From contig JAHFCO010000014.1 in the NCBI GenBank assembly GCA_023249475.1, forward strand, positions 19,782-52,151: a stretch of 32,370 nt of DNA. Reading direction: 5' to 3'. Every line of letters starts with the position of its first letter. Within the stretch, counting starts at the first letter, position 1. Both the position numbers and the translations under genes were made by a program. Shown here in pieces: positions 1 to 32,370 of this stretch. A model generated the notes under the pieces. The model saw nothing but the letters and a program-made list of their open reading frames with translations. It had not been told where the DNA came from and did no database searches. Source of the stretch: Bacillota bacterium (GTDB taxonomy: Bacteria; Bacillota_I; Bacilli_A; Erysipelotrichales; Erysipelotrichaceae).

Positions 1-649
1 AATCCACGTTTTCAAGGTTCATGACCGCTTCCTGACGGGTACGGGTCGCACTGCAGATTTCATCGCTGATGATCGCCTGCGGGTACGTTTCGCCGATGGA
101 GGACAGGATCTGGCGGATGTCGTATTGACTCATCGTCGTTTGGTTGGTGACGAAGATCTTCGTTTCTTGACCGAATGATTTCGGTAAGTCATCCAGCGTT
201 TCGATCAAGACGATCCGCAACGGATCGATACTGATCGCCGCTTGGGATTCGGGATGGTTGCGCTGCCCGATATAAAGAATCCTGAACCCTTGGGCCAGAT
301 AGGTTTTGATCAGTTCCTGGGTATGCAGGACATCGTCGCACGCGGCGTTGACGGTGATCAAGCCCTTCGCCTTGGCACGGGCGACGACTTCGTCGGCGAT
401 GCCGTGGGCGGAGAAAATCACGACGCCCTCCGTAATCCTCTCCAAGAGTTCCATGCGTGAGAGTGATTTATCCTCGATGGTCTCGATGCCCTCGCTCTTG
501 AGCGATTCGACCACGAACCGATTATGGACCAATTCCCCGAGGATCGTTATTTTTTGTCCGGGATAGGCTTTCGCGGTTTGTTTGGCGATTTCGATCGCCC
601 GCACGACGCCTTTGCAGAAACCGCGCGGAATGACATTGATGATTTCCAT
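1..649 (-). CDS. ispH: 4-hydroxy-3-methylbut-2-enyl diphosphate reductase, 3' end cut by window edge
   Basis: IspH is the last enzyme of the MEP pathway, a [4Fe-4S] protein that reduces HMBPP to IPP and DMAPP. I translated the minus strand from the ATG at 649-647; 216 residues are visible before the window ends, so roughly the last quarter is missing. The start is supported by a GAGGA ribosome-binding site a few bases upstream. The N-terminus has the family signature PRGFCKGVVRAI. The three cluster cysteines are at 12, 104 and 199 (the last in ICSATRTRQEA). Also visible are His42, His82, the NHPE motif with the catalytic Glu at about 134, and VTNQTT. The context of Cys104 (NAACDD) departs from the common ATCPxV form, but the cysteine is kept. 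It diverges from the helicase gene, and ispG lies just beyond that gene, the order seen in other Bacillota. Confidence 0.96.
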   Translation of the reverse strand, partial: MEIINVIPRGFCKGVVRAIEIAKQTAKAYPGQKITILGELVHNRFVVESLKSEGIETIEDKSLSRMELLERITEGVVIFSAHGIADEVVARAKAKGLITVNAACDDVLHTQELIKTYLAQGFRILYIGQRNHPESQAAISIDPLRIVLIETLDDLPKSFGQETKIFVTNQTTMSQYDIRQILSSIGETYPQAIISDEICSATRTRQEAVMNLENVD

Positions 650-672
650 GGTTCGTCCTCGTTTTCTGTCCT

Positions 673-701
673 AATATACCATAAATTTTGCATTAACAAA
701 A
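673..701 (-). promoter_or_regulatory. Probable promoter of ispH (extended -10)
   Basis: On the minus strand TATATT (678-673) is preceded by TGG, giving an extended -10. A weak -35, TTTTGT, lies 17 bases upstream (701-696). The -10 ends 23 bases before the ispH start codon. It overlaps the divergent helicase promoter. Confidence 0.6.
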
Positions 702-716
702 GAAAACCACTATAAT
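688..716 (+). promoter_or_regulatory. Promoter of the DEAD-box helicase gene
   Basis: TTGCAT (688-693), a 17-base spacer and a perfect TATAAT (711-716). Only 17 bases separate the -10 from the ATG at 734, so transcription should start at or just before the GAGG ribosome-binding site and the leader would be about 10 bases long. Confidence 0.8.
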
Positions 717-733
717 GGTTGCGAGGTAAAAAC

Positions 734-2104
734 ATGTCCAACTTTCCAAATCTACTCAGTGAGAAAACACGGCGATTCATCGCCTTAAACGACTTCAAGG
801 AACTTTCCGTCATCCAATCGGAAGTTTTACCGTATGCGCTGAAGGCGCGCGACGTCATCGGGATTTCCAAGACCGGGACGGGGAAGACCCATGCGTACCT
901 GATCCCCTTGATGCAGAAGATCGATCCCAACCGCAATGAAGTCCAGGCGCTCATCATCGCCCCGACCCGTGAACTGGCCCAGCAGATTTTCGAATTCGCG
1001 AAGCCGATGATGGAAGTCGATTCGCAGATCCGGGTCAAGCTGATCACCGGCGGGACGGATAAGAAACGTACGACCGAAAAACTGGGGCGTCAACCCCACA
1101 TCGTCATCGGGACGGTCGGGAAAGTCCGTGAACTTTTCGTCGAAGACTCGCTTCTGAGAATCGACCAGGCGGATACCTTGGTCGTCGATGAAGCCGACAT
1201 GATCCTGGAGATCGGTTATCTCGAAGACCTCGACATCATCGCGGCGAAAATGAAAGAACGTTTACAGATGCTTTTGTTCAGTGCGACCATCCCGGACAAC
1301 CTGCGTCCGTTCATGAAGAAATACATGCACAACCCGCATATCGTCCAAGTCAAGGAAGACGAGAAGTTCAATCCGCGGATCACGCATGTCCTGGTCCCGA
1401 TCAAGCACCGCACCCATCTCGAGGCGACGGTCCTTCTTGCGAAAAGCATCAACCCCCTGATTTGCCTTGTCGTCTGCAACACGCGGACCGACGCCGTCAA
1501 ACTGGCGGATCTGTTTCGTGAAAACAACCTGAGGTTCGTGGAACTGCGCGGCGACATGAGCGCGCGCGCCAGAAAACAGACCATGTCCTTGATCGGCAAC
1601 GACGAAGCCCGCTTCATCATCGCGACCGATGTGGCCGCCCGAGGGATCGACATTCCGGAAATCTCGCATGTCATTTCGGTCGGGTTGCCCAAGGACATCG
1701 ATTTCTATATCCATCGCGCCGGACGCACCGGCAGGACGGGCAGGGAAGGGACGTGCTATGTGCTGTACGGGGAGAAGGACGATGCTTCGATCCGCATCCT
1801 CATGAAAAAACATATCAAGTTCGAACACATGGCGAACAATGAAAACGGATTGCGTGCGATGAAGCCCTACGGGGAGGAATTCGTGCGTAAATCGAAACCG
1901 CAGGACATCGAAATCTCGAAACTGGTGAACCGCCGCGTCGAACAGGTGAAGCCGGGGTACAAGAAGAAACGCGCCGCCGAAGTGGAGTCGATCAAACGGA
2001 AACGCAGAAGACAGATGATCCAGGATAGTATCAAGGTACAGAGCAAGACGAAGGCGAAGATGAAGCAGATCGAAATCAACAACGAAAAAGCGGGGGGTCA
2101 GTGA
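734..2104 (+). CDS. cshB: DEAD-box ATP-dependent RNA helicase, CshB-like
   Basis: An ATP-dependent RNA helicase of 456 residues that should remodel RNA in ribosome assembly, mRNA decay or cold adaptation. The motifs appear in order: Q-motif region, TGTGKT with Lys51, [12 protein letters not shown] at 152-155, [12 protein letters not shown] and HRAGRTGR from His327. The tail after about residue 400 is very rich in Lys and Arg, suited to RNA binding. I chose ATG 734 over an in-frame TTG at 719 because GAGGT (724-728) sits at proper spacing and the 719 codon would lie upstream of the likely transcription start. The neighbours ispH and ispG match the location of cshB (yqfR) in B. subtilis, which is why I favour CshB over CshA or DeaD; the subfamily is an inference. 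Its 3' end overlaps the convergent ispG gene by 7 bases. Confidence 0.93.
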
Positions 2105-3165
2105 CCTCCCGCTTTGATGAATGCTTCGACTTCTTTCTTCAATTCATTGACGATCTCTTCTTGCGGGACGGAACGGACATAGACGCCTTTGCGGAAAAGC
2201 AGGGCTTCCTTGACCCCGCCGGCGACCCCGATGTCGGCGCGCTTGGCTTCCTGGGGGCCGTTGACGGCGCAACCCATGACGGCGACCGTGACATCCGAAT
2301 TGATCGTATTCAGATACGCTTCGACTTCCTTAACGATCGGAAGCATGTCGTACTGGATCCGGCCGCAGGTCGGGCAGGCGATCAGATTGGCGGTTTTATC
2401 ATAGAGTCCGAAGCTCTTTAAAAGTTGCTTCGCGATTTTCATTTCCTCGACGGGATCATCGCTGACCGAGATACGCAACGTATCCCCGATGCCGTCCATC
2501 AACAAGGCACCCAAGGCGGCGGACGATTTGATCGCGCTGGATAGCATCGTGCCGGCTTCCGTCACGCCAAGATGAAGCGGGTAAGGGAAGGTCTCGGCGG
2601 CGAGACGGTAGGCTTCGATCGTCAAGGGGACGTCCGAAGACTTGAAGGAAAGAACGATGTCATGGAAATCGTGGTTGGTGAGCAGGTCGACATGGCGACT
2701 GGCGCTTTCGATCATGGCGGGGGCGGTCGGTTTTCCGTATTTCGCTAGAATCTCCTTTTCAAGCGAACCGGAATTGATGCCGATCCGGATGGGGATGCGC
2801 TTCGCCTTGCAGGCTTCGGCGACCGCCCTAACGTTTTCATCGCTCCCGATGTTGCCGGGGTTCAGTCGGATCTTGTGGATGCCGGCTTCGATGGCGATCA
2901 GCGCCAGGCGGTGGTTGAAATGGATGTCGGCGACCAACGGCACTTTGACTTCCTTGACGATCTCCTTGATCGCATACGCGTCTTCTTCATCGAAAACCGC
3001 CAGGCGTACGATTTCGCAGCCTGCGCTTTCAAGCGATCGTATCTGACGGATGGTGGCGTCCACATCCTTGGTTTTGGTATTGGTCATCGATTGGATCGAA
3101 ACTTTGTTTTGTCCGCCGATCTGTAGGTTTTTAATCATAACCGGGCGGGTTTGGGTACGTTGCAT
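2098..3165 (-). CDS. ispG: 4-hydroxy-3-methylbut-2-en-1-yl diphosphate synthase
   Basis: IspG is the penultimate MEP-pathway enzyme, a [4Fe-4S] protein that converts MEcPP to HMBPP, the substrate of the neighbouring IspH. At 355 residues it has the usual length of the single-TIM-barrel bacterial form. Visible features are the N-terminal [16 protein letters not shown], the barrel segment [11 protein letters not shown] followed by [10 protein letters not shown], and the C-terminal cluster-binding CPTCGR and GCAVNG motifs. After GCAVNG it reads GPQEAK where GPGEAK is the form I know best, a conservative-looking oddity near the cluster domain. ATG 3165 is preceded by GAGGTGA. It has its own extended -10 promoter and diverges from the PBP gene. 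The last codons overlap the convergent helicase gene. Confidence 0.96.
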
Positions 3166-3184
3166 CGGGGTTCACCTCGAGACG

Positions 3185-3193
3185 ATTATACCA
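3185..3193 (-). promoter_or_regulatory. Extended -10 promoter of ispG
   Basis: The minus strand reads TGG TATAAT (3193-3185). No convincing -35 is visible at 16-18 bases, which fits an extended -10 promoter. The -10 ends 19 bases before the ispG ATG. Confidence 0.65.
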
Positions 3194-3197
3194 TAGA

Positions 3198-3226
3198 TAC
3201 CCAAAACGGATGAAATGCATTATAAT
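3198..3226 (+). promoter_or_regulatory. Probable promoter of the PBP gene
   Basis: A perfect TATAAT (3221-3226) with a poor -35, TACCCA (3198-3203), at 17 bases. The -10 ends 17 bases before the ATG at 3244, again implying a leader that begins around the AAGGAG ribosome-binding site (3232-3237). Confidence 0.55.
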
Positions 3227-3243
3227 ATCCCAAGGAGAACGTC

Positions 3244-5304
3244 ATGCGGAAACTATTCAAACCTTCTACCTCGAAAATCAAATGGCAAGGCAGCAGCGAC
3301 GTGATGCGTCAGGCCTTGGACCTTTCGCGTACCGTCACTTCACGTCTGCAGATTTTCATGGTCGTCATCTGCCTGCTTTTCAGCGTCGTCTGGGTGCGAC
3401 TTTACCAAGTGCAGATTCTCTCGAGGGACGAGTATCAGGAAAAACTTGAGCAATACACCAAAAAATACCAGACGTTCACCACGCCGCGCGGTGAGATCCT
3501 CGATCGCGACGGCAACGTCCTGGTCGCCAACCGCGAACGCTTGGCCATCACGTATCTTAGACCCTACGGCGTCACCAGTTCGCAGGAATGGGAATTGGCG
3601 TATCAATTCGTGGAGCAGTTCGAAATCGACGCCAGCGGGCTTAAAACGCGCGATCTGAAGGACTTGTTTATCACGTTGTATCCCGATCAGGCGAAAGCGA
3701 AAATCACACAGGAAGACTGGGACGACTATTACGACGGGAAACTGAGCGACAACGACATCTACCTTTTGAAGTTGGAAAGGATCACGGCCGAAGACCTGGC
3801 GATCCTGGACCAGAACACCCAGGAAGCCTTCATCGTCAAATCCGCCATCGACACCCCGCCCAGCGGGAATGTCAAGATCATCAAGAACGACGTCAGTCTG
3901 AATGAAGCGGCCTATCTGGTCGAACATAGCGACCAGTTCCCAGGTTTCGACATCGCGATCAACTGGGGGCGTGTCTATCCTTACGGCGATCTCTTAGGAT
4001 CGCTGATCGGGACGATCTCCACCCCGAAGCAAGGGTTGCCGGCCGAGAAACTGCTTTACTACCTGGCGATGGATTACGCCCGCAACGACGTCATCGGACG
4101 AAGCGGACTCGAATTGCAGTATGAGGATCTCCTAAAGGGGAATCGCGCCGTCTACGACATCGAATATGACGAAGAGACGGGGTTCGGGAAGTTGATCGAA
4201 ATCGAAGCGGGGTCCAAGGGACAGGATTTGGTCACTTCGATCGACGTCGAATTCCAGCGGCAAGTCGAAGAAATCATCTCCGGGATCATGGTGCGCGAGG
4301 CGAACAACCCTTACCGGAAATACATGGATGCGGTCTATGTGACCGTCATGAAACCCGATAGCGGGGATGTCTTGTCGCTGGCCGGCATGAAGCGCACGTC
4401 GACGGGGATCGTGTATAACGACCCGGTATCCGTCTATACCGACGCGGTGGTTCCGGGATCCGTCGTCAAAGGCGCGACCGTCTACATGGGGTTGAGCGAA
4501 AACGTCATCCGACCCGGCGAAGTCATCTTCGACACGCCGATCAAAATCAAGGATACCCCGGCGAAAGCCTCTTGGAAAAACCTGGGCAACGTCAACGACC
4601 TGCAAGCCCTCTCGATGTCCTCCAATGTCTATATGTTCAACATCGCCATGCGCCTGGGCGGTGCGGACTATGTCTACAACGGTCCGCTGAACATCGACGT
4701 TTCCGCGTTCGATACGATGCGCTACTACTACAATCAATTCGGCCTGGGCTTGCTGACGGGGATCGATGCCGCCAACGAAGCGGTCGGCTACATCGGGACG
4801 TCCACCATGGGCGGACATCTCTTGGATTTCGCCATCGGACAGTACGACACCTACACGACCATCCAGCTTGCACAGTACGTATCGACCATCGCCAACAACG
4901 GCATCCGCGTCCAACCGCGCATCGTCACCCACGCGACGCTTGCGAACACCGACATCGTCACGTACCAGAACGACGTGACCGTCCTGAACGTGCTTGAAAA
5001 CAAGGCGGCGTTGAAACGGATCCAGCAAGGCTTCCGCCTCTGCGTCACCGACGGGCTATGCCGCGGTTTCCTGAAAGGAACGGGGATTTCGATCGCCGCG
5101 AAAACCGGGACCGCCCAGAATTTCCTGACGACACCGCAAGGTGAATATGTTTCATCCCCCAACTCGAACTTGGTCGCCTACGCCCCGTTTGAGAAGCCTG
5201 AAATCGCGATCGCCTGCAGCGTTCCCAACGCATGGAACGAAGAAAGCCAGTCGAACATCTGCCAGGAAATCACGGCCAATATTTTTACTGCCTATTTTAA
5301 ATAA
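3244..5304 (+). CDS. Class B penicillin-binding protein (PBP2-type peptidoglycan transpeptidase)
   Basis: A membrane-anchored D,D-transpeptidase of 686 residues that cross-links peptidoglycan. A cytoplasmic N-terminus of about 35 residues leads into one membrane helix (LQIFMVVICLLFSVVWV, about 37-55). The PBP dimerisation region follows, starting with TPRGEILDRDGNVL near residue 80. The transpeptidase domain has all three catalytic motifs: S406-V-V-K409, S459-S-N461 and K620-T-G. There are no C-terminal PASTA domains and no glycosyltransferase domain. ATG 3244 has AAGGAG at good spacing. Its presence indicates a walled cell. It could be the elongation (PBP2/PbpA) or division (FtsI) enzyme; the lack of division-cluster neighbours and the following rpmG gene lean towards PbpA-like, so I give no gene symbol. 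Confidence 0.93.
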   Translation: MRKLFKPSTSKIKWQGSSDVMRQALDLSRTVTSRLQIFMVVICLLFSVVWVRLYQVQILSRDEYQEKLEQYTKKYQTFTTPRGEILDRDGNVLVANRERLAITYLRPYGVTSSQEWELAYQFVEQFEIDASGLKTRDLKDLFITLYPDQAKAKITQEDWDDYYDGKLSDNDIYLLKLERITAEDLAILDQNTQEAFIVKSAIDTPPSGNVKIIKNDVSLNEAAYLVEHSDQFPGFDIAINWGRVYPYGDLLGSLIGTISTPKQGLPAEKLLYYLAMDYARNDVIGRSGLELQYEDLLKGNRAVYDIEYDEETGFGKLIEIEAGSKGQDLVTSIDVEFQRQVEEIISGIMVREANNPYRKYMDAVYVTVMKPDSGDVLSLAGMKRTSTGIVYNDPVSVYTDAVVPGSVVKGATVYMGLSENVIRPGEVIFDTPIKIKDTPAKASWKNLGNVNDLQALSMSSNVYMFNIAMRLGGADYVYNGPLNIDVSAFDTMRYYYNQFGLGLLTGIDAANEAVGYIGTSTMGGHLLDFAIGQYDTYTTIQLAQYVSTIANNGIRVQPRIVTHATLANTDIVTYQNDVTVLNVLENKAALKRIQQGFRLCVTDGLCRGFLKGTGISIAAKTGTAQNFLTTPQGEYVSSPNSNLVAYAPFEKPEIAIACSVPNAWNEESQSNICQEITANIFTAYFK

Positions 5305-5308
5305 ATTG

Positions 5309-5337
5309 TGGTATAATTTTTAGGCGTATGTTATACT
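5309..5337 (+). promoter_or_regulatory. Two candidate extended -10 promoters for rpmG
   Basis: TGG TATAAT (5309-5317) and, 20 bases on, TGT TATACT (5329-5337). Both have the TGn extension and neither has a good -35. The second is 27 bases from the rpmG start codon, closer to the spacing seen elsewhere in the window. They lie directly after the PBP stop codon. Confidence 0.6.
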
Positions 5338-5364
5338 TTACACGCACGACGAGGAGGTATCAAA

Positions 5365-5514
5365 ATGAGAGAAAACATCACGTTAAAATGTTCCGAATGT
5401 GGCGAAGAAAACTACATTAATACTCGCAACAAGAAAAAACATCCCGACCGTATGCAGGTCAACAAATATTGCCCGCGTTGTAATAAAAAGACTGCACACA
5501 AAGAAAAGAAATAA
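5365..5514 (+). CDS. rpmG: 50S ribosomal protein L33
   Basis: A 49-residue protein of the large ribosomal subunit. It begins MRENITLKCSECG and has two CxxC pairs (C9/C12 and C36/C39), so this is the zinc-binding form of L33 and not the cysteine-free form made under zinc limitation. The basic residues between the pairs (NTRNKKKHPDRMQ) are typical. ATG 5365 is preceded by a strong GAGGAGG (5351-5357). A hairpin terminator begins inside its stop codon, so most transcripts should end here. Confidence 0.97.
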   Translation: MRENITLKCSECGEENYINTRNKKKHPDRMQVNKYCPRCNKKTAHKEKK

Positions 5515-5535
5515 AAAAGCCGTTCCGGCTTTTTT
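5513..5535 (+). terminator. Rho-independent terminator after rpmG
   Basis: An A-run, GCCG (5519-5522), loop TTC, CGGC (5526-5529) and six T residues; the A-run can pair with the T-run. It starts in the rpmG stop codon and ends only a few bases before the ribosome-binding site of the next gene. Confidence 0.88.
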
Positions 5536-5549
5536 GTTAGGTGAACCCC

Positions 5550-6152
5550 ATGGAAATCCATCGCATCCCGGTCGGATTGCACCAGGCGAATTGTTACATC
5601 GTCAAGAACGACGGCGATGTCTTCATCATCGATCCCGGAGCGCGTCTCGAACGTATCAAAACCTATCTGGCCCAAGACGAGCGCGTCAACGCGATCCTTT
5701 TGACGCACGGGCATTTCGACCATATCGGCGCTGTCGACGAATTGGCGAAAGAATACAAGTGTCCGGTGTATGTGCATGAAGCGGATGAAGAGTTGTTGAC
5801 GAATAGCGAACTGAACTATTCACAGATCCGCAATGTCACGGTAAAATCGAAACTGACGTTTTTCACGGAAGGCGTGCTACGGATCGCTTCGACCGATCTG
5901 CATATCCTGCATGCGCCTGGCCATACCAAAGGGTCCGTCCTGATCGGCATCCGCGATTCTCTGTTCACCGGCGACGTGCTCTTCAAAAACAGCGTCGGGC
6001 GAACCGATCTGGCGGGTGGCAGCGATCGCGAAATGAAAAACACGCTACGTATGGTAAAGACGCTGGACAAGAAAAGTATCGTCCATCCCGGACATGGCGA
6101 ATCGACGACCATCGAATCCGAACTGAAAACCAATCCGTTCCTAAAGTTCTAA
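5550..6152 (+). CDS. Metallo-beta-lactamase-fold hydrolase (YqgX / glyoxalase II-like)
   Basis: A 200-residue zinc hydrolase of the metallo-beta-lactamase superfamily, close in look to the short glyoxalase II-like proteins (YqgX group) that hydrolyse thioesters. Metal ligands are visible: THGHFDH near residues 53-59, HAPGHTKGS near 127, DVLF (bridging Asp) and HPGHG near 179. It lacks the long C-terminal helical domain of true glyoxalase II, so the substrate is unknown. I chose ATG 5550 over GTG 5541 because AGGTGA (5539-5544) then sits 5 bases upstream as the ribosome-binding site and would otherwise overlap the start. A YqgX-like gene beside comG is a conserved arrangement in Bacillota. I see no promoter between the rpmG terminator and this gene, so it probably relies on read-through. 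Confidence 0.88.
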   Translation: MEIHRIPVGLHQANCYIVKNDGDVFIIDPGARLERIKTYLAQDERVNAILLTHGHFDHIGAVDELAKEYKCPVYVHEADEELLTNSELNYSQIRNVTVKSKLTFFTEGVLRIASTDLHILHAPGHTKGSVLIGIRDSLFTGDVLFKNSVGRTDLAGGSDREMKNTLRMVKTLDKKSIVHPGHGESTTIESELKTNPFLKF

Positions 6153-6170
6153 ACCCCGAAAGGGGTTTTT
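6151..6170 (+). terminator. Rho-independent terminator after the hydrolase gene
   Basis: AAACCCC, a GAAA tetraloop, GGGG and a run of five T residues, overlapping the stop codon. It separates the hydrolase gene from the comG operon. Confidence 0.88.
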
Positions 6171-6219
6171 ATTTTAGGGGATCGCCCCCATCAACGCTAT
6201 AAGGGAGTGAGGTGTCGTC

Positions 6220-7080
6220 ATGGAAGAAGAATTCGCGGGATTATTCCGGTTTGCGATCAAGAACGAGGCAAGCGATATCCATCTGACACGCGTCAACGAA
6301 ATCGTGGTCGGTGAGATCAGGGTTGCGAACGGTATGCGTAAATACCGCAAGACACTGGAACCGCAACTGATCCGGTTTCTAACATATAAGGCGGATCTCG
6401 ATCTCCTGGATAGTCATCGCCCCCAAACCGGTCAAATGGACTATGTGTTTCTGAAACATGTCTATGAGCTGCGCGTCGCCCACGTCAGGTCGGGGAACAC
6501 GGAGAATATCGTCATACGCATCCTGACCCCCTACACTCAATTGAAATTCGACGGATTGTTTGAAAACGATCAACAAAAAGCGACGATGAAGCGTCTACTG
6601 GCGTTCGAACAAGGACTTCTCTTGATTTCGGGGTCGACCGGAAGCGGCAAGACGACGACGTTGTATCAATGCCTTCGTTGGTTGTTACCGCAGAAAATCG
6701 TAACGATCGAAGATCCGGTCGAACGGAGAATCGAAGGTCTGGTACAGTTTCAGATCAACCACCAGAAAAAATTCGGATTCGAGGAAGCGATAAAACAAGT
6801 GCTGCGTCATGACCCGAACATCATCGTGATCGGTGAAATACGCGACGAGACAGAGGCGCGAGCCGCGTTGCGGGTTGCGTTAAGCGGTCACTTGGTGATT
6901 TCGACGATCCATGCCAACTCCATGAGGAAAACGATCACGCGCATGAAGAATTTCGGCGTGGATCCAAGCGAGTTGGATGAAGCGTTGGTCGGCGTCGTCT
7001 ATCAAACGATGGAGGTCGGTGAAGATGGGAAAAGGAAAGTACGCTTCGATCTTTTCGAAAACGATGACATGGCTCTTTGA
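6220..7080 (+). CDS. comGA: Competence pseudopilus assembly ATPase ComGA
   Basis: A GspE/PilB-family traffic ATPase that powers assembly of the ComG pseudopilus for DNA uptake. It has 286 residues, shorter than typical ComGA of about 350. The N-terminus contains the ComGA/GspE motif NEASDIHL (about 15-22). Walker A is GSTGSGKT (138-145), the Asp box is TIEDPVE, and Walker B is IIVIGEIRDETEA (201-213), followed by GHLVISTIHANS with the catalytic His. No CxxC zinc finger is present, and the C-terminal part is trimmed. ATG 6220 follows GGAGTGAGG. It heads a seven-gene operon in which every later boundary overlaps or nearly so. No promoter I trust is visible upstream (TATAAG at 6198-6203 lacks a -35), in keeping with a regulated competence operon. 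Confidence 0.93.
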   Translation: MEEEFAGLFRFAIKNEASDIHLTRVNEIVVGEIRVANGMRKYRKTLEPQLIRFLTYKADLDLLDSHRPQTGQMDYVFLKHVYELRVAHVRSGNTENIVIRILTPYTQLKFDGLFENDQQKATMKRLLAFEQGLLLISGSTGSGKTTTLYQCLRWLLPQKIVTIEDPVERRIEGLVQFQINHQKKFGFEEAIKQVLRHDPNIIVIGEIRDETEARAALRVALSGHLVISTIHANSMRKTITRMKNFGVDPSELDEALVGVVYQTMEVGEDGKRKVRFDLFENDDMAL

Positions 7081-7996
7081 GAAAGGGGATGTCAGGACGG
7101 AAGAAGCCGGTTTCATGCTTGAACTACTGGAAAGCGGTAGTTCGAAGGAAGAACTGGAGTCGATCCTCCATCTACGAATGAATGATCGTCGTACCGTACG
7201 ACGATATCTGGGGAAGCGTTTCTTTCCCATCTTCGAACAACTCGAAGAAATGATCGGTTTCGGCGCATCGCTGCGGATCGGGCTACACCTTCGTTTGCAG
7301 GAAGATCATGATAAGAAAGGTTATGCGAAAAGGCTGGCTTACCCCGTCTTTCTGCTTTTCACCGCATATTCCGTGCTCTTCATGTTTCTTTTCACCATCC
7401 GTCCGACGATCGAGAACACGCGCTCATCCTTGGGGATGGAACTTGGCATATCCAACGAACTTCTACAATCCGTCTTCTTCTTTACTTCCATCCTTATTTT
7501 CTCGTTGTTCGCGATGTTTTTCTATCGACTTTGCTTTAGACAAGTCCCGATGTATCGATGGTTGCATGAAAAATCACCGCTCAATCCATGGGTCATCAAG
7601 ATTTCCCAACGTTTCTCGCTTCTCTATCAGGAACTTTATCTGCACGGGCGATCCACCCGCGAAATCATCGGGTTTCTCTCTCTACTTAAACATCAATCCG
7701 TCTTGGCGGACATTGCGCTTCAGATGCAGGTCGAACTTGAAAAAGGGGGGAAACCGGATCGTTCGGTCGATGTACTCGATCCGTTTCTTTCCAGGATCCT
7801 AAAGGTCGAATCGCATCCGGATTTCGTACAGAAACTTAAACAGTATTCCTTGGTCGCTCAGAAAAGGAGTGAATACTTCGTCGAAAAAATCGCGTATGGC
7901 GTGACGATCTTTGCTTATCTCTCGATTGTCCTACTTGTTCTGTCGATCTATCAGGAAATCATGTTCCCCCTGCAGATCCTTCAGGGGATGAACTAA
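7025..7996 (+). CDS. comGB: Competence pseudopilus membrane platform protein ComGB
   Basis: A type II secretion/type IV pilus inner-membrane platform (T2SF/GspF family), 323 residues, that works with ComGA to assemble the pseudopilus. Three hydrophobic segments are visible: about residues 102-121 (YPVFLLFTAYSVLFMFLFTI), about 143-165 and about 290-312 near the C-terminus. This is the usual layout of two cytoplasmic four-helix domains separated by membrane spans, though the first domain is short. I chose ATG 7025 because GGAGGT (7011-7016) lies 8 bases upstream; an in-frame ATG at 6977 has no ribosome-binding site and would lengthen the overlap with comGA. As drawn the two genes overlap by 56 bases, suggesting translational coupling. 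Confidence 0.88.
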   Translation: MGKGKYASIFSKTMTWLFEKGDVRTEEAGFMLELLESGSSKEELESILHLRMNDRRTVRRYLGKRFFPIFEQLEEMIGFGASLRIGLHLRLQEDHDKKGYAKRLAYPVFLLFTAYSVLFMFLFTIRPTIENTRSSLGMELGISNELLQSVFFFTSILIFSLFAMFFYRLCFRQVPMYRWLHEKSPLNPWVIKISQRFSLLYQELYLHGRSTREIIGFLSLLKHQSVLADIALQMQVELEKGGKPDRSVDVLDPFLSRILKVESHPDFVQKLKQYSLVAQKRSEYFVEKIAYGVTIFAYLSIVLLVLSIYQEIMFPLQILQGMN

Positions 7997-8005
7997 GGAG
8001 GAATC

Positions 8006-8299
8006 ATGAAACAGGGGTTTACGATGTTGGAAATGATCTTGGTGCTCGCCGTTTTAAGCGTATTGTTGATTTTGACCGTCCCGAACATCCAACAGGTTCT
8101 TTCCATCGTGCAGAACAAGGGGTGCGATGCCCAAAAGAAAATCGTGGACACCGCGATTCTCGAATACACCCTCGCCAACGGCAACGGACCGGAATCGATC
8201 CATGATCTGGTGGACGAAGGTTTATTGACGGATGAACAGCGTTTTTGCCAGAATCATGATGAAATCGTGGTCGACGATGGACAAGCCGCGATCCGATAA
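8006..8299 (+). CDS. comGC: Major competence pseudopilin ComGC
   Basis: The major subunit of the competence pseudopilus, 97 residues. The class III signal is clear: a short leader MKQG, then FTMLEMILVLAVLSVLL, with cleavage expected between Gly4 and Phe5 and the conserved Glu at mature position +5. A hydrophobic helix of about 20 residues follows, then a soluble domain with two cysteines (in KGCDAQ and RFCQNH) that could form the intramolecular disulfide known for ComGC. Length and layout match the family. AAGGAGG lies just upstream of ATG 8006. Processing would need a ComC/PilD prepilin peptidase encoded outside this window. Confidence 0.93.
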   Translation: MKQGFTMLEMILVLAVLSVLLILTVPNIQQVLSIVQNKGCDAQKKIVDTAILEYTLANGNGPESIHDLVDEGLLTDEQRFCQNHDEIVVDDGQAAIR

Positions 8300-8597
8300 A
8301 GGGTTCACCTTGATTGAAATGATGCTGGTGTTCCTTCTGCTTTCCGTTTTTGGCAGTAGTGTCGCGAAACCGGTCCGAGCGTTTTTGTATCAAGAAACGC
8401 AAAACAAGATCATCCACGCACAAACCACGGCGCTTTTCCTTCGAACCACGACACGCCTTCGCTTGGATCCCGGCATCGATTGTTTCAACGATGTTTTCTT
8501 CAATGCGAAAGGGAACGTCAATACCGCGCAAACGCTGACCTTCGCGAACGGACGCGAAATCGTCATCGGAATCGGACCGGGGCGCATCCATGACTAA
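8277..8597 (+). CDS. comGD: Minor competence pseudopilin, ComGD position
   Basis: A prepilin-like protein of about 106 residues in the comGD position. It begins MDKPRSDKG, then FTLIEMMLVFLLLSVFG: a class III signal with Glu at +5 and a hydrophobic helix, then a soluble domain. Minor pseudopilins of this kind form the tip that primes pilus assembly. ATG 8277 gives the short leader expected for a prepilin. ATG codons at 8256 and 8259 are possible but make a longer leader, and none has a strong ribosome-binding site, so translation is probably coupled to comGC, which it overlaps by 23 bases. Function comes from the N-terminal motif and gene order; the rest diverges too much for me to recognise. 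Confidence 0.82.
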   Translation: MDKPRSDKGFTLIEMMLVFLLLSVFGSSVAKPVRAFLYQETQNKIIHAQTTALFLRTTTRLRLDPGIDCFNDVFFNAKGNVNTAQTLTFANGREIVIGIGPGRIHD

Positions 8598-8775
8598 AGG
8601 GTTCGTGTTGATCGAAGTCCTTTTGTCGATGTTGGTTCTGATGTTTTCGTTTCAACTCGTTTTCGTCTCGCTTCAGTACAGTACGAAAAGATCGATGGAT
8701 TTTGAAGACAGTCCTTGGAATCGACTAGGGAAAGGATGTGGCTATCCATGCATCATCGAAGAGGATTCACCCTGA
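8590..8775 (+). CDS. comGE: Very short prepilin-like protein, ComGE position
   Basis: Only 61 residues: leader MTKG, then FVLIEVLLSMLVLMFSFQLVF with Glu at +5, then about 35 further residues. The ComGE proteins I know are about twice as long. The 3' end overlaps the start of the next gene by 28 bases, so a frameshift would have to sit within or before that overlap; I do not see homologous coding sequence left over. It may be a minimal minor pseudopilin consisting of little more than the packing helix, or a degraded one. It overlaps comGD by 8 bases (ATGACTAA). Confidence 0.7.
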   Translation: MTKGFVLIEVLLSMLVLMFSFQLVFVSLQYSTKRSMDFEDSPWNRLGKGCGYPCIIEEDSP

Positions 8776-9143
8776 TCGAACTACTCATCGCCCTAAACTT
8801 GTCCATGGTGGTGATTCACTTGATGGTGTTCGCCTTATCGTCGCTTCGTTTTCCTTCATCCCAGATCGATATACGACAGAATCTGAACGGGGTTTATCAA
8901 CTTCGGCAAAGATTGGCGCTCTGTCGAGTCAAGAAAGTCGAACGTCGAAGCATCCTCTGTACGTTCGATCACAAAGAACATGAACTTCGATTCGAAGATG
9001 ATCGTCTAGTCATGCGTCCGGGCTATGTCGTCTACATGGAGAATCTCGAGGCGGGTTTCTTTGAAGAACAGGACAAGGTCATCCGTGTCGCGTTCACGGC
9101 GGAAGGGGAGGAGGTCCATGCGGTGCTCGCCATGCTCGAATAG
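8748..9143 (+). CDS. comGF: Minor competence pseudopilin, ComGF position
   Basis: A prepilin-like protein of about 131 residues. It begins MHHRRG, then FTLIELLIALNLSMVVIHL, with Glu at +5 and a hydrophobic helix, followed by a soluble domain rich in charged residues. I chose ATG 8748 because AAAGGA (8731-8736) lies at suitable distance and the leader then has the standard six residues; ATG 8736 and 8715 are in frame upstream but give odd leaders. It overlaps the short comGE-position gene by 28 bases. Assigned by motif and position in the operon. Confidence 0.8.
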   Translation: MHHRRGFTLIELLIALNLSMVVIHLMVFALSSLRFPSSQIDIRQNLNGVYQLRQRLALCRVKKVERRSILCTFDHKEHELRFEDDRLVMRPGYVVYMENLEAGFFEEQDKVIRVAFTAEGEEVHAVLAMLE

Positions 9144-9486
9144 AGGTTTCATTCTGCTTCGAACCTTGCTTTTCTTCTCCTTCTGCATCCAGTTCTATCT
9201 CTGTGTTTCCGCCATTGCCATTTCAATGCGATCCGAGAACAAAATGAACGAACGTCTTGAAGAATTTTCGTTTTTCGAGGCGGCCGTTCTATCCAAAATC
9301 CATCACGACATTCAGTCGATGGATTATCTGGATTTCGAGCTTGAGATGGATGAACAAAGGGTTTTCGTTACCTTTGATCAACAAAAAGCAAGGCTTGAAT
9401 TCACCGGCTCGACGGTCGTGACGATGGTTTTAAGGTTCGACGATTTGGAAGGATGTTTCGAGGAGTATTCCGAAGAATCGCATTGA
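9118..9486 (+). CDS. comGG: Minor competence pseudopilin, ComGG position
   Basis: The last gene of the comG operon, about 122 residues. It begins MRCSPCSNRG, then FILLRTLLFFSFCIQFYL, a hydrophobic helix following a Gly-Phe cleavage site. At mature position +5 it has Arg instead of the Glu found in the four other pseudopilins here. As I recall, B. subtilis ComGG and the related GspK proteins also lack this Glu, so the change fits the tip-subunit role. The leader contains two cysteines. ATG 9118 has GGAGGAGGT just upstream, and the gene overlaps comGF by 26 bases. Identity rests on position and the N-terminal pattern. Confidence 0.75.
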   Translation: MRCSPCSNRGFILLRTLLFFSFCIQFYLCVSAIAISMRSENKMNERLEEFSFFEAAVLSKIHHDIQSMDYLDFELEMDEQRVFVTFDQQKARLEFTGSTVVTMVLRFDDLEGCFEEYSEESH

Positions 9487-9507
9487 CGGGCTTGTGTTCG
9501 TATTCGA

Positions 9508-9535
9508 TTGACAAAATGGATTAAAGAATTAAAAT
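9508..9535 (+). promoter_or_regulatory. Promoter of efp
   Basis: A consensus TTGACA (9508-9513), a 16-base spacer and TAAAAT (9530-9535), 22 bases before the efp ATG. The comG operon therefore need not supply efp expression. Confidence 0.75.
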
Positions 9536-9557
9536 AGATGGGTAGGAGGAATTAACA

Positions 9558-10112
9558 ATGATTATCGTTAATGATTTACGCCCCGGACTGACGTTCGAAT
9601 ATGAAGGCAACATTTTCAGTGTCATCGAGACCGCACACAATAAAACCGCGATGCGTCAGATGATCGTTAAATCAAAAGTACGTAATTTACGTACGGGAGC
9701 CATCGTAGAATTATCGTTTACCGGAGGAGACAAGGTCGAACCCGCGCATATCGACAAAAAAGAAATGCAGTATCTGTATGATACCGGCGATGCGGTGGCT
9801 TTCATGGATACGAGCACGTATGACCAGATCGAGATCCAGAAAGACAAATTGAAGTGGGAGTTGAACTTCCTGAAACCCAACGACAACATCAACGTCATGA
9901 CGTATGAAGGTGAAATCCTCGGTGTCATTTTGCCGGATAAGGTTTCGCTGCAAATCGTCGAAACCGAACCTGCGGTCAAAGGGGATACGGCGACCAACGC
10001 GCAAAAAATGGCGCGTTTGGAAACCGGCCTTGAAATCAAGGTTCCGATGTTCATCGGGGAAGAAATGGTGCTGGTCAGCACATCCGACGGAAAGTATTCC
10101 GGAAGAGCTTAA
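9558..10112 (+). CDS. efp: Translation elongation factor P with Met at the loop tip
   Basis: EF-P binds between the P and E sites of stalled ribosomes and promotes peptide bonds at polyproline runs. At 184 residues it has normal length, with the KOW-like N-terminal domain (MIIVNDLRPGLTFEYEGN) and two OB domains; the C-terminal signature region is around LETGLEIKVPMFI. The functional loop, normally HVKPGKG with a modified Lys or an Arg at the tip, here reads HNKTAMRQM. Aligning from His27 puts Met32 at the tip. So the residue that other bacteria beta-lysylate, rhamnosylate or 5-aminopentanolylate is absent, and the usual Pro-Gly is lost too. AGGAGG precedes ATG 9558. It has its own promoter and terminator. 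Confidence 0.96.
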   Translation: MIIVNDLRPGLTFEYEGNIFSVIETAHNKTAMRQMIVKSKVRNLRTGAIVELSFTGGDKVEPAHIDKKEMQYLYDTGDAVAFMDTSTYDQIEIQKDKLKWELNFLKPNDNINVMTYEGEILGVILPDKVSLQIVETEPAVKGDTATNAQKMARLETGLEIKVPMFIGEEMVLVSTSDGKYSGRA

Positions 10113-10133
10113 ACATCCTTATGGATGTTTTTC
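10111..10133 (+). terminator. Rho-independent terminator after efp
   Basis: AAACATCC, loop TTAT, GGATGTTTTT, starting in the efp stop codon. Its T-rich tail runs into the -35 of the following riboswitch promoter. Confidence 0.85.
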
Positions 10134-10161
10134 TTTACAAAGCGATTGTATGTGTTATAAT
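10134..10161 (+). promoter_or_regulatory. Promoter of the FMN riboswitch / ribU transcript
   Basis: TTTACA (10134-10139), a 16-base spacer and a perfect TATAAT (10156-10161) preceded by TGT (extended -10). Transcription would begin within a few bases of the riboswitch 5' strand. Confidence 0.8.
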
Positions 10162-10168
10162 AATCACG

Positions 10169-10275
10169 ACTTCAGGGCAGGGTGCAATTCCCGACCGGCG
10201 GTAAACCCCGCGAGCCGAGTTTCGGCATGAATCGGTGCGATTCCGATGGCGACAGTACAGTCTGGATGGAAGAGG
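10169..10275 (+). ncRNA. FMN riboswitch (RFN element)
   Basis: All the conserved blocks of the RFN aptamer are readable in order: CTTCAGGGCAGGGTG, AATTCCCGACCGGCGGTAAA, GCGAGCC, GGTGCGATTCCGATGGC, GACAGTACAGTCTGGATGG and GAAGAGG. P1 forms between ACTTC and GAAG at the ends. It lies directly upstream of a riboflavin transporter gene, the expected regulon. When FMN is bound, expression should be shut off, most simply through the terminator hairpin at 10298-10320. A competing hairpin between AGGTT (10273-10277) and GACCT (10285-10289) would use the 3' side of P1 and may be part of the switch. Confidence 0.97.
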
Positions 10276-10297
10276 TTGATTTTTGACCTTATTTTGG

Positions 10298-10320
10298 CCC
10301 GGAGTTTCCAGGGTTTTTTT
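10298..10320 (+). terminator. Attenuator terminator of the FMN riboswitch
   Basis: CCCGGA, loop GTT, TCC, a bulged A, GGG and seven T residues, placed between the aptamer and the ribU ribosome-binding site. This makes control by transcription termination more likely than pure ribosome-site masking. Confidence 0.8.
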
Positions 10321-10338
10321 GTGAGAAAGGACAAAACC

Positions 10339-10896
10339 ATGAAACTAAACTCCACTAAGCTTATCACTCTCATCGGGATTATGACCGCGCTATCGTTCGT
10401 ACTTTATTTCTTTGAACTTCCGGTCGGATTCATCCTTCCGCAGGCCGCATTCTTGAAAATCGACTTCAGCGACATTCCGGCGATCTTGATCAGTCTGAGT
10501 GCCGGACCGATCGCAGGCATCGTCGTCGAATTACTGAAAAACATCCTGCATTTCATGTTCCTCAATAAAGACGGCGGTTTCGTCGGTGAACTGGCGAACT
10601 TCGCAGCAGGCGTTTCCTTCTTGCTCCCCGTAGCATGGATCGCACGCAAAAACTTCAACTATAAAACCTATCTTCCCGCATTGGCGCTCGGGACGGTCGC
10701 GATGGCGGCTACCATGGCCTTTGTGAACTACTACATCACCTTACCCATCTGGGGGATCGAAGACAGCGCCGCCAGAATCAATATGATCAATTCCGCATTG
10801 ACCCCCTTCAACATCGTCAAGGGGATCTTGATGTCGATCGTCATCATCCTACTCTATCCCAGACTGCAAAGCGTACTAAAGAAGATCGGTCGATAA
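10339..10896 (+). CDS. ribU: Riboflavin ECF-transporter substrate-binding subunit RibU
   Basis: The S component of an energy-coupling-factor transporter; it binds riboflavin in the membrane and pairs with the shared EcfA-EcfA'-EcfT module, not encoded here. It has 185 residues and about six hydrophobic segments, beginning with LITLIGIMTALSFVLYFF near the N-terminus. The FSDIPAILISLSAGPIAGIVV stretch followed by LLKNILHFMF is typical of RibU. ATG 10339 follows GAGAAAGGA; in-frame starts further upstream fall inside the riboswitch leader and are rejected. The FMN riboswitch directly upstream independently supports riboflavin as substrate. Confidence 0.95.
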   Translation: MKLNSTKLITLIGIMTALSFVLYFFELPVGFILPQAAFLKIDFSDIPAILISLSAGPIAGIVVELLKNILHFMFLNKDGGFVGELANFAAGVSFLLPVAWIARKNFNYKTYLPALALGTVAMAATMAFVNYYITLPIWGIEDSAARINMINSALTPFNIVKGILMSIVIILLYPRLQSVLKKIGR

Positions 10897-10910
10897 GCGC
10901 AAACAAAACA

Positions 10911-10946
10911 AAAAGATACGCCGCATGAAAGCGGCGTATTTGTTTT
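10911..10946 (+). terminator. Strong terminator after ribU
   Basis: ATACGCCGC (10916-10924), loop ATGAAA, GCGGCGTAT (10931-10939), a perfect 9-bp stem followed by TTGTTTT. Confidence 0.92.
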
Positions 10947-10979
10947 CCGCCGTAAAACGCTTGAATAGGACGGTTTACG

Positions 10980-11008
10980 TTCTCATTAAGGGGAATTTTT
11001 GTTATAAT
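10980..11008 (+). promoter_or_regulatory. Promoter of the tail-anchored protein / cmk / der operon
   Basis: TGT TATAAT (-10 at 11003-11008 with TGn extension) and a partial -35, TTCTCA (10980-10985), at 17 bases. The -10 ends 23 bases before the ATG at 11032. Confidence 0.7.
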
Positions 11009-11031
11009 AAACAAGATGAGGAGGGTATCCC

Positions 11032-11850
11032 ATGGCCGAACTATCGAGAATCAAGAAGTTTGAGGATTTACGTGAAAGCATTCAGAACGACAGGGAAGGC
11101 GAGATTCATTCCGAAGCGCTCAGTCCTTTTGCCCAACGCCTAAGCCGGATCGACAACACGTTCAAGCCGGCACGCGAACAAGCCAGTTCCGCTCCCCATC
11201 AATCACAGCATGGCAAACGGGATGTCCGTTTCGATACGCAGCCCTATGAACCGACGGGGGTATCCACGTTTCGTAACGAGTTCCTTGACGATTTTCTAGA
11301 AGAAGTCAAAAACTACAATATCAAAAAAGGATATCGCGGGTATGAAGATACGCAAAGCAATATCATCACCGGTGCCGTGAAAGAATCCAAGACGAAGGAA
11401 TTCAGTAAAGAAGGCCAGTCCGTCGTCGCCAGCCTACAGAAAGAGACAAGAAAGATCGAATACAACAACGATAGCCAACCTGTTTATTTCGCACCGCCCA
11501 AACCTTTGGTGATCGAAGAACCCGAAGATTTGAGTGATGACGAAATCAACCTGACAAACGAAATCAAGCAAGTGATTTTTGCGAACGAGAAGGAAGAGCC
11601 CTTGAGTGTTTTGGGAATGCCGAACATTGCTCCGGTGCCTTCGACGGACAACTTCAAGGAAGTCCTGGAAGAGACGCAAAAATTGAGAGTCCAGCTGGAT
11701 GAGTATGAGAAAGAACTGAATGGTATGACCATGAACGTCTCCAAATCGAACCGATTATTGAATCTCATCGTCATCGTCCTGGTCTTGGTGTTGATCATGA
11801 TGCTGGGGATGGCTGTCTTTTGGGTCTTAACTTCAAGAGGGTTGATTTAA
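11032..11850 (+). CDS. Unrecognised cytoplasmic protein with a C-terminal membrane anchor
   Basis: A 272-residue protein I cannot assign to a family. The first 240 residues are hydrophilic and look partly disordered: a charged start with LSRIKKFEDLRESI and a second LSRIDNTF, a Gln/His/Pro-rich stretch near 50-65, FLDDFLEEVKNYNIKKGY near 90-108, and an acidic patch EEPEDLSDDEI near 165. A probable coiled coil (FKEVLEETQKLRVQLDEYEKEL) occupies about 205-228. One hydrophobic helix (LIVIVLVLVLIMMLGMAVFWVL) follows at about 245-266, leaving a 6-residue tail. There is no signal peptide, so it should be tail-anchored with its bulk in the cytoplasm. ATG 11032 has GAGGAGG upstream. It is first in an operon and its stop overlaps the cmk start by one base. 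A role in division or envelope control is possible but only a guess. Confidence 0.85.
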   Translation: MAELSRIKKFEDLRESIQNDREGEIHSEALSPFAQRLSRIDNTFKPAREQASSAPHQSQHGKRDVRFDTQPYEPTGVSTFRNEFLDDFLEEVKNYNIKKGYRGYEDTQSNIITGAVKESKTKEFSKEGQSVVASLQKETRKIEYNNDSQPVYFAPPKPLVIEEPEDLSDDEINLTNEIKQVIFANEKEEPLSVLGMPNIAPVPSTDNFKEVLEETQKLRVQLDEYEKELNGMTMNVSKSNRLLNLIVIVLVLVLIMMLGMAVFWVLTSRGLI

Positions 11851-12530
11851 TGAAATTGAATATTGCCATCGACGGTCCAAGTGCGTCCGGGAAAAGCACC
11901 ATCGCCAAACGATTGGCGAAGCGGCTGGACTATATCCATATCGACACCGGTGCGATGTACAGGGGCTGCGCCTTGAAGGCGCGATCGCTGGGCTACACCG
12001 TTGAAAATGAAGAAGAAATCTCCGACATGCTGAAGCATACCGAATTCGCCTTCGATCCTCAAGGCCGTTTGTTGTTGGACGGGGTCGACGTCACCGAAGA
12101 AATACGTAAGAAGGACATGGACATCCTGACGTCGTCCATCTCGGCCTTGCCGAGAGTGCGGTGCGAATTGGTGCGGCGCCAGCAAGAAATGGCGAAATCG
12201 AAAGGTTTCATCCTGGATGGCCGGGATATCGGCACCGTCGTGCTTCACGATGCGGAAATCAAGATTTTCCAAACCGCGAGCACCCAATCGCGCGCGGAAC
12301 GCAGATACATCGAGAATCAGGAGAAGAAACGCAGCGGAAGCTTCGATGAGATCCTCGACGATTTAAAACAAAGGGATTACCAGGACACACACCGTGTCCA
12401 TTCTCCGTTGAAAAAAGCGGACGATGCGATCGAAATCGACACTTCGTCGATGACCATCGAAGAAGTCGTTGAGACGGTCGAAGCGATTGTCAAAGAGAAA
12501 ATGAAAGAAAAGGAAGGTGATCGAAAATGA
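11850..12530 (+). CDS. cmk: Cytidylate kinase
   Basis: A (d)CMP kinase of 226 residues that phosphorylates CMP and dCMP using ATP. The P-loop GPSASGKST lies at about residues 8-16 and is followed by [10 protein letters not shown], the nucleotide-binding signature of the family. [10 protein letters not shown] near 117-126 and the lid region around RAERRY are also present. ATG 11850 overlaps the preceding TAA by one base, with AGAGGG upstream. The gene overlaps der by 4 bases. In B. subtilis an S1-like gene (ypfD) follows cmk; here it is absent and der follows directly. Confidence 0.95.
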
Positions 12531-13834
12531 TCGATGGAATCGTAGCGATCGTCGGAAGACCCAATGTCGGGAAATCGACGATCTTCAATCGTATCATCGG
12601 TGAACGCATGTCGATCGTCGAAGATACCCCGGGGGTTACCCGGGATCGGATTTATGCCAAAGGGAATTGGTTGACTAAGGATTTCAGACTGATCGATACC
12701 GGAGGGATCCAGTTGGTGGACCAGCCGTTTCAAACCGAAATCCGTGCGCAAGTCGAAATCGCCGTCGAAGAGGCGGATGTCATCATCTTCGTGGTAAGCG
12801 GAAAAGACGGCTTGACGGCGGATGATCATTATATCGCCAAGATGCTCCATCGCAGCGATAAACCCGTCATTTTGGCGGTCAATAAAATCGACGATGTCGC
12901 GATGGCGCCAAACGCCTATGAATTCTATGCCCTGGGTTTCGATACCGTCATTCCGGTCAGCGGAGCGCACGGGATCGGGATCGGGGATGTGCTGGACGAA
13001 GTGATCGCTCAGTTCCCCAAAAAGAAACTCAACGAATACGAAGGGAAGATCAAGTTCGCCATTATCGGACGACCCAATGTCGGTAAGTCCTCCTTGGTCA
13101 ACGCGATTCTCAATCAGGAACGTGTCATCGTATCCGAAATCGAAGGGACGACGCGCGATGCGATCGACAGTCCGTTCACCCGGGATGGCAAGGACTACGT
13201 CGTCATCGATACGGCGGGGATCCGCAAACGCGGTAAAGTCTACGAGAACATCGAGAAGTATTCGGTTCTACGGGCGCTTAGCGCGATCGAGCGAGCCGAT
13301 GTCATCCTGTTCGTCCTTGACGGCGTTTCCGGGATCCGTGAGCAAGACAAGCACGTGGCGGGGTATGCCCATGAAGCCGGGAAACCGATCGTCATCGTCT
13401 ACAACAAATGGGACGGCGTCGAAAAAGACGAGTCGACGATCAACCGGGTCACCGAAGAAATCCGTAAGCAGTTCATCTACCTATCCTATGCGCCGATCCT
13501 CTTCGTGTCGGCGTTGACGAAGCAAAGGGTTCATCAGATCATTCCGATGATCGAGCGCCTATATGATTACAGTAACCTTCGGATTCAAACCAGCATCCTC
13601 AACGAAGTCATCCTTGACGCGCAATTGTTCACCCCGCCGCCCACGCATAACGGCCAACGGTTGAAAATCATGTATGCATCCCAGGTCGCGGTTGCGCCGC
13701 CGACCTTCATTCTCTTCGTCAACGATCCGACGTTAATGCATTTCTCATACCGCCGTTATATCGAAAACCGTTTGCGGGAAGCCTTCGTCTTCGAAGGGAC
13801 GCCCATCCACATCATCGCTCGAGCCAAAGAGTAG
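12527..13834 (+). CDS. der: Ribosome assembly GTPase Der (EngA)
   Basis: Der is a 50S-subunit assembly factor with two GTPase domains in tandem and a C-terminal KH-like domain; its 435 residues match the usual length. G1 motifs appear twice: GRPNVGKST near residues 10-18 and GRPNVGKSS near 182-190. The matching switch motifs are DTGG and DTAG, and the G4 motifs NKID and NKWD. The GVTRDR and GTTRDA G2 segments are typical of this family. The KH-like part begins near residue 350. It overlaps cmk by 4 bases (ATGA) and has GGAAGGTGA upstream of the start. Confidence 0.97.
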
Positions 13835-13843
13835 GAGGAACAC

Positions 13844-14836
13844 ATGAAAGTCACAGTCATCGGTAGTGGCAGTTGGGGAACTGCGCTGGCACAAGTATTG
13901 GCCGACAATCTCCACGACGTCACCATTTGGGGGAAAGATTTGGATGAAGTCGTCGACATCCACATGTATCATCAAAATGAAAAGTATTTTCCGGGGGTCC
14001 ATATCAACGAAGACGTCAAAGCGACAAACGACTTAAGTCTGGTCGCGGATGCGGAAATGGTCATCCTGGCGGTACCGACCGCTGCGATCGAAGATGTCTG
14101 CCTTCTGATCAACCAGCATTTCACACGCAAAGTCCTTGTGGTCAGCGTCGCGAAGGGGTTCCATCCGGTCACCCACAAACGCCTGTCCGTCGTCATCCGC
14201 GAGACCGTCAAACCGGAAATCCTCGACGATGTCGTTTCACTGATCGGACCCTCGCATGCCGAGGAGGTCGTATTGCGTCTCTTGACGACGATCAATGCCG
14301 TCTGTGAGAACGAAGAATCATCGATCCGCGTCCAACACGCGTTCTCGAACAATTATTTCCGTGTTTATCGTAACACCGACGTCATCGGTGCGGAAACCGG
14401 TGTCGCGATCAAGAACATCATCGCGATCGCCAGCGGTATCCTCAGCGGCTTGGGCTTGGGCGACAACGCCCGCGCAGCCTTGATGACCCGGGGATTGGCG
14501 GAAATGTCGCGTTACGGGATTTATTTCGGGGCGAGACCGGAAACCTACCTCGGCCTGACCGGCGTAGGGGACCTGATCGTCACCTGCACCAGCGTCCATT
14601 CGCGTAATTTCCAAGCCGGGTTGATGATCGGCAAGAGCGATAGCGCGAAGTCGTTTTGGGAAAACAACACGAAAACCGTCGAAGGGGTCAAAGCCGCCAA
14701 GGTCATCTTTGAAGAAGCGCATAAGCTCGACATCAGTATGCCGATCACGGAGCAAGTCTACAAAGTGCTTTATGAAAACGCGATTCCGTCGCAATCCATC
14801 TTGGAATTGATGAAGAGGGAACTCAAAGCCGAGTAA
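13844..14836 (+). CDS. gpsA: Glycerol-3-phosphate dehydrogenase [NAD(P)+]
   Basis: GpsA reduces dihydroxyacetone phosphate to sn-glycerol 3-phosphate, the backbone for membrane phospholipids. It has 330 residues. The N-terminal Rossmann motif GSGSWGTALA starts near residue 6. The central segment contains VAKGF, GPSHAEEV and, near residue 183, the catalytic-lysine region TGVAIKNIIAIASGI. The GLGLGDNARAALMTRGLAEM and GLTGVGDLIVTC blocks in the C-terminal domain are family signatures. ATG 13844 has AGGAGG 5 bases upstream and lies 9 bases after der, so it is likely the last gene of that operon. HU follows with its own promoter. Confidence 0.97.
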   Translation: MKVTVIGSGSWGTALAQVLADNLHDVTIWGKDLDEVVDIHMYHQNEKYFPGVHINEDVKATNDLSLVADAEMVILAVPTAAIEDVCLLINQHFTRKVLVVSVAKGFHPVTHKRLSVVIRETVKPEILDDVVSLIGPSHAEEVVLRLLTTINAVCENEESSIRVQHAFSNNYFRVYRNTDVIGAETGVAIKNIIAIASGILSGLGLGDNARAALMTRGLAEMSRYGIYFGARPETYLGLTGVGDLIVTCTSVHSRNFQAGLMIGKSDSAKSFWENNTKTVEGVKAAKVIFEEAHKLDISMPITEQVYKVLYENAIPSQSILELMKRELKAE

Positions 14837-14846
14837 GTGCTATCGA

Positions 14847-14875
14847 TTGTAATTGTAAGTTCGGAGTGCTATGAT
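14847..14875 (+). promoter_or_regulatory. Promoter of the HU gene
   Basis: TTGTAA (14847-14852), a 17-base spacer and TATGAT (14870-14875) preceded by TGC (extended -10). The -10 ends 25 bases before the HU ATG. Confidence 0.8.
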
Positions 14876-14900
14876 AAAACCATAAATGGAGGTAACAATC

Positions 14901-15185
14901 ATGAGCGAAATCAAGAATAAGAAAGCATTGGCCGAAACGCTAGCCGCAAGTTTGGATATCACCAAGAAATCAGCAGCCGAAATCATCGAACTCGTCTTCG
15001 ACGACATCAAGGATACCCTGGGTAAGGGTGGTAAAGTGGATATCGCCGGTTTCGGTAAGTTCGAAGTCAAAGAACGCAAAGCTCGGATCGGGATCAACCC
15101 TTCGACCAAGGAAAAAATCACGATCGAATCCAGTAAGTCTCCGTCTTTCAAAGCCTCGAAAGCCTTGAAGGAACTTGTTAAATAG
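14901..15185 (+). CDS. hup: HU family DNA-binding protein
   Basis: A small basic nucleoid protein of 94 residues that bends and packages DNA as a dimer. The helical N-terminal half (NKKALAETLAASLDITKKSA) is followed by VDIAGFGKFEVKERKAR, the signature strand leading into the DNA-binding arm, then GINPSTKEKI with the intercalating Pro, and PSFKASKALKELV at the C-terminus. ATG 14901 with GGAGGT (14888-14893) is chosen; an in-frame ATG at 14886 would overlap that ribosome-binding site. The location after gpsA matches the hbs region of B. subtilis. Confidence 0.96.
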   Translation: MSEIKNKKALAETLAASLDITKKSAAEIIELVFDDIKDTLGKGGKVDIAGFGKFEVKERKARIGINPSTKEKITIESSKSPSFKASKALKELVK

Positions 15186-15206
15186 ACTAGAAACCGAGGA
15201 ATTTCA

Positions 15207-15896
15207 ATGAATGATCCGATTCAAATGATTCTCTACTTCGCGGCGATCATCCTTGTGGTTTGGGCACAAACCAAAGTCAAGGGTGTCTATGAGCATTATA
15301 GCCGCGTACCAAGTGAAAAGCGTATCTCCGGTGCCCAAGTGGCGCGTCGGATCCTCGACAGTCACGGGTTGCATCATGTGGAAGTCCAGATGAGCCAAAA
15401 CGGGGTGTTGAGCGATCATTTCGACCCGCGCACCAACGTGGTCAACCTTTCACCGAAAGTCTACAACGAGGATTCGATCGCATCCGTCGCCGTCGCGGCC
15501 CATGAAGTCGGACACGCCATCCAGTTCGCCGAAAACTATAGTTTCATCGGAATCCGCAACAAGCTGCTTCCGGTCGCGATCGTCTCGGGGAACCTGGGCT
15601 GGTTCGTCATCATCATCGGGTTGATTTCAGGATTCATGCCGATTTTCTATCTCGGCTTGGCGATGCTGGCGATGATCGCGCTCTTTCAACTCGTCACCTT
15701 ACCGGTTGAATTCGATGCCTCGGGACGTGCCTTGGCCATCCTTCGAAACGACGGATATCTGTCCGAAGATGAAGGGGCCGATGCCAAGTCGATGTTGCGT
15801 GCCGCGGCGTTGACCTATGTCGCCGCCTTGTTGGCGACGCTGATGCAAATCCTCCGCCTCGTCTTGATGTCGCAACGCGGAAGCCGTCGCAGATAA
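15207..15896 (+). CDS. Membrane zinc metallopeptidase, YugP family
   Basis: A 229-residue integral membrane protein of the neutral zinc metallopeptidase group (Zn_peptidase_2, YugP-like). The zinc motif is HEVGHAIQ near residues 97-104, preceded by VAVAA, with a further conserved acidic segment, PVEFDASGRA, near 168-177 that probably supplies the third ligand. Hydrophobic helices lie at about 5-22, 115-160 (two spans) and 195-220. Substrates of this family are not established. GAGGAA precedes ATG 15207, 21 bases after HU, so it may share HU transcripts. A UUCG-loop terminator follows. Confidence 0.9.
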   Translation: MNDPIQMILYFAAIILVVWAQTKVKGVYEHYSRVPSEKRISGAQVARRILDSHGLHHVEVQMSQNGVLSDHFDPRTNVVNLSPKVYNEDSIASVAVAAHEVGHAIQFAENYSFIGIRNKLLPVAIVSGNLGWFVIIIGLISGFMPIFYLGLAMLAMIALFQLVTLPVEFDASGRALAILRNDGYLSEDEGADAKSMLRAAALTYVAALLATLMQILRLVLMSQRGSRRR

Positions 15897-15903
15897 ACAA
15901 ATC

Positions 15904-15925
15904 GCTCCTTCGGGAGCTTTTTTTT
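15904..15925 (+). terminator. UUCG-loop terminator after the zinc peptidase gene
   Basis: GCTCC, tetraloop TTCG, GGAGC, then eight T residues. A very stable hairpin with a strong tail, just 45 bases before the next start codon. Confidence 0.92.
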
Positions 15926-15931
15926 CGGGAG

Positions 15932-15966
15932 ATCACCCTTTCTTCCCATAAAAGGGAAGGGGTGAT
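15932..15966 (+). promoter_or_regulatory. Hairpin that masks the ribosome-binding site of the next gene
   Basis: ATCACCC (15932-15938) is the exact complement of GGGTGAT (15960-15966), and CTTCCC (15942-15947) of GGGAAG (15954-15959). Together they make a 13-bp stem with one 3-base bulge (15939-15941) and the loop ATAAAA. The right arm contains the purine-rich ribosome-binding site for the ATG at 15970, so the folded RNA would block translation. No T-run follows, so it is not a terminator. No clear promoter lies between the preceding terminator and this hairpin. Confidence 0.75.
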
Positions 15967-15969
15967 ACC

Positions 15970-16347
15970 ATGGCTTATCTTCATACCGGCGACAATACAG
16001 CGACAACCAGTTTTTCCTACTATCCATGCGAAACGGATTCGATCTTCATCATCGGACTACAATCCGATGAAACGGTTTTGTCCACCGATCCGTTCTTTCA
16101 GCAAAACGCCGATGGCTACTTGGCGATCGACGATCGTTTTTCGACGCTTTACATCATGAAGAAGGGAGTGTTGACGAAACGTTTCGATCTTCGGTGGGAA
16201 ACGGGATGCGCCACCGAAACCATCCTCGAGCAGACTCCCGGGCAGCATTTGGAACGATCCTTGCCAACGCAACCCTGGCTGACGATCATCGCTGCGGGAG
16301 TCTTGACGATTCTTTTGGCAAGGAAGGTGTTCCATGCGGAAAAGTAG
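15970..16347 (+). CDS. Unrecognised 125-residue protein with a C-terminal membrane helix
   Basis: I do not recognise this family. About 100 polar residues with two cysteines (20 and 80) precede one hydrophobic helix (WLTIIAAGVLTILLA, about 103-117) and a short basic tail (RKVFHAEK). There is no N-terminal signal peptide. By the positive-inside rule the basic tail should be cytoplasmic, which would put the N-terminal domain outside the cell; this is inference. The ribosome-binding site (GGGAAGGGGTGA) is strong but lies in a 13-bp hairpin. The gene overlaps the next one, encoding a secreted protein, by 14 bases in another frame, so the two are probably translated together and may act together at the surface. 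Confidence 0.75.
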   Translation: MAYLHTGDNTATTSFSYYPCETDSIFIIGLQSDETVLSTDPFFQQNADGYLAIDDRFSTLYIMKKGVLTKRFDLRWETGCATETILEQTPGQHLERSLPTQPWLTIIAAGVLTILLARKVFHAEK

Positions 16348-17827
16348 TCTTCTTTGGGTTGGACTCCTGTTGGTCCTCATCACGATCCCTACATTGGCGG
16401 CGGGGGAAACCATCGTTTCGAAGACGTTGCTCCCCTATGAAATCCTGAATGTGTCGATGACACAGAGTACGATGACGGTCACCGGTTGGGCGATTCTTAA
16501 CGAAACCCAACACTTCATCAACGCAGCCGATCATTCCTACGAACTTGAATTCGCTTCACCCGAACACACGTTTCGAGTCAACGGAACCATCACGAGTACG
16601 ACGCTGACGGATACTTTCCGCTACGGCGGCGCCCCGATCTGTGCGACAACGGCATACTTTAAGACGGATACCACCTGTTATTACCGGTTTGAGAACGCAG
16701 GTTTCAGTTTCAGTGTTCCGATCGATGGCTTGGAAATCGGTCGGAACTACACGGTTTATCTTGTGGTCCATGCCAAAAACGCGAACTTCCATAAGAAAAT
16801 CCCGGTATACTACCCGATCTTAAACGATCTCGTGATGATGAATGGTCAAAAAGAGTACAGAGTCGTGTCAAAACTGAACGATACGAAATTCACCGTCAAG
16901 TATGCCACCGTGGCCGCAAGAAAAGGTCCGGATCGGTCGTATGTCGCATGGAGCTACGGGTCGAACTGCTCGACAACCTATGGAAACGATCATTTCTTTC
17001 TCCTGAATTCCGTCTATACGAACATCAAAGAGCGCTATCTAAACAATACGAACAAGATGACCTATTACCGCGTATCAACAACCCTCGCTTCATGCGTCGA
17101 TTCCAGGCGCCGCGTGGTGGAAGGGGAGAGCTTCAGCCCGGTATGGATCGCCAGTAGTTTCGTCGAATACAGCGGAACGCCCATGCTTGTCAGCACACGG
17201 ATCCTCAATACGGCACCGGTCATCAACGTAGAAAACATCGTTCTAAACGTAGGTGAGACATTTCGGTGGGAAGACCATGTCACGGCATACGATGCCGAAG
17301 AAGGCAATCTGACCCATAAGTTGATTGTAATTAGTGATAATTATCACAATATGCCTGGCAACTATCAGATGTCTTTCGAAGTGAGCGATCAATACGGCGC
17401 CAAAGCGTCGGCGACGCTTATGATCACCGTTCTCGAGCCTGAAAACAACCTCCCGATGATCCATGCTGAAGATTTCAGCGTCCTCATGCGTTCGAAAGTT
17501 GATCTGCGGAAGTTCGCCAGCGCCTATGACATTGAAGACGGTGATCTTAGTGCCTCGATCCTCGTCGATACGAGTGCCGATTTAAACGTCGTCGGTGTCT
17601 ATCCGGTCGCGTTTCGCGTCGCCGATTCAAGAGGCGCCATCGCGATCCGAAACGTAAGGATGACCGTCTTTGATTATGACACGATGATCGGACGATTCAG
17701 ATTCGTCGATCAAGAAAATCTTTTCTATTTGGAAGACATTCCGGATCCATGGATCGGCTATACACAACGGTTGAGTCTCTTGCTTGAAACTACCACGGTG
17801 CTTGAGACGATCACGATGGATCCGTAA
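16334..17827 (+). CDS. Secreted multidomain protein with two Ig-like (DUF5011-type) repeats
   Basis: A 497-residue exported protein of unknown role. A signal peptide is clear: MRKSS, a hydrophobic core (LLWVGLLLVLITIPTL) and a probable cleavage after AAG at about 24. Four regions follow: a beta-rich domain at about 30-155 with cysteines 103 and 115; a domain at about 170-285 with cysteines 212 and 254 and an SH3-like look (ATVAARKGPDRSYVAW); and two Ig-like repeats at about 297-367 and 374-446. Both repeats show the cadherin/DUF5011 pattern: AYDAEEGNL or AYDIEDGDL, then a GNYQMSFEVSD or GVYPVAFRVAD strand. There is no LPxTG motif, C-terminal membrane helix or lipobox, so it is released or held by partners. 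The paired cysteines suggest disulfides. Possible roles are adhesion or binding of wall polymers. Confidence 0.82.
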   Translation: MRKSSLLWVGLLLVLITIPTLAAGETIVSKTLLPYEILNVSMTQSTMTVTGWAILNETQHFINAADHSYELEFASPEHTFRVNGTITSTTLTDTFRYGGAPICATTAYFKTDTTCYYRFENAGFSFSVPIDGLEIGRNYTVYLVVHAKNANFHKKIPVYYPILNDLVMMNGQKEYRVVSKLNDTKFTVKYATVAARKGPDRSYVAWSYGSNCSTTYGNDHFFLLNSVYTNIKERYLNNTNKMTYYRVSTTLASCVDSRRRVVEGESFSPVWIASSFVEYSGTPMLVSTRILNTAPVINVENIVLNVGETFRWEDHVTAYDAEEGNLTHKLIVISDNYHNMPGNYQMSFEVSDQYGAKASATLMITVLEPENNLPMIHAEDFSVLMRSKVDLRKFASAYDIEDGDLSASILVDTSADLNVVGVYPVAFRVADSRGAIAIRNVRMTVFDYDTMIGRFRFVDQENLFYLEDIPDPWIGYTQRLSLLLETTTVLETITMDP

Positions 17828-17832
17828 CTACG

Positions 17833-17848
17833 CATAATGTATATTATG
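17833..17848. repeat. Short AT-rich inverted repeat after the secreted-protein gene
   Basis: CATAAT (17833-17838), four bases, ATTATG (17843-17848). The form resembles a small operator, but it lies downstream of one gene and far from any promoter, so its role is unclear. The rest of the 109-base gap (17828-17936) holds a G-run/C-run near 17871-17896 and the terminator. Confidence 0.35.
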
Positions 17849-17906
17849 TAATTTATGAATCGAATATTGAGTGGGATGGGGGTAAAAGCCCTCCCCTTCA
17901 TAAGAA

Positions 17907-17938
17907 AAGGCATGGAATTGAAACCATGCCTTCGTTTT
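17907..17938. terminator. Bidirectional terminator between convergent genes
   Basis: AAGGCATGG (17907-17915), loop AATTGAAA, CCATGCCTT (17924-17932): a perfect 9-bp stem. The plus-strand tail is CGTTTT and the minus-strand tail TTTTCTTAT. It ends both the secreted-protein transcript and the long minus-strand operon finishing with deoB. Confidence 0.88.
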
Positions 17939-19121
17939 AATTTAGATAGGACAGAAGCGAGCTACCGACACTCGGGAGTTCGACGTTGAAGTTATCCGCG
18001 ACGGTGGCGCCTAGGCTTGCGAAGGATTCGGTCAACGGCAGTAAGCCGCTTCCCTTGAACGATTTGGCATAGGCGATGAACGGTACCATTTCGCGGGTAT
18101 GGTCGGTCCCGGGGGCCGTCGGGTCGTTGCCATGGTCCGCCGTCAGGATCAACAGGTCGTCTTCACGTAGAAGTTCGACGAGTTGCCCCAGCTGGACATC
18201 GAAATGTTCCAAATCACGTGCATAGCCGATGGGATCGCGACGATGACCCCACAGGGCGTCGAAATCCACGAGATTGACGAAACAGAGTCCGTTGAAGTCC
18301 GATTTCGCGATTTCGATCGTTTTTTCCATGCCATCCGCGTTGCTTTTGCTTTTCACGGCTTGGGTGATGCCTTCGCCGTCGAAGATGTCCTTGATCTTGC
18401 CGACCGACCAGACGTCGAATCCTGCGGATTTCAAGCGATCCAAGACCGTGGGGGCGAAGGGTTTCAGCGCATAGTCATGACGGTTGGGAGTGCGTTTGAA
18501 CTCCCCTACCCTGTCGCCCAGAAACGGACGGGCGATGATCCTACCGACTTTCCATTCCGGTTTCATCGTCAACTCGCGCGCGATTTCGCAGCATCGGTAG
18601 AGTTCCTGTAAACCGAAGGTTTCTTCGTGGGCGGCGATCTGCAACACGGAGTCGGCGGACGTGTATACGATCATTTCGCCGGTTTCCATGTGCCGTTCTG
18701 CGAGTTCATCGAGGATTTCCGTACCGCTTGCGGCTTTGTTGCCGATGATCTTATGTCCCGTGCGCTCTTCAAGCGCCTGGATCAGTTCCGCCGGGAATCC
18801 GTGGTCCGTGAAGGTGACGAAAGGTTGGTCGACGCGAAGACCCATGATTTCCCAATGGCCGGTCATCGTATCCTTACCCAGGCTGATTTCCTGCATTTTT
18901 CCGTAATAACCGTTGGGACTCGATACGGGATCGACCCCTTGGATTTGATGAAGGTTGCCCAAGCCCATGGCTTTCATCGTCGGAAGATGCAGTCCGCCGA
19001 CCGCCGTGGCGATATGAGCGATGGTGTCGGCGCCTTCATCCCCGTATTTGGCGGCATCCGGCATCGCGCCGAAGCCTACCGAGTCCATGACGATCGTGAA
19101 TATTCTTGGATAGCGACTCAT
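17937..19121 (-). CDS. deoB: Phosphopentomutase
   Basis: DeoB interconverts (deoxy)ribose 1-phosphate and 5-phosphate in nucleoside salvage; it is a manganese enzyme of the alkaline phosphatase superfamily. It has 394 residues. Metal-binding motifs are visible: [12 protein letters not shown] near the N-terminus, KDTMTGHWE near residue 86, and [17 protein letters not shown] near 330, which holds several ligands. ATG 19121 has AAGGAG upstream and overlaps the xerD stop by 4 bases. xerD beside deoB is the ripX-drm order of B. subtilis. It is the final gene of a ten-gene run; no nucleoside phosphorylase gene follows here. Confidence 0.97.
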
Positions 19122-20020
19122 TTTGATTCTCCTTGTTTCTTGTTTGCGGGATGGAACGCATCGTACGCCTGATGCAGGCGTTTGCTTTCCACATGCGTGT
19201 AGATCTGCGTGGTCGAGATGTCGGAATGTCCCAAAAGCTCCTGAACGACCCTGAGGTCGGCGCCGCCGGCCAGCAGTTCGGTCGCGAAACTATGACGAAG
19301 TTTATGCGGCGAGACCGAGGTTTCGATCCCCGCGTCCCTGCATCTCGATTTTACCACAGTATAGATGTACTGACGACTGACTTGCTTTCCCCGTCGGGTG
19401 ATGAAGACATGTTGGTTTTTGCCCTTTAACCACAAAGGACGTACGGTGTCGATGTATTTCCTGAGGTTGACCAGCGTCGCGGGGGCGATCATGACGACCC
19501 TTTCTTTATTCCCTTTGCCGACGATCCGGATGAACCCTTCGTTGAGATAGAGCTGGGTGAACGTCAGATCGGAAGCTTCGCTCACCCGAAGCCCGGTCGC
19601 ATAAAGCAGGTCGACGATGGCGGTATGGAAGATTTCCTTGGGGTCGTCGCTTACGACGATGAGTTTCGAAACATCGTCCGCGCTAAGAAACACGGGGAGT
19701 TTCGTCTGTTTCTTCGGACTGACCAAGCGATCGGTGGGGTCGTTGTAGTGATCCTTCGATTCGCCCAGATAGGCGTGGAAATTCCGAAGGGTCGAATGAA
19801 GGCGAAGGATGCTTGCGTTGGCGTGGTGTTCGCAATACTCCTCTAAAAAGGCGTCGATCTGCTCGATCTGCACGCTCAAAGGATCGGTTATCCCGTGATC
19901 AGCCATCCATTTCGAATAGATGGTGAGATCGTTGAGGTAGGAATCGACGGTTTTGTCGCGCGATCGGCGGATGAAACGCAAATGATGCGTATAGTCGGCG
20001 AGGGTATCGGTCCAGTTCAT
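19118..20020 (-). CDS. xerD: Site-specific tyrosine recombinase XerD
   Basis: A 300-residue tyrosine recombinase that, with XerC or a similar partner, resolves chromosome dimers at dif. The N-terminal SAM-like core-binding domain covers about 1-85 and the catalytic domain follows. The catalytic set is complete: Arg145 (GLRVSE), Lys169 (VGKGNKER), His239 and Arg242 (HKLRHSFAT), His265 ([12 protein letters not shown]) and the nucleophile Tyr274. Length, completeness and housekeeping neighbours argue for the chromosomal enzyme and against a phage integrase. It overlaps dinB and deoB by 4 bases each. Confidence 0.95.
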
Positions 20021-21096
20021 GACGCCCCTCCTTCTTGGAATAAATTGATTTGTATCGGGTCTTCATCGCTTTCCCGAAGCTGGTTGGCGGAAATCCCCAA
20101 AAGACGGATGCTTTCTTCCGTCTCGATCTCATCGAACAACAACATGGCGACTTGGAAGATCTCGTCTTTCGTCCGGACGGGTTGGTCGGTCCGCCGGCTT
20201 CGCGAGAAGGTGGTGAAATCGGGATAACGCACGGTGATGGCGATGCTGCGCGAGGATTTGTTGGCTTCCGAAAGCCGTTCTTCGCACTCCTGGGCAAGCT
20301 TGAGGAAAACCTCCCGGACTTCCTCGTAGGTCTGGATGTCCTGGTTGAGCGTCGTCGAGGTGCTGACGGATTTCAGTTCGGTCCGTTGTTCAAGCGGACG
20401 GTCGTCGATCCCGCGGGCTAGGTTCACATACTCGTCGCGCAGGTTGCCCAACACGGAGCGGAGTTTGTCGCCGTCGGTGAAATTCGCGAGGTCGCCGATC
20501 GTATGGATGCCGAGCTCATGCAGTTTCGGAGCGGTCTTCTTCCCGATCCCGTGCATGTCGTCGATCGAGAGGGGCCAAAGCTTGACCGGTACTTCTTCTT
20601 TCCGTATCACCACGATGCCCATCGGCTTACGAAGCCCGCTGGCCATCTTGGCGAGGAATTTATTTTCGGCGATTCCTATACTGCATTTCAGTTTTACTTC
20701 GTCCAGGAGCCTCTTTTGAAGCCGTAGGGCCAAATCCAACGGATATTCCTCGGCGTTCATGGCTTGTGTCAGATCCACATAGGCCTCGTCGATGGACGCT
20801 TGTTCGATCTGGTCGCTGAACGTCCGTAAAAACGCGATGAAGCGTTGCGAATAATCTTCATAAAGTTCGAAATGACCTTCCACGATGACCAAATCCGGGC
20901 AAAGACGGACCGCTTCCCCCACCGCCATCGCCGAATGGATCCCGTAGCTTCGCGCTTCATAGGAAGCGGTCGATACGACGCTCCGCCGGCTATGTCCGCT
21001 GACGACCAGGGGTTTTCCCTTGAGCGAAGGATCGCGCAGGATTTCGACTTCCGCGAAGAAAGCGTTCAGGTCGATATGGAAAATCCAACGGTTCAT
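20017..21096 (-). CDS. dinB: DNA polymerase IV (Y-family translesion polymerase)
   Basis: An error-prone polymerase that bypasses lesions, 359 residues. The palm carboxylates are present: Asp9 in FHIDLNAFFAEVE and Asp103/Glu104 in SIDEAYVD. The thumb motif GIGKKTAPKLHELG and the little-finger domain follow. A sliding-clamp binding motif, QINLF, stands near the C-terminus (PIQINLFQEG). ATG 21096 overlaps the recN stop by 4 bases, and its own stop overlaps xerD by 4 bases. Its place between recN and xerD is not one I know from B. subtilis. I see no SOS operator near it, which fits with transcription from a distant promoter. Confidence 0.96.
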   Translation of the reverse strand: MNRWIFHIDLNAFFAEVEILRDPSLKGKPLVVSGHSRRSVVSTASYEARSYGIHSAMAVGEAVRLCPDLVIVEGHFELYEDYSQRFIAFLRTFSDQIEQASIDEAYVDLTQAMNAEEYPLDLALRLQKRLLDEVKLKCSIGIAENKFLAKMASGLRKPMGIVVIRKEEVPVKLWPLSIDDMHGIGKKTAPKLHELGIHTIGDLANFTDGDKLRSVLGNLRDEYVNLARGIDDRPLEQRTELKSVSTSTTLNQDIQTYEEVREVFLKLAQECEERLSEANKSSRSIAITVRYPDFTTFSRSRRTDQPVRTKDEIFQVAMLLFDEIETEESIRLLGISANQLRESDEDPIQINLFQEGGAS

Positions 21097-22754
21097 GGGG
21101 TTGAAATCCGCTCTTGGTGATGTTGAAGCAATTCACGCGCGGCTTGCCGCGCCGTTTCGCTCATGGTGCCGCTGGCGATCGCCGCCAACGCGTCGATCCT
21201 GCCTTCCATGTCCAACCGGGTGATCAGGGTATGGGTCCGCAGGGCGTCGCTGTTCTTCGCGACCAGGTAATGGGCATCCCCGCAGGCGGCGACTTGCCCG
21301 AGATGGGTGACGGCGAACACTTGAGCGCTTTTCGAAAGGTCATGCATCTTGATTCCGATCGCCGAAGCGACCCGGCCGGAGACCCCGCTGTCGATCTCGT
21401 CGAAAATGACGGTCTCGATGCCTTGTAGGCGGGAGAAAATCACTTTCAAGCCTAGCATCAACCGCGACAGTTCCCCACCGCTGGCCACCTTGACCAAGGG
21501 TTTGGGGTCTTCCCCTTTGTTCATGGAGACAAGGAACTCGACGTTGTCGATCCCGTAGACCGAAGGATTCGCCTCGCTCAGGATGATTTGGAATTCGGCG
21601 TTGGTCAACGAGAGGCTATCGAGCTGTTTCTTGATGTCGACGCAGAGTTTTGAAGCATCGGCCGTGCGGGCTTCGCGCAACATCGAAGCCTGTTGCAGAA
21701 ACGCAAGCTTCGCGTCGTCGATTTGTTTCTGTAAACGATCCAGGACTTCCGCCCTGTTCTCGATCCGGTCGATTTTTTGCTGGAACTCGGTTCTCCGGTC
21801 GAGGATGTCCGCGATTTTCCTGCCGTATTTCCGTTTCAGTTTGGTGATCAGGAACAAGCGGTCCTGGATGCGATTCAGTTCACCCTCGTCGAAATAGAGA
21901 CGTCCGTGGATTTCCTTCAACGTCTCGGATTTGTCCCGCAGGGCGTAGTAGATTTCGTCGAGGTCCTTGGAAATCGCTTGGACTTCCTCCATCTCCTTGA
22001 TCCCTTCGACCAGTTTCTGGACTTCATAGAACTTCGTCAGGATCCCGCCGTCGTCTTCCAGGTATTCGATCGCCGAATTCAGACGACTGGAGATCTTTTC
22101 GAACGCCATCATCGTCTTTTGTTGGGTTTCCAACGCTTCGTCTTCGCCGATCTTCAGTTCGGCCCCGTCGATTTCATCGATTTGATAACGCAAAAAACCC
22201 AGGTCGTCCGGATTCAGACTGGTTTGGGAGAGTTCGTCATATTCTTTTTGGAGTCGGTCGTAGGCTTTATAGGTCGCCGCCGTCGTTGCCATCAATTCGT
22301 CGTGACGGCCGAACTGATCCAACAAGGTGCGGTGGTATTTGACGTTCAGGAGGTATTGGGTGTCGTGTTGGGAGTGGATGTCGACCATCGCGGGTCCGAG
22401 TTCGCGCAGGAAAGAAACGGGCACGATGCGTCCGTTGCATCGGTTGACGCTCTTCCCTTCCAGGGTCAGCTCACGCGAGATGACCGTTACCTCGTCGTCG
22501 GAGAATCCGTTGTCGTCGAGGATTTTCCTTGCGATGTCGCTCCGGATTTCAAACGCGCCCTCCACGATCATTTTGTCGGCGGATTTGCGGATGGTGTCGA
22601 CCGTCAGCCGATCTCCGCAAAGCAGGCCGATGGCATCGATCAAGATCGACTTCCCCGCCCCGGTCTCGCCGGTGAACACGCTGAAACCCTCCGTGAAATC
22701 CAGGTTCGCTTCATCGATTAAAACAAAGTTCTTCAGATATAACGATCGTAGCAT
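21093..22754 (-). CDS. recN: DNA repair protein RecN (SMC-like ATPase)
   Basis: RecN is an SMC-like ATPase that acts early in double-strand break repair. It has 553 residues. Walker A is GETGAGKS at 29-36. The central part (about 150-370) is rich in heptad-like Glu/Lys/Leu segments for the coiled-coil arm. The ABC signature is SGGELSRLMLGLK and Walker B is VIFDEIDSGVSG, followed by QVFAVTHLGQVAACGD. SQHDTQYLL is a RecN hallmark. ATG 22754 has AAGGGGG upstream and lies 12 bases after tlyA, as in the tlyA-(argR)-recN order of other Bacillota, but the argR gene usually found between them is missing. Confidence 0.97.
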   Translation of the reverse strand: MLRSLYLKNFVLIDEANLDFTEGFSVFTGETGAGKSILIDAIGLLCGDRLTVDTIRKSADKMIVEGAFEIRSDIARKILDDNGFSDDEVTVISRELTLEGKSVNRCNGRIVPVSFLRELGPAMVDIHSQHDTQYLLNVKYHRTLLDQFGRHDELMATTAATYKAYDRLQKEYDELSQTSLNPDDLGFLRYQIDEIDGAELKIGEDEALETQQKTMMAFEKISSRLNSAIEYLEDDGGILTKFYEVQKLVEGIKEMEEVQAISKDLDEIYYALRDKSETLKEIHGRLYFDEGELNRIQDRLFLITKLKRKYGRKIADILDRRTEFQQKIDRIENRAEVLDRLQKQIDDAKLAFLQQASMLREARTADASKLCVDIKKQLDSLSLTNAEFQIILSEANPSVYGIDNVEFLVSMNKGEDPKPLVKVASGGELSRLMLGLKVIFSRLQGIETVIFDEIDSGVSGRVASAIGIKMHDLSKSAQVFAVTHLGQVAACGDAHYLVAKNSDALRTHTLITRLDMEGRIDALAAIASGTMSETARQAARELLQHHQERISTP

Positions 22755-22766
22755 GCGTCGACCCCC

Positions 22767-23498
22767 TTAACTGATCTCCGTTTTCTCAAATACGACAAAA
22801 TATTCGATGTTCCCTTCTTTTCCTTTGAATCCGCAAGGGAAAAGGGATTTGATCTTGCATCCGTAGTCTTTTAGGAAAGCGCGGTACTCCTCCAGCATCG
22901 CATCGACCGCGCGTTGGTTTTTGACGATGCCCCGGTCGTTGACGTTGGCTTGACCGACTTCAAACTGCGGTTTGATGAGGACGTAGGCGAAAAGCGGGGC
23001 GTTTAGGACGGGGAGCAGCGCGGCGAGGATTTTGCGTCCCGAGATGAACGAGACATCCATCAAGAGGATGTCGAAATGCCGTCCCAAGGGATTCATCGCC
23101 AATTCGCGCGCATCGGTGTTTTCCATCGAGGTCACGCGCGGGTCGTTGCGCAGGCTTTCTTCAAGCTGGTCGCTGCCCACGTCGACCGCGACCACGTGCC
23201 TGGCGCCTCTTTGTAGCGCGACCTGCGTGAACCCGCCGGTCGACGCCCCCAGATCCAAGACGTTCTTATCGGTGAAATCATGGTCGACTTCCTGGATCGC
23301 CATGGCCAGCTTGTTACCCGACCGGGCGACGTATTTCATTTCATCCGACGTCGTGACGACATCGTTCTCCGAAACGTCATGGGAAGGTTTGGCGATGATC
23401 TGTCCATTGACGAGGATCAATCCTTGTTTGATGGCTTCCTGGGCTCGGTTGCGGGTCGGATACACCCCGTGGTCGACCAGATAGAGATCAATCCGCAT
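22767..23498 (-). CDS. tlyA: TlyA-family rRNA 2'-O-methyltransferase
   Basis: A 243-residue protein with an N-terminal S4 RNA-binding domain (RIDLYLVDHGVYPTRNRAQEA, about 2-60) and a C-terminal FtsJ-like SAM methyltransferase domain. The SAM motif is VLDLGASTGGFTQVAL near 80-95, and later VDVGSDQL, LMDVSFIS and LIKPQFEVG carry the catalytic residues. TlyA of Mycobacterium methylates C1409 of 16S and C1920 of 23S rRNA; short Bacillota forms (YqxC) are less well tested. Old database names call this family hemolysin A, a label best ignored here. It overlaps the dxs 3' end by 11 bases. Confidence 0.94.
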   Translation of the reverse strand: MRIDLYLVDHGVYPTRNRAQEAIKQGLILVNGQIIAKPSHDVSENDVVTTSDEMKYVARSGNKLAMAIQEVDHDFTDKNVLDLGASTGGFTQVALQRGARHVVAVDVGSDQLEESLRNDPRVTSMENTDARELAMNPLGRHFDILLMDVSFISGRKILAALLPVLNAPLFAYVLIKPQFEVGQANVNDRGIVKNQRAVDAMLEEYRAFLKDYGCKIKSLFPCGFKGKEGNIEYFVVFEKTEIS

Positions 23499-25359
23499 GG
23501 TTGCCTAGGATCGAGACGATCCGATTGAACAGCGTCGTGATGTCGATCTTGGAATCTTTACGGAGTTGCGGGACGGATCCGTGTTCCACGAACTTGTCTT
23601 CAAGCCCGATGCGATGAAGGTCCATGGTGGTATGATTGTCGCAGACCCATTCCAGGATCGCCGAGGACAAGCCCCCCGCCAGCATGTCGGTTTCATAGAC
23701 GATGACCGGTTTCTTCAGGGATGCGATCGCTTGCAGCATGCGGTGGTCCAACGGTTTGAAGAAGCGCGCGTTGACGGTCGCGATGTTGAGTTGGTTGATT
23801 TCGGCCTTCTGTACGATTTTGTCGACGTCGGGTCCGTAGGCGATGACGATCAAATCGGCCTGATCCAAGGGTTTGGACGAGGTCCACGATCCGATTTCGA
23901 TTTCCTGATAGGTTGCGACTTCCTGGAAGAACGCGTTTCCGCGCGGATAACGGATGCCGATCGGATGTTTTTGGTTGAACGCGGTATAAAGCAGATGCTG
24001 CGCTTCCGTCGCGTCTTTGGGCTGGCAGAGGATCAGGTTGGGGATCGGGCGTAAGATCCCGACATCGAAGACGCCGTGGTGCGTGGCCCCGTCTTCGCCC
24101 ACCAATCCGCTACGGTCGATCCCTAAAACCACCGGCAGATCCATCCGGGCGATATCGTGGTTGATTTGGTCATAGGACCGCTGTAAAAAGGTCGAATAGA
24201 TCGAGAGGAACGGCTTGTATCCGGCCAAGGCCAGACCGGCCGCATAGGTCGCCGCGTGTTCTTCCGCGATCCCGCAGTCGAAACTGCGTGTCGGGAAAAG
24301 TGCGAAGTACTTTTCCAGTTTGCTTCCCTGCATCATCGCAGGGGTGATCGCCAGGATCTTCTCGTCTTTTTTGCTCAGACGGATCAAGGTTTCGGAAACG
24401 ACCTGCGACCAAGGCAGATGGCCGGCAGGCAGCTGGTTGATGTTGGTGCCGGTGTCGGGGTCGAACTGGTTGACGCCGTGCCAGGTCCCGTTCAGATCGT
24501 TTTCGGAGTGCGGATAACCCTTCCCTTTCACGGTCAACACATGGACCAAAACCGGTCCTTCGTGCTTTTTCGCCGTGTTCAGGATGCGGATCAGTTGTTT
24601 GAAATCATGTCCGTCGACCGGACCGAGGTATTCGATGCCGAGTTCGCCGAAGATCGACGAATCGACGATGCTTTTCTTCAAGGTATCTTTCACCTTCTGC
24701 AAGCCGCCCAGCACGGACGTGCCGACCGAATTGCTTTTCAGGATTTCCTTCACATCGTGCTTGATGTGGTTGTAGGAGTTGCTGGTCCGCAGTTTCGCCA
24801 GGGATTTGGTCAGCGCCCCCACGTTTTGAGAGATCGACATGGCGTTGTCGTTGAGAATGATCACCAGGTTGCGCTGTTCGTCGCCGATCTGGTTCAACGC
24901 CTCGTAAACCATCCCGTTGTTCATCGAACCGTCGCCGATGATGCAGACGACCTGGTGGTTTTCGGCGTTCAGGTCGCGGGCGGTCGCAAATCCCAACGCG
25001 GCCGACAGCGAGGTCCCCGCATGTCCGGCTTCCCAGACGTCATGTGCGCTTTCGGACATTTTTTGAAAACCGCACAGCCCTTCCCATTGACGCATCGTAG
25101 CGAAACGCCCGGCGCGGCCGGTCAGGATCTTGTGCACATAGCTTTGATGGCCTACGTCGAAGATGAGTTTGTCCTTCGGGGAATCAAACACCGCGTGGAG
25201 TGCGATCGTCAGTTCGACGACCCCGAGATTGCTGGAGAGATGCCCTCCGGTCTTCGAAACGCTGTCGATCAAAAAACTGCGGATTTCGGCCGCCAGCATG
25301 TTCATTTGTTTAACGGACAGTTTTTTCAGAATCTCCGGTCCGTCGAGTTGTTCGATCAT
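23488..25359 (-). CDS. dxs: 1-deoxy-D-xylulose-5-phosphate synthase
   Basis: The first and rate-setting enzyme of the MEP isoprenoid pathway, joining pyruvate and glyceraldehyde 3-phosphate with thiamine diphosphate. It has 623 residues. The N-terminal region holds SSNLGVVELTIALH and DVGHQSYVHKILTGR. The thiamine-binding motif is GDGSMNNGMVYEALN. The transketolase central region includes GIAEEHAATYAAGLA and DRSGLVGEDGATHHGVFD, and the C-terminal domain is complete. AGGAGG precedes ATG 25359. It follows ispA by 10 bases, the same order as in B. subtilis, so supply of C5 units and chain elongation are made from one transcript. Confidence 0.97.
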   Translation of the reverse strand: MIEQLDGPEILKKLSVKQMNMLAAEIRSFLIDSVSKTGGHLSSNLGVVELTIALHAVFDSPKDKLIFDVGHQSYVHKILTGRAGRFATMRQWEGLCGFQKMSESAHDVWEAGHAGTSLSAALGFATARDLNAENHQVVCIIGDGSMNNGMVYEALNQIGDEQRNLVIILNDNAMSISQNVGALTKSLAKLRTSNSYNHIKHDVKEILKSNSVGTSVLGGLQKVKDTLKKSIVDSSIFGELGIEYLGPVDGHDFKQLIRILNTAKKHEGPVLVHVLTVKGKGYPHSENDLNGTWHGVNQFDPDTGTNINQLPAGHLPWSQVVSETLIRLSKKDEKILAITPAMMQGSKLEKYFALFPTRSFDCGIAEEHAATYAAGLALAGYKPFLSIYSTFLQRSYDQINHDIARMDLPVVLGIDRSGLVGEDGATHHGVFDVGILRPIPNLILCQPKDATEAQHLLYTAFNQKHPIGIRYPRGNAFFQEVATYQEIEIGSWTSSKPLDQADLIVIAYGPDVDKIVQKAEINQLNIATVNARFFKPLDHRMLQAIASLKKPVIVYETDMLAGGLSSAILEWVCDNHTTMDLHRIGLEDKFVEHGSVPQLRKDSKIDITTLFNRIVSILGNHAD

Positions 25360-25369
25360 TTCGTTCCTC

Positions 25370-26215
25370 CTAGTTCTGGCGATTGATCAGGAGTTCAAGT
25401 AGTTTCCGTACTTCACCGCTTTTCAACCCCAGGCTTGCGTAGGTGTCAAACGCCGTCTGATAGTATTTTTCACAGGTACGGTGGGCTTCGTCCAGACCCA
25501 ACAAGGAAACCACCGTGCTTTTATGGTTGACGAGGTCGCTGTTGGCGGTTTTGCCGAGTTCTTCGGTCGTTTTGGTGACATCGAGGATGTCGTCCTGGAT
25601 TTGAAACGCGATCCCCGCGTTCTCCCCGACCGATGCGTAGAGTTCCAGTTCATCGTATCGTCCGGCCAGGATCGCGGCCATCTTCAGCGCGACCGCCAGC
25701 AGTTTGCCGGTCTTGTTGCGGTACATTTCGACGAGTTCATCCACATTGTCGACGGGGTGGTCTTCGAACTCGATGTCCTTGGTCTGGCCCAGGACCATGC
25801 CTGCGCTTCCCGCCGCGATCGCGAGTTCGCGGATCAGGGCGACTTTGTCGAGATTGGCATAGTTGCTTTTCGCGAGCACTTCAAACGCCAGCGTCAACAA
25901 TCCGTCGCCGGCAAGGATCGCGGTGGCTTCGTCGAACATCTTATGGCAAGTCAGACGACCGCGACGGAAATCGTCGTTGTCCATCGCCGGAAGATCGTCG
26001 TGGATGAGCGAATAGGTGTGGATCATTTCCAATGCGGAAGCGGCGTCCAAGCCCAAAAGAGGATCGATTTCCAGATCTTTCAGACAAGAAAGCAAAAGCA
26101 AGGGGCGGATGCGTTTCCCGCCGCCCAGAAGCGAATAGCCCATCGCATCCTTGATTCTGGATTCGGGCAGCGAATCAAGGCACTCTTGCAGGGATTCTTC
26201 GATGAAGTGTTTCAT
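25370..26215 (-). CDS. ispA: Polyprenyl (farnesyl/geranylgeranyl) diphosphate synthase
   Basis: A short-chain trans-prenyl transferase of 281 residues that condenses IPP with allylic diphosphates. The first Asp-rich motif is DDLPAMDNDD (the bacterial DDxxxxD form) with RRGR after it; the second is FQIQDDILD. The KTGKLL motif lies between them. Product length, C15 or C20, cannot be read with confidence. I chose ATG 26215 over GTG 26221 because GGGGAG then sits about 6 bases upstream. It follows xseB with a 2-base gap and precedes dxs, as in many Bacillota. Confidence 0.95.
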   Translation of the reverse strand: MKHFIEESLQECLDSLPESRIKDAMGYSLLGGGKRIRPLLLLSCLKDLEIDPLLGLDAASALEMIHTYSLIHDDLPAMDNDDFRRGRLTCHKMFDEATAILAGDGLLTLAFEVLAKSNYANLDKVALIRELAIAAGSAGMVLGQTKDIEFEDHPVDNVDELVEMYRNKTGKLLAVALKMAAILAGRYDELELYASVGENAGIAFQIQDDILDVTKTTEELGKTANSDLVNHKSTVVSLLGLDEAHRTCEKYYQTAFDTYASLGLKSGEVRKLLELLINRQN

Positions 26216-26217
26216 GT

Positions 26218-26424
26218 TCACTCCCCTTTCGCGTTGTAGTGTTCCATCAATTCACGGACTTTGCCTTCGAAGTTCTTCAGTTGGCCGTCGCATTCTTTCA
26301 CCAGACGCAAACCTTCTTCAAACAAAACCAAGGACTCGTCCAGGCTTATGTCGTTGCGTTCAAGCGATCCGATGATCGCATTCAAACGGTTCATCGCGAC
26401 TTCGAAGCTTTGTTTCTCACTCAT
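26218..26424 (-). CDS. xseB: Exodeoxyribonuclease VII small subunit
   Basis: The 68-residue small subunit of exonuclease VII, several copies of which bind the C-terminal part of XseA. It is all helical, with the family pattern FEVAMNRLNAIIGSLERNDISLDESLVLFEEGLRLVKEC, the LDESL...FEEGL part being diagnostic. ATG 26424 follows AAAGGAG. A longer in-frame extension upstream lies inside xseA and is rejected. It overlaps xseA by 8 bases (ATGAGTGA), a coupling that should help stoichiometry. Confidence 0.95.
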   Translation of the reverse strand: MSEKQSFEVAMNRLNAIIGSLERNDISLDESLVLFEEGLRLVKECDGQLKNFEGKVRELMEHYNAKGE

Positions 26425-27751
26425 GGTCTGTCTCCTTTTCCAGTACGTTGGCACGTAGATTCCCATTCGTCATCCGGATTCTCAATTCATCGCCGACCTT
26501 GACGTCGTCGGTCGATTTCACGACCTTCCCGTCCAGAAACGGGATCGCATAGCCTCGCTCGAGGACGGCCAAGGGCGAGAGCGCATTGAGCACGCTCAGT
26601 GTCCGTTGCATCTGGAAGCGCTCCTTTTCCCCCAGACGCAGGCTTTTTTGGAGCAAAATCTCACGGTTTTTAAGCCAGACTTCACGTTTTAGGTTTTGGA
26701 CCCTCGATCCGCCCGACAATAACGCGGCGCTTAGGCTTTGAAGCCGTTCGCGCTGCGCGGAAACTTTTGAAGAAAGGACGGTTAAACGTTGCGTCGCCAT
26801 CGTCAGATTCACCGCGGCATCCTGCCATAAAAGGTCGGGATTCTGCCAGGCGGGATAGTTTTTCAAGGGGGCGTATCCCAAGGTCTTCGCCCGATACAGC
26901 TGCACCATGGCGTTGTAGGCGCGCACCTTCAATTGGGATAGTTCCATTCTGACTTCGTTTTGGTCGCGTACCGCCGCTTGGGCGGCCCCGGTCGGGGTCG
27001 GTGCCCTGAAATCGCTGACCAGGTCGGCGATCGTCACGTCGGTTTCATGTCCGATCCCGGCGATCAAGGGGGTTTTCAAGGTGACGATGCAGCGTGCGAG
27101 CCGTTCTTCGTTGAACGGCCAGAGATCTTCGATCGAACCGCCGCCGCGGGCGAGGATCAACACGTCGTTATCATCCGCGTCGGCTTGTCTTAACCGGTCG
27201 ATGATCTGATCCGCCGCGAGGTTGCCTTGGACCAGGCTTGGATAAAAGTTGATGTTCGCGCTCGGCCAGCGTTTCTTCAGCGTCGTCAGGATATCCTGCA
27301 GCGCCGCCGTCTCTTTTCCGCTGATGACGCCGATGGTCTTAGGATACTTCGGCAGGGCTTTCTTACGACCCTCCTCGAACCATCCTTCCGCATGTAGTTT
27401 CTTTTTCAACGCTTCGAATTTCTGATACAAATCCCCCAAGCCTTCATGCTGCATCTGCGTGACATAAAGCTGGAGTTGACCTTGCGGTGCGTATAGCGAA
27501 ACCGAAGCCCTCAGTAAGACCTTATCGCCTTCTTTCGGGATGAACCCGACTTTGGAGGCTTGGTTGGAGAACATGACGCAGCTGATACGCGCGTTCTCCT
27601 CTTTGATGGTGAAGTACCAATGTCCGCTGCGGTGCGCCGTAAAATTGGACAGCTCCCCTTTCAGCCAGACCGAAGCCAGGATCGGATCGTTGTCCAGTTT
27701 CAATTTGATGAATTGGAGTAAGGAAGCAACGCTCCAGACCTGTTGGCTCAT
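26417..27751 (-). CDS. xseA: Exodeoxyribonuclease VII large subunit
   Basis: The catalytic subunit of exonuclease VII, which degrades single-stranded DNA from both ends. It has 444 residues. An N-terminal OB-fold (VWLKGELSNFTAHRSGHWYFTIKE, about 23-47) is followed by the catalytic domain with GVISGKETAALQDIL, the conserved ARGGGSIEDLWPFNEE and AGIGHETDVTIADLVSDFRAPTPTGAAQ. A long helical segment and a C-terminal AVLERGYAI motif complete the family layout. ATG 27751 overlaps the nusB stop by 4 bases. In B. subtilis folD lies between nusB and xseA; it is absent here. Confidence 0.97.
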   Translation of the reverse strand: MSQQVWSVASLLQFIKLKLDNDPILASVWLKGELSNFTAHRSGHWYFTIKEENARISCVMFSNQASKVGFIPKEGDKVLLRASVSLYAPQGQLQLYVTQMQHEGLGDLYQKFEALKKKLHAEGWFEEGRKKALPKYPKTIGVISGKETAALQDILTTLKKRWPSANINFYPSLVQGNLAADQIIDRLRQADADDNDVLILARGGGSIEDLWPFNEERLARCIVTLKTPLIAGIGHETDVTIADLVSDFRAPTPTGAAQAAVRDQNEVRMELSQLKVRAYNAMVQLYRAKTLGYAPLKNYPAWQNPDLLWQDAAVNLTMATQRLTVLSSKVSAQRERLQSLSAALLSGGSRVQNLKREVWLKNREILLQKSLRLGEKERFQMQRTLSVLNALSPLAVLERGYAIPFLDGKVVKSTDDVKVGDELRIRMTNGNLRANVLEKETDHE

Positions 27752-28125
27752 AGTTGGTCCAAGACCCCGTTGATCAGTTTATAGGCGTCGGTGTCGCCGA
27801 ATTCCTTGGCCAGTTCGACCGCTTCGTCGATGATGACGGTGCGCTCCACGTCGGCCAGCGCGAGTTCCCCCAGCGCCAAGAGTAAAATCGCCTGCTCGAT
27901 ATAGCCCAGGCGGACGAAGTCCCAATCCTTCAAACGCGCATTGATCAATGCGACGTGTTCTTCTTTATGTTCGATCGAAAGCAGGCAGATTTCACGGACG
28001 AATTTTTCTTCATCGCTCAATCCCAGGATCATGTTTTCCGCCAGGACGACCTGGATCTCCTTGGCAAGCAGCAGGTGTTGATAGATGCACTCCATCGCCT
28101 TCCTGCGCTGTACGTGTCGTTTCAT
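27748..28125 (-). CDS. nusB: Transcription antitermination factor NusB
   Basis: NusB binds boxA RNA with S10 and takes part in rRNA antitermination. It has 125 residues and is all helical. The opening RRKAMECIYQHLLL and the C-terminal DVERTVIIDEAVELAKEFGDTDAYKLINGVLDQL are characteristic, with the FVNGVLD-type ending slightly altered to LINGVLD. ATG 28125 has GGAGGAAG upstream. It is the first gene of the ten-gene minus-strand run and has an extended -10 promoter of its own. Confidence 0.96.
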   Translation of the reverse strand: MKRHVQRRKAMECIYQHLLLAKEIQVVLAENMILGLSDEEKFVREICLLSIEHKEEHVALINARLKDWDFVRLGYIEQAILLLALGELALADVERTVIIDEAVELAKEFGDTDAYKLINGVLDQL

Positions 28126-28148
28126 AAACTTCCTCCGTTATCGTGTCT

Positions 28149-28157
28149 ATTTTACCA
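28149..28157 (-). promoter_or_regulatory. Extended -10 promoter of the nusB-deoB operon
   Basis: On the minus strand TGG TAAAAT (28157-28149), 23 bases before the nusB ATG. No good -35 is visible at the usual distance. It follows the asp23 terminator, so nusB needs a start site here. Confidence 0.6.
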
Positions 28158-28184
28158 TGTTTCCACTGTTCTAACCACTTCCCC

Positions 28185-28210
28185 GCAAAAAAAACGCCCT
28201 AGTGGGCGTT
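28185..28210 (-). terminator. Rho-independent terminator overlapping the asp23 stop codon
   Basis: On the minus strand AACGCCC (28210-28204), loop ACTA, GGGCGTT (28199-28193), then a run of T residues. The stem includes the last codons and the TAG stop of the asp23 gene. Confidence 0.9.
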
Positions 28211-28537
28211 GAAAGCGAATCCGGCGACTTTGATGTCGATCAGGTTGCATTTCAGGTCGGTCATCTGCAATACGGCCTGGAAAATCTTCAGTTGAAGATC
28301 TTCGCACACCTTACTGACATTACTCCCGTATTTGATTTTGACTTCCACATGGACGTTGAGGAGGTTGTCCTGGATTTTACAGAGTACCGGACGCTTAAGG
28401 GGTCCGACATCCAATCCCGCGACTCCGTCTTCTTCTTCGCATGCGATTCGCGCGATCATCTCGAAGACTTCTTTCGTCAGTGCGATTTGTCCGAGATGCG
28501 CATGATCCGGCTGGATCAAGACATATTCTTGTGCCAT
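28199..28537 (-). CDS. Asp23/Gls24 family envelope-stress protein (YqhY-like)
   Basis: A 112-residue member of the Asp23 family (YqhY/YloU/AmaP partners). The family pattern is clear: GQIALTKEVFEMIARIACEEEDGVAGL near residues 16-41, then a beta-rich part with VHVEVKIKYGSNVSKVCEDLQ and a C-terminal VAGFAFN. These are cytoplasmic proteins linked to envelope homeostasis; B. subtilis YqhY limits acetyl-CoA carboxylase activity. The gene lies just upstream of nusB as yqhY does in B. subtilis. I chose ATG 28537, since GGGTGA lies upstream and the alternative at 28555 would fall between the -10 and the transcription start. Confidence 0.9.
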   Translation of the reverse strand: MAQEYVLIQPDHAHLGQIALTKEVFEMIARIACEEEDGVAGLDVGPLKRPVLCKIQDNLLNVHVEVKIKYGSNVSKVCEDLQLKIFQAVLQMTDLKCNLIDIKVAGFAFNAH

Positions 28538-28553
28538 TGTATCACCCGAGGGC

Positions 28554-28583
28554 ATTATACCATACTCGTCGGGGAATCAACAA
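28554..28583 (-). promoter_or_regulatory. Promoter of the asp23-family gene
   Basis: On the minus strand TTGTTG (28583-28578), an 18-base spacer and a perfect TATAAT (28559-28554) preceded by TGG. The -10 ends 16 bases before the ATG, one of the shortest such distances here. It begins immediately after the stop codon of the transporter operon, from which no terminator separates it. Confidence 0.75.
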
Positions 28584-28584
28584 G

Positions 28585-29340
28585 TTACTCGGCTTCTTCG
28601 GTGAACCACTTCGCGATGAGTTCGTCGATTTTACCGCTGGCTTTCAGCGTCGCGATCGCGGCGTTGACTTCATCGGTCAATTCCGAACCTAGCGGAAGCG
28701 CCACGGCGTTGTAGGAAATGTCGGCAAAGTTTTGGTTCTGCAGTTCGAAGGTCGTCAATTGCGCATAGCTGGCGATGTACTGGTCGGCGACGCTCTTGTC
28801 AAGCAAAATCCAATCGATCCGTCCGTTGATGATTTCCTGGACCATCTGGCCGATGTCTTTCCGTGCGTCCTTCGTCAGTTCGAACTCGGTCGCGATCGAA
28901 TCGACGGCCGCGGCTTGGACGGTGCCGATCTGGATGCCGACCGTCGTCCCCTTCACATCGTCGGCGGAAGACCAATCGTTGGAAGCCAGGGTCAAGACCC
29001 AGTACGGGCTTTCGCCGTCTTGGTAGTAGGCGTCGGAGAAGTCGACCCCACGGTCGGGGGCGGCGTTGAATCCGGCCAGCGACATGTCGCCTTGGTCGGC
29101 GTTCAGAGCGGCGATGATGCCGTCGAAGTCCATGTCGACCCATTCGATTTCATAACCCATTTCGGCGGCGATCAGGTTGCCCAGTTCGATGTCGAACCCG
29201 TCGAGTTCGCCTTTTTCGTTGACGATTTCATAGGGAGGATAGCCGGAGGAGGTCAGGACTTTCAAAGTCCCTTTGGATTTGGTTTGCGTGCAGCCGGTGA
29301 ATAAGAGGGCGGCGAGGAGAAGGACGAGGATTTTTTTCAT
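28585..29340 (-). CDS. Amino-acid ABC transporter substrate-binding lipoprotein
   Basis: The extracellular receptor of a polar amino-acid (PAAT/HisJ-type) ABC transporter, 251 residues. A lipoprotein signal is visible: MKKILVLLLAALLFTGC with Cys17 as the lipidated residue. The mature protein has the SBP_bac_3 pattern: GYPPYEIVNEKGELDGFDIELGN near 35-57, DMDFDGIIAALNADQGDMSLAGF near 73-95, then DRGVDFSDAYY, where the ligand-binding Arg usually lies. The exact amino acid cannot be read from this. It is the third gene behind a T-box leader whose apparent specifier is GUG (Val). The ribosome-binding site is weak (AGAGAG). Confidence 0.92.
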   Translation of the reverse strand: MKKILVLLLAALLFTGCTQTKSKGTLKVLTSSGYPPYEIVNEKGELDGFDIELGNLIAAEMGYEIEWVDMDFDGIIAALNADQGDMSLAGFNAAPDRGVDFSDAYYQDGESPYWVLTLASNDWSSADDVKGTTVGIQIGTVQAAAVDSIATEFELTKDARKDIGQMVQEIINGRIDWILLDKSVADQYIASYAQLTTFELQNQNFADISYNAVALPLGSELTDEVNAAIATLKASGKIDELIAKWFTEEAE

Positions 29341-29361
29341 GAGGTCTCTCTTTCTTGATCC

Positions 29362-30084
29362 TTAGATCATGTTGGCAAGGAATTCCTTGGCCCGTGTGCT
29401 TTTCGGTGAAGTGAAGAAGGTTTTCGTATCCGTGATTTCCAGGATTTCGCTTTTGTCCATATAGATGATTTCATCGGCGACTTCCTTGGCGAAATTGATT
29501 TCGTGGGTGACGATGATGATCGTCATGCCGGTATGGTTCAACCCTTTCATGACTTTCAGGACTTCCTGGGTCATTTCGGGGTCGAGCGCCGACGTGGGTT
29601 CGTCAAACAACATGACCTTGGGTTCCATGGCGAGCGCACGGGCGATCGCGACGCGTTGTTTTTCCCCGCCGGACAACTGATGGGGGTAGTTCTGCAGGCG
29701 ATGGGCCAGTCCGACATCGCTCAAGCGTTGGGTCGCGATCTTCTTCGCTTCGTCGTCGCCGAGCTTCTTGACTTTCTTCAGCGCGAACATCACGTTGTCG
29801 AGGGCGCGCATATGGGCGAAGAGATTGAAGTTCTGGAACACCATCCCGCATTTCTCGCGGATTTCGTGGAGTCGGTTTTGGTGGGACATCATTTCGATGT
29901 CGTCGTGCCAGACTTCCCCTTCCGTCGGTTTCTCGAGGTAGTTGATGCATCGCAGAAGCGTGCTCTTGCCGGCCCCGGAGGATCCGATGATCGCATAGGT
30001 CTTCCCGTTTTCAAACGTACAATTCACGTTCTGCAGAACCGTGACGCCTTTGAATTCTTTTTTGACGTTGACCAGTTTAATCAT
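29362..30084 (-). CDS. Amino-acid ABC transporter ATP-binding protein
   Basis: The ATPase of the PAAT transporter (GlnQ/HisP type), 240 residues. Walker A is GSSGAGKST at 34-42, the Q-loop lies in VFQNFNLFAHM, the ABC signature is LSGGEKQRVAIARAL, Walker B is VMLFDEPTSALD and the switch His is in IIIVTHE. Everything needed for a homodimeric motor is present. Its ATG overlaps the permease 3' end by 8 bases (ATGATTAA), so the two are translationally coupled. Confidence 0.96.
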   Translation of the reverse strand: MIKLVNVKKEFKGVTVLQNVNCTFENGKTYAIIGSSGAGKSTLLRCINYLEKPTEGEVWHDDIEMMSHQNRLHEIREKCGMVFQNFNLFAHMRALDNVMFALKKVKKLGDDEAKKIATQRLSDVGLAHRLQNYPHQLSGGEKQRVAIARALAMEPKVMLFDEPTSALDPEMTQEVLKVMKGLNHTGMTIIIVTHEINFAKEVADEIIYMDKSEILEITDTKTFFTSPKSTRAKEFLANMI

Positions 30085-30730
30085 AGCGCAGCTTCCTTTC
30101 GATGACTTTCCCGAGACTGCTCAGGACTTTGTTGAGGATGTAGTAGACGGCTCCGACCACCAGAAGCGGTTCGAAGTAACGGAAGGTCGTCCCGCTGATG
30201 ATCGACTGGCGACGCATCAGGTCGGCGGCGCCGATCATCGAGACCACGGAGGTTTCCTTGACCAGCGTGATGAATTCGTTCATGATGGCCGGCAATACGT
30301 TGCGGATGGCCTGCGGGATGATGATGCTGAAGGTGATGTCCATTTTCTTGACCCCCAGCGCGATCGCGGCCTCGGACTGCCCTTTATCGATCGACTCGAT
30401 CCCGGCGCGCAGGATTTCGGAAAGATAACAGGCGGAGTTCAGCGAGAACACGATGCCGGCGGAAGTCATGATGGTCGGTACCCAACCGGTGATCTGCGGC
30501 AAGCCCAGATGGAAGAACATCAGCTGGAACACCAAGGGCGTTCCGCGGAAGAAGTCGACCACCGCGCGTACCAAGAACCCGATCGGGTCCCTTCGTCGGC
30601 TGCTCAACCCGAAGAATAAGCCGAGGGTCGACCCCCCGATCGCCGCCATCGCGGCGATTTGTAATGTAACATAGGTCCCTTTCAGTAGATACTCCATGAA
30701 AGGTAGAATCGGTCCGTAATTAATGTTCAT
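30077..30730 (-). CDS. Amino-acid ABC transporter permease
   Basis: The membrane subunit of the PAAT transporter (HisM/GlnP type), 217 residues, with about five membrane helices beginning at LLKGTYVTLQIAAMAAIGG. The family TM signature is present: FRGTPLVFQLMFF near 75-87, and the EAA-loop region ALGVKKMDITFSIIIPQAIRNVLPAIMNEF, which docks on the ATPase. One permease gene implies a homodimer. ATG 30730 with AAAGGAGG is chosen; an in-frame extension upstream would lie inside the T-box terminator. It is the first gene after the T-box leader. Confidence 0.95.
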   Translation of the reverse strand: MNINYGPILPFMEYLLKGTYVTLQIAAMAAIGGSTLGLFFGLSSRRRDPIGFLVRAVVDFFRGTPLVFQLMFFHLGLPQITGWVPTIMTSAGIVFSLNSACYLSEILRAGIESIDKGQSEAAIALGVKKMDITFSIIIPQAIRNVLPAIMNEFITLVKETSVVSMIGAADLMRRQSIISGTTFRYFEPLLVVGAVYYILNKVLSSLGKVIERKLRYD

Positions 30731-30745
30731 GACATCCTCCTTTAC

Positions 30746-30779
30746 AAAAAAACGCCCCTTCATAACAATGAAAGGACGT
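30746..30779 (-). terminator. T-box regulatory terminator
   Basis: On the minus strand ACGTCCTTTCAT, loop TGTT, ATGAAGGGGCGT, then seven T residues: 12 pairs including two G-T. The CCT on its 5' side can pair instead with AGG of the T-box core to form the antiterminator. Confidence 0.92.
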
Positions 30780-30971
30780 GATTGACGCGGTACCACCTAA
30801 CTTCCGGGAATTTCTCCCGGCAACTCTGTTCGTTAACGCCGACGACGGATCGCACTCAACTTTCGCACGACCAGCTCCCGGACACGTTCGACGTTGCTTC
30901 ATACCGCATTGCACCAAAGAGCGGCTCTCTTGAATGAAGCGTGACGTTTACTACTCCCGTTCACAGCTTAT
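30746..30971 (-). ncRNA. T-box leader controlling the amino-acid ABC transporter
   Basis: A tRNA-sensing leader on the minus strand. Stem I has a kink-turn-like base (TGA opposite GA), the AGTA loop-E segment (30955-30952), the AGAGAG bulge (30930-30925) and the GGTGCAAT loop (about 30915-30908). The 3' side of the specifier loop reads GAAC GTG (30889-30883), so the codon is most likely GUG, Val. Stem III is a CCGGGA/TCCCGG hairpin. The T-box core is AGGTGGTACCGCG (30798-30786); its UGGU matches an uncharged ACCA tRNA end with A at the discriminator, as in bacterial tRNA-Val. A terminator (30779-30746) with a 12-bp stem and seven T residues follows. Uncharged tRNA should favour the antiterminator and switch the transporter on. 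If the register is shifted, CGU (Arg) is the alternative. Confidence 0.95.
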
Positions 30972-30977
30972 GCGATG

Positions 30978-31005
30978 ATTATATAACAGAATTTCGAGAA
31001 TGCAA
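30978..31005 (-). promoter_or_regulatory. Promoter of the T-box leader
   Basis: On the minus strand TTGCAT (31005-31000), a 16-base spacer and TATAAT (30983-30978). It sits immediately after the stop codon of the rRNA methyltransferase gene, with no terminator in between. Confidence 0.75.
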
Positions 31006-31013
31006 GTGAAAAT

Positions 31014-32370
31014 TTATTTATTTTCTGAAAACTTTTGAAAAATCCGGATTCCTTTGGGGAACTTGTTTTTGATCTGCCGTCCGTCCCCTTTCCCCAATCC
31101 GTAGGTTTTCCCGCGATATCCGATCAAGACGTAGCCTTTGACCCCTTCGATGTCGATCGTATCGCCATGCAGGAACCGCAGCGTCTCTTCGTCCCCCAGT
31201 TCGATTTTCTGTTTGAAATACGTTTGTGCGATCTGCGAGGACGCGAAGGCATGGTCGATTTCGATCCGATCTTGGATTTTCTCCCCGAGATAGACTCCGG
31301 CTTGTACGACGTTGATTTTGCTTGGGCACGGAAGATCGTGCCGCGAGAGATTGATCTTGTCATGGATGATGTAGCTGCGGATCGATTCGTCGAGAAACAT
31401 GGAAACGAAGTTCCGGATCAACGGAACTGCGACCGGTTGAAGCAAAGCCGGTTGCTTCGTTTCTTGTTTACCATGTTTACGCATCCGGCAGATGAAGTGC
31501 CCTTCCCCGCCCTCAAGCACAGTGATCCGGCGGCACTTTTCAAGGTTCTCGTCCAAGTCACCGAATCCTTTGCGTCCGATCGAAAACGGAACGTCTTCGA
31601 TCACCATGTCCGGGTGTTTCCTCATGAAGTCATGGATCCGCTCCTCGTTCTCTTCCTTGGCGAACGTACAGGTGGAATACACCAGGACGCCGCCTTCTTT
31701 GAGCGAGGGATACACGTTTTCAAGGATCTCTTCCTGCATCCTTGCGCAATGGAGGATATTGTTGGTCGAGAAGTATTTCATCCCCGAGGGATCCTTGCGA
31801 TACATCCCCATCCCGCTGCATGGGGCGTCCACGACGATTTTATCGAAATAGCCGATGAAGGACTCGCCCAAGGTTTTCGTATCGTTCTGTGTGATCAGAA
31901 GGTTGTCTTCGCCGAAGCGCTGCAGGTTGAACCTCAGCGTCTGATTGCGCTTGGGATCGATTTCGTTACTGACCAGGATCCCTGTCCCGTTGAGTTTCGA
32001 TAGAATCTGCGTGCTTTTCCCACCCGGGGCGGCGCAGCAGTCCAACACGTTTTCATTTTCCCGGATATCCAACGCCTCGACCACCAGGCTTGCGGAAGGT
32101 TCTTGGAGGTAGAAACATCCCGCATGATGGAAAGGATGGTTCCCCAATGAAACATCGGTCGTCGGAACATGATAGAGGTAAGCGGGATAGCCCTCGATCC
32201 GTTTCGCGTCGGGGAACTCGCGCAGAAACGCGTCGACGGAAATCTTGCGAGGATTCAGGCGTAGCGCGCGAAAAAGCGGCGCGTCCTGCGCCGCCAGCCA
32301 GGCGTCATAGTCGTCCGACATCACCTCGCGCATCAAAGCGAGATACGCGGAAGGATAATTAACGGTTGCC
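31014..32370 (-). CDS. RsmF/NOL1-NOP2-family rRNA cytosine-5 methyltransferase, 5' end beyond window
   Basis: A SAM-dependent m5C methyltransferase of the RsmB/RsmF family; about 452 residues are visible. The SAM-binding motif is VLDCCAAPGGKSTQ, motif IV with one active-site Cys is DAPCSGMGMYRKDP, and the catalytic Cys lies in STCTFAKEENE. The C-terminal third carries the extra RNA-binding part seen in RsmF/YebU-type proteins, ending in YRGKTYGLGKGDGRQIKNKFPKGIRI. The frame stays open to the right edge, and the residues just before the first in-frame TTG and ATG (PSAYLALMREVMSDDYDAW) match the usual N-terminus of the family. The true start therefore lies outside, and 32336 is not it. The exact rRNA target is not assignable. 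Confidence 0.92.
   Translation of the reverse strand, partial: ATVNYPSAYLALMREVMSDDYDAWLAAQDAPLFRALRLNPRKISVDAFLREFPDAKRIEGYPAYLYHVPTTDVSLGNHPFHHAGCFYLQEPSASLVVEALDIRENENVLDCCAAPGGKSTQILSKLNGTGILVSNEIDPKRNQTLRFNLQRFGEDNLLITQNDTKTLGESFIGYFDKIVVDAPCSGMGMYRKDPSGMKYFSTNNILHCARMQEEILENVYPSLKEGGVLVYSTCTFAKEENEERIHDFMRKHPDMVIEDVPFSIGRKGFGDLDENLEKCRRITVLEGGEGHFICRMRKHGKQETKQPALLQPVAVPLIRNFVSMFLDESIRSYIIHDKINLSRHDLPCPSKINVVQAGVYLGEKIQDRIEIDHAFASSQIAQTYFKQKIELGDEETLRFLHGDTIDIEGVKGYVLIGYRGKTYGLGKGDGRQIKNKFPKGIRIFQKFSENK

Follow-up and report, generated by a model that had tools for sequence, protein, structure and literature searches.

A candidate exported surface module of a compact Tad/Flp-like pilus in uncultured gut-type Bacillota

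Two overlapping genes in the genome of an uncultured gut-type bacterium, one encoding a small membrane protein and the other a large exported protein (Y), probably encode an exported surface module, dispersed and undescribed, that belongs to a Tad/Flp-like (type IVc) pilus of a compact and diverged kind. Y is inherited almost only with a Tad-like machine, and the pair is therefore probably a surface part of that pilus, a membership that we infer for the present organism. Among the observations that speak against a pilus role, Y lies outside the Tad-like operon in the organism's own family, and many lineages do without the small gene. All positions refer to the window, the whole stretch of 32,370 nucleotides that was analysed. 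A preliminary description of the window had presented the pair as its strongest candidate for an undescribed two-part surface system; a link to a Tad-like pilus lay outside its expectation.

The gene pair and its products

Both genes are genuine and under purifying selection. Against the congeneric genome G001, dN/dS was 0.16 for the small gene (71% amino acid identity, 125 codons compared) and 0.09 for Y (82% identity, 432 codons compared). The two reading frames, their lengths of 125 and 497 residues and their 14-nt overlap (16334-16347) were as the preliminary description had given them, and the features of the locus are listed in Table 1. The host, whose genome encodes three sortases and penicillin-binding proteins, is a walled Bacillota. 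Terminator-like hairpins lie on either side of the pair; in a scan of the window such patterns were no more frequent than the shuffled expectation, and hairpins similar to the upstream one are readable at the same place in the G026 and G008 sequences. The Zn_peptidase_2 gene was not considered part of the system. The surroundings had been called otherwise housekeeping, but they include a competence-type pilus operon (6220-9486) with a T2SSE ATPase (6220-7080), N_methyl pseudopilin-like ORFs (8232-9143) and ComGF-like ORFs. This operon is unrelated to the Tad-like ATPase subfamily described below.

Table 1. Features of the small gene/Y locus, in window coordinates
Feature	Position	Strand	Description
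Zn_peptidase_2 (PF04298) gene	15207..15896	+	conserved gene 5' of the pair, or of Y where Y stands alone
Terminator-like hairpin and T run	15904..15917	+	between the upstream Zn-peptidase gene and the pair
Small gene	15970..16347	+	125-aa membrane protein without signal peptide
Small-protein C-terminal TM helix	16273..16332	+	Arg at helix end (R118) at least 90% conserved
Large gene (Y)	16334..17827	+	497 aa; exported by Sec; no anchor to wall or membrane
Y signal-peptide region	16334..16402	+	residues ~1-23
Y domain 1	16424..16813	+	residues ~31-160; beta-sandwich with conserved C103/C115
Y domain 2	16829..17206	+	residues ~166-291; all-beta, conserved C212/C254
Y Ig-like repeat 1	17213..17434	+	residues ~294-367; PF16403
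Y Ig-like repeat 2	17444..17674	+	residues ~371-447; PF16403-like
Y C-terminal tail	17687..17824	+	residues 452-497; semi-conserved 'RFRF.....FY.E.IP..W......L'
Terminator-like hairpin	17907..17932	+	3' of Y

The only hydrophobic segment of the small protein lies at about residues 103-121 and leads into a short basic tail, which bears out the one C-terminal membrane helix described earlier; residues 1 to about 85 make up a Cys-paired beta ectodomain. None of the 18 homologues (one truncated at the 5' end by a contig edge) has a signal peptide, and all share a beta-rich region and a single C-terminal TM helix; C20, C80 and one glycine are invariant among them. The N-terminal flank is about neutral in charge, and the net charge of the C-terminal tail is positive in 15 of the 18, being neutral in the two proteins of genus g1 and in that of genome G011. 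An outside N-terminus, as proposed earlier, is favoured because of this positive-inside pattern and the Cys pair, and an N-out/C-in topology is predicted on these sequence grounds. The G011 homologue (L033 2481-3080) carries a Thr/Ser/Glu-rich linker of about 80 residues between the ectodomain and the TM helix, which resembles the stalks of surface proteins. The small protein had no Pfam or NCBIfam match at an E value of up to 1, and a PDB sequence search gave chance matches and no relative. Its structural model was of modest confidence (pLDDT 66), with a best fold match of Z 5.6 (rmsd 2.5, 67 residues) and nothing above background.

Y has a signal-type segment at its N-terminus, no further hydrophobic segment and no LPXTG motif. 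Cysteines C103, C115, C212 and C254 are invariant in its closest relatives. These features, together with the PF16403 repeats, sustain the earlier account of an exported protein with two Cys-paired domains, two Ig-like repeats and no wall anchor of its own. An LPXTG-type sortase signal was absent from the Y homologues examined, despite the three sortases of the genome, and neither a C-terminal helix nor LPXTG was found in any Y homologue, with or without the small gene. The C-terminal tail likewise occurs both with and without the small gene. A scan of Y against Pfam and NCBIfam recovered the Ig-like repeats only, PF16403 (Bact_surface_Ig-like) being the sole match above cut-off (E=1.9e-13; 50.7 bits against a cut-off of 27; two stretches), and this family was matched in all seven Y homologues scanned. 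The proteins are thus unrecognised, as had been claimed, in having no other family match in Pfam or NCBIfam, but not in the Ig repeats of Y.

The AlphaFold2 model of Y, built with six sequences and of modest confidence (pLDDT 66), comprises a beta-sandwich (31-160 plus strand 285-291), a beta domain (166-291) and the Ig-like repeats (294-447); the tail is poorly modelled. The last strand of domain 2 (285-291) was aligned together with domain 1 when folds were compared. A PDB sequence search with the N-terminal half gave chance matches only, and domain 1 had no sequence match in Pfam. In fold, domain 1 resembles Staphylococcus aureus TarS C1 (5tz8; Z 14.3, rmsd 2.4, 124 aligned), the C-terminal domain of Listeria RmlT (8bz8; Z 10.7, rmsd 3.2, 140 aligned) and the N-terminal domain of TarK (8v34; Z 9.5, rmsd 2.7, 111 aligned). 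The C-terminal region of TarS has been described as tandem carbohydrate-binding modules of the CBM48/CBM68 type (PMC5156392). The modelled fold of domain 1 therefore suggests that Y may bind glycans. TarS C1, RmlT and TarK are CBM-like sandwiches of wall-teichoic-acid enzymes, and domain 1 shares their fold; however, identity to them is 8-9%, and Y is exported and has no catalytic domain. The teichoic-acid polymerase family PF04464 is absent from the window genome and occurs in 8 of about 45 Y-bearing genomes of the family versus 91 of about 228 others. Because it is missing from the window genome and from most Y-bearing genomes, we take the likeness to TarS as one of fold only, and teichoic acid is not favoured as the specific ligand. 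The Ig repeats match those of ZmpB (7jrl; Z 12.7, rmsd 1.2, 74 aligned) and chitinase 60 (4mb3; Z 11.0, rmsd 3.2, 156 aligned), and Y 294-447 is like the PF16403 modules of these proteins in both sequence and fold; unlike them, Y carries no enzyme domain.

Genus g3 encodes an exported protein of 848 residues (L107 4373-6919, L108 508-3054) that weakly resembles Y domain 1. A glucosaminidase domain (PF01832) is present in the L107 copy, and the gene stands between one like galE, on its upstream side, and one for a PASTA protein. Domain 1 may also be present in wall hydrolases.

It is also conceivable, if fairly unlikely, that Y is an adhesin or glycan-binding protein held in the wall by its own CBM-like domain, and that its tie to the Tad-like machine reflects shared ancestry or lifestyle, the two adherence traits being lost together. 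Such a protein would fit the resemblance of domain 1 to TarS C1, RmlT and CBM21, that of the Ig repeats to ZmpB and chitinase 60, the lack of an anchor in every Y homologue, and the separate loci of Y and the Tad-like operon in the window's family. It fits less well with the organization and co-inheritance of the genes, to which we return below.

Distribution of Y and the small gene

Among 273 genomes of the family, 46 matched a profile of the N-terminal half of Y. A true Y is present in about 44 of these, two being the weak matches to the 848-residue, glucosaminidase-domain protein of genus g3. Y is nearly always present in a single copy. It was found in 1 of 43 genomes from other families of the order, and Y-like proteins occur in two further families of the class.

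The small gene was sought in 316 genomes with a profile of 18 sequences. Strong matches were found in 18 genomes, all directly upstream of Y and overlapping or abutting it (an overlap of 4-72 nt in most, abutting in G011); none was found without Y. Four other matches (E 0.004-0.02) were short or interrupted and were dismissed as chance. A hidden copy of the small gene elsewhere in genomes that seem to lack it was also rejected, the profile having matched adjacent copies only. Genera g25, g73, g74 and g33 have Y but no small gene, as do four of the five genomes of g51 and one of g26 (G285), and on a tree of 43 Y proteins the presence of the small gene requires four changes. In G285 (L111 1-818) a transposase-like gene lies about 200 nt upstream of an intact Y and the small gene is gone, with no remnant in the three forward frames.

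These distributions bear on a second explanation, namely that the pair is a stand-alone two-part surface system in which the small protein serves solely to anchor Y in the membrane, without any tie to a pilus. The strict adjacency of the two genes in 18 genomes, the absence of the small gene wherever Y is absent, the predicted N-out topology and the invariant Cys pair are all in keeping with it. However, five genus groups keep Y in the absence of the small gene, Y never has an anchor of its own there, and a stand-alone pair leaves unexplained both the co-occurrence of Y with a Tad-like ATPase and the operons of two other families described below. We regard this explanation as distinctly unlikely. 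The preliminary description had asked whether the two genes always occur together in relatives, and had named loss of the small gene with retention of the large one as an outcome that would refute its two-part system. The small gene does adjoin Y wherever it occurs (18 of 18 genomes), but Y is retained without it, which is that refuting outcome. Because Y is kept without the small gene, and never with its own anchor, the reading of the small protein as an obligate anchor that holds Y at the surface is refuted. An auxiliary docking role of the small protein is possible.

A third explanation, that Y partners the protease encoded by the neighbouring Zn_peptidase_2 gene, we consider highly improbable. 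The peptidase gene adjoins Y or the pair in genera g1, g26, g11, g25, g73, g74 and g51, and it lies directly upstream of Y in about 19 genomes without the small gene. Nevertheless, a terminator-like hairpin separates the two in the window, a tRNA nucleotidyltransferase-like gene intervenes in g8, Y of g33 is unlinked and stands behind galE or another gene, and no such peptidase gene was seen directly upstream of Y in G077. Adjacency to Y is not strict, and the partnership was rejected.

Association of Y with a Tad-like machine

The window genome encodes a Tad-like operon on contig C9, away from the pair, with genes for a TadE-like protein, a TadA-like ATPase, TadB-like and TadC-like proteins, a Flp-like pilin of 50 residues and a second TadE-like protein. 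The ATPase matches PF00437 (E=1.9e-27); its best NCBIfam match is to the TadA family (TIGR03819) at 135 bits, which is below the cut-off of 373 bits. The TadB/TadC-like products are two membrane proteins in the right places, of which the first alone matches T2SSF (E=1.4e-4, below cut-off). Across the genera examined the operon runs TadE-like (about 121 residues), RcpC/CpaB (232-240 residues), ATPase, TadB-like, TadC-like, Flp-like pilin and TadE-like (about 110 residues), usually with a type III pantothenate-kinase-like gene downstream. RcpC/CpaB scored above cut-off in relatives (G011, E=3.1e-11; G008, E=3.6e-9) and is missing from the operon in g1, in G103 and in the window genome itself. 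No prepilin peptidase (TadV/A24) was seen in the Tad-like operons examined in the window's family.

The Flp-like pilin of the window genome (G000, contig C9; L141:9809-9961) reads MKAFFEEYGLVLVVTVIATGMI... and was found in 14 other genomes; it is 47-54 residues long and nearly invariant across most genera compared. The pattern MK(A/G/I/M)F(F/L)EEYG(L/M)... is shared by 14 Y-bearing Tad-like loci and the locus of G090. The protein opens with MK directly before the xxxxEY motif, with no prepilin leader, and in most genomes a strong Shine-Dalgarno sequence precedes its gene. A motif search recognised no Flp-like pilin at the loci of G025, G236, G077, G316 and G468.

A profile of the C9 ATPase (A8) was searched in 80 genomes, and it separates the Tad-like ATPase from the ComGA, PilB and PilT types of the same genome (about 490-570 versus about 60 bits). 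At E values of 4e-93 or below, this ATPase was found in 34 of the 35 Y-bearing genomes tested in the family versus 1 of 41 Y-lacking ones, the latter being hand-chosen controls, mostly one or two per genus. The association is strong (Fisher p about 3e-19), on a statistic that ignores phylogeny. The exceptions are G286, which has the small gene and Y without the ATPase, and G090, an 89% complete genome from a Y-bearing genus that has the ATPase without Y; the other Y-lacking genomes had no A8 ATPase or clearly lower-scoring paralogues. Within genus g74, neither Y nor the ATPase occurs in the complete genomes G106 and G238, but both occur in each of nine sister genomes tested. G301, a Y-bearing genome of a sister family (E=2e-93), outscores every Y-lacking genome of the family except G090, which argues against proximity to the query as the sole explanation.

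Two other families have Y-like genes as members of a Tad-like operon, as seen in G316 (family f3) and G468 (family f12). In both genomes the gene string comprises pilin-like genes and TadB/C-like proteins besides the T2SSE ATPase. The order in G316 is a gene for a 135-residue protein, a small gene (signal peptide and TM segment), Y, two pilin-like genes, a T2SSE ATPase, two membrane proteins and an adjoining A24 prepilin peptidase. In G468 it is small, Y, small, Y, DUF5411, RcpC/CpaB-like, T2SSE ATPase and two TadB/C-like membrane proteins, the first four genes forming two tandem small/Y-like pairs. The ATPase of the window genome is 36% identical to that of G468. In a third genome, G328 (f3), a Y-like gene near the end of a contig is neighbour to the same pair of pilin-like genes; the ORF list contained no small-type gene directly upstream of it, and no ATPase was detected in this genome, whose contig breaks there. 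In three of these four cases (one in G316, both in G468), a gene for a protein with a signal peptide and a C-terminal TM segment lies directly upstream of the Y-like gene, an arrangement analogous to the pair of the preliminary description. Such Y-like genes of other families, directly 3' of genes encoding a signal peptide, an ectodomain and a C-terminal TM segment, lie at L132 14839-18634 and L131 9156-11611. Homology of these f3 and f12 small proteins to that of the window is unproven, the TM segment alone matching.

These results speak against a wall-bound Y that shares no more than ancestry or lifestyle with the machine, as Y-like genes lie within Tad-like operons of two other families and Y, as a rule one per genome, is nearly one-to-one with a single ATPase subfamily.

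Proposed role and comparison with known systems

A pilus module of the kind favoured here might work as follows. The pilus machine would be encoded on contig C9, and the pair would supply its exported surface part. Y would be exported by Sec and then lodge in the wall or surface layer, where its CBM-like sandwich would be joined by another beta domain and a pair of Ig-like spacers. The small protein, its translation coupled to that of Y, would sit in the membrane with the Cys-paired domain outside and, in lineages that keep the small gene, would probably dock Y to the membrane near the pilus platform. Y itself may serve as an adhesin or as a conduit through the wall. We give about an even chance to the fuller picture of a minimal Tad-like pilus of Bacilli with a leaderless Flp-like pilin of 50 residues and a two-protein surface module (a membrane stub and an exported CBM/Ig protein), which in one family occupies a separate, translationally coupled locus that is co-inherited with the pilus.

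It is an open question how bacteria with a single membrane, which have no secretin, get their pili through a thick wall and hold them there, and likewise which component makes minimal Tad pili adhesive. Y is exported, has a fold of the glycan-binding type and is inherited along with the ATPase; it and its small membrane partner are concrete candidates for such a wall-passage or adhesion role. The pair also gives access to an uncharacterised pilus type of uncultured gut Bacillota, which is related to an operon of Clostridia known until now from a language-model prediction alone (PMC9523054).

Tad loci are known in Erysipelotrichia, for example in Bulleidia extructa (PMC12786226). With such monoderm Tad/Flp (type IVc) pili the present system shares the TadA-like ATPase, the TadB/TadC-like and TadE-like proteins, short pilins without a globular domain and, in many genomes, RcpC/CpaB. 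However, its gene set is much reduced (tadG, tadZ and tadV were not seen in the operons examined in the family), and its pilins begin at the xxxxEY motif, leaderless. No counterpart of Y and the small protein was recognised in the Tad literature consulted (e.g., PMC12786226). Miller et al. 2022 (PMC9523054, Fig. 5a) presented a predicted secretion-related operon from Roseburia, Ruminococcus and Eubacterium, described there as containing a CpaF-type ATPase, a PilC/GspF-type platform protein, a DUF5411 protein and a large protein remotely like internalin B. The G468 operon likewise has an ATPase, a DUF5411 protein and Y-like proteins. The operon of Miller et al. is from Clostridia, and the description consulted names no pilin or small TM partner, whereas the system reported here is from Bacilli, has a nearly invariant Flp-like pilin of 50 residues in most genera examined and, in the window's family, carries Y at another locus.
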